From a virus: DNA of 64,000 nucleotides. Positions 1 through 64,000 of this stretch are shown one piece after another (the first letter of the stretch is position 1; every line of letters starts with the position of its first letter). The notes under the pieces are model-generated. The model saw only the letters and a list, made by a program, of their open reading frames with translations. It was not told where the DNA came from and did not search any database. The DNA is taken from the IMG/VR virus record IMGVR_UViG_3300048922_000467, positions 22,454 through 86,453 of that record. One strand, given 5' to 3'. The position numbers and the translations under genes were made by a program.

Positions 1-333
1 TTGCTCCGCTGCCAACTTCTCTTGCCAGGTGGCACTGTTGGCGTTGACGCGCTTATCGAGCAGTGTTTGCAGATCCAGCTTGCCAGCTTTCAGAGCATCA
101 AGATCGTCCTTCTCCTGAATGCCTGCTTCAAACGCCTTCATCCGCTCTGCCAAGGTTTTCTTCTCGTTCAGAAGATCGGCGTTTTTACTCTTTAGCGGAG
201 TGACTTCTTTCTCTACGTGAGCTTTTAAGAAGTCTAGGAAGGCAGGGTTTTCCTGCAGGGCATTGAAGTCCAGTGGCGGAACTTCATCTTCGCCGAAGCG
301 AATAAGGCTTACCAGCTTGTGCATCTGAAACAT
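1..333 (-). CDS. Phage head scaffold-like protein (N-terminal part, runs off window)
   Basis: Start ATG at 333 follows a clear GGGGGAC ribosome-binding site. The visible 111 residues are charged and helical, with EKEVTPLKSKNADLLNEKK followed by further heptad-like segments, as in coiled-coil scaffolding or capsid-assembly proteins. It continues left of the window, so its C-terminus is not seen. It is on the same strand as the terminase and portal genes but separated from the portal by about 10 kb of cargo. A perfect TATAAT at 375-380 gives it its own promoter. Scaffold is an inference from position and composition; another small structural protein is possible. Confidence 0.5.
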   Translation of the reverse strand, partial: MFQMHKLVSLIRFGEDEVPPLDFNALQENPAFLDFLKAHVEKEVTPLKSKNADLLNEKKTLAERMKAFEAGIQEKDDLDALKAGKLDLQTLLDKRVNANSATWQEKLAAEQ

Positions 334-374
334 TTAGTCCCCCAAGGACGTTGTTTTCTTATCGTTATGTCCTA

Positions 375-380
375 ATTATA
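375..380 (-). promoter_or_regulatory. -10 box for the head gene leaving the window
   Basis: On the minus strand a perfect TATAAT is followed by a leader containing AACGATAAGAAAACAAC, a relative of the leader found before other prophage A genes, then the RBS and ATG at 333. No good -35 is visible. It would restart transcription of head genes downstream of the cargo block. Confidence 0.5.
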
Positions 381-421
381 TCAATGCCAAACACACAAAG
401 GGGGACAAATGCAAATATTTT

Positions 422-1117
422 TCAGGCTTTTTTCCGGGCATGGAATAGCTTGAGAAACTGCTGATCAGATGGCTTGAGCAAATTCAGTGCATTATAGAAA
501 GACTGGCTCGGTACGAACTTGCCCGCCTGCGCTTTATATAGAATGTTGTGAACAAAGCCAGTGTCTAGCATCAGCCGCATAATCTCCATTGATGCCAGTT
601 CTTCGTCTCCCTGACCGATAAACGGGACAACTTCATCCAACGACTCGAATGCTAGGTACAACTCCATCGCCGTGAGCTTTCGCTGCGGCTTCCGGCCAAC
701 TGACAGCTTGTGCAAATAGAACCTAACCAGGAGCATCCCCACATGAAACTGGGAGTTCATCAGCGCAGCAGGGATCTGCTCGATCAACAGCTCATCTTGA
801 TGCTCCGCGAGTTGGTTCAACAAGCAACGCACAAGCTCGTAATCCCCTGAAATCGGAGCATTTCGCTGAGTTCCCAGCAGTACAGCCACGGGGCCAATCA
901 GCGTCGCCAGCTCAAGCAGCATCTCCCGATAACCACCGTCCAGCGGCTTGCTTTTGCCATCAAACCCCAGGGCATGCAGGTGATCAGCGATGTCAGCGAG
1001 GAGCTGGACAGTGCCAGCTTGCAGCTCGTTTTTGTCCAGGTGATGGCGGATGCCCTGAAGGCCACGGAGGTTGCGAGCCTTGAAGTGTTGAAAGACCAGC
1101 TCAGCTGCTTCTGACAT
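422..1117 (-). CDS. Uncharacterised 231-aa cargo protein
   Basis: I do not recognise this family. The protein is soluble-looking and mostly helical, without signal peptide or membrane segment, and ends in a basic tail (FHARKKA). It starts 3 nt after the stop of the gene at 1121-1468, so the two form a translationally coupled pair. The pair is the cargo closest to the scaffold-like gene. Coupling of two unknown proteins inside a phage accessory block suggests a two-component moron such as toxin/antitoxin or exclusion, but nothing in the sequence proves it. Confidence 0.6.
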   Translation of the reverse strand: MSEAAELVFQHFKARNLRGLQGIRHHLDKNELQAGTVQLLADIADHLHALGFDGKSKPLDGGYREMLLELATLIGPVAVLLGTQRNAPISGDYELVRCLLNQLAEHQDELLIEQIPAALMNSQFHVGMLLVRFYLHKLSVGRKPQRKLTAMELYLAFESLDEVVPFIGQGDEELASMEIMRLMLDTGFVHNILYKAQAGKFVPSQSFYNALNLLKPSDQQFLKLFHARKKA

Positions 1118-1120
1118 ATC

Positions 1121-1468
1121 TCACCATTCATTGATTTGCCCGAGCACCTCCCATGTGAGGGCATCAAGCGTGATTTTGTCGAACTCAGTGACTCGGAATT
1201 CGTACGTTGTGTGCCTAAACTTAAAGACTCCAGCGCTTAGCACGTACTGAATCATGCACCTGAAAACCTCCCAGCAGGCATGGTCGCCAAGCTCTGCTTC
1301 GATGCCCCATTCTTGCAGGGCCTTCTGACGTTTCCCGCGAAAACAATGTGACGCTCCTGAGTAAAAGTTTTTTGCCTTATCGAATCCACCGCAAAGATAA
1401 ATGGCGCAAAGGTGTCGGGTGGATTCGTCGCAAGCCAGCACTGGCACTACCAATGGATTAGCTGTCAT
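1121..1468 (-). CDS. Uncharacterised 115-aa cargo protein
   Basis: A small protein with several cysteines and histidines (LACDEST, HCFRG, HACWEVFRCMIQ) but no clean metal-binding spacing. It is upstream of and tightly coupled to the 231-aa gene. Its leader carries AATAATAAG about 10-20 nt before the ATG, and farther upstream lie a TTGATT/TAATAA promoter and an extended -10 element at 1529-1551. Function unknown. Confidence 0.55.
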   Translation of the reverse strand: MTANPLVVPVLACDESTRHLCAIYLCGGFDKAKNFYSGASHCFRGKRQKALQEWGIEAELGDHACWEVFRCMIQYVLSAGVFKFRHTTYEFRVTEFDKITLDALTWEVLGQINEW

Positions 1469-1528
1469 TTCGGGTGCTCATTCTTATTATTTTTATGCTT
1501 CATTATTAGCATTGAGCGGGGCTAAAAT

Positions 1529-1551
1529 CAATATCATGGCACTTACTAATT
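1529..1551 (-). promoter_or_regulatory. Extended -10 promoter element (class II), copy 1
   Basis: Minus-strand sequence TTAGTAAGTGCCATGATAT. It matches the prophage A consensus TNARTAANTGCCATRATAT, in which TGC-CATRAT resembles an extended -10. It sits upstream of the 1121-1468 gene. Confidence 0.5.
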
Positions 1552-1608
1552 AGCTCGGACACCACCGTCCTGGCGGATTTGGCTTGACCAGTAAGCAAGC
1601 CTGCGACA

Positions 1609-1624
1609 CTGTATATATGTCCAG
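1609..1624 (+). promoter_or_regulatory. LexA box upstream of umuDC
   Basis: CTGTATATATGTCCAG fits the 16-bp CTG-N10-CAG SOS operator. It lies 24 nt before the umuD start, where bound LexA would block the promoter until DNA damage. Confidence 0.85.
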
Positions 1625-1647
1625 CAACCTGCCCGTAGTGCATCGCC

Positions 1648-2067
1648 ATGCTCACTCAACTCCCACATCTGTCGCTCAGTCAAATCCCGCTCCCCCTGCA
1701 GCTCTGCAAGCTCAAGGCCGGCTTTCCATCACCAGCCCTGGACTACGTCGAAGACAGACTGACGCTGAATGACGTGGTTAAGCTCGATCCCAGGTACTGC
1801 TATCTATGCCAAATTGATGGCGATTCCATGATCGACTACGGCATCCAGCCCGGAGATGTAGCAGTGATCAGCCGCAACGAGCCAGCCAGGCCTGGGAAGA
1901 TTGTGGTCATCAGCATCGACGGTCAGAACACGCTTAAGCTGCTGTCTGAAGATGACCAGGGCCCGGTGCTCCTCGCCGGCAACAGCGCTTACAAGCCGAT
2001 TCGGCCAGGTGACGGTGAGGAGTGGGTATTTCATGGGGTGCTGATCGCATGCACGCGCCTGTTCTGA
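1648..2067 (+). CDS. umuD: UmuD-type SOS mutagenesis protein (S24 autoprotease)
   Basis: Subunit of the error-prone polymerase complex with the neighbouring UmuC; RecA filaments stimulate its self-cleavage. At 139 aa it has the usual length. The scissile bond is A24-G25 (KLKA|GFPSPA), the nucleophile is Ser60 in IDGDSMID and the general base is Lys97 in NTLKLL, the same numbers as in E. coli UmuD. A LexA box lies just upstream and the 3' end overlaps umuC, as in normal umuDC/rulAB operons. Here the operon is cargo in a prophage between portal and scaffold genes, on the opposite strand to both. Confidence 0.93.
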   Translation: MLTQLPHLSLSQIPLPLQLCKLKAGFPSPALDYVEDRLTLNDVVKLDPRYCYLCQIDGDSMIDYGIQPGDVAVISRNEPARPGKIVVISIDGQNTLKLLSEDDQGPVLLAGNSAYKPIRPGDGEEWVFHGVLIACTRLF

Positions 2068-3359
2068 AGCCAGAATGGCGTCTGAGCGCAAATCAAAAGC
2101 GTGTGTACGCCTTGGTCGACTGCAATTCATTCTACGCAAGCTGTGAGCGGCACCCCCTTTGGCGCCCTGATCTTGCTGGGCTGCCGATAGTGGTGCTGTC
2201 GAACAACGATGGTTGCGTGATTGCTCGCTCCAAGGAAGCTAAGACCTTGGGGTACAAGATGGGTGACCCGTACTTCAAGATCCGCGACCAACTCGCCAAC
2301 CAGGGCGTCCACGTATTCAGTTCGAACTACACGCTGTATGACGATCTCAGTAGCCGCGTGATGCTCACCCTGGCCGACTTCGCGAGCGAGCTGGAGGTGT
2401 ATTCGATTGACGAAATGTTCCTCGATCTGACGGGCATGCGGGGCTATCAGGTGATGGCCGAAGAGATGAAGGAGCGCGTGTTTCGATGGACTGGAATTCC
2501 CGTTGGCGTTGGGATCTCTACGACCAAGACCCTGGCGAAGCTCTCAAACTGGGCTGCGAAAAACTGGAGAGGCCTTCCTGGTGTTGCAGTAGTACTTGAC
2601 GATCAGCGGCACGAGCTGTTGCTCAAGCGTGCACCAATTGGGGAGGTTTGGGGGATCGGGCGTCGCTGGGCTGAGAAGCTGGAAGCCAAGGGCATCGTCA
2701 CAGCCTGGCACTTGGCATGCGCGGACAACGAGGCTGTCGGTAGAGAGTTCAACGTCGTACTACAGCGGACTGCTCTAGAGCTCCGAGGCATCCCTTGCAA
2801 TGATCTGGAGCTCCAGGCTCCGAAGAAAAAGCAAATCATCAGCTCACGTGCGTTTGGAAGCCGGCAACAGGGGTGGAAACCAATTGAGCAGTCGATTGCC
2901 AGCTACGTTGCCCGCGCAGCTGAGAAACTCAGAGCTCAGGGGTCGGTTTGTCGGAAGATTGATGTTGGTCTCATTGTGAGGAAAGCCACGTCGGAGAGCT
3001 TCAGTGATGCGTACTCTTCAGCGACAGCCAGACTTCAGCAGCACACCGACGACACTCTCACGCTTCAAGGGGCGGCTGTTTCTTTGGCTAAGATAATCTT
3101 CGACGACAATGCAGTTTATGCAAAGTCCTCCGTGGCATTGAGCGAGATCTGCCAGCCAGAAGACCTCACTACGGACATGTTCGCTGCTGCCAGCTCACAA
3201 AGCCCCAGAGCTAAGGTTCTCGATCAGATCAATGCCAAATTTGGCAAAGGCGCTCTGCGCTCAGCTACGACCATTGGCGACATGCAGTGGAGCATGCAAC
3301 GTGGGCACCTGAGCCCTTACTACACTACGCGCCTGTCCGACCTGCCGAAGCTTCGGTAA
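2049..3359 (+). CDS. umuC: UmuC-type Y-family DNA polymerase V subunit
   Basis: Translesion DNA polymerase subunit that acts with cleaved UmuD. The Y-family fingerprints are intact: YALVDCNSFYASCER near the N-terminus carries the first catalytic Asp, YSIDEMFLDLTG carries the Asp-Glu pair, and a helix-hairpin-helix VWGIGRRWAEKL follows. A C-terminal little-finger/UmuC region runs to the stop. I chose the ATG at 2049, which overlaps umuD by 19 nt; an upstream in-frame ATG at 2022 would give a longer atypical N-terminus. The gene appears full length (436 aa) and functional, so the prophage probably raises host mutation tolerance under UV. Confidence 0.93.
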   Translation: MHAPVLKPEWRLSANQKRVYALVDCNSFYASCERHPLWRPDLAGLPIVVLSNNDGCVIARSKEAKTLGYKMGDPYFKIRDQLANQGVHVFSSNYTLYDDLSSRVMLTLADFASELEVYSIDEMFLDLTGMRGYQVMAEEMKERVFRWTGIPVGVGISTTKTLAKLSNWAAKNWRGLPGVAVVLDDQRHELLLKRAPIGEVWGIGRRWAEKLEAKGIVTAWHLACADNEAVGREFNVVLQRTALELRGIPCNDLELQAPKKKQIISSRAFGSRQQGWKPIEQSIASYVARAAEKLRAQGSVCRKIDVGLIVRKATSESFSDAYSSATARLQQHTDDTLTLQGAAVSLAKIIFDDNAVYAKSSVALSEICQPEDLTTDMFAAASSQSPRAKVLDQINAKFGKGALRSATTIGDMQWSMQRGHLSPYYTTRLSDLPKLR

Positions 3360-3361
3360 AG

Positions 3362-3386
3362 CGTTTCTCTTAACCAAATCACTTGC
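3362..3386 (+). repeat. TTAACCA box, copy 1
   Basis: GTTTCTCTTAACCAAATCAC lies right after the umuC stop and runs into the end of the convergent gene. The same core recurs at 7704-7730, 18401-18431 and, inverted, at 18528-18548. Function unknown. Confidence 0.5.
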
Positions 3387-4032
3387 CCAGGTCAGCCCCG
3401 ATTAGATAGTCAATCGACTCAAACTTCCCGGCATCCATTAGCCGTTGACGAAGTACCTGCATAAACTCTTTGTCATTCTTCAAAAACTTGTCGCACTCAG
3501 AATCAGTTTGGCACTCATCCAGAATATCGGCACGTTCCGGATTAACAACGCGATAGCGGCGAATGAATTCCTCACGCTTCTTATCATGAAAGCTCTGAAT
3601 AAGTGACTTCATACTTCCTCCATAGATCATATCTTTAAACTTACCCATGTACCTAAGGGAAAATTTCATCAGGGCTAAGTCATTTCTAGCGGACAGGCCC
3701 CAGTAGTACTCATCTGCCGCATTTTCTTTGACAATGAGAATCTTGTCTAGTCTAGAAACAAAGCCCTGCACCCAGGCAATGCCAGCAATCTCATTCCCGA
3801 GCTCATGAAACAGCAGGTCTTCGTCAGCAATCGATTCAACCAAAGCCCAGACCTTATAAAATCCTCGCTCGCGATAATAACTCTCCGGCAACGCCAGGAA
3901 GTTTGAGTACAAAACAACAATCAGATCGCGCTCAGACCTGTATTCAAGGCGCTCATAGATTACATAGCCATCTTCCGCTCTGAGCAACACTGGGAATACC
4001 CATTGCAGATATCTAACAAGCGACAGTCGCAT
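3379..4032 (-). CDS. Uncharacterised protein, third gene of a three-gene overlapping operon
   Basis: The start at 4032 follows GGGAGCGAGA, a good RBS; a longer start at 4065 lacks one. It overlaps the preceding gene by 20 nt. The 217-aa product is rich in aromatic and charged residues, with no signal peptide and no motif I recognise. With the genes at 4013-4429 and 4426-5241 it forms a compact operon of three proteins meant to be made together. All three are unfamiliar, the pattern expected of an uncharacterised multi-subunit defence, exclusion or toxin system. Confidence 0.6.
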   Translation of the reverse strand: MRLSLVRYLQWVFPVLLRAEDGYVIYERLEYRSERDLIVVLYSNFLALPESYYRERGFYKVWALVESIADEDLLFHELGNEIAGIAWVQGFVSRLDKILIVKENAADEYYWGLSARNDLALMKFSLRYMGKFKDMIYGGSMKSLIQSFHDKKREEFIRRYRVVNPERADILDECQTDSECDKFLKNDKEFMQVLRQRLMDAGKFESIDYLIGADLGK

Positions 4033-4429
4033 TCTCGCTCCCAGTGGCTTTTTGAACATAGTCATTCAGGGCGCTGCAGGCTGCGTCGACATCGCTATTC
4101 TTAAGAGACCAGTAGGCTTTGGCCATAATTGCATCCAGGGCTTCATTGCGACCCAAGTCTTCAAAGAAAACTGTGTGTAGCAGATGCCAAAGAAACTCAA
4201 CATCATCAATGTTTTTTTGCTCATCCGAAATACTGTGAGCGATGCTACTGAGGCATTCAAATTCCCAATCCACATGAACTGTCGTCTCAGAGAACGAGTA
4301 AACCTGAGCGACATAATCAAAGAACTCAATGAAAGTGGCAAACTCGCACTCATCGAAGTAGTATTTACTACCATCGAAACGGATCGTGGCTGGAGAACAG
4401 AATTTGATGATGTTTTGCAGGTACATCAT
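4013..4429 (-). CDS. Uncharacterised 138-aa protein, second gene of the overlapping operon
   Basis: Starts inside the stop codon of the preceding gene (ATGA overlap at 4426-4429), so translation is coupled. The product is acidic (FDECEFATFIEFFDYV, SDEQKNIDDVEFLWHLL) with predicted helices. Small acidic middle proteins often act as adaptors or antitoxins, but that is speculation. No family recognised. Confidence 0.6.
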   Translation of the reverse strand: MMYLQNIIKFCSPATIRFDGSKYYFDECEFATFIEFFDYVAQVYSFSETTVHVDWEFECLSSIAHSISDEQKNIDDVEFLWHLLHTVFFEDLGRNEALDAIMAKAYWSLKNSDVDAACSALNDYVQKATGSENATVAC

Positions 4430-5241
4430 AAGCCCAGCTCCGAGCCAAACATATATTCCCGCTGCTCAGCGCTCATCATTGCCATTCTGCCACGAAGAAA
4501 ACCCATGTCCCCACTTAATAGTCGACGTAGCTCATCCTCACTTTCACAAATCGAATACAGGTGATAAGCGTGAGGCCTGTCCAACTGAAGCTCTTTTATG
4601 ATTAAAGGATGCATCAAATCAAAGATATCGTCATAGGCCTTTTTCTTATCGATACCCAGACTCAACAGATCAGCAGAAAATCTTTCCCCGACATCCGCAC
4701 TAGCATGAGCCGACTCATAATTCCCCGAAAGAATGCCAGCGATACATTTAACCTGAGAAGTCCTGGAGGAATCGCTATCTCGCTCAGTAGTTAGGTATGT
4801 GAGCCAAAGCCTTCGAAGATGATCAAGCCTCTCTTCCCTAAGCATCCCTAAAAACCTGGAAACAAAGTCATTGGGACTGGTGGCGTTGAGAGCCGCAGTT
4901 GCGAACATGGGAGTAAAACTAAGAACAGGGCCATTCCAGATCTTGAATTTAAAGCTCACAATAACTGCGACTTCAAGAAGCGAAGAGCAGTAACGATCTA
5001 CAACACCATCTACTGTTTTCAATTTCAGCAGGTAATGACCACCCTGAAAGCTAAAGCCCCCGGTCATCGAGAATCTATCGTAGTCCCCAATTTGCTCGTT
5101 CAAGACTCGCTCAAGGAATTCGTGGCTCTCAGCCGAAATCCCCATCAGCCCCCTGGCTTTGGTAAACCATCTCCACGCCGCGACTTTTGGCTTCAAAAGC
5201 TTGAGTAGTAGCCTGTCTTTCGGAGTGATGAAGGTAAGCAT
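4426..5241 (-). CDS. Uncharacterised 271-aa protein, first gene of the overlapping operon
   Basis: Begins the three-gene unit. The extended -10 element at 5251-5273 ends only about 10 nt before the ATG, implying a very short leader. The N-terminus is basic (PKDRLLLKLLKPKVAAWRW) and the rest mixed alpha/beta without a recognisable motif. No membrane segment is evident. Function unknown. Confidence 0.6.
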   Translation of the reverse strand: MLTFITPKDRLLLKLLKPKVAAWRWFTKARGLMGISAESHEFLERVLNEQIGDYDRFSMTGGFSFQGGHYLLKLKTVDGVVDRYCSSLLEVAVIVSFKFKIWNGPVLSFTPMFATAALNATSPNDFVSRFLGMLREERLDHLRRLWLTYLTTERDSDSSRTSQVKCIAGILSGNYESAHASADVGERFSADLLSLGIDKKKAYDDIFDLMHPLIIKELQLDRPHAYHLYSICESEDELRRLLSGDMGFLRGRMAMMSAEQREYMFGSELGL

Positions 5242-5250
5242 GACCAGCTC

Positions 5251-5273
5251 TCAATATCATGGCAGTTATTGAC
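5251..5273 (-). promoter_or_regulatory. Extended -10 promoter element (class II), copy 2
   Basis: Minus-strand GTCAATAACTGCCATGATAT, nearly identical to copies at 1529 and 23683. It drives the 4426-5241 operon. Confidence 0.55.
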
Positions 5274-5338
5274 AGATTGGCAATGGAGGGTAGGAATGTC
5301 AAGGGCCCAGCGGGGTGCCAGGCCATGGGGTGTGGGGG

Positions 5339-5614
5339 CTAGGCGGTTTTCAGGCGCTCCAGGCGTTCCTGGGCAATCCGGGCAAGGCAGGCATGAAACT
5401 CAGCCAGGCAAGCAGCGGCGCACTGCTGTTGCCATTTTGGGAGCTGCTTGAGATCAGGGCGATCAGCGGGTTTTCGAGTGTCTTGCTGAGCAAGTCTGAA
5501 GCACTCGTCTACACAAAAATCCTCGACCTTGGGAGCAACCTGAAAAAGGAAGTATGTGCCGGACGAATACTCAATTGCGGCCTTGGCGTCTGCGTAAATT
5601 TTGGTGATGTTCAT
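5339..5614 (-). CDS. Small uncharacterised protein (91 aa)
   Basis: The ATG at 5614 is preceded by the prophage A leader AACAATAAGAGAG and farther up by a class I element at 5664-5684, so the gene is regulated like the replication genes. The product has four cysteines (DFCVDECF, QQQCAAACL) in two helical pairs and a basic helical C-terminus. No family recognised; the CX3C pairs might form a helical hairpin. Confidence 0.6.
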   Translation of the reverse strand: MNITKIYADAKAAIEYSSGTYFLFQVAPKVEDFCVDECFRLAQQDTRKPADRPDLKQLPKWQQQCAAACLAEFHACLARIAQERLERLKTA

Positions 5615-5663
5615 GAAGCGCTCTCTTATTGTTATGCCCTTGCATACTGTCACTATGCAGGTG

Positions 5664-5684
5664 GAGCAAAAGAGAGCGCAACAC
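5664..5684 (-). promoter_or_regulatory. Class I 21-bp upstream element, copy 1
   Basis: Minus strand: GTGTTGC, six variable bases, TTTTGCTC. Four such copies precede genes of prophage A (others at 15883, 18240, 18603). This copy overlaps the last codon region of the FRG gene. Confidence 0.6.
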
Positions 5685-6383
5685 TTAATATGAGCCTTCT
5701 GCGCGCCAATTGAGGAACCGACACACACCCTCTATATCTGGATAAATAGACTTTGAGGTAACACCGCAGCGCTCCAGGGTCATCAGGAAATCGACCTTGT
5801 CCTTACCCGCAATCACATACTCCTTCAGATACTTTTTGACTTCAGGGTTTCGTTCCAGGGGGACGAACTTCCCAGACTTTTCAGAAAACCTGTGGGCAGT
5901 AAAGTAGCCAGACTGCGCGATAATCCTATCGTTGCTAAGATTTGGGTTAATCACCCTGGTCTTTCGTTGGCTGAAGGGACTACCTTTGAGTGATGGCAGC
6001 ATTAGCGAATGAGCTTCTAGTGTGTAGACATAGCAGTCATCCGTTCCCCTGGAGCTACAAGCAAAGTAGATTGCAGCCAGGGCATTCGAAGTCCAGTCCA
6101 ACAGCCTGGTTTTCATTCCAAAATGCTGAGCAAGAACGAGCATATCCCAATCATTGTCAATGTCGACATAGCTGGGAATCATCGTCAGCCCGTGCCGCCT
6201 CAGATCAGCCAACATCGTTTTTTCGACTGCGGTTGTGTTGTTGGTGGGATCTTTCCGTGCGATACCAGGAAGCAGGTTGCCGCGTTTTGACTGCCCGCGA
6301 AACAGCACAGTCCCGCCCACCAGGTCATAACCGCTTAGACGATTGAGGAAATCCGGAACGTCCTTGATCGGAATTGAAGTCAT
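5685..6383 (-). CDS. FRG-domain protein
   Basis: The FRG domain is plain: FRGQ at residues 28-31 and the second block LAQHFGMKTRLLDWTSNALA at about 84-103, typical of the family. FRG proteins occur in phages and defence islands and are thought to act on or with nucleotides or ADP-ribose, but biochemistry is poorly settled. The gene begins 3 nt after the stop of the MvaT-like gene, so the two are co-transcribed. A silencer plus an FRG protein could be a toxin kept in check, or simply cargo with its own repressor. Confidence 0.8.
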   Translation of the reverse strand: MTSIPIKDVPDFLNRLSGYDLVGGTVLFRGQSKRGNLLPGIARKDPTNNTTAVEKTMLADLRRHGLTMIPSYVDIDNDWDMLVLAQHFGMKTRLLDWTSNALAAIYFACSSRGTDDCYVYTLEAHSLMLPSLKGSPFSQRKTRVINPNLSNDRIIAQSGYFTAHRFSEKSGKFVPLERNPEVKKYLKEYVIAGKDKVDFLMTLERCGVTSKSIYPDIEGVCRFLNWRAEGSY

Positions 6384-6385
6384 GA

Positions 6386-6766
6386 TTACGCCTGCAGCCA
6401 GCTTTCGACTTCCTGAGCCCCATGCTCCAATTTCCAGGCCTTCAAGGTGCTGTGATTACCGCCTTTCGTTTCGACGACTTCGTTTGTGTGCGGGTTCACA
6501 TAGCGTTTAACTGCACGAGGCGCACGCGGCCCCTTACGCCCATCAACCTTGCCACCCGCTGCAACCACAGAAGCCCCAGCAGCCTTGGGATCGAGGATGG
6601 CAATAACGTTGCGCAGAGACATGCCGTACTCCGCCAGCAGCTTGCGCAGTTTGTCTTCAAATTCCAGCTCCCTCTGCAGGGCTTCGCTGCCTTTGAGAGC
6701 TTCCAGGGCCTGAAGCTGTTCGGCGATCTGGCGCTCTAGGGCTCTGTATTCTGCGGCTTTTGACAT
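6386..6766 (-). CDS. MvaT-family H-NS-like xenogeneic silencer
   Basis: 126 aa with the MvaT architecture: N-terminal coiled-coil oligomerisation region (about 1-55, ELEFEDKLRKLLAEYGMSLR), a linker with a basic RKGPRAPRAVKRYVNP stretch, and the C-terminal AT-hook-like DNA-binding end KGGNHSTLKAW. Such proteins coat AT-rich foreign DNA, and phage- or plasmid-borne versions can co-assemble with or replace host MvaT/MvaU. RBS GGAG precedes the ATG. It could keep the cargo silent or interfere with host silencing of the incoming phage. Confidence 0.88.
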   Translation of the reverse strand: MSKAAEYRALERQIAEQLQALEALKGSEALQRELEFEDKLRKLLAEYGMSLRNVIAILDPKAAGASVVAAGGKVDGRKGPRAPRAVKRYVNPHTNEVVETKGGNHSTLKAWKLEHGAQEVESWLQA

Positions 6767-6780
6767 TAGTGGTGCTCCGT

Positions 6781-6803
6781 TTTAGTAAATGCCATGAAAT
6801 ATA
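6781..6803 (+). promoter_or_regulatory. Extended -10 promoter element (class II), copy 3
   Basis: TTAGTAAATGCCATGAAATA on the plus strand, in the divergent gap between the MvaT-like gene and the LexA-boxed small gene. The -10 half is weaker than in the other copies. Confidence 0.35.
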
Positions 6804-6885
6804 CATAGGTTGTAGCCGCTGTCAAATTCAAGCCATGACTACATATTGGACGAGCCGAGAATAGATTCATTCGGGCATTGCCTTA

Positions 6886-6901
6886 CTGTATGGGCATACA
6901 G
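6886..6901 (+). promoter_or_regulatory. LexA box upstream of a small gene
   Basis: CTGTATGGGCATACAG is a nearly perfect palindromic CTG-N10-CAG SOS operator 45 nt before the ATG at 6946. Confidence 0.85.
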
Positions 6902-6945
6902 TATATTTAAGTCAGTAGCCAATAAAAACAACAAGAGAAAAAGAC

Positions 6946-7140
6946 ATGCAAGGCACGATCATTATCAAGAATGGCTTATTCAACAACGCCTTCGAAATTC
7001 GAGACTGCGAGATAACCCTTAGCGATACAGCGAGCGTCAGCGAAGATTGCGATTCGAACAAGAAATATGCTGAATTGACATACCGAGGCGACTCATTTCT
7101 GCATAAGTGTGTTGAGGATGTGAAAGCGCGCTTCCAGTAG
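6946..7140 (+). CDS. Small SOS-controlled protein (64 aa)
   Basis: Preceded by the LexA box and by the leader AACAACAAGAGAAAAAGAC. The acidic product contains ITLSDTASVSEDCDSN and lacks membrane segments. An intrinsic terminator follows at 7159-7182, so it is a single-gene unit. Small SOS-induced phage proteins can be anti-repressors or toxins, but I recognise no family. Confidence 0.6.
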   Translation: MQGTIIIKNGLFNNAFEIRDCEITLSDTASVSEDCDSNKKYAELTYRGDSFLHKCVEDVKARFQ

Positions 7141-7158
7141 CCATCAGATCACAGAGAG

Positions 7159-7182
7159 GCTCACCCGCGAGCCTTTTGTTTT
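7159..7182 (+). terminator. Intrinsic terminator
   Basis: GGCTC/GAGCC stem followed by TTTTGTTTT, closing the SOS-controlled small gene. Confidence 0.65.
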
Positions 7183-7221
7183 CAAATCCACCTGCAGCAC
7201 ATAATAATAAGAGAGAAGACA

Positions 7222-7668
7222 GTGATCTACAGCATTCACAAGAACGCCAGCCTATTTCATATAGTCGTTAAAGGCCGAACGATGCTTCTGATGGAGCTTT
7301 TTATGGGCTCAGACCACCAACACAAACTTGGCAATGGTTATCGATTCATGGTTGCTGCTAAGCGACTTTTGGGAGATGGCTGCCTGAAAACGATAGCCAG
7401 CAAAAGGGCTGAGGGCGGTGCTCTAGTGCCCTACAAGGATACGTATAAGTACGTGGGCTCAGGAGTCTATGAGTTTTACAACGAAGTTAATGAAGAGCTC
7501 GTCAGGGCCTTTTTTGACGATAGGATTGGCATGGATGACCTGCGTTGCATCAAAGGGGACTACTTAGCCGCCCACATCGTTAAGCAAATTGACAGCCAAA
7601 TGCCTGGCTACAGGGAAAAGTACGCCATGCGAATGTCGAGAGGAGCCTTGGGCTGGGTTTTCGAATGA
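7222..7668 (+). CDS. Uncharacterised 148-aa protein
   Basis: GTG start at 7222 directly behind the leader AATAATAAGAGAGAAGACA, so it belongs to the prophage A regulatory set. Mixed alpha/beta protein with no recognised motif. It is closed by a strong terminator at 7674-7694. It is an isolated plus-strand gene in a mainly minus-strand block, typical of a moron. Confidence 0.6.
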   Translation: MIYSIHKNASLFHIVVKGRTMLLMELFMGSDHQHKLGNGYRFMVAAKRLLGDGCLKTIASKRAEGGALVPYKDTYKYVGSGVYEFYNEVNEELVRAFFDDRIGMDDLRCIKGDYLAAHIVKQIDSQMPGYREKYAMRMSRGALGWVFE

Positions 7669-7673
7669 GCATG

Positions 7674-7694
7674 CCCCCGCCAGGGGGCTTTTTG
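7674..7694 (+). terminator. Intrinsic terminator
   Basis: GCCCCC-GCCA-GGGGGC stem followed by TTTTTG, 6 nt after the stop of the 148-aa gene. Confidence 0.8.
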
Positions 7695-7703
7695 TTTACA
7701 AAC

Positions 7704-7730
7704 AGTTTTTCTTAACCAAAACACATGCGC
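7704..7730 (+). repeat. TTAACCA box, copy 2
   Basis: AGTTTTTCTTAACCAAAACA between two convergent genes, right behind a terminator. Same core as copies at 3362, 18401 and 18528. Confidence 0.5.
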
Positions 7731-7764
7731 AACCCAACCCTGCCTCAGGGCCGCATTTGAGTAT

Positions 7765-8664
7765 CTACTCCTTTTCTGCGGATCTTTTCTTTGCATCCTC
7801 CAGAATGCCGGGGACGTGCAATGCTACGAAAAGGAGAAAGGAGAAGGCTTTCATACTGTTTATTTCGGTGCCGTAGTCTGAAACCTCCCCATGCATGACC
7901 TGATGACGATTTAGGGCGTCAAAAACCTTACCAGTTTCGCGAACCTTTGCGTTACGGGCTCCCTGGCTTTTCAGGATATCGAGCTCATGTAACTCCAGCG
8001 CTGGAAGCAGACTGCCCATAGTTTTTGCGTCAGCACCAATTTGAGTACTCAGCCATTGACTTCCCTTGATGAGATTCTGCCCTTTCACCTTGTCCATCGC
8101 TGAAGGGATGCCTGTCACTTCAGAAAAGATGCCATCTGCCTGAGCCAAGAATACAGGAATGCTCAGCGAGTAGCCGGCTGGAGCGAGGCTTCTGTGAGCG
8201 TTAATTGCCGCATGAATGGCAGTTGTGCGAGACGGATATTTTTCTGCCAGCAGCTCCGAGTAGTAGTCCCAATAATCGTTGTAGTAGGCCATCAATATTG
8301 TATCGATGTCACTAGCGCTCTTGGCTTCCCGAATGCTCTCCGTAAGCTCCATCACATCCTGAAATCCGCCTTGCCAGTTAAAAAACCAACCCTCACGGGA
8401 AGCTACTTTCATGGCTTGGCTTGAGGCCTCAGGGAAGCTCTCCAGGCGCTCCTGCACATGCTTCCAATCAACGCTAGCAACCCATTGGATCACTGGCGCA
8501 ATCTGGGTGCCTATATCAGACAACCATTTGCCAAAAGACAGCAGGGACTCCTGGATGTGAGGGGCGTGCTTTTGGAGTGCCTGAGCCAATACCTCCGCAA
8601 TCCGCTGATTTTGGAGGTTTATGGCTTCATCGATGACATTTTTCTCGGGCATGAGGGCGCTCAC
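7765..8664 (-). CDS. HEPN-like uncharacterised protein (299 aa)
   Basis: GTG start at 8664 abuts the stop of a possible small ORF. The C-terminal part reads NRHQVMHGEVSDYGTEINSM: R253-x4-H258 fits the R-x(4-6)-H signature of HEPN ribonucleases and sits between helices, as in that fold. The N-terminal half is helical and amphipathic without a clear domain. HEPN proteins are common in toxin-antitoxin and abortive-infection systems. The HEPN call is a motif-level inference; function is unproven. Confidence 0.55.
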   Translation of the reverse strand: MSALMPEKNVIDEAINLQNQRIAEVLAQALQKHAPHIQESLLSFGKWLSDIGTQIAPVIQWVASVDWKHVQERLESFPEASSQAMKVASREGWFFNWQGGFQDVMELTESIREAKSASDIDTILMAYYNDYWDYYSELLAEKYPSRTTAIHAAINAHRSLAPAGYSLSIPVFLAQADGIFSEVTGIPSAMDKVKGQNLIKGSQWLSTQIGADAKTMGSLLPALELHELDILKSQGARNAKVRETGKVFDALNRHQVMHGEVSDYGTEINSMKAFSFLLFVALHVPGILEDAKKRSAEKE

Positions 8665-8787
8665 CTACCTGGCGGGGCCTTTATTTAGCCACAACCAGTC
8701 GCCGCAGGCGATGAGCTCGCATTTCTCGCTACAGATACCCCAGGCCGCAGCTGGATCAACATGCAAAGCCTGGGGCCTGTGCTGCAC
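8665..8787 (-). CDS. Possible small Cys/Trp-rich ORF (40 aa)
   Basis: A GTG-initiated frame ends with TAG immediately before the GTG of the HEPN-like gene. Its product contains WGICSEKCELIACGDWLWL, which looks protein-like (CX3C and C spacing). The frame is open upstream as far as a stop near 8815 but has no ATG. It could be a genuine small zinc-binding protein or the remnant of a longer gene. Confidence 0.3.
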   Translation of the reverse strand: MQHRPQALHVDPAAAWGICSEKCELIACGDWLWLNKGPAR

Positions 8788-8887
8788 GATTTTGCAGTCA
8801 AAAAGCTTTTTGAAAGTCTACCGCGCTGACCAGGGCAAGGAGCACCTGGCCTGGGTTTCTGAGCTCGGGCTGGCGGGGGATCTGGGG

Positions 8888-9664
8888 CTATGATGCCTGG
8901 CGCTGCATCCAATAGATCGACGCCTCAACAACTTCCAGAACTCGAAGCTTGAGCGTCTGTTCCATCAAGTTCATGTCTCGTTTGTACTTTTCAAAAGTAG
9001 CTACGCATGCTGGATCAAGGCGCTGCTGCTCGCTCAGCTCGTTGCCGAGGTTTTCAGGGAATGGGTGCAAGGGCCATGAACCATACTGATCTGCCAGCAG
9101 CCGCACTTTGTCTGTGAGAACCAGCCAGTCGAGCGCATGGTCAGGTGATATTGACGCTGCCAACGTAAGGCCGTGCTGGAAATCCGGATACCTGGAGTGA
9201 GCGGTTTCCATTGCAAATTTGAGCTTGAGAATTTGAGCCCCCGTAACAATCGAGCTCTTGTGGGCCTTCAAGTTGTCCAGAGCCAGGATGGATGGGTCGA
9301 TCGATGTGATCGGTGTTTCGTGACCGAAAACCCGAGTGCGCTCGTAGGCGTCAATGACGGAGGCTAGGATCAGATTCAAAGGCGTTAGCGTCAGCGTCTC
9401 CCTTCGGTAGCTGGGTATGAGCTCGATCACTACATAGAACACATACGCAGAAAACAGCCCGACAAGAAGGTCACTGCTGACACTACCGGTGGCCTCGGCA
9501 GAGAGAAAGGCAGCAATCTTGCCCCCTTTCAGCCAGGGCCAAACCTCCAGCTGGAGGTTGATCAGGATGATGAGACCCAGAACAGTGAGAGCAGCTGCTA
9601 GTAGCCACTTTTCCCTCGTTTCACGCCATACCCACATGACCCAACTCTCCCTGAAATCCGGCAA
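8888..9664 (-). CDS. Two-helix membrane protein of unknown function
   Basis: 258 aa. Two hydrophobic segments near the N-terminus (about 22-36, LAAALTVLGLIILIN, and about 65-82, DLLVGLFSAYVFYVVIEL) flank a short loop; the rest is a cytoplasmic-type soluble domain. This layout resembles membrane effectors in defence or superinfection-exclusion cassettes, but no family is recognised. It lies between two HEPN-like genes on the same strand. Confidence 0.6.
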   Translation of the reverse strand: MPDFRESWVMWVWRETREKWLLAAALTVLGLIILINLQLEVWPWLKGGKIAAFLSAEATGSVSSDLLVGLFSAYVFYVVIELIPSYRRETLTLTPLNLILASVIDAYERTRVFGHETPITSIDPSILALDNLKAHKSSIVTGAQILKLKFAMETAHSRYPDFQHGLTLAASISPDHALDWLVLTDKVRLLADQYGSWPLHPFPENLGNELSEQQRLDPACVATFEKYKRDMNLMEQTLKLRVLEVVEASIYWMQRQAS

Positions 9665-9741
9665 GGATACCGGCAGGGAGGCCGTTTGACATCAAAACAT
9701 GGCGTGGCCCATCTCTCCTGCGAGCGACGGCTCACAGGACA

Positions 9742-10689
9742 TCATTCGCCAATTGCGGTTTGGGCGGTCTTTTTCTCTAGGCTGCACAACATAACGATTG
9801 CAGATGCGGTCATGTGCAAAACGTATGCAGCGATCTCAGGCTCAACTTCTGAGACCTCCGAGCCTTGACCGTGCCCACCCTCCTTATTACGGATGGTTGG
9901 AACACTGCTTTCCAACAAGGTTGAGAGAGCATTCAGGTGGTTCTGGTGATACGACGGCAGGAAGTTATTAGCCAGGAGTACAGCCAGAAGCCTTTTAGCT
10001 GGTGAGGTCTTATCGTACTCCCACCCTCGAAGCTCCAGCACCACCTTGATGGTACTTTCAAAGGCCTTTAGTGCATCATTCAAGGCTTCTTTGAGGTTGC
10101 TATGCCGATAGTGCTCATATGCGCCAAGAAACTCATCTCTCGGGCCTGCGTATTCCGCTTGATTCAGAAAGCTTATTGCTGGCTTGACTGCTTCAGCGTG
10201 AAGAAACTCGGAGTCTATTCTAAGAACTCTTCCATCATTTATCTCGTACCCCTTGCCATGCTCTTTGAATCGCGTGTTTAACTCGGAAACACACTCGTCA
10301 ATGTAAGCGCCCGTATCCTCTTTGGGATATCGATAGGTATACGATTTATCTCGGTAAGATTCCGCGATTACGAAGCAGAGTTCAATAGCATCAAGAACTC
10401 GATCAATGTCCCGTTCGATTGAAATGAACTGACCCAGCTCATCCATCACTGTTGACCGAGCATGGAGACCTGTCACCAGCTTGTAGACCCCATATTCCCG
10501 CCGAAGCACTTCGCAAATGCTTCCGTAATTACGCTCCTGCTCATTACGATCTTGAATGCCAAGTACATCGTCGATCACATAGCATATCTGAGCACGAAGG
10601 TTGGCATTGAAGTCGTCGTACGTGTAGACATCGGGTTCCAGACCCAGCTCACGCTTCCTACGTTTTGAATACAAATCGATGACTGGCAT
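9742..10689 (-). CDS. STM4504/CBY_0614-like protein with a HEPN-type motif
   Basis: 315 aa. The N-terminus (MPVIDLYSKRRKRE...PDVYTYDDF) and length match the uncharacterised STM4504/CBY_0614 family as I remember it. The C-terminal part carries IRNKEGGHGQG with R267-x5-H273, the spacing of a HEPN active site, as in AbiJ-like and related C-termini. It is adjacent to and downstream of the portal gene and is the first cargo gene after the head operon. An RNA-cleaving abortive-infection role is plausible but not shown. Confidence 0.65.
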   Translation of the reverse strand: MPVIDLYSKRRKRELGLEPDVYTYDDFNANLRAQICYVIDDVLGIQDRNEQERNYGSICEVLRREYGVYKLVTGLHARSTVMDELGQFISIERDIDRVLDAIELCFVIAESYRDKSYTYRYPKEDTGAYIDECVSELNTRFKEHGKGYEINDGRVLRIDSEFLHAEAVKPAISFLNQAEYAGPRDEFLGAYEHYRHSNLKEALNDALKAFESTIKVVLELRGWEYDKTSPAKRLLAVLLANNFLPSYHQNHLNALSTLLESSVPTIRNKEGGHGQGSEVSEVEPEIAAYVLHMTASAIVMLCSLEKKTAQTAIGE

Positions 10690-10751
10690 AGGCCCTCCCG
10701 GCGCTGTGAATGGGCATCATAGCGAGCCGTGGGCCATTTGACATCAAACTG

Positions 10752-12080
10752 TCAGGCAGCGACGTACTCAGTGGCCAGCCTGTCCGCGTTGTCTTCGATA
10801 CTGAAGTCGTTGCCCATGATCCCACGGCGCTTGAGCTCGCGAAGGTACTCGTATTGGCTCAGGTCGCCGTTGGCCCTGGCGGTAGCAAGCGCGGTGAGCT
10901 CCTGGGCATTGGCGTTGATGCCGTAGTCAGTGTTGATGTCCACCTGGAAATCAGCGTTCGACACACGGCTGAAACGGGCGAGCATTCCGAACACAGTCTT
11001 GAGGGCAGACGCTGTGGCCGTGGCCATCGAAGCAATCTGGTTGTTGGTGTCCGAGGCGTTTAGAGAACGGCCAGTCGCTGTTTCGACCACACCAGTGTTT
11101 TGGAGCATCTCGTTGCCATGTGACGCCATCAGCACCTCCAAGTCTTGAAGGCTGTCCCTGCCGGCAGTGATCGCAGCGCCCGTGTGCTCAACAAACTTGA
11201 GATCTGCACCCTCGGCACTGCACATGATCGCGCTATCGACACCGATCTTGACGACTGTGCCCTCAGGAATTCCTTTGCCGAACAGGATTGGCACCCTGGC
11301 AACGTGCAGGATGTTGTCCTGGTCGGACTGGGACTGCCAGTGCTTGATGTTCATGTGCGCCAGATCCTTGAGCGGAGGCTCGCAGAACAATGTGCCCCTG
11401 GTATCAGCTGGGTTTGAGTGAATCGCCACCACCGGAATCTCCGAGAGCCCGAAATCCCTCCAGGCCTCGATCTGCACGTAGTCGGCACCGTCAGACTCTT
11501 GCCAGATTGCCCACAGCACTTTGCCGTTGACCTTCCTGAACACGCGCACCCGGCAGACCGTTTTCTCGCCCCACTCACCATCCTCGACGGTTGCCTTCTC
11601 CGAAATCCTGATCTCACGCAACTTATCATCCTCGTCGAGCTTGTAGCCCAGGATGTCATCACCGCTGAGCCAGTAGGCATAGGGCTGCCCGCCGCCGATA
11701 GGTGCATCAACACAGAGGAAGGACGACCCGTTCCACAGCGCATCCTGGAACGCCATCGCCGCCAGCGCACTCACCGAAGTCCCTTTACCGTCGATGTTGC
11801 TGCTGAACAGCTCTGCCAGCTCAGGGTGAGATTCCGAAACCACAGCTACAGGTCTTGAGAAAGGCTTTGCAGACAAACTCTTTACGACCCTGGCCATGCG
11901 GTTGTTCAGGTACGTCCTGCATAGCCGTTTTTTGTACGACTCCGGGGTCTCGCCTGGCTCGTGCGGGAGAAATTCCTGGCCAGCAGCGCGCATTGCATCA
12001 GTGCCGCCCCGGAGTGCTCGGATGGCCCTGCGATCTGAGAAGTATTTGGAGCAGATTTCGGACTTGTCTTGTACTTTCAC
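10752..12080 (-). CDS. DUF4055-type phage portal protein
   Basis: 442 aa, GTG start. Contains the family hallmark [19 protein letters not shown] in the middle and the N-terminal [19 protein letters not shown]. The portal forms the ring through which DNA is packaged, binding the terminase encoded next to it. An extended -10 element overlaps its start region (12095-12114), so it can be transcribed independently of terL. In most phages head genes follow directly; here the next 10 kb is cargo. Confidence 0.85.
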
Positions 12081-12094
12081 GGTCTTTTCGACTC

Positions 12095-12114
12095 TTATTA
12101 TGGCGTTTATTTAA
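12095..12114 (-). promoter_or_regulatory. Extended -10 promoter element (class II), copy 4
   Basis: Minus-strand TTAAATAAACGCCATAATAA at the 3' end of terL, followed by leader AATAAGAG and the portal GTG at 12080. Confidence 0.5.
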
Positions 12115-13628
12115 CCCATTATCCCATGAGAGACAGTGGTAACTGGGCGCTTCCAGGTCAGGCGATATGCCAGCGCATCCCATGCATGATCGTCAGGCCC
12201 TTTGGCCACGGCATCGAGTTGATCGTCGTCACGCTGCAGGAATGGCAGGGTCTTAATCAGGAATTTCGCAGCAGGGAAAAAGTATATGTGAGGGTTGGAT
12301 GGATCTTGTACCTTGGTGGCCTGCAGCCGCCCAAACATGAGCTGCGCAGAGGTCACACGGGAGCCGGGAGACTTGTCAGAGTTCACAAAGTCGATGCCCT
12401 CAGCCTTCAAGTCCTTGGCCACTGTGGGTGCATTTCCCTGATCGACCTTTGAGCCGTTGTAGATCTGATTATCTGCTGGCCCTGGAGCGACTTTTTTGTG
12501 AGCACTCAACACCCCAGTCAGCAGCTTTTCCTCTTTCTGTTTGAGGCGTGCCCCGATCTGGCGAGCAGAGAGGAATAACCCAGCATCCGGGCGTGCCTGC
12601 TTGCCAGTTTTGGGATCGATTTCGGTGCCGTAATCCTCGCCAATCACAACCAGGCTGCCCTTCGGAGGACAGAATTCACGATTCCCCACTCGCACAGATT
12701 CCCCGTTACTCTCGGCAACCCAGAGACAACAAAAGGGGGTGCTCTGCCCAAAGTCGAAGCACCGATCGACCTTCCAGTCAACAGGGATCTGGAACGGATC
12801 AAGCAGCAGGTTTTGAGACCAAACGGGGCCAAACATCGCTCCTGTATCGACGGCTTCCCAGTCGCCCTCCAACCATGCAGCCCTTTTGGCCGGATCGGTG
12901 AGCTGGGCCAGGTAGTTTCGGATGTAGCCGTCGTCGATGTAGTGATTCTGAAAGATGGTGCCGAACAGTGCTGTGCGTTGCCTGGTGCCATCGGCGTTGT
13001 ATGTGATCTCGCCGGGCTTGCGCCCCTCAATGAAGCGCTCATACACCCAGGTTCTGCCGGCGCCCCAGGGGTTTGTGGTGCTGCGGACTTGCAGAGGTGG
13101 CGGGAGTGGTTGTGATGGGGTCGGTTGATACGCAGTACGGAGCGTCGACATCATTGCTTCGTAGACTTCGATCGTTGACCACGTTGCCAATTCGTCAAAG
13201 CCGATGAAGGCGTACTGGTGACCGTGGAATTTGCCGTCGTACTCCCGGACGTGTTTGATGTGATTGAAGATCAGCACCTCGCCCGTGGGGAAAGTCCATG
13301 AGTGCTTGGTCTCGTTCCATACGGCACCAGGGAAGATCCTGGGAATGAGCATGCCTGCAGTCTTCACCAGGTCAGCAAGGTGCTTGAACTCTTTCCGCAA
13401 GATGATCCCGCGCCAGTACGCACCCCAACCTTTTCCCACGTGCTGCAGGAACGCCATGATGAGTGCATCAGATTTGCCATTGCCCCTAGAGCCATGGAAC
13501 AGCACTTCCCGAGTGAGGTACTGAGGCTGACCCAGCACAAGGAACATCGACTGCGACCCAGGCAAGGGCTTCCATATGATGTTCTGCACAGCACGTGCAA
13601 GCGGACGGATCGCCTGGAAAGCACTCAT
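12111..13628 (-). CDS. Terminase large subunit (TerL)
   Basis: Packaging ATPase/nuclease. Walker A is GSRGNGKSD; the hydrophobic strand before FDELATW serves as Walker B; the nuclease half has CFDFGQSTPFC, and DDHAWDALAYRL near the end is the usual terminal Asp motif. The ATG at 13628 overlaps the stop of the preceding gene (ATGA), giving 505 aa, a normal length. The longer open frame to 13979 overlaps an upstream gene and is not used. Confidence 0.88.
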   Translation of the reverse strand: MSAFQAIRPLARAVQNIIWKPLPGSQSMFLVLGQPQYLTREVLFHGSRGNGKSDALIMAFLQHVGKGWGAYWRGIILRKEFKHLADLVKTAGMLIPRIFPGAVWNETKHSWTFPTGEVLIFNHIKHVREYDGKFHGHQYAFIGFDELATWSTIEVYEAMMSTLRTAYQPTPSQPLPPPLQVRSTTNPWGAGRTWVYERFIEGRKPGEITYNADGTRQRTALFGTIFQNHYIDDGYIRNYLAQLTDPAKRAAWLEGDWEAVDTGAMFGPVWSQNLLLDPFQIPVDWKVDRCFDFGQSTPFCCLWVAESNGESVRVGNREFCPPKGSLVVIGEDYGTEIDPKTGKQARPDAGLFLSARQIGARLKQKEEKLLTGVLSAHKKVAPGPADNQIYNGSKVDQGNAPTVAKDLKAEGIDFVNSDKSPGSRVTSAQLMFGRLQATKVQDPSNPHIYFFPAAKFLIKTLPFLQRDDDQLDAVAKGPDDHAWDALAYRLTWKRPVTTVSHGIMG

Positions 13629-14062
13629 GCCCTGAAGCCCGCTTCGCGGTTTGCGCACAAGCCGTTTTTGCTTACAAACACAGCTTCGAGAACCACCATT
13701 TCGTGAAGCTTGCGGGGCTGCTGGGATTTGGGGTCTGGGTCGTGTGCCTGGTGACCGTCCCAGTACACTGCATGCAGGTTGTAGCCGCTGCGGGAGAGGA
13801 TCGTCAGGATTGCGGGACGGTCTCGGACAACGTCGATGCTGCAGGGGTTGCCGGTGGTTTGGAGGTGTTGGTAGAAATCTGGAAAGGTTGCGTAGACCGG
13901 GCTCAGGCCAAGGCTCAGCAGGGCGTTGCAGGTGTCCGCTGCTGTTGTGCCACGCAGGTCTGCCTGGGGCCCAAAGCACTGCTGGGCTTGTTCGTAGGTG
14001 AGACCGAGTGCATTCGCCAGGCTGGCAATTCCGCAGTCAGTCAGAGTCCGTTGGGTGATCAT
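13625..14062 (-). CDS. C39-like (papain-fold) cysteine peptidase domain protein
   Basis: 145 aa using the ATG at 14062. TDCGIASLANAL places a Cys at the start of a helix as in C39/papain-like enzymes, and LHAVYWDGHQAHDPDP supplies the His and Asp of the triad. It sits between TerS and TerL and overlaps both (26 nt with terS, ATGA with terL). Phages sometimes carry such proteins but their substrate is unknown; a packaging-linked or host-targeting protease are both possible. Confidence 0.65.
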   Translation of the reverse strand: MITQRTLTDCGIASLANALGLTYEQAQQCFGPQADLRGTTAADTCNALLSLGLSPVYATFPDFYQHLQTTGNPCSIDVVRDRPAILTILSRSGYNLHAVYWDGHQAHDPDPKSQQPRKLHEMVVLEAVFVSKNGLCANREAGFRA

Positions 14063-14567
14063 TTGAGAGCTCTTTTGTTTTTGTTTTTGCGAGCTGTAGG
14101 GCGTCTTGTTGTTGCTGTGCGAGCACCTGGGCAATGTCCGCGTCGATCATGGTTGTGGGAATGAGTGCGATGCCTGTTCCTGTCTCACCTCCCTCCTGAC
14201 GGATTACGATTTCACGGCGTGCAGGGGCGGCGAATTGGTCTGGGAACATGCGCTGGAGGATATCGATGGCAACCCTCGGATCTTGCATTGCTCCTTTGAG
14301 CGCGGCGTCGGAAAGCCTTTGCCCGACCTTTGCGCGGGAGGCCTCGATCGTGTCCAGAAACTCCAGCAGGAGCTCGTCATTCGGACTGAGATTTTCGCGT
14401 CCAGGGTTGCCGTCAGCTATGTCCTGAGCCTGGGTTTTCCAGTAGTAAAATGTGGAGCGAGGCAGCCCAACACCACCGACCGCGACCTCGATTAATGGGG
14501 TCTTGGTGAGGGCTAAACCGAGGCGCTTGATGAGATCTCTGGTGAGTGATTTGGCAGCCATGATCAC
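14037..14567 (-). CDS. Terminase small subunit (TerS)
   Basis: The N-terminal helix-turn-helix (LIEVAVGGVGLPRSTFYYWK) recognises packaging DNA, followed by a helical oligomerisation segment and an acidic tail. Start at 14567 overlaps the RuvC-like stop (ATGA); ATG at 14561 is also possible. Position directly before the peptidase and TerL supports the call. Confidence 0.75.
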   Translation of the reverse strand: MIMAAKSLTRDLIKRLGLALTKTPLIEVAVGGVGLPRSTFYYWKTQAQDIADGNPGRENLSPNDELLLEFLDTIEASRAKVGQRLSDAALKGAMQDPRVAIDILQRMFPDQFAAPARREIVIRQEGGETGTGIALIPTTMIDADIAQVLAQQQQDALQLAKTKTKELSNDHPTDSD

Positions 14568-15049
14568 TCCAGGAGGCGGATGCCGTATTTGGCGATCATC
14601 AGCGAGTCAGAGATGCCATCTTTGACTGAGGGGGTGCCGTCTTTGCGCTTACGCCCGTAGATCCCAGGGGCCTTGAAAATCTCGAATGCAACCTCGGCGG
14701 TCTGCTCCTTTGAGAGCCCGATCAGGTACTGGTGGCCTTTCCATTCCTGGGGTGTTGCGAACACCAGTCTGGCTGCGTAGACCTCTGACAGGGCCCGCAC
14801 AACGCCATAGGAATCGCCGAAGCTAAACATCGACACGACACCCTGGCCTGGGCGCGCACCGACTTTCTCGATGACAGCCAGGTCAATAGCATGGGATTCA
14901 AAGATCGCCTGAAGACCTTTCGGGCAAACCTTATCCTTGCCACCGACTTTCACCGTGGGCATGGAATAAGTTGCAATGAGGTTCAAGTTCTCGTCAATGA
15001 CTGACAGACCTCCGGACTTGCCGGGGTCGATACCAAGGATTAAGCGCAT
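14564..15049 (-). CDS. RuvC-type Holliday junction resolvase
   Basis: 161 aa. RNase H-like fold with GIDPGKSGG (first catalytic Asp), LAVIEKVGARPGQG (Glu) and KDGISDSLMIAKYG (C-terminal Asp residues), matching phage RuvC-like enzymes. It would resolve branched DNA before packaging. The leader has AACAATAATAAAG preceded by two TACAAT -10-like boxes. Confidence 0.85.
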   Translation of the reverse strand: MRLILGIDPGKSGGLSVIDENLNLIATYSMPTVKVGGKDKVCPKGLQAIFESHAIDLAVIEKVGARPGQGVVSMFSFGDSYGVVRALSEVYAARLVFATPQEWKGHQYLIGLSKEQTAEVAFEIFKAPGIYGRKRKDGTPSVKDGISDSLMIAKYGIRLLE

Positions 15050-15071
15050 GGCGGGACTGACTTTATTATTG

Positions 15072-15830
15072 TTATTGTACAGTCATTGTAGCACTTGCTG
15101 ATTGTTGTTTGTGCGCAAAAAAGCCTGGATGGCTATTCATTCCGTCTGCGCTGAGTTGTTCTTTCAGAGACGGCAGGTTACGCCCGAAGTTTTGAACAAG
15201 CCATTTGTAACGATCGGACTTCCGGAAAGCGGCTTCTTGGCCCTCATAGCAATAGTCGAAGCCTTGCTTTTTGGCCCAGTCCTCCATCGTCATTGAAGTG
15301 CCATCAACACGAGGCTTAACCCATGGGCATTTGATATTGCGATTTGAGAAGATGAAGACGATGTGAATGTGGTTCTGCTTCGCAGCACAGATGTATTTTC
15401 TAGCAGTCTCAAGATCCGCGATAACCCCTTTGCCCTCGTAGACGATTCGATCATTTAGGGGGTCGATCCAGTCTGGCTGGTAGCTATGCTCGACATAGTA
15501 AGGAATCTTGTAAGCGGAAGGCTCGTAATCGAAGCCCTTCATGCCGCCGAAGTGCCCCATTCTGAATTCACTCCAGCTCCGATATGGGCGCGGGTAGCGA
15601 GGCAGGTCTGGAGTCTTGATGATTGACTCACCATCCTCAAACTTGCGCTGGTATGCCTGACGATTGTAGTCATTCCAAGGGAAGGCTTGCTCGACTTCAT
15701 AACAAGCATCAGCACATAGCTTGAGGAGCTCGTTGTCGACATTTAGATAGCCATGTGGCTTCTGGAAGTGTTTGGCGTATGAATCTGATTTAAAGATGTC
15801 AGCAATCTTCTGCGGATCTAGACCTTTCAC
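15072..15830 (-). CDS. T7 endonuclease I-like nuclease
   Basis: 252 aa, GTG start after leader AATAAGAATAAGAGAG. Around residues 110-165 YQPDWI...VYEGKGV gives the Asp and the Glu-x-Lys of a PD-(D/E)XK nuclease as in phage endonuclease I, followed by the hydrophobic strand HIHIVFIFSN. This enzyme class cuts four-way junctions and degrades host DNA. Its neighbour is a RuvC-type resolvase, so the phage seems to carry two unrelated junction nucleases. A class I element at 15883-15903 lies upstream. Confidence 0.65.
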   Translation of the reverse strand: MKGLDPQKIADIFKSDSYAKHFQKPHGYLNVDNELLKLCADACYEVEQAFPWNDYNRQAYQRKFEDGESIIKTPDLPRYPRPYRSWSEFRMGHFGGMKGFDYEPSAYKIPYYVEHSYQPDWIDPLNDRIVYEGKGVIADLETARKYICAAKQNHIHIVFIFSNRNIKCPWVKPRVDGTSMTMEDWAKKQGFDYCYEGQEAAFRKSDRYKWLVQNFGRNLPSLKEQLSADGMNSHPGFFAHKQQSASATMTVQ

Positions 15831-15882
15831 AATGCACTCTCTTATTCTTATTATGTGCTGCTATGATCTTATTATCGTCAAT

Positions 15883-15903
15883 GAGCAAAACATGACGCAA
15901 CAC
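15883..15903 (-). promoter_or_regulatory. Class I 21-bp upstream element, copy 2
   Basis: Minus strand GTGTTGC-N6-TTTTGCTC, followed by GATAATAAG (a -10 candidate) and the leader of the endonuclease gene. Confidence 0.6.
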
Positions 15904-15992
15904 CTGGTCGCGCCTTTTATTCAATTATCTTAATTCTTTCTTATGCCGGACAACTTGCTGTGAGTTAGGGGCATCCTTGCCTCCGCAATCCC

Positions 15993-18182
15993 TTAAAGCC
16001 CGGTATACCCCTGCATCTGCTCAAGCGACTTCGGATCGATCACATAGTAATAGCCAGACTTACCGCCGTCCTTCCGCTTTGTTTTCAAACCATGCAGTGA
16101 CATGATTTCGGAGATTGCCCCTTGTTTGCTTCGGTCAGAGACTGAACCTGTGTTCTTGGGCATTTTGAATCCAGCCAGGATTGCTTCGTGCCTGACCGCA
16201 TTGATTCGATCGTAGAGAGCTACTGAGTCGGCTGGAGTCCAGTTGTCGTTGAGGAGGCCATTGTGCAACTCCTGGACGAGCTTTTCGAAGGTGGTTGATG
16301 GCTCGACGAATAGCTTGCGATAGTTGTCCAGCTTCACCTGCCCGACGCCTTCACCCCAAAACTGTGCGTCGTGGAAAGTCAGCTCCTTTCGCTTCAGGCC
16401 TTGCTGAGCCTGGTATCGGATTGCGGCAAAGTGTTCAGCTTCGCTGCTGGAGCCGATCTTCTGTGTGCGCTTGGCCTGGGCTTCAGTTGCAGCGGTAGCG
16501 TTCAGAAGGGTCAGCGCGGTGTCCTTCTTCACTGCTCTGCGACCGGCGCTGTTCGCTTTGAAGCCCTCAATGCCAAGGTCGTTATCGCTCGGGATCATTT
16601 CCAGCTTGAATCCCTGGCGTTTCAGCTCATACGGCAGGGTTAGCTGGATGTTGTCCCGGAGCCAGCCGGTGCGCTTCATGTGATCCTTCCGAGCACCATC
16701 GAAGGCGGACTTGGCTGAGGCCTCGAACTCGACGTCAGCAATCTCCTCGCGCTTGTTTTGCGGGTTGCGAAGGCCGATCACGAACTCATTCGCAGTGCGG
16801 TCACGGCGCATCATCTGGATTGCGGAGCGGGGAGTCACAGAGCCCTCAAACAAGCCGTAATGCGCCTGGAAGTGACCGCTGGTGATGCTCAGGGCCGAGG
16901 TTATTGCAGGTGAGTAAATCACTACCTGGTGGGCCGTGGTATTGGGATTGCTGATGAAGGCTGCTTGGGCTGGCCAACCTGCGGATTTGCTGGTGATGAC
17001 CAATGGGGCGATGCCAGCCTTTTCCAGGACTTTGCCCAGGGCCTCGGCGTCCCTGGCGATGTCGATTGCGATCAGGGTGTTCTGGCCTGCATGGGCTGCA
17101 GAGAGGGCCATGGCACGCACCTGGTCGAGAGCGCCTACTTTGCAGTTGACGTCAGTGTGGGCCTGATCGATCTCGAAGCAGTGAATGAATTCCTTGCCTT
17201 TTTTGATCAAGGCGAGGCATTCGTCGTTGACGTCAGCGTCCGCGAAGACAACTGATTTCGCGTTGTGTACGACCTGCTTGAGGGTGTTCCAGACGACTTC
17301 GCGCTGCTGGACAGACCCTTCAAACACGTGATCGAGCACCTGAGCGGCCTCATCAATCACCACCAGATCAACGGCTTTGATGAAGTCGTCAAATTTCGCG
17401 CTGATGAGTGAGTTGACAACCACCTTGAGTCCACGGGTTTTCTGCATCTGGCCTGGCTGTACGTCTTCGTAGTCAACGAGACCTGGGATGTCGATGCCCT
17501 TGACGATCGAGCGGCGATGGGAAATCACGAGAACCTTCTTGCCGGCGTCCAGGAAGTCGGAGATGCAAGGGTTGATGACGAGGGAGCTTTTACCCCACCC
17601 AGTCGGGCATTTGATCAGTGCGCGACGGTCGCAACGAAGGAGAACCGAGCGGAGCCAGGACGTGGAAACTGGCTTATGGACTACAGGGAAGTCATGGCTA
17701 TCGCTTTTTGAATCGAAGAACGCCTGAACGCGAAGTGTTTTATCGGCGATGGCCATTGCGCATTCAGTCTCACCTTTTCCAGACACCAAGGCCAGGCGCT
17801 GAGCGGCGACTGCTTTGTTTCCGGCAATATATGTATCCCTAGCCAATTCGTAAGCTGCTTTACTGAAATTGCCTTCAGTCATCTCGTTTTTGAGCACGAG
17901 CAGCGCAACGTCAGACTTGTTCAGTTGATAGACGTTATCTGTGATTTTCCCAGAGAGGGGATCGTAAAGGCCTGACGCGGTTTTAAATGCTGCTTCAACT
18001 GCTTTGCTTGCAGAGTTGGAGATGCTCACCAGTCTTTTAAGGCTTGGATATTCGCTCTTAATGTACTGCGTGGAATCTGTGAGGTCATCAGCTGCAACGG
18101 TTTGGAAGCCATTGACAGGAAAATCCATGCCGATAATGACCGTATTGCCAGCGCCAGTGATGTTTTGTTCGACCTGATGCAT
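15993..18182 (-). CDS. SF2 helicase / origin-binding replication protein (CyRepA1-like)
   Basis: 729 aa with the ATG at 18182 (behind a CAACAATACAGAGAG leader). Walker A CPTGWGKSS, motif Ia LVISHRRSIVKG and Walker B VVIDEAAQVLDH mark a superfamily 2 helicase of the herpes-UL9/plasmid-RepA-like origin-binding type found in phages and cyanobacterial plasmids. No DnaB-type helicase is seen nearby, so it is probably the phage initiator/helicase. It is divergent from the primase; the 500-bp gap holds iteron-like repeats. Confidence 0.75.
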   Translation of the reverse strand: MHQVEQNITGAGNTVIIGMDFPVNGFQTVAADDLTDSTQYIKSEYPSLKRLVSISNSASKAVEAAFKTASGLYDPLSGKITDNVYQLNKSDVALLVLKNEMTEGNFSKAAYELARDTYIAGNKAVAAQRLALVSGKGETECAMAIADKTLRVQAFFDSKSDSHDFPVVHKPVSTSWLRSVLLRCDRRALIKCPTGWGKSSLVINPCISDFLDAGKKVLVISHRRSIVKGIDIPGLVDYEDVQPGQMQKTRGLKVVVNSLISAKFDDFIKAVDLVVIDEAAQVLDHVFEGSVQQREVVWNTLKQVVHNAKSVVFADADVNDECLALIKKGKEFIHCFEIDQAHTDVNCKVGALDQVRAMALSAAHAGQNTLIAIDIARDAEALGKVLEKAGIAPLVITSKSAGWPAQAAFISNPNTTAHQVVIYSPAITSALSITSGHFQAHYGLFEGSVTPRSAIQMMRRDRTANEFVIGLRNPQNKREEIADVEFEASAKSAFDGARKDHMKRTGWLRDNIQLTLPYELKRQGFKLEMIPSDNDLGIEGFKANSAGRRAVKKDTALTLLNATAATEAQAKRTQKIGSSSEAEHFAAIRYQAQQGLKRKELTFHDAQFWGEGVGQVKLDNYRKLFVEPSTTFEKLVQELHNGLLNDNWTPADSVALYDRINAVRHEAILAGFKMPKNTGSVSDRSKQGAISEIMSLHGLKTKRKDGGKSGYYYVIDPKSLEQMQGYTGL

Positions 18183-18239
18183 TTCAATTTCTCTCTGTAT
18201 TGTTGTCGTGCTCTCTTGCACATTTATAGTGTTATCCAT

Positions 18240-18260
18240 GAGCAAAAGACCATGCAACAC
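18240..18260 (-). promoter_or_regulatory. Class I 21-bp upstream element, copy 3
   Basis: Minus strand GTGTTGC-N6-TTTTGCTC, followed after about 11 nt by TATAAATG. The segment from here into the leader (about 65 bp) is repeated in inverse orientation at 18601-18655. Confidence 0.65.
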
Positions 18261-18299
18261 CTTTTGGGGTTGACACTTGGGTATGTTGAGGTATGCAAG

Positions 18300-18398
18300 T
18301 AACGCTGGGTTGATTGGGGGCTATTGAGGTAACGCCCGGTTGATTTCGGTTGCGCGAGAATGCTGTTCGAGAGCAGGGCGTAACGCAGCGTTGTGATT
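18300..18398 (+). repeat. Iteron-like repeats, probable replication origin of prophage A
   Basis: Three direct repeats: TAACGCTGGGTTGATT (18300-18315), TAACGCCCGGTTGATT (18330-18345) and TAACGCAGCGTTGTGATT (18381-18398). They lie in the gap between the divergent helicase and primase genes, next to two inverted TTAACCA boxes. Location and repeat structure fit an initiator-binding origin. Confidence 0.55.
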
Positions 18399-18400
18399 TT

Positions 18401-18431
18401 AGTTTTTCTTAACCAAGAGACTTGACCTGCC
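18401..18431 (+). repeat. TTAACCA box, copy 3
   Basis: AGTTTTTCTTAACCAAGAGA with trailing ACTTGACC, directly after the third iteron. Paired with an inverted copy about 100 bp away. Confidence 0.5.
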
Positions 18432-18527
18432 TACTGGCTCGGGTTTTCATAAACTCATCACAAAGCATCTGCACCCTCAACCGCCCCTTTCTTTTATAAA
18501 AGGAGAGACCCGTTGCAGGCGAGGTAG

Positions 18528-18548
18528 TTTTCTTTGGTTAAGAGAAAC
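18528..18548 (-). repeat. TTAACCA box, copy 4 (inverted)
   Basis: Minus strand reads GTTTCTCTTAACCAAAGAAA, facing copy 3 across about 100 bp of the putative origin. Confidence 0.5.
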
Positions 18549-18602
18549 GGAAGTAGATTTCCTTTTGTATACCTCGACTCCAAAAATTGACAAGCGAAAA
18601 AG

Positions 18603-18623
18603 GTGTTGCGCAGGCTTTTACTC
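18603..18623 (+). promoter_or_regulatory. Class I 21-bp upstream element, copy 4
   Basis: GTGTTGC-N6-TTTTACTC followed by TATAAATG and leader ACGACAACAAGAAGAGAGAG before the primase ATG. It is the inverted twin of the helicase promoter region. Confidence 0.65.
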
Positions 18624-18680
18624 ATATTCAACACTATAAATGTGCAAGAGAGCACGACAACAAGAAGAGAGAGCATCACA

Positions 18681-19961
18681 ATGAAATTCGGCATTCAGTA
18701 CTCAGCAGCTACTCGACAAGTGAAGAACTGTCAGGCGGCAAGTTTCAGAGAGTTTTACGATAACGTCTTGCAAGCCGAGAGCGTTGTCGAAGAGAAAAGC
18801 GGTCGCACTTTTACGCCCGCGATCTTCAGACATCCTGAGCGATTGATCGAACACACGATGGAGCTATCGATGATCGTGTTGGACGTAGATCAGAAGCCCC
18901 ATGACGACATTATCACCCTGGAAGAGATGGAAGACGCCCTGATCGACATGAACTTCGAGCACTGCATTTATACATCACACAGCAACACTGTCGACTGCCC
19001 GCGCTTCCGCGTTGTAATGCCCCTAGACACCCCAATACAACCCGAGGCATTGCCGGCAGTAGCAGCTGCGGTTATCGAATGCCTAGACGGATTCTTCGAT
19101 GGCCGACTGATCAAGGTTCTCGATCGCTGCTGGCAAGAAGTATCCCGCTGCTACTTCACTTTTATGTCACACCCCGATCGTCGAAGCGCAGCCATGAGCT
19201 TTTATAACCCCGGCAAGCCGCTGTGCTCCCTGGATCTAAAACTCGCTCAAAGCAGCTATGGCCTCGACGTCGAATCCTCTACCCCCGGCAAGCCCCGCAA
19301 GCCAGGCACCGCTGTAGGCGCAGCAGGCCGTAGCTTCGAGCTCAATCGCATCCTGGGTGGCCTGTTCCGCTCAGCCTGCGAAGATCAGATTGTCCAAAAA
19401 ATCCTGGAGGTCGACCAGGAACAGAATCCAGGCAGTGAATACTTCCGGGATCAAAGCTACGCCCGTCACAAACCGCGCCCTGGCGAAACCAAAGACGCAG
19501 CAGCCCTGCGCGCCTGCAAAGCCTGGGTCAGATCCCACTTGAACTGGCTGCGCCGAAAAGCCAAGGGCATCGACACCACGGTCGTGAACCGAAAGGCTCA
19601 GTCCAAAGAGCCAATGCCTACCCACGAAGCCATGATCCGCTTGAAAGACTTTAAGCCCGGCAAGACCAAGGCAGGCGGCGAAACAGCCCTGGCCGAATTC
19701 GAAATCGTGTCTGGTGAGCACGCTGGCCGTCACGTCTGGCACCGGTTTTACGGCCAGGGTAACCACCCAACAGCGATCAAGATCTCCAACGAAATGATCG
19801 AAAAATTCAAGACCGCCGCCAGTCTTCCAACAGCCAGCTTCGACGATGCTTTGAAAGCAAAAGGCGTGATCGTCCACGCCCGGATCAAGCTAAAGGCAGG
19901 GACTGGGGGATTCCCTGATCAAAACGAAATCGGGACGTTCTTCACTCAACCTGTGTCGTGA
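18681..19961 (+). CDS. AEP-type primase with a C-terminal DUF669-like domain
   Basis: 426 aa, ATG at 18681 behind the AGAGAGAG leader. The N-terminal half is an archaeo-eukaryotic primase: MIVLDVD gives D68 and D70, YTSHSN the catalytic His (H100), CPRFRVVMPL the Arg strand, and D148 the third acid. A helical middle (about 220-296) resembles primase C-terminal regions. From about 320 to 420 the pattern LKDFKPGKTKAGGETALAEF, GRHVWHRF and FPDQNEIGTFF resembles DUF669, a phage family linked to recombination and ssDNA. A primase fused to such a domain would couple priming to template binding. The fusion reading is my inference. Confidence 0.75.
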   Translation: MKFGIQYSAATRQVKNCQAASFREFYDNVLQAESVVEEKSGRTFTPAIFRHPERLIEHTMELSMIVLDVDQKPHDDIITLEEMEDALIDMNFEHCIYTSHSNTVDCPRFRVVMPLDTPIQPEALPAVAAAVIECLDGFFDGRLIKVLDRCWQEVSRCYFTFMSHPDRRSAAMSFYNPGKPLCSLDLKLAQSSYGLDVESSTPGKPRKPGTAVGAAGRSFELNRILGGLFRSACEDQIVQKILEVDQEQNPGSEYFRDQSYARHKPRPGETKDAAALRACKAWVRSHLNWLRRKAKGIDTTVVNRKAQSKEPMPTHEAMIRLKDFKPGKTKAGGETALAEFEIVSGEHAGRHVWHRFYGQGNHPTAIKISNEMIEKFKTAASLPTASFDDALKAKGVIVHARIKLKAGTGGFPDQNEIGTFFTQPVS

Positions 19962-20021
19962 TATGGTCGGCCAGCCTTTGGTGCCATCATGTGCTGGCCC
20001 CCATCTCACGAGACTTTGGAA

Positions 20022-20729
20022 ATGGATATTCGCTTTTTCTTTGAGCAGCGCCTGGAGTTCATCAAGCAGCTTTATATCAATGGCTCAGCGCCCTTCGAAG
20101 AGCGCATGAGCAAGATCGTGAATGGGGAAGAGCCATTCATTCCACCGTACAGTGAAGATGGAGAGCCACCATTTCAGCTCGAATGGGAGGAAGCTGATGC
20201 ATCGATACAAGTGCTGGGCAGCTCTTGTCTTTCGATGATATCCGCATCACTACACATCTACCTGGTGGCTTGGCAGAACCGTCTAGGGCCTGCTCCAGAT
20301 TGCACAAAGTCTGCATTCAAGAATGGATGGCCAGCAGGGTATCAGGCTTTCTACGAGTCACACGGTTCAGCTAAATTCGACACTGGCCCATTCGATTACT
20401 CACTTGTTTCAGAAATTGTCTTGGCCCGAAACAGCATTCAGCATGACGAATCCCTGACATCCAACACCTTCCGATACAGAGACAGCGACCTCCCGAAGCT
20501 ACCGAGCCCTTTCTTCGTCAGTGACCAAGATAAAGAGCTAGCGAAGCAGATCGATGATGGTGAGAGAAGCTGGCTCTACCCGCCGCGCATTCACATCACC
20601 AAGGAAAAATTCCTACACATGATCTCTGAAATTTCGAATTTGGTTGAGTGGTTGGAAAAGCAAGGCGAGCAAATCCAATATCGGCAGTATCTAGAGCGTA
20701 AGAAACTGCGTGAGAGCAATCAGAGCTAG
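20022..20729 (+). CDS. Uncharacterised protein with a HEPN-like R-x4-H motif
   Basis: 235 aa. Follows the primase gene by about 60 nt. Helical protein with LARNSIQHDESL (R136-x4-H141), the signature spacing of HEPN RNases. It ends in a charged coiled coil (about 205-235). A terminator follows at 20746. A role as an accessory toxin is possible; the short motif alone can occur by chance. Confidence 0.5.
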   Translation: MDIRFFFEQRLEFIKQLYINGSAPFEERMSKIVNGEEPFIPPYSEDGEPPFQLEWEEADASIQVLGSSCLSMISASLHIYLVAWQNRLGPAPDCTKSAFKNGWPAGYQAFYESHGSAKFDTGPFDYSLVSEIVLARNSIQHDESLTSNTFRYRDSDLPKLPSPFFVSDQDKELAKQIDDGERSWLYPPRIHITKEKFLHMISEISNLVEWLEKQGEQIQYRQYLERKKLRESNQS

Positions 20730-20745
20730 ATCATCAAGAAACTCA

Positions 20746-20769
20746 AGAGCCTCTACCCAGGGGCTTTTT
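20746..20769 (+). terminator. Intrinsic terminator
   Basis: AGCCTC/GGGGCT stem followed by TTTTT, just downstream of the 235-aa gene. Confidence 0.7.
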
Positions 20770-20783
20770 CACGCCCTCACGGA

Positions 20784-20870
20784 TTGACAGCCAACTACTT
20801 TAAGTTATACAGCAGATCACACTATTGCTTTCAAAATGTCGCTTTGACAACCAACTAATCTTAGGTATAC
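20784..20870 (+). promoter_or_regulatory. Two tandem promoter-like repeats
   Basis: Two nearly identical 27-bp units start exactly 60 bp apart (20784 and 20844). Each has TTGACA, a 16-bp spacer beginning RCCAACTA, and a -10 of TTATAC or GTATAC. A third TTGACA follows at 20874. They face the small gene at 20947. The identical spacers suggest a bound regulator rather than simple sigma-70 promoters. Confidence 0.6.
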
Positions 20871-20897
20871 GCCTTGACAATCTGTTGTGCGCACAAT

Positions 20898-20918
20898 GAC
20901 TCAATGCCATAATCTAAC
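20898..20918 (+). promoter_or_regulatory. Extended -10 promoter element (class II), copy 5
   Basis: ACTCAATGCCATAATCTAAC, followed by leader AACAACAAGAAAAAGGAAC and the ATG at 20947. Confidence 0.45.
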
Positions 20919-20946
20919 CATAACAACAAGAAAAAGGAACTCGCCA

Positions 20947-21237
20947 ATGAATTATTTCACAGAACATCTTTCGAACATGTCTATAGAGCGGAAACTTGCA
21001 CGGATTAAGAGCTATCTGAACTTCCTGCAGCTCCCAGGCATCGACCAGACATTCCTGGATTTGCTATTAATGTCCAGAGAGCTTCATCAGTCTTCGATGT
21101 GCCGTGGAGACACAAGTATCATTGACGTTGCGGACTCAATAGATGAGTTTGTACGCAAGACGCTAGATGAAGCTTGCGAACACATTGACCGACCATACCA
21201 CGCAAAGACTTATGAGAACGAATCTACTGGCATGTAA
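20947..21237 (+). CDS. Small uncharacterised protein (96 aa)
   Basis: The ATG at 20947 has AAGGAAC as RBS; an in-frame upstream ATG at 20887 lies inside the promoter region and is unlikely. Helical, acidic, no known motif. It has an unusually elaborate promoter (two or three tandem -35/-10 units) for a small gene, suggesting strong or tightly regulated expression. Confidence 0.6.
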   Translation: MNYFTEHLSNMSIERKLARIKSYLNFLQLPGIDQTFLDLLLMSRELHQSSMCRGDTSIIDVADSIDEFVRKTLDEACEHIDRPYHAKTYENESTGM

Positions 21238-21306
21238 ACCCACCAAACTTTGCACTCAAAAAACCCAGCAGCTTTTGATTTATCCCCACATACAGCACTG
21301 TGGCAG

Positions 21307-21421
21307 TGGTAATATATAGATGTAGGCAGTTCCTCTCTCTTACTGCCTATGCCTTTATTGTTGTGTGCTGCACCCAATCCCTGGCCGGGCCTCTCTCTCT
21401 CTCCTGGCCGGGGCTTTTTTA
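21307..21421 (+). ncRNA. Candidate small RNA with two CU-rich loops
   Basis: An extended -10 (TGG-TAATAT, 21307-21315) is followed by a perfect 7-bp hairpin AGGCAGT/ACTGCCT (21324-21348) with loop TCCTCTCTCTT. A middle segment TTTATTGTTGTGTGC follows. An 11-bp terminator hairpin closes it (21379-21413, two wobble pairs) with CU-only loop CCTCTCTCTCTCT and a T-run. No ORF occupies the segment. Both loops and the middle are complementary to AGAGAG and AACAATAA, the recurring leader of prophage A genes. The likely transcript is about 100 nt. Confidence 0.55.
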
Positions 21422-21645
21422 TGTTGCCAATTTGTCAATTTCGTTACCATTCGTCAGGAAAGCAATGTGAGAAAGTTGGGGCAGTGTCAGACAACAGCCG
21501 GAATTGCTGGGGTTGCTGGGAGTTGTTGTCTGATACTGGGTGTTAGTACACTTAGTTGATTATTTCCCGACGGTTTACAGGGATATTGATTGCTCTTAGC
21601 CTTGTTCATGTCGGTTGACGACACAACAGAAAAGAGAGCGAAACG

Positions 21646-21867
21646 ATGGGGATGTACGAGCGGATTCCGAATGACCTTATTACTTCAAGCCAGGCGGCTG
21701 AGGTGCTGGGGGTGAGCATCAACACATTGAAGGTCTGGCGCTCCAGAAACCCCAACTTGGGTTACTACAGGGGTCACAACCGCGAGATTCGTTACTCGCT
21801 GAAAGAATGCCAGCAGTACTACCGCCGTTCGTTCCAGCGCGTTGTGCCTGGGTCTGGCGCGCAATGA
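21646..21867 (+). CDS. Small helix-turn-helix (MerR/excisionase-like) protein
   Basis: 73 aa. ITSSQAAEVLGVSINTLKVW is a MerR/HTH_17-type helix-turn-helix, followed by a short wing with GYYRGHNREIRYS. The leader is CAACAGAAAAGAGAGCGAAACG. Small proteins of this type are excisionases or transcription factors; position on the integrase side of the element suits a recombination directionality factor, but a second HTH gene at 23941 is nearer to int. Confidence 0.7.
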   Translation: MGMYERIPNDLITSSQAAEVLGVSINTLKVWRSRNPNLGYYRGHNREIRYSLKECQQYYRRSFQRVVPGSGAQ

Positions 21868-21936
21868 AGACGCCCTCGGCTCGACAATTTATTATCAAAA
21901 ATGATAGTTTTCTGTGGAGTCAGTCGAGGGTGAGTT

Positions 21937-22470
21937 ATGAATCGAAAGCTGCTGCTGGAATCGTGCAGAACGCTGGCAGCTGCCGGGGTGTGGTGCATCC
22001 CTGAATCGACTCTGATCGGGTTTGCGGGGTATCCAGACAAAGCTTACTTCCGCGTTGCCATGGCCAGGCATTTTAGAGCCGGCATCATCGAGAAAATCGC
22101 CCCCAAGCTTTACGCCAATCCCTTCCTGCGCCCACCTGCGGCTGGGCTGTTTCGCTTAACCAATTTTCTAAGGCCATTGGACAGCTTTTATCTGAGCTGT
22201 GAATCGGTGCTCAGTGAGCATGGTTGGATCAGCCAGCTGCCTTTCTGCCTGACCTTCGTTACTACTGGCCGAAGCTATCGATACAGCACGTTGCTGGGTG
22301 ACATCGACTTCGTGCACACCGAAGAAGACCCCGCAACCTGGTTAGGCCATCTGCAGCGAAATGAAGACCGTCAGGTATGGGAGGCGTCCCCTGAGAGAGC
22401 CCTGGCCGACCTGCAGCGCTACAAGCGCAACCTTGATCTCGTCCTGCCCGAATCCGAGCGCCCGCAATAG
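21937..22470 (+). CDS. AbiEi-like antitoxin-family protein
   Basis: 177 aa. The sequence resembles the C-terminal region of type IV AbiEi antitoxins: GIIEKIAPKLYANPFLRPPA, then YLSCESVLSEHGWISQLP and FVTTGRSYRYSTLLGDIDF, with ASPERALADLQRY at the end. AbiEi normally represses and counteracts an AbiEii nucleotidyltransferase toxin. No AbiEii-like gene follows; the downstream gene is a coiled-coil protein. It could therefore be an orphan regulator or part of a variant pair. Confidence 0.65.
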   Translation: MNRKLLLESCRTLAAAGVWCIPESTLIGFAGYPDKAYFRVAMARHFRAGIIEKIAPKLYANPFLRPPAAGLFRLTNFLRPLDSFYLSCESVLSEHGWISQLPFCLTFVTTGRSYRYSTLLGDIDFVHTEEDPATWLGHLQRNEDRQVWEASPERALADLQRYKRNLDLVLPESERPQ

Positions 22471-22524
22471 CCTCTCGCGGCGCCATGGCTTATTATCCCC
22501 GATATTTAGATCCGGGGCCTCGAC

Positions 22525-23508
22525 ATGCCAAAGCCATCTGCCATTGAGCTCAAGCGCAACCAGCTTGCCCGACTCAAAGCCAATCTCGACGAGTGCGGCT
22601 TTCGCTTGGCCGAGCCATTGGCAGCAGAAGACCCGCACACAGCTATTTTGCGCGCAAACGCGCTGTCCCAGCGCCTTAGCCTGGGGATGCTCATCTCAAG
22701 GGGTGGTGAGACGAAAGCCTCTCTCTCTAAGCAGCTTGCGCAGCTTCCCGCAGTGCATGACGTGTTCGCGTTTCAGAAAGCCCCGGAAGTCCATCTGCGC
22801 GTTGGAAAGATCGCAAAGTCGGATGAACAAGCCTACGTCGAAATGGTTGCTGAATTCACTCGCGAGCTTGAGGAGCTGAATGGCTTTGAGGTCGAGCAGG
22901 GAGAGGAGATATCAACACCTGAGTCGATATCCCAAAGGATCGAGTCAGCGCCAAAAATTGGCAGGCCATCAAAGACCCCTCTCGAAAATCTAGATCGGGG
23001 CTTGGCAGAAAACTACGGCATAGCCCGCCTTGCTTTAGCGAAAGCCATGATCAACGAAGAGAATCCGAGATCGATGGGCCGCCCTGCACGGACAGTGGCT
23101 CAGGTTGAGGCGGACTACGCCCAGCGCAAACAGGATCTGGACACCTCGATCACTGACCTAGAGTCCAAGCTCAAGGGTGTGGAAATCCATGATCGGGCCA
23201 GCAAGATATACCGAGACGTTCTGGCTCAATTCAAACGGCTAGTGAAGGAGCTGGGAGGCGTAGACCAGATCGAAGCCAGGTCAGAAGTCACGCGCCTGGA
23301 AGGCCATCTGAAATTCCTGAAGCAGGATCGAAAGCGCTACATCGAACTCGGCGAGCCCGACTTGCCCTTGGAGCACCATAACTCCCCACGCCACCACCTG
23401 TTGTCAGCAAAAGCAGAGCTGGCAGCAGTTCGCGACGTATACGACCAGCTGACGCTTCCGAGAGAGATCAAGCGCCTGAAAGACATCGAGGCCAGGAAAG
23501 CCAAGTAG
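22525..23508 (+). CDS. Uncharacterised coiled-coil protein with two GRP motifs
   Basis: 327 aa, 55 nt after the AbiEi-like gene. Strongly charged and helical, with a long coiled coil (about 205-325). Two similar segments, IGRPSKTPLENLDRG and MGRPARTVAQVEADY, carry GRP cores like AT-hooks, hinting at DNA binding. In place of the expected AbiEii toxin, this is the natural partner candidate for the AbiEi-like gene. No enzyme motif is seen. Confidence 0.55.
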   Translation: MPKPSAIELKRNQLARLKANLDECGFRLAEPLAAEDPHTAILRANALSQRLSLGMLISRGGETKASLSKQLAQLPAVHDVFAFQKAPEVHLRVGKIAKSDEQAYVEMVAEFTRELEELNGFEVEQGEEISTPESISQRIESAPKIGRPSKTPLENLDRGLAENYGIARLALAKAMINEENPRSMGRPARTVAQVEADYAQRKQDLDTSITDLESKLKGVEIHDRASKIYRDVLAQFKRLVKELGGVDQIEARSEVTRLEGHLKFLKQDRKRYIELGEPDLPLEHHNSPRHHLLSAKAELAAVRDVYDQLTLPREIKRLKDIEARKAK

Positions 23509-23590
23509 CCCCTCCAGCTCCAGCCCCCAGTCAGCTTTGTTCCCGAACACCTCGCTGGACGGCTCAAGCCGGGGGCAGCGTTGGTCGCGG

Positions 23591-23668
23591 CTAGAGCCAG
23601 ATCGACAGAATGTACAAGATGATCAGCAGGTTGAACCCGTTGCGACACAGATTTTTAATCGTAGTCAT
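23591..23668 (-). CDS. Putative 25-aa membrane mini-protein
   Basis: ATG at 23668 follows RBS AGGGGCG, and a class II promoter element lies directly upstream (23683-23705). The product is a short basic N-terminus then a hydrophobic helix (FNLLIILYILSIWL). Phages often encode such single-helix proteins as toxins, exclusion factors or membrane anchors. The good RBS and promoter make chance less likely, but it is very short. Confidence 0.45.
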   Translation of the reverse strand: MTTIKNLCRNGFNLLIILYILSIWL

Positions 23669-23682
23669 TTCTCGCCCCTGCC

Positions 23683-23705
23683 GACATATTATGGCAGTTA
23701 TTAAC
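23683..23705 (-). promoter_or_regulatory. Extended -10 promoter element (class II), copy 6
   Basis: Minus strand TTAATAACTGCCATAATATG, the best match to the consensus, immediately before the 25-aa ORF. The rest of 23509-23940 shows no other gene. Confidence 0.55.
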
Positions 23706-23940
23706 TCACAGGTTCAGATCTAAATCAAGCTCAATGCCCCAGTTTTGCTGGGCATTTCACGTATGTCTCTCGTACCTACCTGCATTAGTACACTAAGTTT
23801 ACTTTCAGTATATTGCCAATTTGTCAATTGTTTTCTCTGATAATTCCGACGAACGGCATTGCCAAGATCTCGATTTGCCAACATATTGATGTCAGACGGG
23901 CTGCGCAGTGTCGCCCGATTTGAAGACTGGGCAGAGTGAG

Positions 23941-24231
23941 ATGAATGCGTGTGTGAGGGTCGAAGACATTGAGGTAGCCATTGACAGGGCAGCTGCAGAG
24001 CGCGAGCGTGCGAGGCTGGCTGAGTCGCTGGGCTATTGGACAGAGAGCCAGGTTGCGATGCTGGCGGGCGTTAAAAAGTCGACGCTAGAGTCCTGGAGGA
24101 AGCGAGCGAAAGGGCCCGACTCTATTCTCTTCGGAAACGAGCCCCTTTACTCGATTGCAGACGTTAAAGGCTATTTCGACAGCCTTGCTCAAGCCAAATC
24201 AGACCGTAGTCACATCCGAGCCGCGTTGTGA
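23941..24231 (+). CDS. Helix-turn-helix protein, possible excisionase
   Basis: ATG at 23941 (an ATG at 23908 is also in frame). 96 aa with GYWTESQVAMLAGVKKSTLESWRKR, a MerR-like HTH. It is convergent with and overlaps the integrase 3' end by 33 nt. Small HTH proteins beside tyrosine integrases of dusA-type elements are commonly directionality factors; this is the better candidate of the two HTH genes in prophage A. Confidence 0.6.
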   Translation: MNACVRVEDIEVAIDRAAAERERARLAESLGYWTESQVAMLAGVKKSTLESWRKRAKGPDSILFGNEPLYSIADVKGYFDSLAQAKSDRSHIRAAL

Positions 24232-25290
24232 ACGATCCTCGCTTGCACGGCGAAGAGCTTTCCTCCGCTCCTGCAGGTGGACTGACTCGGGATTGATGTG
24301 TGTATATCGACGCAGAGTCTTCCAATCTTTATGGCCAGTGAAAAGCGCTACGGATTCGATATCAAGCTCGCGGGCAAACAGATCTGTCGTTGCTGTGTGC
24401 CTCAGGTCATGAAAACGCAGATCCTCGATACCAAGGGCTTGGCAAGCCCTGGTAAACGAAGCACTCACTGAACGATGGTTGTAAGGGAAGAGCTGACCTC
24501 GCCTCCTGCTTCCCATGGCTTTGAGAATCGGCTCCACAAAGTCATCAAGAATCGGAACAACGCTGTGGTTGCCCTTCTTGTCAGTGGGGTGCTTTCTATC
24601 TCTTACCACCATCACGCGACGTTCTAAGTCGACATCCTCAATACTCAGCGCACAGATTTCTTCCTGGCGCAGCGAAGTTAGAGTTGCGAACTCCATGACA
24701 GCAATCATATCAATCTGAGCGCGTTGCATTTTCCTGTAGTGTCCAGCCAGCTTCTCGATTTCCTCTGGTGAAGCGACTCTCGTTCGCTCTGTCGATCGAA
24801 CCCTCAATCCCCTCTGTTTCAATGACCTTTTAACATCAACAGTGATATCCGGGTTGACGTTCAACTTGCGAACATAGCGAGCCCAACTTAAGACCGTCCG
24901 GAGATAGGCTAGGTCGATGCTGATTGTCACTCCGCCAGCGCCATCCTTTACGCGTCTGTCGACGAAATCACGTACGATGGCCTCTGACAGAGATCTCAGC
25001 TTCACATGACCAATCTTGCGCTTGAATGACTTCAGCACAGCGGCCTTGTTCTTGCCGAAAGGCTTCACTCCACCAACATCTTCTTCGTACCGGACAATCA
25101 GATCCTCCAGATTTGCGTCCTTGTGTGGATCTATGTACTCGCCCGTGCTGGAGAGCTTGAGCTGCTGCTCGATCTCTTTCGCCCACTTCCTGGCGGTTTT
25201 TTCGAGATCGAAGGTCTGTGCCCTGTAGAATCCTCCAATCCTGACCTGAGCGCGGGTCTTGCCCGAAGGGAGTCGTGTAAATGTCGCCAT
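24199..25290 (-). CDS. dusA-type tyrosine integrase of prophage A
   Basis: 363 aa from the ATG at 25290. The catalytic set is complete: R208 (SLRQEE), H294-x-x-R297 (FHDLRHT), H320 (TGHKDW) and Y329 (RRYTH). An N-terminal arm-binding part and a SAM-like core-binding domain precede them. It closely resembles the integrase at 62858-64000 in FPYN-S-SASFTRAC and FHDLRH. A dusA-start fragment lies 158 nt beyond its start codon, as expected for dusA-associated integrases. Identical 19-bp repeats flank its promoter. Confidence 0.92.
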   Translation of the reverse strand: MATFTRLPSGKTRAQVRIGGFYRAQTFDLEKTARKWAKEIEQQLKLSSTGEYIDPHKDANLEDLIVRYEEDVGGVKPFGKNKAAVLKSFKRKIGHVKLRSLSEAIVRDFVDRRVKDGAGGVTISIDLAYLRTVLSWARYVRKLNVNPDITVDVKRSLKQRGLRVRSTERTRVASPEEIEKLAGHYRKMQRAQIDMIAVMEFATLTSLRQEEICALSIEDVDLERRVMVVRDRKHPTDKKGNHSVVPILDDFVEPILKAMGSRRRGQLFPYNHRSVSASFTRACQALGIEDLRFHDLRHTATTDLFARELDIESVALFTGHKDWKTLRRYTHINPESVHLQERRKALRRASEDRSQRGSDVTTV

Positions 25291-25293
25291 GCC

Positions 25294-25379
25294 CGTGTGC
25301 ACCCCGTGTGCAAAATCGTCTAGACATATTATGGACACTATTTAGACCGTTCAAGCCCTTCGTGTGCACCCCGTGTGCA
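25294..25379 (+). repeat. Two perfect 19-bp direct repeats around the int promoter
   Basis: CGTGTGCACCCCGTGTGCA occurs at 25294-25312 and again at 25361-25379, each containing two GTGTGCA units. They flank the integrase promoter (25323-25346) and lie between int and the dusA core, the normal place for integrase arm sites or for int autoregulation. Confidence 0.75.
25323..25346 (-). promoter_or_regulatory. Extended -10 promoter element (class II), copy 7 (int promoter)
   Basis: Minus strand CTAAATAGTGTCCATAATAT, 33 nt upstream of the integrase ATG; it varies at the TGC (GTC) step. Confidence 0.5.
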
Positions 25380-25447
25380 CCAGCTGCACAAATCACGGTA
25401 AAATAACTCAATTTGAATTGCAAAATATCCTTATGAATCAACAAGTT

Positions 25448-25501
25448 ATGTCGCGCAAATTTTCCGTTGCGCCGATGATGGATCGGGTCGATCAAAAATG
25501 A
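25448..25501 (+). pseudogene. dusA: dusA 5' fragment marking the attachment site between prophages A and B
   Basis: The ATG at 25448 opens a frame encoding S-R-K-F-S-V-A-P-M-M-D and then R-V-D-Q-K and a stop. RFSVAPMMDWTD is the conserved start of tRNA-dihydrouridine synthase A, so identity is lost right after the second Met-Asp. The core probably ends near 25483. Upstream sequence with TAAAAT/TTGAAT may be the promoter the phage provides for dusA. No dusA continuation follows, which is expected if a second element is integrated at the same core. Confidence 0.8.
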
Positions 25502-26048
25502 TGAACCATTAGATACTGGGTATTGGGGAGACCTGGTGTTTTGCTGTAGCAAAATCTCAGCAAATTTGAAAAGGTGATTTCGTAAATTATCAAGCAGAAG
25601 TGCTATCCCAGGCCGACATTGCGAGTACTCCTTCAGGCACAACTCGTCAGCTCGTTCTTAGTGATCCCGGATTGAATCCTTACTGTACACAAATACAGTA
25701 TTAGCTGGGCCTCATCATGGACACCGACATACCCGGCTTCGAGCTTAGTAATGCCGATCCTCAATAAACTGCTTCAGTAGCAGAGCCACCTGCGCTGCAT
25801 TTTTAGCTCTCAAGTTTCGACTTTTGAGAGATTCCTACACATGTAAACGCGCGAACGGATGGCTAAACTTAATATTTAAAGTAAGCGATCACCAAGGCAA
25901 AATAAAAAATTTTTGTGTACTTGGCTAGCGCCGACTATACTATCTAGAGTATATCGCGCCAGAAGCAATAACTAAGAATTAACCCCAGAACCCACAGATT
26001 CTTTCTTATGATAATCCAGCATCGAACCTAAGAATTAGAGGCAGTGAA
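25502..26048. other. AT-rich gene-free segment at the left end of prophage B
   Basis: No convincing gene. It holds a LexA box (25683-25698) and, 19 nt after it, a 16-codon frame starting ATGGACACCGACATACCC that stops at 25767; on the other strand only a 9-15 codon frame is found. The sequence becomes AT-rich towards the next gene. It may carry the attL arm sites of prophage B and a decayed SOS-controlled gene. Confidence 0.45.
25683..25698 (+). promoter_or_regulatory. LexA box without an intact target gene
   Basis: CTGTACACAAATACAG fits CTG-N10-CAG. The nearest downstream frames on either strand are too short to be obvious genes. Confidence 0.7.
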
Positions 26049-26849
26049 ATGTACCTTGTGAAAAGCTGCGAAAGACAACACAACATAAAAAATTGCAACA
26101 CCATTATGCTTGGAAGCCTTTACTACTATAGAGCCATAGAAAACCCAGAAATAGCTGATAAAGATGAAGGAAAAGCCACCTACGAGATTGAAATTACCGG
26201 CCCTGCAATTATAAAGAAGAAGTGGCTGAATGTAATTTTGCAGGGGATATTCTCGATAGATGAAGGCGCTGAAGAGACTCAGATTGCTCATGGGTTATTA
26301 AAACCCACCATCCACAAATATCAGTCCACCGGAGAAGGAAAAGACAACGTACGAATCGAAAAGCTTCACGCAACAATTGAAAGAGATTCTTTCAATGAAT
26401 TCATATATTGCATGTCCCTATTCGAAACACCGCCCCGAGACCCTAAAATATTTTCAGGATACGATGACTATTGGACAGTGGAATTAAAACACGCCGATGC
26501 TATTGGCGGCATCATAGCGAGATTGATTGGCAAAGCCATAGTGGAAGGGCGCGACTCAGGAAAACACGTAATTGACCCTTTGATTGATCTCGAAACCGTC
26601 GACTGCTTATTCAGGTGTGATAGCGTTATGTACACATCGAGAAAGCTCGAAATAAATGAAGCAAATAATATCGAAGCAGAAGAATTCTTAAGCAAAATCG
26701 AAGACATTGCCTTTATTAAACCAAAAAAATTTGAATCCGAAAATGAATTTCGCTTTAGCTTTATTATCTGCTCGGGCAACCGAATACTAGAGATTATGCC
26801 AGAACACTTAATACTTGACTCAACCGAGATCAGAAAACTAATCATCTGA
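26049..26849 (+). CDS. AT-rich uncharacterised cargo protein (266 aa)
   Basis: Intact ORF with leader GAGGCAGTGAA. Composition differs sharply from the GC-rich phage genes nearby. The C-terminal KPKKFESENEFRFSF resembles the closing motif of DUF2971-type proteins, but the N-terminus (LGSLYYYRAIENPEIADKDEG) is not a clear match. It sits at the att-proximal end of prophage B, a usual moron position. A defence or exclusion function is possible. Confidence 0.55.
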   Translation: MYLVKSCERQHNIKNCNTIMLGSLYYYRAIENPEIADKDEGKATYEIEITGPAIIKKKWLNVILQGIFSIDEGAEETQIAHGLLKPTIHKYQSTGEGKDNVRIEKLHATIERDSFNEFIYCMSLFETPPRDPKIFSGYDDYWTVELKHADAIGGIIARLIGKAIVEGRDSGKHVIDPLIDLETVDCLFRCDSVMYTSRKLEINEANNIEAEEFLSKIEDIAFIKPKKFESENEFRFSFIICSGNRILEIMPEHLILDSTEIRKLII

Positions 26850-27041
26850 AACCTTAGCTTTTGACATTTAGGAACTTTTCGATACGTATTATGAGTATGA
26901 GCCATACCATAGGTATTTTCACTCATACAGCACAACAATATTACACAATCATGCATTTAAATTAGCACGAGCCAAATGACCTAATTTCTCACCACAACGA
27001 GCCTATGATTAATTCATTAATCGACTACAGGAAATTAATAG

Positions 27042-27887
27042 ATGCCTGACTATGACCAGCCAACTAGCAGGAACATTCCATTACCTGTCCAGCGAGAAGT
27101 ACGCCAAAGATGCGGATTTGGATGCGTAATTTGCGGACTGCCATTGTACGAATACGAACACATGGAAGAATGGGCAATTGTTAAAAGGCATGTAGCGGAT
27201 GAGATCACACTCCTATGCGACCAACACCATCGCGAAAAGACAGGTGGCTTGCTACCTAAAGAAGCAGTATTAGCTGCAAACTCTAAGCCTTACAATCTTC
27301 AGAAAAACACCCCAAAGCCTTACACTTTTCATTTTTTTGGAACCCACGCGGAAATAATACTCGGCGGCAACAAGTTCACTTGTGAAGACAAAGGCTATGG
27401 CACGACTGTCGCAGCGCTAGTAATAGACAACCTGCCTCTTGTTGGATTTGTCATCGCTGACGGCCACTTGCTTTTCAACCTGGTTGCTTTTGATGAGTTC
27501 AACCAAAAAATTCTACACATAAAAAACAATCATTTATTCTACGCTACTATGCCTTGGGATATTCAGTTAGTAGGACGGACCCTAACTATAAGAGAAGCCC
27601 ATCGAAAAATATTGATTGAAATTGAGTTCTGCCCTCCCAATAAGGTAATAGTGAATCGAGGAAGATTCTTATTCAACGGCGTGGAAACGCTAATAAGCCC
27701 TGACAGACTCATGATAACAAATAACTCTATCAGCTTGATTCGAATGGCTGCAGTAGATTGCCCGATAGGCCTTCGCGTAGGAACTGGAAATAGCGGACCA
27801 GCAGCCTTCGCATTTGACCAGATACCAAGGTATAATTTCGATCGCACTCAAGCAGAAGAATTTGAAAATAACCTCATGAATAATTAA
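27042..27887 (+). CDS. HNH endonuclease-like protein with a C-terminal beta-rich domain
   Basis: 281 aa. The N-terminal 75 residues form an HNH finger: CVICGLPLYEYEHMEEWA and LLCDQHHREKT supply CxxC, the central His and CxxH. The remaining about 200 residues are beta-strand rich and unfamiliar, perhaps a substrate-recognition or sensor domain. It is AT-rich like the upstream gene, and the two form a small cargo island at the end of prophage B. A nuclease effector against other phages fits; a homing nuclease is the alternative. Confidence 0.7.
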   Translation: MPDYDQPTSRNIPLPVQREVRQRCGFGCVICGLPLYEYEHMEEWAIVKRHVADEITLLCDQHHREKTGGLLPKEAVLAANSKPYNLQKNTPKPYTFHFFGTHAEIILGGNKFTCEDKGYGTTVAALVIDNLPLVGFVIADGHLLFNLVAFDEFNQKILHIKNNHLFYATMPWDIQLVGRTLTIREAHRKILIEIEFCPPNKVIVNRGRFLFNGVETLISPDRLMITNNSISLIRMAAVDCPIGLRVGTGNSGPAAFAFDQIPRYNFDRTQAEEFENNLMNN

Positions 27888-27937
27888 ACGGATAATTCAC
27901 ACGAACAATAAACCCTTTAAAAATCATTAACACCTGT

Positions 27938-28483
27938 TCATTTTATTATTTGACTTATAAAACTTTGACAAGCCTGTAGCGCCCTCAATCCATCGTCGCC
28001 ATCACCGGTGATGCCGACAATTCGTTGAGCATGCGCTGGGTCAAGTTCGGCTCGCGTGGCTCCATGAACCACGCCGCCGGCGCCGGCGGCGGCTCGCAGC
28101 CCACCGTCACCACCTGCGGGGGGACGGGCGCCGGCGTTGAGTAGGACTGACAGCCGCAGGTCAGCAGTAGCAAGCCTGTCACGCAGGCGATCGCGCTCAT
28201 TTTGAGCATGGGTGAGTTCCTTGTGGTGAAGTTGGTCTTGCGCCTGCAGGCGCTGCTCGAGCGCCCCGCGCTTGGCTTGTTGCTGCTGTACCTGCTCCAG
28301 GACCATCGAGACAGCGCTGGCCTGCCGCTGGGCAGACTGGCGCTGCATGTCGGCCACCTCGCGGCCCTTGCTGGCCAGCTGTCGCCCGTACTCATTGTCC
28401 TGCCAGAGCCAGGCGCCCCGACCACCGACGTACAGGCCCAGCAGCAGTACCAGGATCGCCAACCGCCAGTTCAGGCCCATCAC
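27938..28483 (-). CDS. Rz-type inner-membrane spanin
   Basis: 181 aa with one N-terminal membrane anchor (about 7-22, WRLAILVLLLGLYVGG) and a periplasmic coiled coil rich in Gln (about 45-115). It is the last gene of the late operon and carries Rz1 nested in another frame. With Rz1 it fuses inner and outer membranes in the final lysis step. Its start overlaps the endolysin stop. Confidence 0.8.
   Translation of the reverse strand: MMGLNWRLAILVLLLGLYVGGRGAWLWQDNEYGRQLASKGREVADMQRQSAQRQASAVSMVLEQVQQQQAKRGALEQRLQAQDQLHHKELTHAQNERDRLRDRLATADLRLSVLLNAGARPPAGGDGGLRAAAGAGGVVHGATRAELDPAHAQRIVGITGDGDDGLRALQACQSFISQIIK
27985..28209 (-). CDS. Rz1-type spanin lipoprotein nested in Rz
   Basis: In a different frame wholly inside Rz: MLKMSAIACVTGLLLLTCGC is a short lipoprotein signal with the lipobox Cys, followed by a proline-rich periplasmic stretch (STPAPVPPQ, EPPPAPAAW) typical of Rz1. 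Start at 28209 or 28200. Nested Rz/Rz1 pairs are standard in phages. Confidence 0.75.
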   Translation of the reverse strand: MLKMSAIACVTGLLLLTCGCQSYSTPAPVPPQVVTVGCEPPPAPAAWFMEPREPNLTQRMLNELSASPVMATMD

Positions 28484-29025
28484 TGCAGTACCTGCAGCGC
28501 GGCCTTGTAGAACGCTTCACGTTCCTCCAAGCCGTTGGTACCGCCGTTGATTCGCTTGGTGATAGTCACGAAAGCCCCCTTGTCGGCCAGGCTGTTTAGC
28601 CCCTCCTTGTGCCAGAACCAGGCCGCCGAGTTCGCCGCGTGCTCTGGCTGCTCGAGAAGTTCGGGGTGGTTGAGCAGGTCCAGGCCCAGGGCCTCACCGC
28701 AGCGCGCGTGATTGTCGCGCCCAGTGATCTGGATCAGGCCGTGGCCGCGATACTTCTGCCCGTCGCCGTCAGCCTCGGGCGTGTTGCCCAGCCGCGCGGC
28801 CAGGGGGCCGGTGTCGTACTTGGCCAGGTACTTGTCACTGCCCAGCTCGCGCACGTAGCGGAACTGCCCGGACTCGTGCCCGACCTGGGCCAGGAAGGCC
28901 GCGCGGCGCAGTCTGGTGACGATGCCCCATTTGCCCATGGCCGCATTGAGCGCAGGAACAAAAACGCCGGCGTTGCGGCCGGCGTTGGGGAAAATCTGCT
29001 GTAGCTGTCGAACGGTGATGGTCAT
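28480..29025 (-). CDS. Endolysin, glycoside hydrolase family 19
   Basis: 181 aa. AAFLAQVGHESGQF holds the catalytic Glu of GH19 chitinase-like lysozymes, and KYRGHGLIQITGRDNH and NSAAWFWHK are other family blocks. No signal peptide is seen, so it depends on a holin; the holin gene is about 22 kb away at the start of the late operon. Confidence 0.88.
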   Translation of the reverse strand: MTITVRQLQQIFPNAGRNAGVFVPALNAAMGKWGIVTRLRRAAFLAQVGHESGQFRYVRELGSDKYLAKYDTGPLAARLGNTPEADGDGQKYRGHGLIQITGRDNHARCGEALGLDLLNHPELLEQPEHAANSAAWFWHKEGLNSLADKGAFVTITKRINGGTNGLEEREAFYKAALQVLQ

Positions 29026-29058
29026 CTTGCTTCTCCAGATAGGGGGCATGGCCCCGCG

Positions 29059-30105
29059 TTACACCTGCACCACACGAAGCGGTTTGTCGGTTTTCTTGGT
29101 CTTCTTGCCTTTGGCTTTTGCCTTGCCCTTCTTGCCGCCGTTGCACTCCACGGTCGTGGTCCACCCGGACTGGGTGAACACTTGATCGACTCCGTCCACC
29201 AGGTACTCGCCGTCCAAGCCAGGCTTGAACCCTTGGGCGTTGATCGAGCGTTCGGCGAACAGATCAGTGCGCCCAGGCATCTCGAGGCGCACGCCGGCGG
29301 TGCTGCGGTTGAACGCTGCCAAACGCGCCTTGGCGGCCTGCTGGGCAGCGGTCTTGTTGGGGTAGACGTGCCGATCGGTATGCACAGGCGGCAGGCTGTC
29401 CGGGGCGTCGTCGTTGCCCAGCTCGACCACCTGCAGCTTTCCAGTCTTCTGGTCTTGGTGCTGGGTCTTCACCGCCTTCTGCGTGCTGCGATCGCCAAGC
29501 CGAAATTGGTACCGGTTCACGTCGGTCTTGTTGATCGTCACCACCGACATGGCCTTGCCGGTGGTGCTCTGCCCGCCTTGACGCGGCATGACCAGCAGCT
29601 TGCCTTCGGCCACCTTGGCGGTGCAGTCGTATTGCTTGGCCAGGCGGGTGATGAAGTTAAAATCGGACTCGTTGCGCTGGTCGACGCGCTCGACCTTGGT
29701 GGCCACCGAACACACCGGCTCCCAGCCGTTGCGCTTGGCGATGTCGCCGACGATCTGCGACAGGGGCACGTCCTCCCAGCTGCCACTGCGCACGGTCTTG
29801 CCGCTGCCGCGCATGTCGCTGGCCTTGCCGCGCACCACGATGGTGTCAGGCGGGCCGGTCAGCTCGACCTCGTCGACCGTGTAAGCGCCCAATCGGGTCA
29901 GGGCCTGGCCTTCGTAGCCCATCAGGACCGCGACCTGACTCCCGCGTGCGGGCAGCGCCACGGCCTGATCGCGGTCGTCAATGCGCAGCTCGAACTCGTC
30001 CGACTCCATGCCGGGCTTGTCCGAGGTGCGCAGCATCAGCAGCCGATCGTTGATCAGCGCCGTGATGTCGTTGCCGTCGGCGATGATCTGATAGGTAGGT
30101 TTCAT
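29059..30105 (-). CDS. P2 gpD-like tail/late-control protein
   Basis: 348 aa from ATG at 30105. Features of the gpD family: GNDITALINDRLLMLR at the N-terminus and FITRLAKQYDCTAKV in the middle, with the hub-type fold that caps the tail tube end. A lysine-rich C-terminus (GKKGKAKAKGKKTKK) follows. Gene order U-X-D matches P2. Preceded by a stable hairpin (30126-30146). Confidence 0.85.
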   Translation of the reverse strand: MKPTYQIIADGNDITALINDRLLMLRTSDKPGMESDEFELRIDDRDQAVALPARGSQVAVLMGYEGQALTRLGAYTVDEVELTGPPDTIVVRGKASDMRGSGKTVRSGSWEDVPLSQIVGDIAKRNGWEPVCSVATKVERVDQRNESDFNFITRLAKQYDCTAKVAEGKLLVMPRQGGQSTTGKAMSVVTINKTDVNRYQFRLGDRSTQKAVKTQHQDQKTGKLQVVELGNDDAPDSLPPVHTDRHVYPNKTAAQQAAKARLAAFNRSTAGVRLEMPGRTDLFAERSINAQGFKPGLDGEYLVDGVDQVFTQSGWTTTVECNGGKKGKAKAKGKKTKKTDKPLRVVQV

Positions 30106-30116
30106 GTGAGACTCCA

Positions 30117-30150
30117 GAAACAGCAAACCCCGCACCGGGCGGGGTTCGTG
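30117..30150 (-). promoter_or_regulatory. Hairpin-plus-RBS leader before gpD
   Basis: AACCCCGC/GCGGGGTT stem then TTTGCTGTTTCTGGAG and the ATG on the minus strand. One of four similar hairpin leaders in the late operon (others near 36653, 41203 and 43412). Confidence 0.5.
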
Positions 30151-30165
30151 ACGCGTAACGCTGCT

Positions 30166-30372
30166 TTAGCCGAACAGCTGCAGCAGCTCGACGGCAGGTG
30201 CCGCCAGGTCAGGTAGGTGGATGAGCAGACCGGCGCGGTACGGCTGCGCCTGCCTGGCCAGGTCCGGGTTGGCCTCCAGCACCGCCTCGACGGTGCCATT
30301 GAGGTGCCCGTAATACTGCTGACAGAGCACGTCCAGCAGATCCCCGTTAGACGTTCTGCAGGTCGTTGCCAT
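30166..30372 (-). CDS. P2 gpX-like tail protein (LysM-type)
   Basis: 68 aa; TSNGDLLDVLCQQYYG...VLEANPDLA is the LysM-like fold of gpX. Overlaps the end of the U gene by 26 nt. Confidence 0.8.
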   Translation of the reverse strand: MATTCRTSNGDLLDVLCQQYYGHLNGTVEAVLEANPDLARQAQPYRAGLLIHLPDLAAPAVELLQLFG

Positions 30373-31192
30373 AGCTCACAAACTCCAAGGTGAAGCCCTG
30401 CTTACGCGGGATGCCGCCGGCGAGCAGATTGCTCTGCTCTTCCTCGACGCTGACCAGGCACCAGTCGCCCAGCACCTCGCCATAGCCGGTGACCAGATTC
30501 AGCGGCCGTAGGCCTCGCCCGATCGTGCGCAGGGTGTTGAGTTGTTTCAGCCCGCCCTTGTGATGCGGGAAGATCGCGCCCTTGAGGGTGATCTTCTCTT
30601 CGCCCAGGCCGACCGCCTGCTGGGCCACGCTCCGGCGCAGCCGCTCCTGACCCGCCCAGCGGAAGGACGCCTGCCGGCGCAGTTCGTCGAACGCGGCCGT
30701 GTCGAGGTTGAAGTAGTACGGTTGCACGTTGGGGTCGTGCGTCTGGATGATCAGCAGATGCGGATACGGCGCCACGGCCTGGGGCTTCGGGGTTGCCGAG
30801 GCTGCCAGGCTGCTGGACGGCACGACGCTGGCCAGCGCAGGGCTGGTCTTGCCGGCGAACTGGATCACCTTCGCCGAGACCTTGCTGGCCATCTGCTTGA
30901 AGGCTCCCAGCCGCTCCTGCACCTGGGAGACCCCGGACACGACACGGTTGTACGTCGACGCTACCTGGCCGACCCGTGCCTGGGCCATGTTAATGGTACG
31001 CATCATCCGGCCCAGCTTTTCACTGGCACCTGACGGCAGAAACGGGATGTTCTGCAGGTCCGTGGCCGCGCCGGTGATGTTGACCACGGCAGTATTGAGC
31101 GGGGCCAGCATGCCGTCTGCACTCTTGCGACCGGCCTCCCCCGCCGCCACCAGGCCCGACAGTGACGCCTCCAATTGCTGCATGTACGCCAT
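30347..31192 (-). CDS. P2 gpU-like tail completion protein with an N-terminal extension
   Basis: 281 aa. The C-terminal about 130 residues hold the gpU family (LGEEKITLKGAIFPHHKGG, then LRTIGRGLRPLNLVTGYG). The first about 145 residues are extra helical sequence, longer than classical gpU. Located between tape measure and gpX as in P2. Confidence 0.75.
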   Translation of the reverse strand: MAYMQQLEASLSGLVAAGEAGRKSADGMLAPLNTAVVNITGAATDLQNIPFLPSGASEKLGRMMRTINMAQARVGQVASTYNRVVSGVSQVQERLGAFKQMASKVSAKVIQFAGKTSPALASVVPSSSLAASATPKPQAVAPYPHLLIIQTHDPNVQPYYFNLDTAAFDELRRQASFRWAGQERLRRSVAQQAVGLGEEKITLKGAIFPHHKGGLKQLNTLRTIGRGLRPLNLVTGYGEVLGDWCLVSVEEEQSNLLAGGIPRKQGFTLEFVSYGNDLQNV

Positions 31193-31201
31193 AGCGGTTC
31201 C

Positions 31202-34200
31202 TTAGACATGGGGTTGATCGAACAGCTGGGCCGAGGCCATACGCGAGGCCGCCTCGCGGCTCCAGGACTCGAACAATTGCCTCAGTGGGCCTTCCATCTC
31301 ACGCAGCAGCTGCGCCGGGTCTTTCACGTCGCCCTGCACGTCGAGCTTGATGCTCGGCGAGAAAGAGAACGCTTGGTCGACCTTCGGCGCCGGCGGCGTC
31401 GCTGCCTTAGCCGGAGCGGCGTCGGGCAGTTTCGCCGGCGGCGCTGCGCTCTTGCTCATGCCGCGCACCAGGTCGCCCAGTCCGGCAGGCGGTTGAGGTC
31501 TGACGGGATCTGCGCCGGGGAACCGCACCGCACTGGCTGCAGGTGCCGGCACCACGAAGGGGGCTTCGGCCGGTGTCGCCGGCGCAGGCTTGGCCCTGAC
31601 CGCTGCGCCCAGCTTTGGCGCCGGACCATGCTGCACGCGTGTCGCCGCTTCGGCCTTGGCTCGCCCCGCCTGCTCGGCTTCGTACTTCTCCCGGTAGCCC
31701 GGGGGCACCAGGTCAGCCCCCGGGAAGCGCACCCGCCCGGCCGTCAGTGCCGGCACCACGAAGGGATCTTCGCCGCCTGGGCCGTACTGCACGCCCGACG
31801 CCGCCCCGGCCTTGGCTTGCGCCGCCTGGGCTTGCTCCGCTTCGTACTTCTCCCGGTAACCCGGAGGCACCAGGTCAGCACTAGGGAAGCGCACCCGCCC
31901 GGCCGCGAGTGCCGGCACCAGAAGCGCGTCCTCAGAATCAGGGTCGCGCGGGTCATACGACACAGCCCGTGTCGGCGGCGCAGGCTGCGGCTTGATCTCC
32001 CGATCGGCGGGCGGCGTGACGGGTAATGTTGCTGCAGGTGCGGTGGATGGCTTCGCCTTGGCGCCCTCTGCCTTGGCCTCTTCCGCGTCCTCGCCGAATA
32101 GGCGCTTGCCCAGCCAGCCGCCTGCCGACTCGCCACCAAGCCCACCGAGGAACGCGCCGACCAAACCGCCGACCGCTGTACCGATCACCGGAACCACGGA
32201 CCCGATCGCCGCGCCTGCAGCAGCACCGGCAAGCGTGCCCGCCATGCCACCAGCAGCACCGCCGTAGCCTTCGGCCTTCTCGTCCTGGGTCTTGGCATTC
32301 ATCGCCACGTCCAGGACCGTAGCGCCGCCATCGATCAGCTTGGCGCCTGGCACGAACTTGCCCAGGCGTGTGACGCCGCGTAGCGCACGGGCGGCCTTGC
32401 CCAGCTTCGACGCGCCGGTGAGGGCTGACGGCGCTGCAGGTGGCACGGCTGGAATCTGCGGCTTGGGCACAGGCACCTTGGTCGACAGCTTGGCCTTGGC
32501 AGCAGGCCCACCAGCACCGCCCTGTCGCGCGGCGCGGCGGCGCTCCCGGCGCCGTGTCCGCCGACTGCCCTTTGAACCGCCTGCAGGGCCGTTATTAGCG
32601 ACCCGACTGCCAATCCCACCGATGGCATCGGCATTGACCACGAACACGCGCTGCGGGTCGTTGGCGGCCTCTGCGGCCTCAGTCGAGGCGCCCGGTGCGA
32701 ATACCTTGCCCAGCAGGCCCAGCCCGGTGTCCAGCACCTTGCTGCCGGTCTTGGGCAGGTTGATAGGCGGCCGCGCGGCCCGGTTGCCCCGATCGGCCAT
32801 GCCTTCCAGGCTGCGGCCGAGCGCGATGTTGAGTACCCCGCGCCCGATCTTCAACGCACTGCGCGCCGTCACGAAGGCCATCACGGCCGCCGTGACGCCG
32901 GCAATGCCCATGACCAGCGGCTGGAAGTCGTCGGCCAAGGCGGTGACCTTGCGCGCGACCAGGGTCAGTCCCTTGGCCGCCAGGTCAGTGGCCGGGCGGA
33001 TGGCATCGCCAATGCTGCGCATCGAGTCGTCGGCCGCCTGGCGCAGTTCGTCCCACTGCTGTTTCGAGGTCTCGCGGCGCTCGGTCAGGTTCTTGTCGAG
33101 GATGCCCGAGGCCTTGCGCGAGTCGGCCTTGAGTTCTTCGTAAAGTCCGCGATTCTGCCCGTAGGCCGTGAGCGCGGCCTTGACTTGCATGTCGGCGAAG
33201 ATGTCGCCGGTACGCAAGGTGCGCTCCAGCGCCTCGAGCGCGGCCTTGGCCTTCTCCGGGTCGGCCTCCTTGTCGATGTTGGCCTTGGCCTCTTCGATCT
33301 TCTTGGCCTTGGCAGGATCGGTCGCCTGGACGTACTTCATGGCCAGGGCCATGGACGACTCGATGACGTTCATGCCCTTCTGCAGGCCAGTGTTCAGCGA
33401 ACCCTGATAGTCGATGCCGGCGTCCTTGTACGCCTTGACTACGTCGCCGGCGCCGATCTTCTCCATCCAGTTCTTGAAGTTGTTCGCCGCCTCGTCCGAA
33501 CTGCCGGCGGTCTTCATCTGCACCTGCAGCATCGAGCCGAGCGAGGTCACCGCGTCCAGTCCGGTGATGCCGTTCTTCTCCATGCCGGCGAGCAGCTGCG
33601 GGAACCACTTGGCCATATCGTTGGCCTCGAAGCTACCCGCCTGGCCTTGGTAGGCGATCGCCTCCAGGGCCTGCTGCATGACCTTGGGATCGCTGATCTT
33701 GGCGTTCTGCTCGAGCGCCTGAATCATCGACGCCGTGTCGACGCCCGAGGCGCCCTGGCCCACGGCGAACTTGGCTGCCACCGGGGCATAGGACATGGCC
33801 TTGTCCAGGTCCATGCCAGCGCCGACCAGCTGGTTGACCAGGTCGGCCACGTCGTTGCGCGACATGCCGGTGTCCTTGGCCGTGTCGATCACGGTACGGC
33901 TTAGCTGCTGTTCCTCGGGCTTGTTGGCGATGTCGGCCTTGATGGCGATGTCGCGGATGATGGCCTGATAATTTGCGCTGATCGTCGTCGGTACCGCAGC
34001 CAGTCCTGTGGCGACCACGGCCTGGCCGATGTTGGACTTGAGCGCACTCTTACCCGCCTGCAGCTGCTGGTGACCCTTGAGCTGCAGGTCGGCCGCCCTC
34101 GCCTCGCGGCCCAGTCGCTGGTACTCGCGGCCCAGTCGTCCGACTTCGATCCCCTGCTTGCGCAGCGCATCCAGATTGCCGTCCAGTTTCTTCTGCAGCT

Positions 34201-34408
34201 TGTCGGCATTGGCCGACCCGCTGTCGTGCGCGCGCTTCCACTCCTCGCGCAGCTTGATGGTCTCGCCGATAGTGCTCTTGAGCACCTTGGCCTTGTTGCC
34301 CTTGGCCTCGAGCTTCTGGATGCCGTTTTCGACGGTCCTGAACGCGGCGCCGACCGACGAGGCGACCGCGCCGCCGATCACCAGCGATAACGCTACCCTG
34401 CCCGCCAT
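31202..34408 (-). CDS. Tail tape measure protein (P2 gpT-like)
   Basis: 1068 aa from ATG at 34408, which has a GGGAGG RBS. Long helical N-terminal half, hydrophobic segments in the middle (GIAGVTAAVMAFVTA; GGMAGTLAGAAAGAAIG), and a Pro/Ala-rich region with tandem repeats near the C-terminus. Length sets tail length in contractile-tail phages. Position between the E/E' chaperones and U confirms the call. Confidence 0.9.
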   Translation of the reverse strand: MAGRVALSLVIGGAVASSVGAAFRTVENGIQKLEAKGNKAKVLKSTIGETIKLREEWKRAHDSGSANADKLQKKLDGNLDALRKQGIEVGRLGREYQRLGREARAADLQLKGHQQLQAGKSALKSNIGQAVVATGLAAVPTTISANYQAIIRDIAIKADIANKPEEQQLSRTVIDTAKDTGMSRNDVADLVNQLVGAGMDLDKAMSYAPVAAKFAVGQGASGVDTASMIQALEQNAKISDPKVMQQALEAIAYQGQAGSFEANDMAKWFPQLLAGMEKNGITGLDAVTSLGSMLQVQMKTAGSSDEAANNFKNWMEKIGAGDVVKAYKDAGIDYQGSLNTGLQKGMNVIESSMALAMKYVQATDPAKAKKIEEAKANIDKEADPEKAKAALEALERTLRTGDIFADMQVKAALTAYGQNRGLYEELKADSRKASGILDKNLTERRETSKQQWDELRQAADDSMRSIGDAIRPATDLAAKGLTLVARKVTALADDFQPLVMGIAGVTAAVMAFVTARSALKIGRGVLNIALGRSLEGMADRGNRAARPPINLPKTGSKVLDTGLGLLGKVFAPGASTEAAEAANDPQRVFVVNADAIGGIGSRVANNGPAGGSKGSRRTRRRERRRAARQGGAGGPAAKAKLSTKVPVPKPQIPAVPPAAPSALTGASKLGKAARALRGVTRLGKFVPGAKLIDGGATVLDVAMNAKTQDEKAEGYGGAAGGMAGTLAGAAAGAAIGSVVPVIGTAVGGLVGAFLGGLGGESAGGWLGKRLFGEDAEEAKAEGAKAKPSTAPAATLPVTPPADREIKPQPAPPTRAVSYDPRDPDSEDALLVPALAAGRVRFPSADLVPPGYREKYEAEQAQAAQAKAGAASGVQYGPGGEDPFVVPALTAGRVRFPGADLVPPGYREKYEAEQAGRAKAEAATRVQHGPAPKLGAAVRAKPAPATPAEAPFVVPAPAASAVRFPGADPVRPQPPAGLGDLVRGMSKSAAPPAKLPDAAPAKAATPPAPKVDQAFSFSPSIKLDVQGDVKDPAQLLREMEGPLRQLFESWSREAASRMASAQLFDQPHV
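31501..31940 (-). repeat. Tandem repeats inside the tape measure gene
   Basis: Two close copies of about 162 bp encode VPAL-AGRVRFP-ADLVPPGYREKYEAEQA, and a third degenerate unit encodes VPAPAASAVRFPGAD. The unequal divergence suggests stepwise duplication. Confidence 0.75.
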
Positions 34409-34427
34409 GGATACCTCCCCTGCCCGC

Positions 34428-34560
34428 TCAGTCCGTGAGCCACCAAACCATGTCGGCATACGACATGGTCATGATTTCTTGCGCGGAAAAATGCAGCTCG
34501 GACGCCAGGCGCCTGGCCGCATGCTTCAACGTCTGCGGGTTACAGTTCGTCTTCTCGCAC
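34428..34560 (-). CDS. Tail chaperone frameshift extension (gpE'-like)
   Basis: Out of frame (+1/-2) with the gpE gene and overlapping its end, the sequence reads NPQTLKHAARRLASELHFSA then QEIMTMSYADMVWWLTD and stops at 34428, very like GpE/E' proteins. It has no good start of its own, so it is probably made by ribosomal frameshifting from gpE. The slip site is not obvious. Confidence 0.6.
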
Positions 34561-34836
34561 CAGAAAGTTGTACCCGGTGGCCAGGCGGTTGTAGTCCTTG
34601 TAGGTCAGCCCCTCCAGATCCTTCACCCCCACTTCGGACAGGGAGGCGAACAGGTTCAGCTCGCGCTGCTCATCGTCGTCACCGCCGGTCTGCGTGGAAA
34701 CGCGCACGTCACGCACGGTAGGCGAGCGCATGGTGATGGTCTGCACGTTCACGCCGTTGACCTCGCTCGGCTTGGTCAGGGTGATGGTGACGCTCTCGGC
34801 GCTCAGGTTCAGGTACTTCGGTACTGGCTTGCTCAT
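34540..34836 (-). CDS. Tail assembly chaperone gpE-like
   Basis: 98 aa from ATG at 34836. LTKPSEVNGVNVQTITMRSP and DLEGLTYKDYNRLATGYNFL match the P2 gpE/FluMu gp41 chaperone family. Located between tail tube FII and tape measure as in P2. Confidence 0.8.
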   Translation of the reverse strand: MSKPVPKYLNLSAESVTITLTKPSEVNGVNVQTITMRSPTVRDVRVSTQTGGDDDEQRELNLFASLSEVGVKDLEGLTYKDYNRLATGYNFLVREDEL

Positions 34837-34929
34837 GGTGTGGTGTCCTTGGGAAATAGTCGAGAGGCGGCCCACGTGTCATGGGTCGCCAGGTAGTCGG
34901 GGGGATAGGGAAGCCGAGGGGTAGCGGGC

Positions 34930-35439
34930 TTACAGGCCGAGGTCGGAGCGCTGGCTGGCCAGCTGGTCAGTGCCGTTGATCACGCGCTTCATGCCGATCG
35001 GATCGATCTCGTAGATCAGCTCGCCGCCGACCTCGAGCTTGTAGTAGGTGACGGCGATGCCATGCTTGACCTCGGCCTTGTCGCCGGCCTTCCAGTCGCC
35101 CATGTCCAGCTCCTTGAGCAGGCCGCGCAGGGTGACGACGACTGCCTTGGTCGCGCCGCGCTGGCCCTTGAACGAGCCACGGAACGTGCCGTTGAAGGCG
35201 TTACCGTCGGCCAGACCGAAGAACTTCAGCGACTCCTTGCGCACGCCGGTGGTGGTGAAGTTGGATTCCATCTTCTCCATGCCCATGTCCAGCTCGATGC
35301 CGATGTCCATGCCACCGGCACGGTGCTCCTCGGTCTTGAGCGTGAGCTTGGGCAGGGTCAGGCTGGGCACGTCGCCCTGAAAGCTGACGCCGTCGACGAA
35401 CAGGTTGGTGTTCGCCAGGGTTTCGGGAATCAATGCCAT
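34930..35439 (-). CDS. Major tail tube protein (P2 FII-like)
   Basis: 169 aa; starts MALIPETLANTNLFVDG, the common N-terminus of P2-type tail tubes. Mostly beta structure, with an internal GMDIGIELDMGMEKMESNF stretch. Follows the sheath gene by 12 nt. Confidence 0.9.
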   Translation of the reverse strand: MALIPETLANTNLFVDGVSFQGDVPSLTLPKLTLKTEEHRAGGMDIGIELDMGMEKMESNFTTTGVRKESLKFFGLADGNAFNGTFRGSFKGQRGATKAVVVTLRGLLKELDMGDWKAGDKAEVKHGIAVTYYKLEVGGELIYEIDPIGMKRVINGTDQLASQRSDLGL

Positions 35440-35451
35440 GCGGGGCACTCC

Positions 35452-36630
35452 TTAAGCGGCTTTGTCCAGGACTTCGGTGAGCCACTGGTTGGTCACTTCG
35501 ACTTGGAAAGTGGGGTTCTCAGCCGGTGGCACGTCGGTGAAACGGATGTTCCAGTACACCTTGCCCTGCTCGAGCTGGGTCGCGGTGTTCAGCACGGGAT
35601 CTGCGTACACCTCGAAGTTGATGATCGCGCCCTGATTCTTGAGGTCGCGCATGAACGCCTGCAGGCCCTCGGTCACGTCCTTGACGTAGGTCGCGGTAAT
35701 GCCTCGGTCGACCGCCCAGCGGTGGCCGTACAGGATCGCGTCCATGACCATGTCCATGGTTCGCACGCGAGTGACGAAGGCCCACTTGGGATCGCTCGAC
35801 AAGGTGCGGTTGCCCCACAGGCGGTAGCCGTCCTCGCGGATGATGGTTGTAACATTGGCGTTATTCAGCAGGTTGGCCCGGCAGGTCTCGTCGCCGTCCA
35901 GGAACTCGACGGAACGAGTGGTACCGGTGATGCCGACGAACTCCTTGTTGGACGGCGAGGCCCAGAAGCCGTACTCGGCATCAGTCCAGGCGAACAGGCC
36001 AGCGGTATAGGCAGAACCCGGCGCGTCGATGGTGGCATTTTTGGTGGTGTCCCAGTACTGCACGCCAGGGTCGACCATGAATACGCGCCTGGAACCGAAG
36101 TTCTTGGCGTAAGCCATGGCCGCCTCGTCCGTGGTGCCCGGCCCGTCGATGATGGCGAGCGCGCGCAGCTTGCCGGCCAGTGCATCCATGGCCGTGGCCA
36201 CCGCCAGGGTCGCGCTGTGCTTGGGCGCGATCAGCAGACGCGGCTGGGCGTTGAAGCGGCTCTTGCCGTCCAGCAACGCCTGCAGGCCGCTACGCTTGCC
36301 GCTGGCCAGCACCCCGCCAATGATGGCCGAGGTTTGCGCGGCCGCATCGGCAACCTTGGCCACACCGCACCCAACGATCACCGCCTTGGCCCGGACGAAG
36401 ATCGCCTGACAGGCCTTGGTGATGGCTGCATCAGCGCCCCAGGCGGCGATCGCCTCGCGCTCGTTGGTGATCAGCAGCAGATCGCCGGCGGCCGCAGTCG
36501 GTGTGCTCGAGGCGCCGGGGCCTGGGGTGAAGGTGTCGACCAGGCCGATGATCGAGGAAGACGGCAGCGCAATGCTGCGCGCCCCGGTGTCGACGTTCGA
36601 GACCGTGACGCCGTGAAAGAATCTAGCCAT
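35452..36630 (-). CDS. Contractile tail sheath protein (P2 FI-like)
   Basis: 392 aa from ATG at 36630. MARFFHGVTVSNVDTG and the C-terminal WNIRFTDVPPAENPTFQVEV and WLTEVLDKAA are typical of FI sheath proteins. It is preceded by a terminator (36681) and a hairpin leader (36653), so it probably has its own transcription start, as the FI operon has in P2. Confidence 0.92.
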   Translation of the reverse strand: MARFFHGVTVSNVDTGARSIALPSSSIIGLVDTFTPGPGASSTPTAAAGDLLLITNEREAIAAWGADAAITKACQAIFVRAKAVIVGCGVAKVADAAAQTSAIIGGVLASGKRSGLQALLDGKSRFNAQPRLLIAPKHSATLAVATAMDALAGKLRALAIIDGPGTTDEAAMAYAKNFGSRRVFMVDPGVQYWDTTKNATIDAPGSAYTAGLFAWTDAEYGFWASPSNKEFVGITGTTRSVEFLDGDETCRANLLNNANVTTIIREDGYRLWGNRTLSSDPKWAFVTRVRTMDMVMDAILYGHRWAVDRGITATYVKDVTEGLQAFMRDLKNQGAIINFEVYADPVLNTATQLEQGKVYWNIRFTDVPPAENPTFQVEVTNQWLTEVLDKAA

Positions 36631-36652
36631 AGAAAGGCTCCAGAAATCACAA

Positions 36653-36673
36653 GGCCGCGACAAAGGCGCGGCC
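36653..36673 (-). promoter_or_regulatory. Hairpin leader before the sheath gene
   Basis: GGCCGCG/CGCGGCC stem with a 7-nt loop, then TTTCTGGAG 13 nt before the ATG. Confidence 0.5.
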
Positions 36674-36680
36674 GGGGTAC

Positions 36681-36703
36681 AAAAAAAGCCGCATAGCGGC
36701 TTG
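36681..36703 (-). terminator. Intrinsic terminator between fibre and sheath genes
   Basis: Minus strand AAGCCGC-TAT-GCGGCTT followed by seven T residues in all; separates the fibre block from the FI operon. Confidence 0.85.
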
Positions 36704-36724
36704 GGGGTGATCCGACAAAACGGG

Positions 36725-37189
36725 TCAGGCGGCGTTGCCTACTCCCTGTACGGCGGCCTTGATGGCAGCGATGGCCGCGTCGGTCACCGCCTCTACTGCT
36801 TCATGCGTGCCTGCCTTGAGCGCTTGCTGCTTGCCCTTGAGGCGCGCGGCGCGGATGGCATACAGCGCACCTTTCCAGGCTGCAGCCTCCGCCAAGATGC
36901 TGTCGGCGGCATCCTGGGGCGAAAGATCAGCGGCATCGATCCAGGCCTGGACTGTGGCTGGTACAGTACCCTTGTAGCCGGCTACGGCGAAGGCCTGGGC
37001 TTCCTCGGCGGCGATTCGGTACTCGAAGGCGCGCAGTGGGTCGCCCAGCACAGCCAGACGCGCCGCGTCAGCTGCCTGGTCGACCTGGCGGCAAGCCACC
37101 TGCAAGGCCGCACCAAAGGGCAAGGCCGTGAAGCCGAAGCCGATATAGGAATTGCCGGCGTAGTCAATGGTCAGGTTTTGCTTTTCCAT
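36725..37189 (-). CDS. Probable tail fibre assembly chaperone
   Basis: 154 aa, alanine-rich and helical, directly after the fibre genes and before the terminator, the place of gpG in P2-like phages. Sequence similarity to a known chaperone is not obvious; the call is mainly positional. Confidence 0.5.
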   Translation of the reverse strand: MEKQNLTIDYAGNSYIGFGFTALPFGAALQVACRQVDQAADAARLAVLGDPLRAFEYRIAAEEAQAFAVAGYKGTVPATVQAWIDAADLSPQDAADSILAEAAAWKGALYAIRAARLKGKQQALKAGTHEAVEAVTDAAIAAIKAAVQGVGNAA

Positions 37190-37201
37190 GGGTTTCCTCG
37201 C

Positions 37202-37957
37202 TTAGAGCGCGTTCAGGTTGGTCAGGACGTTGTTCAGCGATTTCGGGTCGGTACCCGAACTGACGCCAGCGATGTATTTACCCCCGAACCCGCTAGGGAA
37301 CGTCGTGGAGTACACGTTCAGCGCGGTGGCACAGGTGCTTGGTCCCACCAGAGCGCCGAAGAAAGAGGCATCCATGGTTACAGCCAGGGATTCCAGCGAA
37401 ACGCCAATGATCGGCGGCAGGCTCGATCCGGAATTGGCCCGGATCAACGAACACAGGCGCGTGTTGGTGGGAGCAGGCGAAACGCCGGCCGTGGAAGGGA
37501 ACACCACGTCGACGTTACGGATCTCGATCGAGGACGATTGCGACAGCATCAAGAAGCTGCTCAGGCTGGTGATGACACCATCGGCCTCGGTGCTCTGGCT
37601 GTATTTGGGCTTGAGCTTGGGCTGGGTCGCCGCAAAACCGCCGTAGATGTACAGGTAAGCGCAGCTTGAGATGATGCGACTTTCCATGGTGTAGTCGGAC
37701 AGCAGGTTGACCTGACAGGTACCGGCGGCAGGCGTCGACTTCAGTGCCTTCTCGATGGTCTTGAAGGGCGCTTCGCGGGTACCGGGGTTGGTGTCCAGGC
37801 CCACAGCCTGATCGACGTACCAGGAACGAGTCGTCTCTGGCACGGCGGCGATGGCTGCGGCCACTGCGCTATCGATCGAGTTCTTGCGCGCGTTGAAGTA
37901 GTCGATCAGCGAGGTCGCTTTGCTGGTCAAGGCTGCAATTTCGGTTTCGAGACTCAT
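37202..37957 (-). CDS. Tail fibre/receptor-binding protein (tip part)
   Basis: 251 aa. Short N-terminal helix then repeated beta-strand patterns (QVNLLSDYTMESRIISS, SFLMLSQSSSIEIRNVDV) like a beta-helix or fibre tip. Lies between gpH-like fibre and the assembly gene. It probably determines host range. Confidence 0.6.
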   Translation of the reverse strand: MSLETEIAALTSKATSLIDYFNARKNSIDSAVAAAIAAVPETTRSWYVDQAVGLDTNPGTREAPFKTIEKALKSTPAAGTCQVNLLSDYTMESRIISSCAYLYIYGGFAATQPKLKPKYSQSTEADGVITSLSSFLMLSQSSSIEIRNVDVVFPSTAGVSPAPTNTRLCSLIRANSGSSLPPIIGVSLESLAVTMDASFFGALVGPSTCATALNVYSTTFPSGFGGKYIAGVSSGTDPKSLNNVLTNLNAL

Positions 37958-37962
37958 GGGTC

Positions 37963-38841
37963 TTACGCTCCGTTGATGTGTTTGGTCAGTTGTGTTTGTG
38001 TGGAAAGGATCGCTTCGGCAGCGCTGATACCCATGCTGCGCACGCCTTCATGGTCGGTCGCATGCTGCTGTTCGGCTGCCGCCAACCGTTCCCCGTGTAG
38101 CGCCAGGCGATCACTGTTACTGGTCTGCCGTCGGCTCAATTCGGTCAGCTGGTCTTGTCGTTCAAGGCCGCGCTTCTGCTCGCTGATCAAGGCCTCGGCG
38201 GCGCTGATACCCATGCTCAAGAGGCCATCGTGGTCATCGACCTGACGTTGCTCGACTGCCCCCATTCGGTTGGTCAGATCCTCGATCAGGCGGGCAGCTC
38301 GCTCGCTGCTGACCTGCTGCCGCTTTGCCAGCGCCTCGAGATCGTCGCGCTGCAGCAAGCCGCGTAGTTGCTCACCCAGCAGGGCACTGGCTATGGCAGC
38401 CAGGGGAGCCGCGAGCGTCAGGTTAAGACCGGCCGCACCGCTGACGATGGTCACGCTGTCCGCCGGCAGCGCCGACAGCGACAGGTCATAGGCCAGCAGT
38501 AGGTCGGTGCCGGCCGCTTTGTAGGTCAGGATCTCGGTCGGGTGCGACCACACCGCGAGCAGCGTGCCGTCGGCCAGGACAAAGCCGATCTCCCGTACCC
38601 AAAACTCGGCATCACCGTCGGCCAAAGCGGTCAGGTGGATCAGCGTGTCGCTCAGCCGCTCGCCCCCTGCGATCGGGTACTTGGCCACCTGGGCGCGCAG
38701 GCTTTTCTGTGAGTTGCTGGGGGTGTAACCGGCAGTACCGAGCACGACGTGGGTAATCTGCGCGGACAGCCCGGTGTTGGTCTCATTCCAGACCGCCCCC
38801 AAGCCGGCCTTGGTGATCACAGGTTGCAACGGGGTACTCAT
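37963..38841 (-). CDS. P2 gpH-like tail fibre, collar-binding part
   Basis: 292 aa. The N-terminal 150 residues are the DUF3751/gpH-type domain (ITKAGLGAVWNETNTGLSAQ, REIGFVLADGTLLAVW). The C-terminal half has two copies of a repeat ending in H-DG(L/V)-SMGISAAEA. The separate next gene probably completes the fibre, so the fibre is split in two genes. Confidence 0.75.
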   Translation of the reverse strand: MSTPLQPVITKAGLGAVWNETNTGLSAQITHVVLGTAGYTPSNSQKSLRAQVAKYPIAGGERLSDTLIHLTALADGDAEFWVREIGFVLADGTLLAVWSHPTEILTYKAAGTDLLLAYDLSLSALPADSVTIVSGAAGLNLTLAAPLAAIASALLGEQLRGLLQRDDLEALAKRQQVSSERAARLIEDLTNRMGAVEQRQVDDHDGLLSMGISAAEALISEQKRGLERQDQLTELSRRQTSNSDRLALHGERLAAAEQQHATDHEGVRSMGISAAEAILSTQTQLTKHINGA

Positions 38842-39650
38842 AAAACAGCCTCCATCGTGCCGCGCACGACGATACGGGCGCGGGCCGCATTGGCGACCTG
38901 CACGCTTGCCTGAACATGGATCGGTACGCCCAGCGCCTCGGCAAAGCCTCGAGACACCGCGCGCGCTTGGGTTGCGTTGGCCCAGTGCAAGGCCTGGGCC
39001 GACAGCGGCAGCGGTACGGCCGTCGCTTCCAGGGTCGTGCGGTGCAGCGCCTGCCCTTGCGTGGCGTTGGCCAGCTGCAGGGTCTGCGCCGAGGGATCGA
39101 GCGGCACCGGCTGGGCTTGGGCCGTTTTTCGATGCAGCAGGTAGGCCTGCCCGGCGTTGGCCATGGCCAGGCCGCCATCGAATCGCGCACCGAGCCGAAA
39201 GGTATAGTGACTGCGCTCGTTCTTCGCCGCGTCGACCAGGGCGCGTAGCCGCTGCTCGAGCTGCGGCGAAATGATCGTGCCTTCACCGCCTCGGTTCTCG
39301 TTGGCCCAGGCCGTGACCTGGAAGGTGTACGGCACCCCGTTTGGGATCTCCCGCCAGTCCTTGAGATCGGCGTTGACGTTCACCGCCCGCAGTACCCGGC
39401 GGATAGCACCGACCGTGCCCTTGGTCTTGTGGATCGGTATCGCCTGGCGGATCAGGGCGCGCTGCTGGTCTTCGGTGTTGGCCGCCTCCCAGCCTTCGAC
39501 CTTCATCGCCCAGCCAAGCCAGGGCAGGAAGTTCGGCGGACAGCGCGCCGAGTCCGCCACCCCACGGATGATGTCGGGGTCGACGTTCTGGTCGCAGGCC
39601 ACTTCCAGCGCGCGCTCGAGCTGGGTCGCGTTGGGCGGTAGCAGGCTCAC
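38838..39650 (-). CDS. Baseplate protein gpI-like (tail protein I)
   Basis: 270 aa. LLPPNATQLERALEVACDQ and LPWLGWAMKVEGWE are gpI hallmarks. The C-terminal 90 residues have three repeats of a pattern ending LHxA/LHWANATQ, an unusual extension. ATGA overlaps at both ends. Confidence 0.85.
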   Translation of the reverse strand: MSLLPPNATQLERALEVACDQNVDPDIIRGVADSARCPPNFLPWLGWAMKVEGWEAANTEDQQRALIRQAIPIHKTKGTVGAIRRVLRAVNVNADLKDWREIPNGVPYTFQVTAWANENRGGEGTIISPQLEQRLRALVDAAKNERSHYTFRLGARFDGGLAMANAGQAYLLHRKTAQAQPVPLDPSAQTLQLANATQGQALHRTTLEATAVPLPLSAQALHWANATQARAVSRGFAEALGVPIHVQASVQVANAARARIVVRGTMEAVL

Positions 39651-40627
39651 GTCACCACCTTCGTATCCAGCGCGATGCCGGTGCAGTTGGGGTAGTGACG
39701 CTTATCGCTCAGCACGTCGCCCTTGGGCTGGACCAAGTCGACGCGCTGCACCCCGCTGACGTGCAGCGCGGCGTAGATGGCTGACAGCGACAGTTCGCCT
39801 TCCAGATCCCGCGCCTTGGCAATGGCCGCGTCCAGGCTGGCTTTTGCAGCCTTCTTGACCACGGCAGGCTCCGGGCCGCTGTCCAGCTCGAGCGTGGCCA
39901 CCACCTTGAAGTCCACCGGCTGGCCCAGCTGGGCACGCGGTCGATCGGTGAGCGGTCGCACCGTCTCGGCAGACAGCGCAGCCTGCACCAGGTCCACCAG
40001 CGCTTGCGGCTTCTCCTGGCTGTCCAGCCGTGGCAGCACGGCCAGGGACACGTCGCCGGGCAGCGGGTTGGCCAGGCCTGCGTCGTAATCGCAGACCAGA
40101 ACGATGGCCCCGGCCGGCAACTGCGCGCGCACAGCCTCCGGTACCGCGACCCCGACAAAGGTCGGCGAGTCCACCGACACGCTGCCCACGCTCGCCGAGG
40201 CACTGAGGCCGTGATACTCGTAGGCACCGCGACTGCCGGCAACGGACAGGGCCTCGAGCGACAGCCGCGTGCGGTAGCGCAGTGGCTCGTCCTTTTCCAT
40301 GACGGCCTCGACCGGCGGTACCGCGTCAGGATCGGCCGGGATGAGGGTCAGCCGCTTGACCTCGTAGTCGGCCGCGCGGTTGTCCAGGTCAGCGCCCTTG
40401 GCATAGGCCAGCAAGCTCGACTTGGCCGCATCGTTGGTACGCGCCCGACCGAGCATCTTCTGGTAGGCCGCGACCTCGAGCAGCTTCACGACCGGATCGG
40501 ACTCGAGCAGCGCCGTCCATTGATCGCCCATCTGCGCGCGGAAGTTGTCGAGTACTTCCTGATAGAGCGCTTCGTACTCGAGCGTTTCCAACACGTCCGG
40601 CGGTGGCAGTAGAGAAAGATCGATCAT
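39647..40627 (-). CDS. Baseplate wedge protein gpJ-like
   Basis: 326 aa. MIDLSLLPPPDVLETLEYEA and the downstream YGAEGADLDN-like block (LAYAKGADLDNRAADY) define the P2 J family. Overlaps gpI and gpW. Confidence 0.9.
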   Translation of the reverse strand: MIDLSLLPPPDVLETLEYEALYQEVLDNFRAQMGDQWTALLESDPVVKLLEVAAYQKMLGRARTNDAAKSSLLAYAKGADLDNRAADYEVKRLTLIPADPDAVPPVEAVMEKDEPLRYRTRLSLEALSVAGSRGAYEYHGLSASASVGSVSVDSPTFVGVAVPEAVRAQLPAGAIVLVCDYDAGLANPLPGDVSLAVLPRLDSQEKPQALVDLVQAALSAETVRPLTDRPRAQLGQPVDFKVVATLELDSGPEPAVVKKAAKASLDAAIAKARDLEGELSLSAIYAALHVSGVQRVDLVQPKGDVLSDKRHYPNCTGIALDTKVVT

Positions 40628-40950
40628 GCACTAACCTCCACGACCAGGGCGTTGCCCAGGTATTCGCCGCTCAGGCGCAGGCCGATCTGTCCGTCGATCA
40701 CCGAGACCACCTGGACCCGCTCGAGCTTGATGCGCGGTTCCCAGCGGCCCAGCGCGCGGGCAACCTCGGCCTGCACGGCACTTTTCCAACCGTCGTTGAC
40801 CGGCATGTCGACGTAGCGGCGCAAGGTGCTGCCGTAAGCCGGACGCATGCGCCGACTCCCTACAGGGGTCGTCAGGATGTCGCCGATGGACTGCTTGAGG
40901 TGGTCAACCCCGGACAGCGATAGGCCCGTGCTGCGGTCGACGCCGATCAT
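40624..40950 (-). CDS. Baseplate protein gpW-like (gp25 family)
   Basis: 108 aa from ATG at 40950; MIGVDRSTG and DILTTPVGSRRMRPAYGS are the gp25/W signature. ATGA overlap with J. Confidence 0.9.
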   Translation of the reverse strand: MIGVDRSTGLSLSGVDHLKQSIGDILTTPVGSRRMRPAYGSTLRRYVDMPVNDGWKSAVQAEVARALGRWEPRIKLERVQVVSVIDGQIGLRLSGEYLGNALVVEVSA

Positions 40951-40954
40951 GGGG

Positions 40955-41185
40955 TCAGCCCTCGCGCACCAGGTCCGAATGCGCCTGCAGGAAGGCCATG
41001 GCCTCAGCGTCGTCTTCGGCAACGCTCACCAACTGTGCACGCACGGGCAGTTCGCGCATGCTGTCCGGCAGGATCAGCACGCGGGAGGTGAAAACGGTGT
41101 CGCGGAACGTCACCTGCGCCGGCGCCGGTGCGGCCTCGGTGGTGGTGGTGTCTGGATCTGCTGCAGTGGTCTTTTTCGTGGCCAT
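40955..41185 (-). CDS. Small uncharacterised late protein (76 aa)
   Basis: Thr/Ala-rich N-terminus then VTFRDTVFTSRVLILPDSM. Ends 4 nt before the W gene; preceded by a hairpin (41203-41221). No known function. Confidence 0.55.
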   Translation of the reverse strand: MATKKTTAADPDTTTTEAAPAPAQVTFRDTVFTSRVLILPDSMRELPVRAQLVSVAEDDAEAMAFLQAHSDLVREG

Positions 41186-41198
41186 GTGTGGCTCCAAT

Positions 41199-41222
41199 GA
41201 AAGGCCCGCACGCGGCGGGCCT
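41199..41222 (-). promoter_or_regulatory. Hairpin leader before the 76-aa gene
   Basis: GGCCCGC/GCGGGCC stem followed on the minus strand by TTTCATTGGAG and the ATG at 41185. Confidence 0.5.
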
Positions 41223-41241
41223 TGGAAGGGTTGGTGAGGGG

Positions 41242-41556
41242 TTAGCCGTGCTTGGCGACGGCCTTTTCGACTTCTACAGCCAGCGCAGTGGCCAGGGCCT
41301 GGGGCTTGGCCGTGCTTTGGATGTTGAGGTTGATCGTCACACTGCGCGCCGGCCCTTCGATGTAGCGGCCGCCGCTCAATGCGCGGCACAGGCCCTCAGC
41401 GATAACCTCTGGCTCGTTGTCGCCGGCCAGCAGCCGACGCCAGTAGTCGCGCATGCGGTACTGATCAAATTCCCCGGTGATCTGCCGAGCCACCATGGTG
41501 GCCACCGTCTCGCTGTCGACCCCGTTGATGGGTCCGCGTGTCTTGCTGTCAGCCAT
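41242..41556 (-). CDS. Uncharacterised late protein (104 aa)
   Basis: Begins 7 nt after the gpV stop. Contains GRYIEGPARSVTINLNIQSTAKPQ. Located in the baseplate gene group; function unknown. Confidence 0.55.
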   Translation of the reverse strand: MADSKTRGPINGVDSETVATMVARQITGEFDQYRMRDYWRRLLAGDNEPEVIAEGLCRALSGGRYIEGPARSVTINLNIQSTAKPQALATALAVEVEKAVAKHG

Positions 41557-41563
41557 GCCTGCC

Positions 41564-42166
41564 TCAATGCTTGTGGTTGGGGGTGTTGCCGGCGGTATCG
41601 ATGATCCTTGCACCGCCGAATATGTCGCCCGTTACGCGTAACACGCCGTTGACTTGAACGTTGCCCTGCAGGGTGATGCTCGGTGCCTTGACCGTGACCG
41701 CCTGGGCCTCGACGGATGCCGTCGCGGTCTTGGCGGTGATGGTGTCGTCGGTGATCACCGCCGTACTGCTGCCGACCTTGGTGGTGACCGTGCCGCTGGG
41801 TAGCGTGATGGTGTAGCTCTTGGCCTCCCAGTCGTAGACCAGCGAACCGCCATCGTCGAAGCGCCAAACCTCGACGTGGTCGCGGTTGTCCGGCTGGGGA
41901 CCGGCGTTGCCGTATAGCCCTGGCACGAACGTACCCTGCGCCGGTTCGCCGCTCGGGCTGATCAGCGCACCCTGCTCGCCCAGGCTGGGCGCTCGCCAGT
42001 GCCGTGCCTTGCCGGCGGCCAGGGCATACCAGCGCACCCAGGCGCTGGTCCAATCGCCGCCGTCTGACACACGCACCTTGCCGGCTGCCAGGTCTACGCC
42101 GACGACGTAGCAGGGAATCACCAGGCCTGCCAGCATGCGATCGGCCTGGGCCGCCGCGTAGCTCAT
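41564..42166 (-). CDS. Baseplate spike protein gpV-like
   Basis: 200 aa from ATG at 42166. OB-like N-terminus ([32 protein letters not shown]) then a repetitive beta-helix tip ([19 protein letters not shown]) ending in His-rich NTPNHKH, which in P2 V binds metal at the spike tip. Confidence 0.88.
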
Positions 42167-42723
42167 GCCAGACTCTCCGGCGCCTGCAGACTCTCCGGCG
42201 CCTGATAGTGGCCTTCGTTGCTCGGTCCAGACTGAGGATCGAAGGCAAAGACCAGCGACCCCGGCGGTTCGTCTGGCCATGGCCACTCGGTGTCGCCCAA
42301 GTAGACCACCTGCCGCCATTGCACTGACCAGCCGACGCATTTCAGCAGTTCCGGCGTGATCTCCGACGGCATGGCCTGCACGTCATGGGTCTGGTCGACG
42401 AAGTCCAGATCCCAATACTGCCCGTCCAGCAACTTGACCAGCTTGCTGGCCAGGATCGCGGCCTGCAGCGGCGCCTGTTCGCGGACCTCCTCGACCAGAA
42501 TCAAGGCCTCGAAGGTGGCCACGATGCAGGTGCGGCCGTCGCCGGGATCTGGCCCAGGGGCCATGCCGGTGATGGCATAGAACAGCGCCGGCAGTTTCAT
42601 GCCCTCCTCGATCACCGGATAGGCCGCGATGTTCTGCAGCTGCGGCAGCGCCTGGGTCATGGCCTCGGTCATGGCCGTGTGCAACTGGGTCAGCTCGCTA
42701 GGTGATGTCTGCTGTTCGCTCAT
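42163..42723 (-). CDS. Uncharacterised tail-completion-type protein
   Basis: 186 aa. Lies upstream of gpV where P2 has R/S completion genes; similarity is not clear. Its last residues encode [12 protein letters not shown] from an 18-bp tandem duplication (42168-42203). ATGA overlap with gpV. Confidence 0.55.
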
Positions 42724-43072
42724 GCTTCACCGTCAGGATCAGGGTTACCCAGCCGGTACCATCAGGCTCCGGCCGTACCACGGTGTAGGCCCCGCCGCCG
42801 TCCTCGGGGGCCAGCTCGATGGTCAGAGCAGCCCCCTTGCCCAGGCCGGCCGCGTCGGTCACCGGCAGACTGAACTGGGGTTCGCGCGCCGCCTCGGCGT
42901 TGATGCTCGAGGCCAGGCGCTTGCTGCCCAGCTGGGGGTCGCGGAAGGGATTTTCGAAGATGCCCTGCACTGAACGGCCATCGGCAAGCGTGGCTCGATC
43001 GCCGACACATCGCAGAATGGGTCCGTCCAGGCGCCGGGCCGCACGCTCTCGAAAGCTCGATGCCGTCGCCAT
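42698..43072 (-). CDS. Head-tail joining-type protein
   Basis: 124 aa. FRERAARRLDGPILRCVGD and a beta-rich remainder resemble small lambda FII-like joining proteins next to the capsid genes. Positional call. Confidence 0.5.
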   Translation of the reverse strand: MATASSFRERAARRLDGPILRCVGDRATLADGRSVQGIFENPFRDPQLGSKRLASSINAEAAREPQFSLPVTDAAGLGKGAALTIELAPEDGGGAYTVVRPEPDGTGWVTLILTVKHERTADIT

Positions 43073-43386
43073 CACTGCACGATCAGCACTTCGGCATAGC
43101 CGCCGGCGGAATCGCTCAGCAGCTTGCCGTAGGGCTTGGAGCCTTCCGTACCCGGCGCGACCAGCGCGCCGTCCTTCACGCTGGCCGCGTTGCCGGCCTT
43201 GAGCGAGGCGTCGGCCGGGACGCTCCAGGCCCCGGCCGTGCGGTAGGTGATGAGCGTGCCCTTGGGGCCGCTTTCCAGCGGCATGACCGCCAGGTCGTTG
43301 ATCACTTGGGGAACGCCCTTCTCCGACCCGCCGGTCGGTGCCGGCAGGGTGACGGTGTCGCCACTGTTCACATAGTTGGTCGCCAT
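43072..43386 (-). CDS. DUF2190-type capsid cement protein
   Basis: 104 aa. MATNYVNSGDTVTLPAPTGG and the Gly/Val beta-rich remainder fit DUF2190 proteins, which decorate or stabilise capsids. Starts downstream of a strong hairpin leader next to the capsid gene. Confidence 0.75.
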   Translation of the reverse strand: MATNYVNSGDTVTLPAPTGGSEKGVPQVINDLAVMPLESGPKGTLITYRTAGAWSVPADASLKAGNAASVKDGALVAPGTEGSKPYGKLLSDSAGGYAEVLIVQ

Positions 43387-43410
43387 GATTCTCTTTCTCC
43401 AGAAACAACA

Positions 43411-43431
43411 AACCCCGCAGGTGCGGGGTGT
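43411..43431 (-). promoter_or_regulatory. Hairpin leader before the cement gene
   Basis: CCCCGC/GCGGGG stem then TTTGTTGTTTCTGGAG on the minus strand, 20-30 nt before the ATG at 43386; nearly the same leader as at 30117. Confidence 0.55.
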
Positions 43432-43448
43432 TTGGCATCGCGCGCGGC

Positions 43449-45500
43449 TTACTGGCCGGCGGACTTGTTCAAGCCGCGAGCATCGAGCGCGGACACGCCG
43501 GCATCGATGCGGACCTTGGAGGCGATACCGTCGCTGGTGAAGCCTTCCTGCTGGTCGAAATACGGCGTCTCGATACCGTCCAGGTAAGCCACCTCGATGG
43601 TGTCCGAGCCTTGCTTGGCCGCCATGTAGTAACTGGTGGCCGAATCCACGTCCAGTCGTGGTTCGGCGATGACCTGGGCGAAGTTGCGGATCGGGTTGTC
43701 GATGCCGGCATTGGTTTCGGCGCCCGGTACCGAGGCCGAGCGGATCAGCTGGTTGGCCTTGTCTTCCAGGGCCACCGGGCACAACAGGAAGGCAGGACGG
43801 ATGTTCAACGGACGCGGCTTGGCGTCCTTGGCCACTGTGGCCTGCTGCAGCGCCATGGCGGTCTTGGCTGCGCTCATCGCCTCGATCGACAGCTTGGAAG
43901 CGGCGCCGGTGAAGAGGTTCTTGCGCGAGGCATCGAACAGCGGTTTGCCGTCCTTCATCTTGCCGTTCTTGATCAACAGGTCGTAGACCAGGTCACCGAT
44001 GGTCGCACGCGCGGCTTCACCCATCAGGCGCGGAACCGCAGTCAGCGCGTCGAGATCATCGTTGATGATCGCCTGACGGTTGATGGTGAACAGCTCGCCG
44101 TAGGTGGCCAGCTGGATGGTCTCCCCGGTGTCGCCCAGGGTGATGTTCTTGTAATCGGCACCAGGACGCACCTCACGCAGCGACGAGAACGACCCCAGGC
44201 CAACGCGGTTGGCGACCTTGAAGTCGCTCAGACGGCCTTTCTTGGTCCAGAGGTGATACGTCTCTTCGGACTTCTCCCAGCCCGCCAGCAGCGACTTATA
44301 GGCCGCGTCGAGCAAGATGTTGCCGAAGTCACTCGAGCCGTGAGTAAAGGCCAGGCCAACCATGCTCATAGGGTGCAGCGTCGAGACCGGCACGCCGCGC
44401 TCGACCAGCGAGGCACGAGCCAGCTCGCGCAGGGTCATGAAATTGAAGCCGTTGTCGTTCTGCAGCTCGTCCAGGCCGGCCCGCGCGTAGATCGAGGCGC
44501 GAACCGAGTCGCCCACCAGGTTGCCGTTGGTAATGTGGCCATGATGGCGGACGGTACCGGTTGGGGTCGTACCTTGGCCGATCACCTCGAGCAGCTTGGC
44601 GTTGGCCTGCTCGAGCGTGCAGTTGGTGTCGTTCAGGCAGGTATCGCGCAACGCTTCGTGCCCGGTGAAGGGGGTGAAGGCCGCCTGAATGGCGGTACGG
44701 CGAGCACCATCAGCCGCCAGGACACGCGCGGCGATCTGCTCGGTGGTTTCGGTGGGGTTGCCAGGCGTTGTTGCTGGCACGCCTGCAGGCGGGGTGACCG
44801 AACCGCGTGGGGTGAAGAGTTGCTGTGCAGCTGGGGGCATGTTGGTGTAGTCCTTCAGGCGGTTGGAGTTGATCGTGGCGAAGGCTTCGATCGGGTCAAG
44901 CAAGGTGTCGGCAAAGCCCAGGGCGACCGCCTCGGCGCCGGTCATCCAGGTTTCGGCCGTCAGCAGCGCCTCGACCTCTTCGACGCTCTTGCCGGTCTTG
45001 GCGACGTACACCGCCACCATGCCGGTCTCGAACTTGTCGAGGGTTTCGGCGTACTTACGCATGGCCTCGGCGTCGCCGCCCTGGATGCCCCAGGGCTTGT
45101 GAACCATCATCATGGCGTTGACCGGCATGCGGATCTCGTCGCAGGCCATGGCCACCACGCTGCCCATGCTCGCGGCCAGGCCGACCACGGTGCCGATCAC
45201 GCGCGCCTTGTGGCTCTTGAGCAGGTTGTACATGGCCATGCCTTCGAAAACGGCACCGCCGGGCGAGTTGATGTGCAGGTTGATCTGCGACACGTCGCCC
45301 ACGGCGCGCAGGTCGTTGGCAAACTGCTGCGCCGAGATCCCCCAGTCGCCAATGTCGCCGAACAGATACACCTCGGCCACGCCGCGCGTGGCAGCGGCCT
45401 TGATGGTGTACCAGCTGCTGCCGGGGCTACCCGTCGTCGTCCCGACCGACCCCTGCGGGTCCATCAGCGGCGGGGGCAGGTTCCTTGTTTGCGTCTGCAT
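43449..45500 (-). CDS. ClpP-like prohead protease / major capsid protein fusion
   Basis: 683 aa. The first about 230 residues are a ClpP-fold protease: INSPGGAVFEGMAMYN, nucleophile Ser in GLAASMGSVVAMA, and MMMVHKPW with the His. The rest, after a Pro/Thr linker, is the capsid subunit (DLVYDLLIKNGKMKDGKPLF, RPAFLLCPVALEDKANQLI). Such single-polypeptide fusions are known; self-cleavage between the parts is likely. Its start lies inside the 3' end of the portal gene. Confidence 0.88.
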   Translation of the reverse strand: MQTQTRNLPPPLMDPQGSVGTTTGSPGSSWYTIKAAATRGVAEVYLFGDIGDWGISAQQFANDLRAVGDVSQINLHINSPGGAVFEGMAMYNLLKSHKARVIGTVVGLAASMGSVVAMACDEIRMPVNAMMMVHKPWGIQGGDAEAMRKYAETLDKFETGMVAVYVAKTGKSVEEVEALLTAETWMTGAEAVALGFADTLLDPIEAFATINSNRLKDYTNMPPAAQQLFTPRGSVTPPAGVPATTPGNPTETTEQIAARVLAADGARRTAIQAAFTPFTGHEALRDTCLNDTNCTLEQANAKLLEVIGQGTTPTGTVRHHGHITNGNLVGDSVRASIYARAGLDELQNDNGFNFMTLRELARASLVERGVPVSTLHPMSMVGLAFTHGSSDFGNILLDAAYKSLLAGWEKSEETYHLWTKKGRLSDFKVANRVGLGSFSSLREVRPGADYKNITLGDTGETIQLATYGELFTINRQAIINDDLDALTAVPRLMGEAARATIGDLVYDLLIKNGKMKDGKPLFDASRKNLFTGAASKLSIEAMSAAKTAMALQQATVAKDAKPRPLNIRPAFLLCPVALEDKANQLIRSASVPGAETNAGIDNPIRNFAQVIAEPRLDVDSATSYYMAAKQGSDTIEVAYLDGIETPYFDQQEGFTSDGIASKVRIDAGVSALDARGLNKSAGQ

Positions 45501-46983
45501 CGGTTTGGTTCTTCCCGTAGATTTGGTGGTAGTAGTCCGAACTCAGGACCAGCTCGGCCGCGCGGTTGGCGGCAATCTCCGCGATCCGCGAGGCCTTGAG
45601 TTCGGACGGGTTGCGCTGCCGGGACCGGGCCACCTCGGCCTCGTCGGCAAAGCCTGCCTTGACCAGGATTTCCCAGGCGGTTGCCTCATGCACAGGGTTG
45701 ATCCAGGGCATGACCGGGCCTTGGTAGAAGGCGCCGTAGAGGGTCCGCTGATCAACGTCAGGTGGCACCCGCAGCTGTCCGCTCATGACCGCCATGCGCA
45801 GCCAGGCCCGGTACACCGGCCGGCACCAGTAGTCGATGAACTCGTGCTGCAGCAGGTCATAGCCCAGCTGGCCCTCGACCAGCTCCTGCCGCTGCGCCGA
45901 GTAGGTGCCGTCGTAGCTGCGGGCCACGCTCGAGTAAGTGCTACGCGCGCCGGCGGCCACCGCCTTGAGCTGACCGTTGCGGAAGCCTTCAAGGAAGGGA
46001 TTCGGGCGGTTGCTCTCGATCATCCCGACTTCCTCACCGGGCAGCAGGTTGTCCATCACCGTACCTGGGGCAAACGGGAAGGTTCGCTGCTGCTGTGTCT
46101 GTCCCTGGGCGGGTGGCACATAGTCGTCAGGCGTGCCCTTCTTGATGTACATGGCCAGCGCGGCGCTGATCCGCGCGGCCACACGCTCGCTCTGCTCGTA
46201 GTCCTTGATGTCCGCCAGGCGGATTACCACCGAGTGCAGGAGCGGCTGGCCTCGGTTCTGACCAATGCGCTTGCGGTTGGCGATGTGAATCACCTGATCG
46301 GCCGGCACGCGCTTGGTGTTGCTCGCCCACTTCTGGCCAACCATGGCCCCTGGATGGCCATCAAGCAGGTGATAAGCCTTCACCCGCCGCCAGTTGTCGC
46401 GCTCGACGCCCTGGACGATGCCAGCGCAGTAGTCGACGTATTCAACCGGCAGGTAATCAGGCTCGAGCAGCTCGATGGCAAAGGGCACACCGTGCAGGTG
46501 CGTATAGCCTGGCACCTTGCCCATGAGCATTTGCCCCAGGGCCTCCCCGTCGCGTAACCAGGTGCGGCACACCAACCGCTCCATCTGCGGCCGGGTCAGC
46601 TCGCCGGAGGTCTCAGGGCGCAGCGACCATTCGGCCCACAGCGACTTGATGGCCGCTGCAAACGCTGTATGCACCGTGCCGTCATAACGCAGGGGAATCG
46701 GCTCGACAGCGATGCCAGGCCCGCCCACTACACGCTCCTCGAGCCGATCGAACAGACCTGTGACCAGGTCGTGATCCTCGTCCAACTTGCGGCACTGCTC
46801 ACGCAGGGATTTCAGCGAGGCGTGCAGCGAGCTGTCGGCGTCTTTTGCCTGTTTCTTGGGCTTGTGCGTGCGTGAGGGCTTGGCGGCCTCGAAGGCCAGA
46901 ATCACGCTGCGGGCACGCATGCGATCGGCAACCACGCGCGGGAAGAACGGCGCCAAGGCGCGGTCGACCAGGTCACCGATCAT
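45427..46983 (-). CDS. Lambda-type phage portal protein
   Basis: 518 aa from ATG at 46983. QCRKLDEDHDLVTGLFDRLE, TWLRDGEALGQMLMG, and ADQVIHIANRKRIGQNRGQP are hallmarks of the lambda B portal family. Located after gpW and before the protease/capsid gene. Confidence 0.9.
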   Translation of the reverse strand: MIGDLVDRALAPFFPRVVADRMRARSVILAFEAAKPSRTHKPKKQAKDADSSLHASLKSLREQCRKLDEDHDLVTGLFDRLEERVVGGPGIAVEPIPLRYDGTVHTAFAAAIKSLWAEWSLRPETSGELTRPQMERLVCRTWLRDGEALGQMLMGKVPGYTHLHGVPFAIELLEPDYLPVEYVDYCAGIVQGVERDNWRRVKAYHLLDGHPGAMVGQKWASNTKRVPADQVIHIANRKRIGQNRGQPLLHSVVIRLADIKDYEQSERVAARISAALAMYIKKGTPDDYVPPAQGQTQQQRTFPFAPGTVMDNLLPGEEVGMIESNRPNPFLEGFRNGQLKAVAAGARSTYSSVARSYDGTYSAQRQELVEGQLGYDLLQHEFIDYWCRPVYRAWLRMAVMSGQLRVPPDVDQRTLYGAFYQGPVMPWINPVHEATAWEILVKAGFADEAEVARSRQRNPSELKASRIAEIAANRAAELVLSSDYYHQIYGKNQTDADANKEPAPAADGPAGVGRDDDG

Positions 46984-47189
46984 TCGAACGTCGCCAGGGA
47001 GTGCCCTGGACGCCCTCCGCGTGCTGCAGCAGCGGCGCGGCGCTCCCATTCCAAGCGACCGGCGCGGATCTGCGGCAGCTCGGCCATCGTCACGCGGCGG
47101 CCGCCAAACTGCACGTCCTTGCCGCCCTCGAGCAGGTCAATTTCGGCCTGCATGTAGCGGTCCACCATTTCCTGTGCGGTTACAGCCAT
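46980..47189 (-). CDS. gpW-type head completion protein
   Basis: 69 aa. VTAQEMVDRYMQAEIDLLEG and FGGRRVTMAELPQIRAGRL match lambda gpW. ATGA overlap with portal. Confidence 0.85.
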   Translation of the reverse strand: MAVTAQEMVDRYMQAEIDLLEGGKDVQFGGRRVTMAELPQIRAGRLEWERRAAAAARGGRPGHSLATFE

Positions 47190-49264
47190 CCGCTGTCTCC
47201 TGTATCGATCCAATCGCCAGAAACTGACGGTGGGTCTGGTTGGGGGGATGCCGGGGGATCTGCTACTGGGGCAGGCTCCGGCTCGCTTTCGGGTTCGCTT
47301 GGCTGCTCAGCGGCTGTTTCGTCGGCCTCCTCGTCAGCCTCGGGGGAGAGTTGCAGCGGCTGCGCTTGAATCTTGTAGGCCTGCACTGCTGGGTTCTGCA
47401 GGGCCAGCACCTCAAGGTCCAAGCCGAACTTCTGCTGACTGATCCGCAGGGCGGCAAGCGCGTACACAAAGCAGTCGAGTGCTTCGTTGCGTCGCTTCTT
47501 GGCGTCCCAGCGCAGCACGCGACGCCCGCGCACGATGACCCACACCTTGCTCTCGCTGGTCAGCTGCTTGAGTTCGTCGTCGTCGCAGATCAAGTCGTCT
47601 GCAGGGAAGTGAACAAGCCCAGGTACTGGGCGATCGCCATCAGGCTGCAGCTTGAGGCGGTTGTAGATAACCTCTTTGGCGTTGTCGGTACCGACCTCGG
47701 TTAGGTAGGTCTTGGACTTCTTGTCTTTTTTCTTCGGGAACGAGGCGATGGCCTTGCCGTAGGTACTGGCCCCGAATATCGGGATGACCCAGTGCAGACC
47801 GTGCTTGCGGCTCTGCTCCTTGACGGTGTCGGAGTGGTGACCACCGGAGTCCCAGCACCACCGCATCACGCCCATGACCGTGCCATCGGCGCGGGTGAAC
47901 TGCCGGTGCAGCTCCAGCCCCACCTGCCGCAGCAGCTCGATACTGGACGGGTCGCCCGTAAGCACACGCCGATAGATCAGCCATGACTCTTCGCCAGAGC
48001 CAAACGCCCATACTCGCAGCTCGTAGCGATCGTCCTGGGTATCGATCGATCCCATGAGTACCAGGGCGCGCGCCGGCACCTGCGCTGGGTAGACCTCGCG
48101 CCGCTCGCGCAGCTGCTCCCAGCTGACCTTTTCCGTTTCGTCCTCTTCCCACACCTCACCCAGGGTGGTGTTGACGAAGGTTTTCAGCTTGCCGCGGTCT
48201 TTGCCGACCTCGACGCGCTCGGCGGCGATCTCCACCCAGGTGGTGAAGGTCGAATAGATGGTCCAGATGTGAAACGTGACCGAGCGCGGCGGCGCGATCG
48301 GCTTATCGTCAGCGCGAAACCACGACATGCTGTCACGCGTCCACACGCCGGTGCGATCGCAGATATAGCGTCCGGTCTTGGCGGCCGCTTCGACCATTTC
48401 GTGGTACTCGAACGTACCGCCCTGGCAGTGCTCACACAGGTACCAGGCCGCTACCACCTCGCCGTCCTCGCCCTTGCGCCACTTCAAGCCATACGGCTCA
48501 TCAGGCCCGCCCCATTTCAGGGTCTGCTCGGCGCCGCAGCATGGGGCCTTGATGTGGAAGCGCATGTACCGCGAAGACTTCTCGGCGGCTCGGCTGACCT
48601 GACAGGCACCGGCAATACCAGGGGTCGATCCCCTGATCGACTTCTTGTAGGTCGAACCCTCCAGGCGCTTGTCGCCCAGCATCGTCGGCGCGCCTTCACC
48701 CTCGATGTCAGGGTCAAACTTCGACAGCTCGTCGTAGACCACCTCATCGGGGCTTTTCTCGCGGTAGTTGCGGGCCGCTTTGCCCCCCAGGCACCACAGC
48801 ATCTTGCGGTTCTCGAAGCACTTCGAGTCGATGGTGTTATCGCCGTGCTTCTTGCCGTGCCACGGGGCCAGGGCCAGCAGCACCGGCACGTCACGAATCA
48901 TCGTATCGACGTGCCGCTTCATCATGCCTTCCGCGTCCGGGTCGGTCGGGCAGTACATGAGCAGATTGCGTTTCTTGTGCTGAACCTTGTAGCCGTGGTT
49001 CGCCATCAGCATCTTGGTGTAGCCGATCCGCGCAGACTTGATCAGGTTGACGATGCGGATCAGGTCATTGCCCATCGCGTTGAGCAGCGCGACCTGGAAG
49101 GGCGCAGTGGTCCACCGGCCTTCCTGATAGGACGACTCGGACGACAGGTAAAAATGCTTGTCGGCCCACTCAACGGCCGACAGGGGAGGTTCTTTGTAGA
49201 GCGCGGCCAAGCCACGCCTGACCGCTTCACCCAGACTCTTTGTCCAGGGCGGCGACGTACTCAT
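47180..49264 (-). CDS. Terminase large subunit, GpA family
   Basis: 694 aa. PPLSAVEWADKHFYLSSES and IVNLIKSARIGYTKMLMAN belong to the GpA family, which works with Nu1-type small subunits at cos sites. A CEHCQG finger lies in the middle and GSIDTQDDRYEL starts the nuclease part. The C-terminus is Pro/Glu-rich. Cos packaging is implied. Confidence 0.9.
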   Translation of the reverse strand: MSTSPPWTKSLGEAVRRGLAALYKEPPLSAVEWADKHFYLSSESSYQEGRWTTAPFQVALLNAMGNDLIRIVNLIKSARIGYTKMLMANHGYKVQHKKRNLLMYCPTDPDAEGMMKRHVDTMIRDVPVLLALAPWHGKKHGDNTIDSKCFENRKMLWCLGGKAARNYREKSPDEVVYDELSKFDPDIEGEGAPTMLGDKRLEGSTYKKSIRGSTPGIAGACQVSRAAEKSSRYMRFHIKAPCCGAEQTLKWGGPDEPYGLKWRKGEDGEVVAAWYLCEHCQGGTFEYHEMVEAAAKTGRYICDRTGVWTRDSMSWFRADDKPIAPPRSVTFHIWTIYSTFTTWVEIAAERVEVGKDRGKLKTFVNTTLGEVWEEDETEKVSWEQLRERREVYPAQVPARALVLMGSIDTQDDRYELRVWAFGSGEESWLIYRRVLTGDPSSIELLRQVGLELHRQFTRADGTVMGVMRWCWDSGGHHSDTVKEQSRKHGLHWVIPIFGASTYGKAIASFPKKKDKKSKTYLTEVGTDNAKEVIYNRLKLQPDGDRPVPGLVHFPADDLICDDDELKQLTSESKVWVIVRGRRVLRWDAKKRRNEALDCFVYALAALRISQQKFGLDLEVLALQNPAVQAYKIQAQPLQLSPEADEEADETAAEQPSEPESEPEPAPVADPPASPQPDPPSVSGDWIDTGDSGWL

Positions 49265-49772
49265 CTAGCAGCTCCGGTATGGTTTCGGCCAGACCGGCCG
49301 CTTCGTTACGCGTAACAGCAATTTCCCGCTCGAAGCTCTCCATGAAACGGATCTCGAGGTCAGGGTGTTTGAGCTTCACTTTCTTGGGGATCGTGTCCAG
49401 GTAGGAGGCCAGCAGAGCGCACAGCCTGGCCAACATGAACGTGGCGAAAGCGACGGGGACCAGCTCCTTCTCCCCTACCCGGTTTTTCCGGGCCTGGGCG
49501 TCGGCCTGCTCCTTGGTGAGCCGCCATCGCTCGAAGTCGATCTTGTGTCCGATCAGCGGATCGATGTCGGCAGCACCAGGTTGTTGTTTCCCCGTCTGGT
49601 GCTGCAGGCGGTTGTCGAGCACCGACCGGGTGTCGTAGAAGGATTCGCGGCCGATCTTCGCGACCGGCTCAACCTTCCATTTATCAAAGGCTTGGACGGT
49701 GATCCCGAGGCTTTCGGCCATGCTTTTTTTGTTCAGCCAATACGGCTTGCGTGCGATCGTTGAAATGGCCAT
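49227..49772 (-). CDS. Terminase small subunit, Nu1-like
   Basis: 181 aa from ATG at 49772. N-terminal winged HTH (NKKSMAESLGITVQAFDKW) and an acidic C-terminus that overlaps the start of the large subunit gene. Binds cos in lambda-like systems. Confidence 0.75.
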   Translation of the reverse strand: MAISTIARKPYWLNKKSMAESLGITVQAFDKWKVEPVAKIGRESFYDTRSVLDNRLQHQTGKQQPGAADIDPLIGHKIDFERWRLTKEQADAQARKNRVGEKELVPVAFATFMLARLCALLASYLDTIPKKVKLKHPDLEIRFMESFEREIAVTRNEAAGLAETIPELLDEYVAALDKESG

Positions 49773-49980
49773 AGACGAAACAACAACCAACCTCTGAAAT
49801 TGGGTCGTACATAGCGAAGAAGCGGGGCCCGAATTACCCCCTACCCCCGGTACCCTCGGGAGGACCCGCCGAAAATGGTCAAAAATCGACCAAAACCGAC
49901 AGAATCGACCCGCTCGCCCTACCCCCTCACCCCTGCAAGCCACGGAATACGTGGCCTCCAGCGTATCGGCCTGGAAACGG
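49773..49980. other. Gene-free segment before terS; candidate cos region
   Basis: No ORF. Contains GCGGGGCCCGAATTA and clustered TCGACC/GGTCGA-like motifs (49877-49910: GGTCAAAAATCGACCAAAACC). In cos phages the cohesive-end site and its TerS-binding sites lie directly upstream of terS, so this is the best candidate, without proof. Confidence 0.35.
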
Positions 49981-50721
49981 TCAGGTTCGAGCGGTCAGGA
50001 TGGCATCGCGCAGGGCGCGGTCGAGCACAGTAGGGCCGTGGGCCTTGGCGATGCTCGAGGCGATCTTGAAGAACGGGAAGATCACGCGGTAGGACGGCGC
50101 GCTGTCGGTGAACAGGAAGACAGGCTTGGCCGCTTCACCGAAAGCGGTGTCCTTGCGCTCCCATATGCCCTGCTCATCGTTGACCGTGCCGGTGAAGTAG
50201 CGCCTGGCATTGCCCTTACGCTGGCTGCGCTTGCTGCCAGTGGCATTGGCCTGGAAGCCACTTGCCGACTCAGCCGCACCCAGACCCGACAGGATGCGAG
50301 TCATGGTGCCGCGCGAAACGTTGCCGTACTGGTTGAGCAGGTCGTTGACCGGTACCGCGTACTGCCCGGACTTCATCAGCCCCTTGGCGATCAGCGACTT
50401 CTCAAACCGCTTGTGGGGCCGCTGTCCGCCCTGGACAGCCTGCTGCAGGTAGGTATCAGCAGGAATACCCGAGGTCCAAGCGTCCTTGAAATAGACCCTG
50501 GCCGGGCGGCTCTTGGTGGCCGCCTGAACGAACAAACTGCGCATCGTGGTCGGCGTGGGCCGGTCGATGCGCTGTTTCATCACTTCCAGCATGCCCGCCT
50601 TGATCTGCTGGGCCAGCCGGGTCTGGGCAAGGATCTGTGCGAACGGGATCTGCCGCTTCTGGATGTCTGAGATTTCGCGGGCCAGCGGGACGCGGTCGAT
50701 GTCCAGTTTGAAGTCGATCAT
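49981..50721 (-). CDS. Uncharacterised late protein (246 aa)
   Basis: Basic, mostly helical at the N-terminus (RLAQQIKAGMLEVMKQRID) and beta-rich later (YRVIFPFFKIASSI). Located before terS. Looks like a virion morphogenesis protein of unknown role. Confidence 0.55.
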   Translation of the reverse strand: MIDFKLDIDRVPLAREISDIQKRQIPFAQILAQTRLAQQIKAGMLEVMKQRIDRPTPTTMRSLFVQAATKSRPARVYFKDAWTSGIPADTYLQQAVQGGQRPHKRFEKSLIAKGLMKSGQYAVPVNDLLNQYGNVSRGTMTRILSGLGAAESASGFQANATGSKRSQRKGNARRYFTGTVNDEQGIWERKDTAFGEAAKPVFLFTDSAPSYRVIFPFFKIASSIAKAHGPTVLDRALRDAILTART

Positions 50722-50739
50722 GGCTGGCCCCTCGATACG

Positions 50740-51177
50740 CTAGACAACGCCGATCTGGTCGCGTACCGGCGATGGCGACGTGAAAAGCTGACTGCGCTGC
50801 TCAGCCAGCAGGCCATTCAGCTGCACGAACAGTACTTCTCGGACTTCGCCTTTGACGACTTCGAGAGTTCGAGCAGTGGACTCGATCGCTTCGGACAGTG
50901 GGTTACTGACCAGCAACGCCTCCCCCGAGACCAGTTCAACGCATGCTGAATGACTCGAGGCTTCCAGGGCTGCATCGTGCTGCGACTTGCCCATGATGAC
51001 GCCTTCGAGCTGACCCACTGCCCGCTGAAAGGCGATCATTGCGCGCTCGAGTGCATGTTCATCCACTTTTTTAGACCCGTGAAGATCGACTGCCAACCGC
51101 TGCCCTTGGATCCTTAGCGTGCTTAGGTCTTCCAGGCGGAGCACCAGGTACGAATTAAGAATGACGGAATTGCTCAT
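50740..51177 (-). CDS. Uncharacterised late protein (145 aa)
   Basis: Helical, soluble. Overlaps the end of the small membrane-protein ORF by 23 nt. No recognisable family. Confidence 0.55.
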   Translation of the reverse strand: MSNSVILNSYLVLRLEDLSTLRIQGQRLAVDLHGSKKVDEHALERAMIAFQRAVGQLEGVIMGKSQHDAALEASSHSACVELVSGEALLVSNPLSEAIESTARTLEVVKGEVREVLFVQLNGLLAEQRSQLFTSPSPVRDQIGVV

Positions 51178-51298
51178 TGCAGGCCTCGCTATAGGGAGTG
51201 GCGGCCAGGGAAGCGGCCGATTCGTAGGAACTCATATGCCCCTGCAGCGCAAACGCGACAAAGGCGACGACAACAGCCAGAAGCGGCCGGGCGATCAT
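51155..51298 (-). CDS. Small membrane or secreted protein (47 aa)
   Basis: ATG at 51298 overlaps the holin stop by 4 nt. The N-terminus MIARPLLAVVVAFVAFAL is a membrane helix or signal peptide, followed by a polar tail with one Cys. Position right after the holin suggests a lysis accessory (for example an antiholin or a short spanin-like factor). Confidence 0.55.
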   Translation of the reverse strand: MIARPLLAVVVAFVAFALQGHMSSYESAASLAATPYSEACNEQFRHS

Positions 51299-51621
51299 TG
51301 CGAATCAACCTTGCGGCTGGCCCATTGGCGACCCAACTGGCGGACCTGCTCAACGCCGAGCACACCAACAAAGCCAGCGACTGCATAGGCGTAGCCGCCG
51401 GTCATACCGAACTTTTCCGCGCCGATGCCGACCATGAAGACCAGCACACCACCGAGTGCAGCCTCGAGCAGGCGGCGATCCCAGCGTGGTTCCTTGTCGT
51501 CCCAGAGGATTCGTAGGTAACTGAGGATGGTGGCCAAAGCGGCGGGCATGCCGTGGTCACGCACGGCGGCCGCAAGCATGACCCAGAAGGTCGGATCCTT
51601 TTCGGGGGGCATGGTCTGCAT
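51295..51621 (-). CDS. Lambda-family-type holin
   Basis: 108 aa from ATG at 51621 with RBS GGGAGG. Hydrophobic segments at about 29-43, 54-70 and 74-92 give the three-helix class layout, and the C-terminus is charged. It controls when the endolysin reaches the cell wall. The endolysin and spanins are at the far end of the late operon. Confidence 0.7.
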   Translation of the reverse strand: MQTMPPEKDPTFWVMLAAAVRDHGMPAALATILSYLRILWDDKEPRWDRRLLEAALGGVLVFMVGIGAEKFGMTGGYAYAVAGFVGVLGVEQVRQLGRQWASRKVDSQ

Positions 51622-51685
51622 CTCGATTCCTCCCGAATCGGGAGTGCAAAGTAAAACGCCCCGGCAAGTGCCGAGGCGCAGAAAC

Positions 51686-51714
51686 GAAAAACCCCGACTC
51701 ATTGGCCGGGGTTC
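51686..51714 (-). terminator. Terminator or Q-dependent attenuator before the late genes
   Basis: Minus strand ACCCCGGCC-N-CGGGGT stem followed by TTTTTCG, between the Q-like gene and the holin; a natural site for antitermination control. Confidence 0.65.
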
Positions 51715-51788
51715 GTCAGTGTCACATTGCGTTGCAAGCTGGACACGCTGCTATAGAAACAGGTCTTTATCCGCGCGGAAAGAACTTT

Positions 51789-52178
51789 TTAAGCTGCTTC
51801 TCTCACCTGCTCCAGTGCGCAGTCAATCCAAGCAACTCCGGCCTTGATCAGCTCGCGTGCTTTGGCTTCGCTTATCTTGCTTTCTCGGGCCACACGGAGG
51901 GCAGGCCATTTGGCTCCGAAATACAGCCAAAGAAAGTCGCCCATCTGCTGATCACGCTTTGTCAGACGAGCCAAGGCACCATCCACCGCGAGGGCCAGTT
52001 CATCGGTAATGACGTACTGCTTCACGCCTCCTTCCGAAGGTACGTGATCACGCATGAGCGCAAACAGAGGCGAGACGTAACGCGGTATCCCCATCCCATC
52101 CATACGCCACCACCCCCATTGCTCAAGCATATACTCGGTGTCACCCAGGGGCTTGTCCGTGTAGGTTCGTTTTTTCAT
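51789..52178 (-). CDS. Q-like antitermination protein (DUF1133-type)
   Basis: 129 aa. The C-terminal block TKRDQQMGDFLWLYFGAKW and SEAKARELIKAG resembles DUF1133/antitermination Q proteins. Immediately upstream of the terminator and the late operon, as Q is in lambdoid phages. Confidence 0.65.
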   Translation of the reverse strand: MKKRTYTDKPLGDTEYMLEQWGWWRMDGMGIPRYVSPLFALMRDHVPSEGGVKQYVITDELALAVDGALARLTKRDQQMGDFLWLYFGAKWPALRVARESKISEAKARELIKAGVAWIDCALEQVREAA

Positions 52179-52185
52179 GTGCCGC

Positions 52186-52515
52186 TCAATCCCCAGTGAA
52201 GTTGGATCCGCCCGCGCCGCGCCGGTTGGAACCTTGGTAATGCTGCTCCGGCCCTTGCATCACGCTAGGCCTTTTCATCTGTTTTATTTCTTGCTCTGCC
52301 GCTTGCAGTTTGAAGCTGAGCTGGGTCACCAGGTGTTCCAGTGAAAGCACCAACCTGGAACCTTCAACAACCCAACCTGACCCGTTGCAATCCGTGCATG
52401 CCAACTCAAAAAACACGCCTTCTACCACTGCCCTGCCCTTGCATGTCGGGCACTTGATCAGGTCCAAGCGGGGCTGCTCAAAGCCACGGTTGGTGCTCTT
52501 TTTCACGTTGTGCAT
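52186..52515 (-). CDS. Small zinc-finger protein (DnaJ-type CxxCxG repeats)
   Basis: 109 aa. CPTCKGRA and CTDCNGSG form one DnaJ-like zinc unit, then a coiled coil and a Gly-rich tail. Lies between the recombinase and Q genes; role unknown. Confidence 0.65.
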   Translation of the reverse strand: MHNVKKSTNRGFEQPRLDLIKCPTCKGRAVVEGVFFELACTDCNGSGWVVEGSRLVLSLEHLVTQLSFKLQAAEQEIKQMKRPSVMQGPEQHYQGSNRRGAGGSNFTGD

Positions 52516-53803
52516 TCTCCTCTGTAATAAATTCGTCGATGGGGCTGCGCGCCTTGCGTGGCTTGGCTTGCGGCCCGTTGTGAGAAATTGCGGATTGCAC
52601 GTCTGTCAACTTGTGAATGGCTGCGAAGCCGATCCCGTCAAGCCATTCGTGCCACTGCTCCAATGCGTCTCGACGCAGACCATTTGCCATGGTCTTGATA
52701 TAGGTGTCAGCAACCTTCCCCAGCGAGTGATTCAGCAGCATTTCGCCAATGAAACCGTCGACGCCCATGTCAAACCATGCCGTGCGGGCGACCTTGCGCA
52801 AGTCGTGACTCGACCAGGCCCGGCAGGCCAGACGGCGGAAAATGGCCGAGGCCTGGCTTTCACTCAGCGGCTGCCCTTTACGACCAGGGAACAGGTACTG
52901 CCCGCTATACCCGGCTGTGATTTGCGCGGCCCGGTACCGCCGTAGAAGCGCAGACACGCGGGAGGTCAGCGGCAGGCGGTGTTCAGATCGAGTTTTGGTG
53001 CGCACTGCGGGAATGACCCACTCCGCATGGCTCAGCGAGAAGTCTGCCCATTGCGCCTGGCGAGACTCGCCCAGACGAGTACCGTGGCAGATCATCAACA
53101 GCACCAACATGGCCTCGGCAGGCTTCTGCTCGAATAGCGCAGCCAACGCGGGTACTACCTCATGCAGGTGGTCTGCGCGCAGCCGGCCATCCTTCGGCAA
53201 GATCTTGGTCTTGATGAAGTGGGTGAACCTCATCTCAGCCATTGGGTTCGCGGCAATCAGCCCCAGCTCACGCGCTTTACCGACAGCTAGACTCAGCACG
53301 CGAAACATCTGCCGAACGTAGGCCGTCGAGAACCTTGCTTGGGCTGGCCACATCAGCAGTTTGTCGAGCGTAGCCGCAGTTAGAGCAGTGATCGGCAGTT
53401 CATCCAAGCGTGGCAATAGCTGCTTGCTGATCACGGTTCTGACCGTGTTCTTCCAAGAGTCGGATAGCGAAGCGTCATTGCCTACTCGATCACTGAACCA
53501 TCGCAGCAGATCGCCTACGGTCACCAGGCCTTCCAGAGCCACCGCATCGTCAGGCCGACCCAGCAAACGCTGTCGCAAGGCTGGAAGCTCTGCAAAGATC
53601 GCCGCTGCGCCGTATTCGGGAAAGCGGGCAAGCCGGTTCCACTTGCCGCGCACGACGAGAAACCAGGTGCCGGCCTTCCGGCTTTGGTCAAAGCGGAACC
53701 GCAAACCAAGGTGGCGTGGGTCGCGGAGATCTCGCACGCCATCCACCATGGCCTGCCGTCGAATCTCAGCGTCGGATACTCTCACTACTGCGGTAGCGCT
53801 CAC
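52478..53803 (-). CDS. Internal tyrosine recombinase
   Basis: 441 aa, GTG start overlapping the upstream stop (GTGA). Catalytic residues are present: R243 (HGTRLGE), H333-x-x-R336 (SHDLRKV), H359 (LNHSLG) and Y368 (DTYIK). It lies deep inside the prophage between early genes and Q, not at an end, and is distinct from the dusA-type integrases. Possible roles are DNA inversion, dimer resolution or regulation of late switching. Confidence 0.85.
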   Translation of the reverse strand: MSATAVVRVSDAEIRRQAMVDGVRDLRDPRHLGLRFRFDQSRKAGTWFLVVRGKWNRLARFPEYGAAAIFAELPALRQRLLGRPDDAVALEGLVTVGDLLRWFSDRVGNDASLSDSWKNTVRTVISKQLLPRLDELPITALTAATLDKLLMWPAQARFSTAYVRQMFRVLSLAVGKARELGLIAANPMAEMRFTHFIKTKILPKDGRLRADHLHEVVPALAALFEQKPAEAMLVLLMICHGTRLGESRQAQWADFSLSHAEWVIPAVRTKTRSEHRLPLTSRVSALLRRYRAAQITAGYSGQYLFPGRKGQPLSESQASAIFRRLACRAWSSHDLRKVARTAWFDMGVDGFIGEMLLNHSLGKVADTYIKTMANGLRRDALEQWHEWLDGIGFAAIHKLTDVQSAISHNGPQAKPRKARSPIDEFITEENAQREKEHQPWL

Positions 53804-54096
53804 GCGGCCACCACGCCTTCGCTGATCAGGATAGCTTGGGTGCGCATGACGCCCTCGGCGTGGTACTGGCGTGCGGTGGCCCGGTCGATCGCTCGACTGC
53901 GGCCGTCGCACGCATCATGGCAGGCGCTGCACGCCCAGGCACCCTGCAGGTCGTTCGGCTTGCTGCCCACGCCACAGGTTCCGGCCATACGGTAATGCGC
54001 CAGCACGGTCGTCTCGGGGTTGCCATTGCACACGTCTGGTACACGCACCTGGCACTCTCGACCGCGCGCGGCCTTGGTCAGCTTGCTCTGCTTCAC
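53800..54096 (-). CDS. DUF1364-type nuclease-like protein (NinX-like)
   Basis: 98 aa. GRECQVRVPDVCNGNPETTVLAH and WACSACHDACDG are the DUF1364 pattern with Cys/His pairs of an HNH-like zinc fold. Typical of the nin-like region of lambdoid phages. Confidence 0.75.
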   Translation of the reverse strand: MKQSKLTKAARGRECQVRVPDVCNGNPETTVLAHYRMAGTCGVGSKPNDLQGAWACSACHDACDGRSRAIDRATARQYHAEGVMRTQAILISEGVVAA

Positions 54097-54872
54097 GACT
54101 TCACCTTCAGTTGGGCAACAGCAACGCGCGCCTGGCGTTTGCGCAGGTAGGTATCGACACGCTTGCGCTGCAGGTCCTTCTTGCGCTGGCGCTCTTTGCT
54201 GATCTTCGAAGCGGCCAGGATCGAGCGGACCTCACCCAGCTTCTCGCGGACATGGGCGCTGACGTGGGTTCGCTTTTCACCGGTAAGCAGCCCGGCGATC
54301 GCCTGGCCATCTTCGGTGATGGGAGCGATACGCAGGTCGGCCACGTACTTGGCGCCACGGTCATGGCTGATCAGCTGTGCACGGACAGCCGACTCGATTG
54401 CGGTAACGCGGCGCCCGGCGTCGAAGCCTAGGGACACCTCCCACACAGCCGGGCGATCCTCGGCGCGCGCGAAGCTCACCAGCCGCTCGTAGGCGCTCAT
54501 GAACGCCATCCGCGCCCCGACTTTGTCGTTCGCCTCGAGGATCGGGGTGGACGCGATCATGGCCTGGCGGATCTCGGCGGTCAGCACCACGGTCTCGTAC
54601 TCGTCGCTGGCAGCGAGCGCGATAGACCAGGCTTCGTCCTTGCCTGGCCGTCCATCTGCAGCGTGGATGTGCTTCAGGACCATGCCCAGCGACAGGCGCC
54701 CGGCTGGCTCGCGACGGCATGCGCGCAGTGCGGCGACGATCACCTCGGGTTCGTGCGCTGACAGGTCTTCGGCGATCAGCTTGGCGCCAGCAGCACTGAT
54801 GGTCTGGCCCATGGCTTCGGCGGTGGCGCAGATGGCCATGGCCAGCTCGGCGATATCGTCACAGGAAAGCAT
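54093..54872 (-). CDS. Uncharacterised replication-region protein (259 aa)
   Basis: ATG at 54872, overlapping the end of the O-like gene by 14 nt. Helical; C-terminus very basic (SKERQRKKDLQRKRVDTYLRKR). In lambdoid layouts the partner of O (helicase loader P) is found here, so it may be a P-like factor, but no AAA motif is present. Confidence 0.5.
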   Translation of the reverse strand: MLSCDDIAELAMAICATAEAMGQTISAAGAKLIAEDLSAHEPEVIVAALRACRREPAGRLSLGMVLKHIHAADGRPGKDEAWSIALAASDEYETVVLTAEIRQAMIASTPILEANDKVGARMAFMSAYERLVSFARAEDRPAVWEVSLGFDAGRRVTAIESAVRAQLISHDRGAKYVADLRIAPITEDGQAIAGLLTGEKRTHVSAHVREKLGEVRSILAASKISKERQRKKDLQRKRVDTYLRKRQARVAVAQLKVKS

Positions 54873-55830
54873 TGCGTTTGCTCCCTTGGCTGTTGCGAAT
54901 GGCATCGGCGGCGTCTTGGGCGGCGTTCATGTTCGCCTGGGTTTGTTCCTGCTGGCGCGCCGTAGTGGCGTTCATCTGGCGGTTGGTCACCCACTGGGTG
55001 TGGTAGGCCTCGCACTTGATCAGCAGGTCACCAAGGTTGTGGCAGCCGTTGATCAACCTCGAATCGTTGATCGACACGAAGTACGCGGCGACCTGGTGGG
55101 CGACGTCGATGCCCAGGCGGTCGATCAGCTGGCCCAGTTGGCCACCGACCTTGGCGTTCCACACCGGCCAGGCGCTGTAGCGCTTGCGGTAGGCCATCGC
55201 GTAGTTGGCCCAGGCCTTGAAGGTCTTGCAGGACTGGTCTTTCGGCCCTGGCATGTCCTCGGGGATTTCACACCGTGGTGCCCCCGCCTGAACCAGGGTC
55301 AGCCCCGTGGGTTGCGACGGCGTAGCCGGGGCGTCCTGCAAGGTGTGACTGGTATCCTGATTGGTATCTTGATTACTGGTATCTTGATTTGTCGGAGATT
55401 TTTCCGACCCTGGCTCGGATTTTTCTCCGACCTTGCTCGGATTTTTTTCCGAGGTAGGTCGGATTTTTTTCCGACCCCCTGCCCCGGCCTGTTGGGTCGG
55501 ATATTTTTCCGACCCATCCTCTTTCTTGTTCCACGCTGCAGCCTTCTCGGTGAGGCGGAACAGGGTTACGTTCGACGTGCTGGACAGCTCGATTAGACCC
55601 ACGTCCTGCAGGGCCTTCAGCATGCGATAGGCCGTGTCCGGCTTGTCGGTCAGCAGCGGCAGCTCTTCGATGATCTTGGCCTTGCTCAGCACGAAGAAGA
55701 CGCCATTCTCCGTGGTGATAGGCTTCGCCCAGCTCGGACAGCCGTACACAAAAGCGAACAGCAGCGCCTGCTGGGAGTTCAGACCCCACTCCAAGGCTTT
55801 GACCTGGTTGATGGTCAGCGTGAATTGCAT
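54859..55830 (-). CDS. O-like replication initiation protein
   Basis: 323 aa. N-terminal winged helix (IIEELPLLTDKPDTAYRMLKAL), a low-complexity middle (EKNPSKVGEKSEPGSEKSPT, then NQDTSNQDTNQDTS) and a helical C-terminal helicase-loading region. The middle is encoded by DNA iterons, as in lambda O, so the gene contains its own origin. Confidence 0.8.
   Translation of the reverse strand: MQFTLTINQVKALEWGLNSQQALLFAFVYGCPSWAKPITTENGVFFVLSKAKIIEELPLLTDKPDTAYRMLKALQDVGLIELSSTSNVTLFRLTEKAAAWNKKEDGSEKYPTQQAGAGGRKKIRPTSEKNPSKVGEKSEPGSEKSPTNQDTSNQDTNQDTSHTLQDAPATPSQPTGLTLVQAGAPRCEIPEDMPGPKDQSCKTFKAWANYAMAYRKRYSAWPVWNAKVGGQLGQLIDRLGIDVAHQVAAYFVSINDSRLINGCHNLGDLLIKCEAYHTQWVTNRQMNATTARQQEQTQANMNAAQDAADAIRNSQGSKRNAFL
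55351..55514 (+). repeat. Iterons in the O-like gene: probable replication origin of prophage B
   Basis: Five palindromic iterons of about 19 bp with consensus KTCGGA(T/G)WTTTTYCCGA start at 55391, 55413, 55435, 55458 and 55496; the first four are spaced 22-23 bp, about two helical turns. Next to them lie three 12-bp repeats GGTATCYTGATT (55351, 55363, 55378). Confidence 0.85.
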
Positions 55831-55831
55831 G

Positions 55832-56614
55832 TCAGGTGCGCTCCGTGGGGCGCTTGGCGGCGGTACCGGGAACGGCCGCGGCGCCAGCGATGTTCTTCTC
55901 GGCCAGGTAGGTCAGGCCCTTGGTGGTCACCAGCACGCTGTACGCCGCCCGCTCTTCGCCCGTCTCCCGGTCCGGCTTGAGCGCCGTCACCTTGTGCTTG
56001 AGCAGGCCGGCAGTGATGCGTGGCTGGAAGGCGACCCAGCGCGTTGATCCAGCGCGGCGGTAGATCCAGCGGTTCTGCTCCATCCAGGCGAACAGCTTCG
56101 CCGGCGCCAGCTGCAGCTGCTTGGCCGCGTCGGTGATGCAGATCGCGCCGCCAGCGCCAGCCAGCCGGTTGATGGCCGCAACCTTGGGGGCCTGCTTGGC
56201 CAGGGCATCTTGGAGGCGCTGGTTCTCCTCGGCCTTGTCGGCAGCCAGGCGCAGGGCCTCGGCGAAGGTGGTCGGGATCTGGACCTGGGCCACCACGCGG
56301 GCCTCCAGCTCCCGCCAGCGGTCGATGATCTTGGCGCGCAGCTCAGCGTTGTAGCCTGAGACCAGCACCAGCGCATCACGCTGGGTGAGCAGGAATTCGG
56401 GGTAGCTCTGACCGTTCTGCGGGTGCCGATAGGGGGTCTCCTCAGATTTGAGGACACCCCTTCTGGCCAAGGATCGGGCGTCACGCAGCACGTTGTCGTG
56501 GCTCTTGCCGGTGAGCTCGGCAACCTCACGTGTCGACATGAGCTGGGATGGCTGGGCCTGGACTGTGAGGGTGCTCCCGGTGGGGGTGTTGCGTGCATCG
56601 AGTGCTGTGTGCAT
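55832..56614 (-). CDS. Rha/KilAC-type antirepressor-like regulator
   Basis: 260 aa. N-terminal Rha domain (MSTREVAELTGKSHDNVLRDA) and C-terminal KilAC/ANT region (LQLAPAKLFAWMEQNRWIYRR, LVTTKGLTYLAEK). Follows cro and precedes the O-like gene. Likely counters CI or regulates early genes. Confidence 0.85.
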   Translation of the reverse strand: MHTALDARNTPTGSTLTVQAQPSQLMSTREVAELTGKSHDNVLRDARSLARRGVLKSEETPYRHPQNGQSYPEFLLTQRDALVLVSGYNAELRAKIIDRWRELEARVVAQVQIPTTFAEALRLAADKAEENQRLQDALAKQAPKVAAINRLAGAGGAICITDAAKQLQLAPAKLFAWMEQNRWIYRRAGSTRWVAFQPRITAGLLKHKVTALKPDRETGEERAAYSVLVTTKGLTYLAEKNIAGAAAVPGTAAKRPTERT

Positions 56615-56639
56615 AATCGACCTCGATTCGTTGTTGAAG

Positions 56640-56667
56640 AAACCGCCCCGCCAGGCGGTTTTTTTGT
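56640..56667. terminator. Terminator-like hairpin between cro and the antirepressor gene
   Basis: AACCGCC-CCGCC-AGGCGGTT stem with a seven-T run on the plus strand and TTTCTTC on the minus strand; could attenuate the cro transcript. Confidence 0.6.
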
Positions 56668-56762
56668 GCCTGCGATTCAGGTACTGGATGGATCATCAGT
56701 CACATTGGGAATCTGGCGGCAAAGCGCCAGCTGATTGAAAATTCGCTAACTGGCTGGCGTGG

Positions 56763-57002
56763 TCATGCCACGGTTTTGGTTGGCGCGACCTGATCGAGCA
56801 GTCGTCGAGCCTTGAACGGCTTTCCATTAGCCTTCGCAAGAGCCGCAATCTTCTCGGCGTAGCTGGTTTCGCCGGTGTACTCGGTGCGCGGGAGGCAGCC
56901 GGAGGTGAGCCACTTGTAAACGGCTCGACGACTTTTCCCACAGGCGAGCGCGACGGCAGCAACGCCACCAGCGTCGTCAACCGCTTTCTTGAGTGCCTGC
57001 AT
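56763..57002 (-). CDS. Cro-like repressor (YdaS-type HTH)
   Basis: 79 aa. GGVAAVALACGKSRRAVYKWL is an HTH of the YdaS/Cro kind. Divergent from cI with operators between; first gene of the leftward early operon. Confidence 0.8.
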   Translation of the reverse strand: MQALKKAVDDAGGVAAVALACGKSRRAVYKWLTSGCLPRTEYTGETSYAEKIAALAKANGKPFKARRLLDQVAPTKTVA

Positions 57003-57018
57003 ATGGCCTCCCCTGAGA

Positions 57019-57060
57019 TATGAACTGTAAGTACATATTATGTCGGAACTGAAAGTACAC
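57019..57060. promoter_or_regulatory. cI/cro operator region
   Basis: Two direct operators AACTGTAAGTAC (57023-57034) and AACTGAAAGTAC (57047-57058) between cro and cI. A rightward -10 TATTAT overlaps at 57036-57041. Confidence 0.75.
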
Positions 57061-57084
57061 GCAAGCGCGTGCCATATTGAACCT

Positions 57085-57789
57085 ATGGTTCACATAGAAG
57101 AGATAAGGGCAGCCTTCACGGCGCGCCTAAAAAAAGCACTCGCCGCCAATGACATACAGTCGTGGGGAGCCGGCGCGCGCCTGGCGCAAATGGCCCAGGT
57201 CACCCCAAAAGCAGCCAGCAAGTGGTTGAACGGGGAATCCCTACCAGGAAGCGCGAAAATGCAGGCTTTGGCCGCATCACTCAAAGTGCGTCTCGAGTGG
57301 CTGGAATATGGAAAGGGCGGTATGACCGAGGACACTCCTCCCTTCGACGCCAACGTGGAGCCGATTGCGGGTCCTGTCAGATATTACGAGTACCCTGAAA
57401 TCAGCTGGGTCCAGGCTGGGATGCCCATGGAAGCTATCGAAACGTCTAACATTGCCGGGTGCGAGTTTCACCCCTCTGATGCTTGGGCTGGTCCACAAGG
57501 GTTCTGGCTCAAGGTGCGCGGGCCTTCCATGACGTCCCCCAACGGCATGTCCTTTTCTGAGGGGATGGTCATTCTGGTTGCCCCCGGATTTGACGTTGAG
57601 CATGGCCAGTTCGTTGTGGCCAAGCTGATCGATTCAAACGAAGCCACGTTTAAGCAGTTCATTTGGGATTCCGGCAAGGCCTACCTCAAGCCTCTTAATC
57701 CTGCGTTCCCCACTGTGGAAGTCGACAAGACCTGGCTGATCGTTGGTCGGGTGATCGACGCCAAATGGCCTCGTTCAGTTCTGAGCTAA
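57085..57789 (+). CDS. CI-type repressor with S24 autoprotease domain
   Basis: 234 aa from ATG at 57085; the in-frame ATG at 57040 overlaps the -10 box, so the later start is favoured. N-terminal HTH (ARLAQMAQVTPKAASKWLNG), cleavage site A111-G112 (VQA|GMP), catalytic S148 (RGPSMTS) and K190 (ATFKQF). Self-cleaves with RecA during SOS, inducing prophage B. Confidence 0.9.
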   Translation: MVHIEEIRAAFTARLKKALAANDIQSWGAGARLAQMAQVTPKAASKWLNGESLPGSAKMQALAASLKVRLEWLEYGKGGMTEDTPPFDANVEPIAGPVRYYEYPEISWVQAGMPMEAIETSNIAGCEFHPSDAWAGPQGFWLKVRGPSMTSPNGMSFSEGMVILVAPGFDVEHGQFVVAKLIDSNEATFKQFIWDSGKAYLKPLNPAFPTVEVDKTWLIVGRVIDAKWPRSVLS

Positions 57790-57817
57790 GTCAACCTCCC
57801 CGAGTCTCTCTTCCTCC

Positions 57818-57841
57818 AAGCCCGCCTAGCGCGGGCTTTTT
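57818..57841 (+). terminator. Terminator after cI
   Basis: AGCCCGC/GCGGGCT stem followed by TTTTTC. Confidence 0.8.
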
Positions 57842-57856
57842 CATGCCCACAAGCAA

Positions 57857-57915
57857 AATATGTACTTTTGGTACTTGACACATGTGAACCTACGGTACAT
57901 ATTTGTACTGCCGGT
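57857..57915 (+). promoter_or_regulatory. Second operator region and rightward early promoter
   Basis: TTGACA (57885-57890), 17-bp spacer and CATATT form a sigma-70 promoter. It is overlapped by AGTACA-type half-sites also seen at 57023 and 57047: GTACTTTTGGTAC upstream and GTACATATTTGTAC across the -10. CI should therefore repress both early operons. Confidence 0.8.
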
Positions 57916-58329
57916 GACGCGCTGCTTGCCATGTGCTTCAAGCGTTCCCGCACGCTCTTTACACAACCAGACGTAACCACCTCGACGCACCCAGGCCATC
58001 ACCTGGGTCGGGACAAGCTAAGTCGTCGACCACGCCAGTTAGGACTGGCCCATGCCCGGCTCTGGAGACCGGGCCAGGACGACCCGCTGGTGCATCTGGA
58101 CCCAGCAGCCAACGTCCTGCGCTGTTAGCGCTCCCTACCGGGGCCGAGATTAGGCGCTCCGCCGGCACAGCTCGAAGCAGCGAGCAGTAATGCCCACCAG
58201 GGTGGCGAGTAACCCTGCATCGACAGCCAGAGCAACAACCAGCCACCGACGCCAGCAGCGGGTCGCTGAGGTTTCACCGATTGGCCTGCACACGCGGGCC
58301 AGACGGGAAACCAACCAAGGAGTAGGACC
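57916..58329 (+). other. Leader region before csrA
   Basis: No convincing gene; short open frames have poor coding character and no RBS. It contains several hairpins, for example GCCCGG-N9-CCGGGC near 58054-58075. It is likely the 5' untranslated part of the rightward early transcript, possibly structured RNA. Confidence 0.4.
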
Positions 58330-58509
58330 ATGCTGATACTGACCCGCAAGGCAGGCGAGACCATCGTGATTAACGACAACATTCGCGTGACGGTGCTGAG
58401 CGTCCAGGGCAACCAGATCCGTCTGGGCGTTGAAGCGCCAGAGGACGTGCCCGTGCACCGCCAAGAGATCCACGAGCGGATCAAGGCCCAGGCTGAAGCC
58501 GCCGCCTGA
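58330..58509 (+). CDS. csrA: CsrA/RsmA-family translational regulator
   Basis: 59 aa; [20 protein letters not shown] at the N-terminus, then [15 protein letters not shown] with the RNA-binding Arg44. RBS AGGAG is 6 nt before the ATG. CsrA dimers bind GGA motifs in mRNA leaders. As a phage early gene it could retune host translation and virulence circuits or regulate phage genes. Too short for many ORF filters. Confidence 0.93.
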
Positions 58510-58721
58510 CCAGAACAACCAGCGCCACGGCAGCCTGCCGTTAACGGCCCGATGCCCTGCCTCCCATCGCAGGGTGCATCGGGATTCACATTGAACGCGA
58601 GTTGATCGCCGCGAATTGTGAGCCAGGGTAGCGTCTCGCCCTTCGGTGAGGCGTCCGGACACCCGGTTTGCCCCGGAATGTGGATCACCGATACACCCCG
58701 CATCCCCTTCCCTTCACACAC

Positions 58722-58803
58722 GACCGCATTGGCAGGCGGCAGGCACGCGCCTCCGGCTGCGCGTGGGTTTGGTCACCCGCCCTGGCGCCTGACCAATGCG
58801 GTC
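58722..58803 (+). promoter_or_regulatory. Large stem-loop leader upstream of the LuxR-type gene
   Basis: GACCGCATTGGCAGGCG (58722-58738) pairs with CGCCTGACCAATGCGGTC (58786-58803) with a one-base bulge; inside is a second hairpin CACGCGC/GCGCGTG (58744-58765). The outer stem ends 14 nt before the ATG at 58818, so it may control translation. The rest of 58510-58721 has no gene. Confidence 0.65.
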
Positions 58804-58817
58804 CACCGAGACAGATT

Positions 58818-59201
58818 ATGGAAACGATCACCTGCGGTACATGGACTGGCCAGCTCGGCGATGCCCTGGCGCCCCGTGAGCTTGAAGCTCTGCTGTGGGT
58901 CGCCCAGGGCCTCACCACGAAAGAGATCGCCCGCCAGATGGGCACCACTCCCGGTACCGCCGCCAACCGCGTGAAGCTGGCCCTGTTCAAGATGCAGGTC
59001 AGCCGGCGCGTCGAGGCCGTCACCAAGGCCATGAGCCGCCAGATCATCAGCCCCCTGTGCATCGCGCTGGCCAGCCTCATCGCGCTGCATGCCGCCATCG
59101 ACGTGGGCGACCCCATGCGCCGCGACCGCCGCGTGCCAGAGCGCCGCACCGCCCAAGTTCGAATCGTTCGCAAGGCCGAAGCCTTCGAGCTCCACGTCTG
59201 A
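58818..59201 (+). CDS. LuxR-type HTH protein with a hydrophobic C-terminal segment
   Basis: 127 aa. LAPRELEALLWVAQGLTTKE starts a LuxR-type HTH (about 14-70), as in response regulators but without a receiver domain. A hydrophobic helix (about 77-93, SPLCIALASLIALHAAI) follows and then a basic tail. No clear SD precedes the ATG; the start falls just after a stable stem. Confidence 0.75.
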   Translation: METITCGTWTGQLGDALAPRELEALLWVAQGLTTKEIARQMGTTPGTAANRVKLALFKMQVSRRVEAVTKAMSRQIISPLCIALASLIALHAAIDVGDPMRRDRRVPERRTAQVRIVRKAEAFELHV

Positions 59202-59215
59202 CCGAGGATCACATC

Positions 59216-59485
59216 ATGCAAACAGCAACGAGTCGCGCCTTCGCTCAAGGCGTTCCGCAGCTCGAGGCGCTGCTGGCCCGCACCAGTCTCGCCCGCCAAG
59301 AAGCCCAGGCCCGCGTCAAGGTCACCGCTCCCCGCTACCAGGCCATGAGCCGCGGCAAGATCTGGGAGGTGGTCGACCTCGGTACCGGCGCTGTCATGGG
59401 CATGGCCTACCAGTACGAAACAGCTCTGGTGTTCGTCAACGCGATGGAGGCAGCTGCCCGGTGCAAGCTGATCGGGCGACGATGA
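59216..59485 (+). CDS. Small uncharacterised early protein (89 aa)
   Basis: RBS GAGGATC 7 nt before the ATG at 59216. Contains RGKIWEVVDLGTGAVMG, a compact alpha/beta fold. Co-transcribed with the LuxR-type gene. No family recognised. Confidence 0.6.
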   Translation: MQTATSRAFAQGVPQLEALLARTSLARQEAQARVKVTAPRYQAMSRGKIWEVVDLGTGAVMGMAYQYETALVFVNAMEAAARCKLIGRR

Positions 59486-59821
59486 TCGACGAAAACGTTT
59501 CGGAGAAGCACAAGAGCTTGTGCAATCTGAGGGCAGCGTGGTGCAGTTCTTGGCCAAATGCGGATCCGGCTCGATCTCACGCTAGTCTCCTTGCGAGGAT
59601 ATCTAGACCAGCCATCACAGGATGAGCTGGTCACACAGGGGCAGCAAAGTCTCCAGCTGCTCGGGCTGGCTATTCAAACAATCAAGACCTCGACGGTGGA
59701 TGAGGTCAACGGCCACAGATGCCACCTGGACACAACTGCTGTCAGAGCCCCTCTAGAGCATGCGTTCTAACTCAACAAGAAAATCAAGCAATTTTGCTTT
59801 AAGGCAAATCTTTACATACAG
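59486..59821. other. Gap without a supported gene
   Basis: Only short frames (for example 47 and 70 codons) without RBS or protein-like composition. I see nothing definite; GC content drops towards the AT-rich gene that follows. Confidence 0.4.
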
Positions 59822-60544
59822 CTACAGCTCTATAATTTCAGCAAGCGCGTCAGAAAATGCTCTAACGTTAGAGCTGGATTTCTTCAGGAATCCTAGAAGA
59901 TCATAAGGGTGCCCCTGCATTTCAAAGCTAACCCAGTCGTAAGACTTACTGATATCAACAACGTTACCCAAAATCTCTCTTACCTCCCGCCCACTCATTG
60001 AGTCGGCAATAAGTACTGGCTCAGAACCAATAACTTCTGTATCACCATAAAATATATCACTCAGACTTGCACTCGACCCACCTGAAATAACTATTCTCCC
60101 TCCAATATTAACGCTACCGCTAGTTGAGTTTAATCTATTCTGGACACCGAGATGGCGGTGCTTTGTTATATTAGTCATAGTACAAAGATCTAAAAGCCAC
60201 GTATCCCCGCATGAATGAGGCTGAATAGATTCAATCAAAGAAAAAACTTTAGGAGACTGCTCAGCCAAACCATTCAAGTGTTTTTTAACAGAGTTCAAGA
60301 AACTTGCCTTATCCTTGCCGTAAGGAAAATGCGGAAATCCATTCTTTCTAGAGTAGGATTCATATATAGAAACCGCACAATAATCAAGCACGCCACGAAG
60401 ATCGCCAAGCACAGTCTTAATTACAGGCCGAGCAACTACCAAATGATCTTCGTTATGTTTGGCAGCCTCATACGCCCCCTCCAACGCCATAATATTACGA
60501 TCAACCACACCAAGTAGTTCCTGTATATCTTCATAGCGGCGCAT
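59822..60544 (-). CDS. AT-rich uncharacterised moron (240 aa)
   Basis: ATG at 60544 with RBS AGAGGAAT. It stands alone on the minus strand in a plus-strand operon and is much more AT-rich than its flanks. Helical N-terminus, CTMTNITKHRHLGVQNR in the middle, then a beta-rich section. The whole 59.8-60.8 kb segment looks inserted. Could be lysogenic conversion, exclusion or defence. Confidence 0.6.
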   Translation of the reverse strand: MRRYEDIQELLGVVDRNIMALEGAYEAAKHNEDHLVVARPVIKTVLGDLRGVLDYCAVSIYESYSRKNGFPHFPYGKDKASFLNSVKKHLNGLAEQSPKVFSLIESIQPHSCGDTWLLDLCTMTNITKHRHLGVQNRLNSTSGSVNIGGRIVISGGSSASLSDIFYGDTEVIGSEPVLIADSMSGREVREILGNVVDISKSYDWVSFEMQGHPYDLLGFLKKSSSNVRAFSDALAEIIEL

Positions 60545-60836
60545 TCTGGTATTCCTCTGAAATTTCAGATCTTCAAAAACATTAAAATTTCGACCCAATC
60601 AGCCACTAACAGTTAAGACTGTAGCGTCCAACCCCACACCTAGAAAGACCAGCACATAAGATTTTTACCCTTCCTCAAATTAAGCCTCACAGACAGGCCA
60701 ATTTAAAATTTAGCAAGCAACAGCGACCTGTCTGTTTGATCAATATCCCGTTTACATGTGATAGCTCACAACTACAAAATTTTCCACTCATGCTTCTACT
60801 TATTCAAAGATAACGCCTGACCGACGAGGCCCACCC

Positions 60837-61949
60837 ATGCCTGCGTATTACAACGAGATCGACCCATACGCCGCGCAGTGGCTCCGCAACCTTATTGCCG
60901 CTGGCCACATCGCGCCAGGCGACGTTGACGAACGCTCGATCGAGGACGTACACCCTGATGACCTCAAGCCCTACACCCAATGCCACTTCTTCGCCGGCGT
61001 CGGCGTTTGGTCCTATGCCCTTCGCCGCGCCGGCTGGCCAGATGACCGACCTGTTTGGACCGGTTCCTGTCCGTGCCAACCTTTCAGCGCGGCAGGCGCG
61101 GGCGCTGGGTTTGATGACCAGCGGCACCTGTGGCCGCACTTCCATTGGCTCATCCGCGAGCGCCAGCCTTCAGTCGTTTTTGGAGAGCAGGTTGCAAGCA
61201 AGGACGCAGACCCTTGGCTCGACCTTGTACAAGCTGACGTGGAAGCCATGGCTTATGCCTTCGGGGCTGTCGCGTTCCCGTCTGCGGGCGTCGGTGCTCC
61301 GCACATCCGAGATCGCACGTACTGGGTGGCCCACGCCCACGGCAGCACTGGCAGAAAAAGGGGTACGCACCTTCGAGGGCGGCCTCATGGAAGCGATGCG
61401 CAATCATGGTCTGGACCTGGCGGCAGCGGCCTGCCTGGCGGGATGGCCGACTCCTACAGCCAACGCAAAGGATCAAGTCGAGACACGACGCGGATTACAG
61501 ACGCTGGGCGGGTCAGCACTGCTGTCGGGCTGGCCAAGCCCAACGGCCTGCGATTCGAACAGAAAGCCGTCGCAGGACTTCAAGACACCGAACATCACGC
61601 TGAATCACGCGGCAGTGCTGAGCGGCTGGCCGACCCCCAACGCTGGAACGCCGCAGAGCCTACGCGGCAATGGTCAGGATCCCGAAATACGCCGCTCCCA
61701 GGGCCATCAAGTCAACCTCAAGGATGCTGTGCGCTATCTGATGCACGACCACCCGGCCCGGTTAACGGCCTGTGGGCAGATGCTGACTGGCTCTTCTGCA
61801 GGGATGGCAAGTGGCGGCCAGTTGAGTCCGGAACATCCCCGCTGGCTCATGGGGCTTCCAGCCGAGTGGGACGCCTGCGCGCCTACGGAAACGCCATCAA
61901 TGCTGAAGCGGCGGCGCACTTCATAGCCGCCTATCTCGAAACCCTATGA
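60837..61949 (+). CDS. DNA (cytosine-5) methyltransferase
   Basis: 370 aa. Motif I FFAGVGVWSYALRRAGW, motif IV with catalytic Cys SCPCQPFS, GEQV at the ENV position, motif VIII IRDRTYWVA and motif X GNAINAEAAAHFI are in order. The middle target-recognition part is Gly/Arg-rich. No cognate restriction gene is seen, so it is probably a phage self-protection orphan methylase. It is shared over about 0.9 kb with a second frame. Confidence 0.9.
   Translation: MPAYYNEIDPYAAQWLRNLIAAGHIAPGDVDERSIEDVHPDDLKPYTQCHFFAGVGVWSYALRRAGWPDDRPVWTGSCPCQPFSAAGAGAGFDDQRHLWPHFHWLIRERQPSVVFGEQVASKDADPWLDLVQADVEAMAYAFGAVAFPSAGVGAPHIRDRTYWVAHAHGSTGRKRGTHLRGRPHGSDAQSWSGPGGSGLPGGMADSYSQRKGSSRDTTRITDAGRVSTAVGLAKPNGLRFEQKAVAGLQDTEHHAESRGSAERLADPQRWNAAEPTRQWSGSRNTPLPGPSSQPQGCCALSDARPPGPVNGLWADADWLFCRDGKWRPVESGTSPLAHGASSRVGRLRAYGNAINAEAAAHFIAAYLETL
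61042..61926 (+). CDS. Overlapping out-of-frame GWPTP-repeat protein
   Basis: 294 aa from ATG at 61042, fully inside the methyltransferase gene in another frame. Begins MTDLFGPVPVRANLSARQAR, then SLESRLQARTQTLGSTLYKL, five GWP(T/S)P repeats, and a C-terminal LSPEHPRWLMGLPAEWDACA block. This pattern matches proteins I recall from many phages beside Dcm genes, so it is unlikely to be a chance frame. Function unknown, perhaps methylase-associated. Confidence 0.6.
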   Translation: MTDLFGPVPVRANLSARQARALGLMTSGTCGRTSIGSSASASLQSFLESRLQARTQTLGSTLYKLTWKPWLMPSGLSRSRLRASVLRTSEIARTGWPTPTAALAEKGVRTFEGGLMEAMRNHGLDLAAAACLAGWPTPTANAKDQVETRRGLQTLGGSALLSGWPSPTACDSNRKPSQDFKTPNITLNHAAVLSGWPTPNAGTPQSLRGNGQDPEIRRSQGHQVNLKDAVRYLMHDHPARLTACGQMLTGSSAGMASGGQLSPEHPRWLMGLPAEWDACAPTETPSMLKRRRTS

Positions 61950-61969
61950 CACCACAGGCGAGGTATCCC

Positions 61970-62560
61970 ATGCCCACAGAACACGACTACATCGACGTGC
62001 GCGATCTGTTTGTAAGCATCAACCCAAGCGGCTTGGACGAGAAAGAGCTGGAGCGCGATGGCGCCAGCTTCGTCGAGCCGCAGACGATCAACGAATACCA
62101 CCTCTTCCATACTGGGTATCAGGCGGCGCTGGAGGCCCAGAAGGGCCAGGGCGAGCCGGTGGGTTACCAGATCCGTAGCAAGACTGATAGACCCGGGTCA
62201 CAGTGGATGCCATGGCGGGAGTGCTGTGATACCGAACGCGCCTTGCACTCCCATGAGGTAGGCCGCTTCAATCAGTTCGGGATCATGCGCGAGATTCGGC
62301 CGGTCTTCGCCAGCGCTGCCGATCCTGCCGAGGTTGAGCGACTGCGCACCGATAATGTCCGCCTGAATGGCTTGAAGCCTGAAGGACCACCGCGGCCACC
62401 AGCTGGATGTGGCCTGCCTCGCTACGGTCTCCGCTGGAACGGTCCACAGCAGCCTATCGCAGTACCCATGGATGATGGCTATTGGACGCCTTGGCATCTG
62501 GCGGATCGCCTGCGCCAAGAACGCGACAACCTGCTCGAAGCCGGCGCACACCTGCTGTAA
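61970..62560 (+). CDS. Uncharacterised early protein (196 aa)
   Basis: ATG at 61970 has GAGG at good spacing; another at 61946 overlaps the methylase stop (ATGA). FVEPQTINEYHLFHTGYQAAL then VGYQIRSKTDRPGSQWMPWRE is a pattern common in phage accessory proteins of unknown function. Confidence 0.6.
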   Translation: MPTEHDYIDVRDLFVSINPSGLDEKELERDGASFVEPQTINEYHLFHTGYQAALEAQKGQGEPVGYQIRSKTDRPGSQWMPWRECCDTERALHSHEVGRFNQFGIMREIRPVFASAADPAEVERLRTDNVRLNGLKPEGPPRPPAGCGLPRYGLRWNGPQQPIAVPMDDGYWTPWHLADRLRQERDNLLEAGAHLL

Positions 62561-62607
62561 CCCTTTCCCTAATCTAGCTCGCCGACATGCGCGGGCATGG
62601 AGAACTC

Positions 62608-62889
62608 GTGAACACTCATTTCCTGCTGATGGCCCAGTACGGTGGCCAGGCAATCATCCCGCTCGAGCGCATATGCCTCGATTACTTCAGCCACCTGACC
62701 CCCGAGAAGATGAAGGCAAAGGTCGCCCGAGGCGAGATCAACTTGCCCCTCGTCTGTATGGAAGCCAGCCAGAAGTCAGCTCGAGGCGTACATCTGAACG
62801 ACCTGGCCGCCTACCTCGACGCGCAGCATGCCAAAGCCAAGACCGAGCACGACAAGCTCATGGGTCGCGGTCTTCGACGCGCCTCCTGA
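62608..62889 (+). CDS. PrtN-family (pyocin activator-like) protein
   Basis: 93 aa, GTG start. LLMAQYGGQAIIPLERICLDYF and VARGEINLPLVCMEASQKSA match PrtN-type DNA-binding proteins. In prophages such genes lie beside integrases and may act as excision or late-gene activators rather than pyocin regulators. Overlaps the integrase 3' end by 32 nt. Confidence 0.8.
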   Translation: MNTHFLLMAQYGGQAIIPLERICLDYFSHLTPEKMKAKVARGEINLPLVCMEASQKSARGVHLNDLAAYLDAQHAKAKTEHDKLMGRGLRRAS

Positions 62890-64000
62890 TTCTCTTCCGG
62901 GCCTCGATCACGGGGCCCGCTATCACCCTGTCGATCCATCCCCACCCCGCATACGGATCGCCATTCCCCCGCAGGTGCGTATAGCGCCGCATCGAGTTCC
63001 AATCCCGGTGACCGGAAACGGAGGCCACCTTCGGGATATCCCACCCCATTTCGAAAAGCCGGCTCACGCCATCATGACGTAGGTCGTGAAAATGCAGGTC
63101 GTCGATCTCTAGAAAATTGCATGCCCTGGTGAACGAGGCCGATATCGACTTCGAGTTGTACGGAAAAACCTCGCTGGCTACACGCGGCATCGACTGCAGG
63201 ATGCGCCAGGCTTCGTCCGGCAAATGGCACCACACGTCATTCCCATATTTCTGCCCAGGGTTCTTCATGTCGGTGATGAGGGCTGACCGGTCCTTGTCGT
63301 TGAGCGAATCCCAGCGTATGCGTGTGATCTCCTCCTGCCGCCGGGTAGAGAAGAGCGCGAATAGCACCACCCGAAGCATATCGATCTCCTGCTTGCGACG
63401 GTCGCGCATCTCGTCGAAGTACGCTAGCAGGCGCTCAAGCTCGTCCAGAGTCGGCCGTCGGTTTCGCTCGCGGCTTTTGCTGACCGCGCCCATCTTCCTC
63501 AGTACCTTCCGGGCGTCGGGCATAGCGTGCGGATCAACTTCATAGCCCCAGGCCGGCCGCGCGACGGAGAGAACCGCGCCTAGGTGCGCCAAGTCGTTGC
63601 CCACAGTCTGTGCCTGAATGCCGCTGTTCTCCATCCGCCACATGGCGTACTCGACCAGCTTCTGGCTGGTTAGGTCTGTGTCCGCAACCTCGCCCAGCCA
63701 AGTTTCCTTGATGGCGTTCAGGGTAGCGCGTTTCGTTTTGCCCAATGGGCGCAACTTCTCGTACTGATCCAGGTAACGGTCGACCATGTGCTTGACCGTG
63801 ACGCCGCCGCGGTTCGCCTTGTCGATCGCGCCTGGCTCATGTAGCTCGGCCTCGCGCTTCCTGATCCAGGCCTGCGCTGTAGCCTTGCGATCGAACGTCT
63901 GGCTTTCCTGATAAACTGACTGACCCTTCTTCATGATCCGGATCTGCGCGGTGTACGCTGCAGACCCATCCTTGCGCTTCCGAAGCGTGATGGTTCCCAT
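62858..64000 (-). CDS. dusA-type tyrosine integrase of prophage B
   Basis: 380 aa, apparently complete with ATG at 64000. Catalytic residues: R221 (STRRQEE; R220 is an alternative), H305-x-x-R308 (FHDLRHD), H331 (SGHRDW) and Y340 (RRYTH). Strong resemblance to the integrase at 24199-25290 in FPYNSKSISASFTRAC and DLHFHDLRHD. By analogy, attR and intact dusA should lie about 0.15 kb beyond its start, outside the window. Confidence 0.92.
   Translation of the reverse strand: MGTITLRKRKDGSAAYTAQIRIMKKGQSVYQESQTFDRKATAQAWIRKREAELHEPGAIDKANRGGVTVKHMVDRYLDQYEKLRPLGKTKRATLNAIKETWLGEVADTDLTSQKLVEYAMWRMENSGIQAQTVGNDLAHLGAVLSVARPAWGYEVDPHAMPDARKVLRKMGAVSKSRERNRRPTLDELERLLAYFDEMRDRRKQEIDMLRVVLFALFSTRRQEEITRIRWDSLNDKDRSALITDMKNPGQKYGNDVWCHLPDEAWRILQSMPRVASEVFPYNSKSISASFTRACNFLEIDDLHFHDLRHDGVSRLFEMGWDIPKVASVSGHRDWNSMRRYTHLRGNGDPYAGWGWIDRVIAGPVIEARKRIRRRVEDRDP

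Follow-up and report, generated by a model that had tools for sequence, protein, structure and literature searches.

A phage C5-cytosine methyltransferase gene with two selected reading frames, the second of which probably encodes a recognition subunit

The window analyzed here comprises 64,000 nucleotides of the IMG/VR virus record IMGVR_UViG_3300048922_000467 (positions 22,454 to 86,453) and contains a stretch in which two long reading frames, termed frame A and frame B, are both open (Table 1). Frame A encodes the catalytic subunit of a C5-cytosine DNA methyltransferase; it matched PF00145 (2.7e-11) and phrog_363 (4e-89), and a PDB match by sequence covered residues 71-170 of M.HhaI. The motifs that support its membership in PF00145 are all present, namely I (60990), IV with PCQ (61071), VI with its glutamate in the form FGEQV (61179), VIII (61293), and X (61872). 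The first-pass annotation had credited this frame with all C5-methyltransferase motifs, but no recognizable motif IX was found in frame A; the motif IX equivalent sits in frame B.

Frame B is shifted by +1 and lies wholly within frame A, the overlap being 969 nt; the open reading frame as listed extends from 60895 to 61926. Its product matched phrog_31772 (1.5e-39) and phrog_1008 (1e-34), each named 'DNA methyltransferase', but there was no match in Pfam or NCBIfam, and a PDB sequence search with the frame B profile returned no meaningful matches. The GWPTP repeats noticed earlier in frame B are present, except that only three of them read GWPTP and the fourth is GWPSP, and the ending of the protein was confirmed as RWLMGLPAEW.

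Table 1. Features of the overlapping methyltransferase gene and dNN/dNS values of its regions (intervals in brackets).
Feature	Position	Strand	Remarks
Frame A, catalytic subunit of C5-cytosine DNA methyltransferase, 370 aa	60837..61949	+	PF00145, phrog_363 and M.HhaI matches
Frame B (+1), probable target-recognition/motif-IX subunit, 322 aa	60958..61926	+	phrog matches, purifying selection, profile match to C-termini of single-chain methyltransferases
GAGGA, weak Shine-Dalgarno-like stretch	60942..60946	+	inferred; 11 nt spacing to frame B ATG
Probable frame B start codon ATG	60958..60960	+	Asp GAT codon of frame A plus G
Region N, only frame A constrained	60837..61034	+	B 0.91, A 0.12
Region B1, both frames constrained	61062..61325	+	B 0.34 (0.28-0.39), A 0.20
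Region B2 (repeats), only frame B constrained	61326..61760	+	B 0.19 (0.16-0.23), A 1.19 (1.01-1.39)
Region B3, both frames constrained	61761..61910	+	B 0.27 (0.18-0.35), A 0.22
Four GW[PS][TS]P repeats of frame B	61324, 61441, 61528, 61624	+	
RWLMGLPAEW of frame B, motif IX equivalent	61840..61869	+	homologous to EWMMGWPAGW of single-chain relatives
RLRAYGNAI of frame A, motif X	61872..61898	+	conserved across frame A alignment

Relatives were collected by tblastn, which found frame B in 194 phage records and frame A in 336. The loci found with frame A alone were not picked for frame B; they contained 32 frame B stops, most of them at the natural end of the protein, compared to 226 expected when the synonymous codons of frame A were shuffled, and 861 stops in the third frame. 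Among 149 distinct loci, a set for which an uninterrupted frame A was required, frame B was open from motif IV to the RWLMGLPAEW-type ending in nearly all. Stops more than 90 nt before the end of frame A occurred in five of the 149, and deep inside frame B only in locus L160, where a stop at codon 90 after motif IV marks either a natural copy lacking B or a sequencing error. The set unbiased for frame A consists of 79 loci found with frame B. In their match region, 23 stops were present in B and 24 in A, compared to 1169 in the third frame, and 23 of the 24 frame A stops came from a single frame-shifted locus, L077. This locus (2434-3580) was considered as a free-standing frame B gene and rejected, because it turned out to be the dual gene, frame-shifted close to motif IV, with both proteins recognizable in pieces. 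No case of frame B without frame A was seen in the loci scanned.

Viral contigs were also scanned for the ending pattern NPxFVxEMMxFP, independently of any methyltransferase. Among the matches listed there were 80 loci with a GC content of 32-55%. The ending could be located in 78 of them, and 73 of these showed the full dual layout; of the other five, four were cut short (frame A open, fewer than 150 codons) and one, L360, had one frame A stop. In the low-GC set, frame B was open in 69 of 70 distinct loci, with one stop compared to 279 expected and 993 in the third frame; named examples are Bacteroides phage BS-TP4 and Lacticaseibacillus phage R23.9. E. coli dcm, which has its own motif IX and served as negative control, contains 14 stops in the +1 frame. 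Frequent stops in frame B of homologues had been named at the outset as the observation that would speak against dual coding; they were looked for, and frame B proved nearly free of stops in the relatives.

To analyze selection on both frames, we sorted the substitutions of 47 independent pairs into those changing A, B, both or neither and calculated dNN/dNS for each region (Table 1). Frame B is under purifying selection across the whole overlap (0.19-0.34), the outcome of the codon-substitution check that the first-pass annotation had proposed, and its constraint is visible from about 61062. The +2 control frame gave values of 1.3-2.1. Region B1 contains motifs IV-VIII of frame A together with ANLSARQAK...LTWK...RASV.RTS of frame B, and region B3 contains motif X of frame A and the motif-IX-like element of frame B. 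In region B2, the differences at frame A codon positions 1, 2, and 3 were 0.201, 0.072, and 0.047; they concentrate at position 1 of A, which is position 3 of B. Frame A is thus neutral (1.19) where the target-recognition domain of a methyltransferase should be, and a recognition domain and motif IX on one chain were not found in it. In the neutral region, 0 frame A stops were counted compared to 298 expected if only B mattered; this set had been chosen for an open frame A, and the same absence was seen in the 79-locus set chosen with B. In region B2, frame A amounts to a neutral linker in which stops are avoided. The claim that two conserved proteins are encoded by one stretch in different frames was borne out: both frames are open, frame B is selected, and the dual coding is real.

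The start of frame B had been placed at 61042, but the ATG at this position is present in only 62 of the 149 loci and seldom preceded by a Shine-Dalgarno sequence. The probable start codon is the ATG at 60958, about 40 codons inside frame A. GAT followed by G in frame A creates an ATG in frame B, and the use of Asp codons at the corresponding residues of frame A was skewed: the ratio for GAT was 124:20 at residue 37 and 56:22 at residue 41, compared to 79:188 for the other Asp codons in the same region of frame A (Fisher, 1e-29 and 3e-11, respectively, ignoring the kinship of the loci). Codon choice favors ATGs at the start of frame B. An ATG at frame A residue 31, 37 or 41 was present in 143 of the 149 loci.

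The counterparts of frame B in other phages are arranged in two further ways. Gp70 of Mycobacterium phage ShiLan, gp27 of prophiGD91-2, and their relatives are single-chain methyltransferases of actinophages, in which motif VIII, LPTP repeats, the element EWMMGWPAGW, and then motif X (GNGV) follow each other in one frame. They resemble the window in having TP repeats and an EWMMGWP element after motif VIII and differ from it in that everything is in one frame with motif X last. In Gordonia phage Jumbo, locus L429, and other viral contigs, frame A ends some 20 codons behind motif VIII; the repeats, EWMMGWP, and motif X are found in the +1 frame. An hhalign comparison of frame B with the single-chain enzymes gave a probability of 95.9 (E 6e-9) over a match spanning the repeats and WLMGLP. 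The single-chain profile in turn aligned EWLMGWPAGW...GNGVV with residues 274-307 of M.HhaI, RECARVMGYPDSY...GNSVV, i.e., motifs IX and X, although this segment of the match is weak (-3.2 bits). A tree of the architectures, with few rows and weak support, gave no order of the forms. Since the single-chain methyltransferases carry, in frame, a homologue of the repeat and motif-IX part, frame B looks like a relocated part of the enzyme and not like a newly invented protein. The suggestion that it could be an original overprinted gene was not supported, as frame B has hundreds of phage relatives and its repeat/motif-IX part occurs in-frame in the single-chain enzymes. A de novo overprinted gene should have no relatives outside the overlap, and frame B has such relatives; judged by sequence homology, it is no orphan overprinted gene of this genome.

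AlphaFold produced a poor model for frame B alone (pLDDT 61, pTM 0.31), and a fold search with this model against the PDB gave no match. Against a viral library, four good matches were obtained, all of them phage proteins, and the named ones were a 'methyltransferase' and an uncharacterized protein at sites where frame B was found. The frame B model is also matched, via BFVD, by UniProt E7EKU9 of Edwardsiella phage eiDWF, a viral entry named 'methyltransferase', so that B-frame products probably go by this name in public databases. For the single-chain relative L412, AlphaFold was confident in the methyltransferase core and in the IX-X part but gave the repeats no confident structure. Since the repeat region is unconfident even in the single-chain model, the assignment of the repeats as recognition domain rests on position and selection.

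Among known enzymes, M.EcoHK31I is a two-polypeptide C5 methyltransferase of a restriction-modification system and has the target YGGCCR. Lee, Kam and Shaw (1995) reportedly found the small subunit to be translated from an alternative frame inside the large gene and both subunits to be required for activity in vitro. The window resembles this reported gene layout in that the smaller chain is nested, in a different frame, within the gene of the larger one. The large subunit of M.EcoHK31I carries motifs I-VIII and X and the small subunit motif IX, and the recognition domain has been predicted to lie in the large subunit (PMC3404938). The distribution of motifs I-VIII and X to chain A and of motif IX to chain B is the same in the window, a likeness of layout; the match of the motif IX element to M.HhaI itself is weak. 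Unlike M.EcoHK31I, the window has a neutral recognition stretch in frame A and the constrained repeats in frame B. M.AquI is a split C5 methyltransferase with motifs I-VIII on the alpha chain and IX-X on the small beta chain (PMC3404938). It shares with the window the separation of catalysis and motif IX on two chains, whereas the window keeps motif X on frame A. The relatives of the Jumbo and L429 type, whose second chain carries motif IX as well as motif X, fit M.AquI better.

The pair seen in the window has been annotated before. In Escherichia phage K1G, the same overlapping pair is annotated as 'C-specific methylase' and 'Mte8-like protein' without comment, both ORFs are likewise annotated without comment in the PhiXhv-28 record, and PHROG 363 with PHROGs 1008 and 31772 constitutes this pair again. 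Our literature search turned up no paper that describes this overlap or assigns a function to the second ORF. In some prophages of E. coli chromosomes (L197, L198), RefSeq splits the methyltransferase into two incomplete CDS, for which the variability of its middle region is the probable cause. Plasmid H135 of Klebsiella aerogenes was considered as a possible EaeI restriction-modification locus and rejected, the region being of phage type.

Taken together, we regard the stretch as one gene for a two-protein C5-cytosine methyltransferase in which B is the recognition/motif-IX subunit and assembles with A, and assign this reading a probability of about 0.78. The product of frame A would be the large catalytic subunit responsible for AdoMet binding and catalysis and containing motif X, and the product of frame B, translated from its own ATG, would be a smaller subunit with the GW[PS][TS]P target-recognition repeats and motif IX. 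Since frame A alone has no constrained recognition domain and no motif IX, A and B most likely assemble, and since single-chain and split relatives carry the B-type repeats and motif, B is most likely the recognition/motif-IX subunit. Judged from its position, frame B presumably supplies target recognition; we infer that it is translated, binds A, and sets the specificity. The assembled proteins would form an active sequence-specific enzyme, which may shield the phage DNA by methylation.

A real and selected protein with a different job, e.g., in anti-restriction or as a regulator of the methyltransferase, and no part of the enzyme, would likewise show up as an ORF of its own, under selection and with a likely start, and the poor AlphaFold model and the missing PDB fold match would fit such a protein. 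We consider this improbable, as the repeat/motif-IX part of B is in-frame in the single-chain methyltransferases and stands beside motif X in the split ones, frame A lacks exactly the parts present in B, and B was never seen without A in the scanned loci. Slightly less probable still is a +1 shift of the ribosome from A into B, by which the N-terminal part of A would be fused to B and B would not be a separate protein. Such a shift downstream of motif VIII would indeed generate a complete ShiLan-like single chain in the split relatives (Jumbo, L429, and others). In the family of the window, however, the constraint on B already sets in at motif IV, before any position at which a shift would be useful; shifting there would cost motifs VI and VIII, and shifting beyond motif VIII would cost motif X. 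The ATG codons favored at the start of frame B, and the fact that frame A retains motif X and stays open across the neutral region, argue against it as well. Finally, conservation and codon bias of frame A might keep the +1 frame open and conserved-looking as a by-product. For GC-rich members, the shuffling predicts no more than about three frame B stops for each locus, so that a single locus proves little. Nevertheless, we judge this explanation very improbable, because substitutions in region B2 track the codon positions of B while A is neutral, the low-GC relatives are almost free of B stops, and dcm is interrupted repeatedly in +1.

The two-protein reading would account for the lack of a conserved recognition domain in many phage C5 methyltransferases and for the two 'DNA methyltransferase' families of PHROGs that look unrelated but occur at one place, and would make clear how frame A cloned alone could yield an inactive or unspecific enzyme. 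It also provides a directly testable example of one enzyme shared out between two frames; among the related phages, dual, split, and single-chain forms all occur. To our knowledge, extended same-strand dual coding with clean evidence that both proteins are selected is seldom encountered in bacteria and their phages; here it recurs in phages whose hosts belong to at least five phyla (Proteobacteria, Bacteroidota, Firmicutes, Actinobacteria, and cyanobacteria). The principle of two-chain C5 methyltransferases is already known. As far as the literature searched shows, what is new is how widely the overlapping form occurs in phages, the demonstration that both frames are under selection, the neutral recognition region of frame A, and the occurrence of dual, split, and single-frame forms in one family. 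A bolder and tentative idea, which we think has the odds against it, is that of a very widespread and deeply conserved class of phage methyltransferases with the recognition subunit in the +1 frame of the catalytic one, in which the variable GWPTP-type repeats would be interchangeable recognition units and specificity would evolve in B while A tolerates any readable linker.

Two further observations concern other parts of the window. ORFs of 723 and 683 aa on opposite strands, at 43428-45599 (+) and 43449-45500 (-), overlap almost completely, and one of them is probably spurious. Two tyrosine integrases with phrog_1 matches are encoded at 52478-53911 (-) and 62858-64000 (-) in this one 86-kb virus record, possibly reflecting two adjacent prophages or elements.
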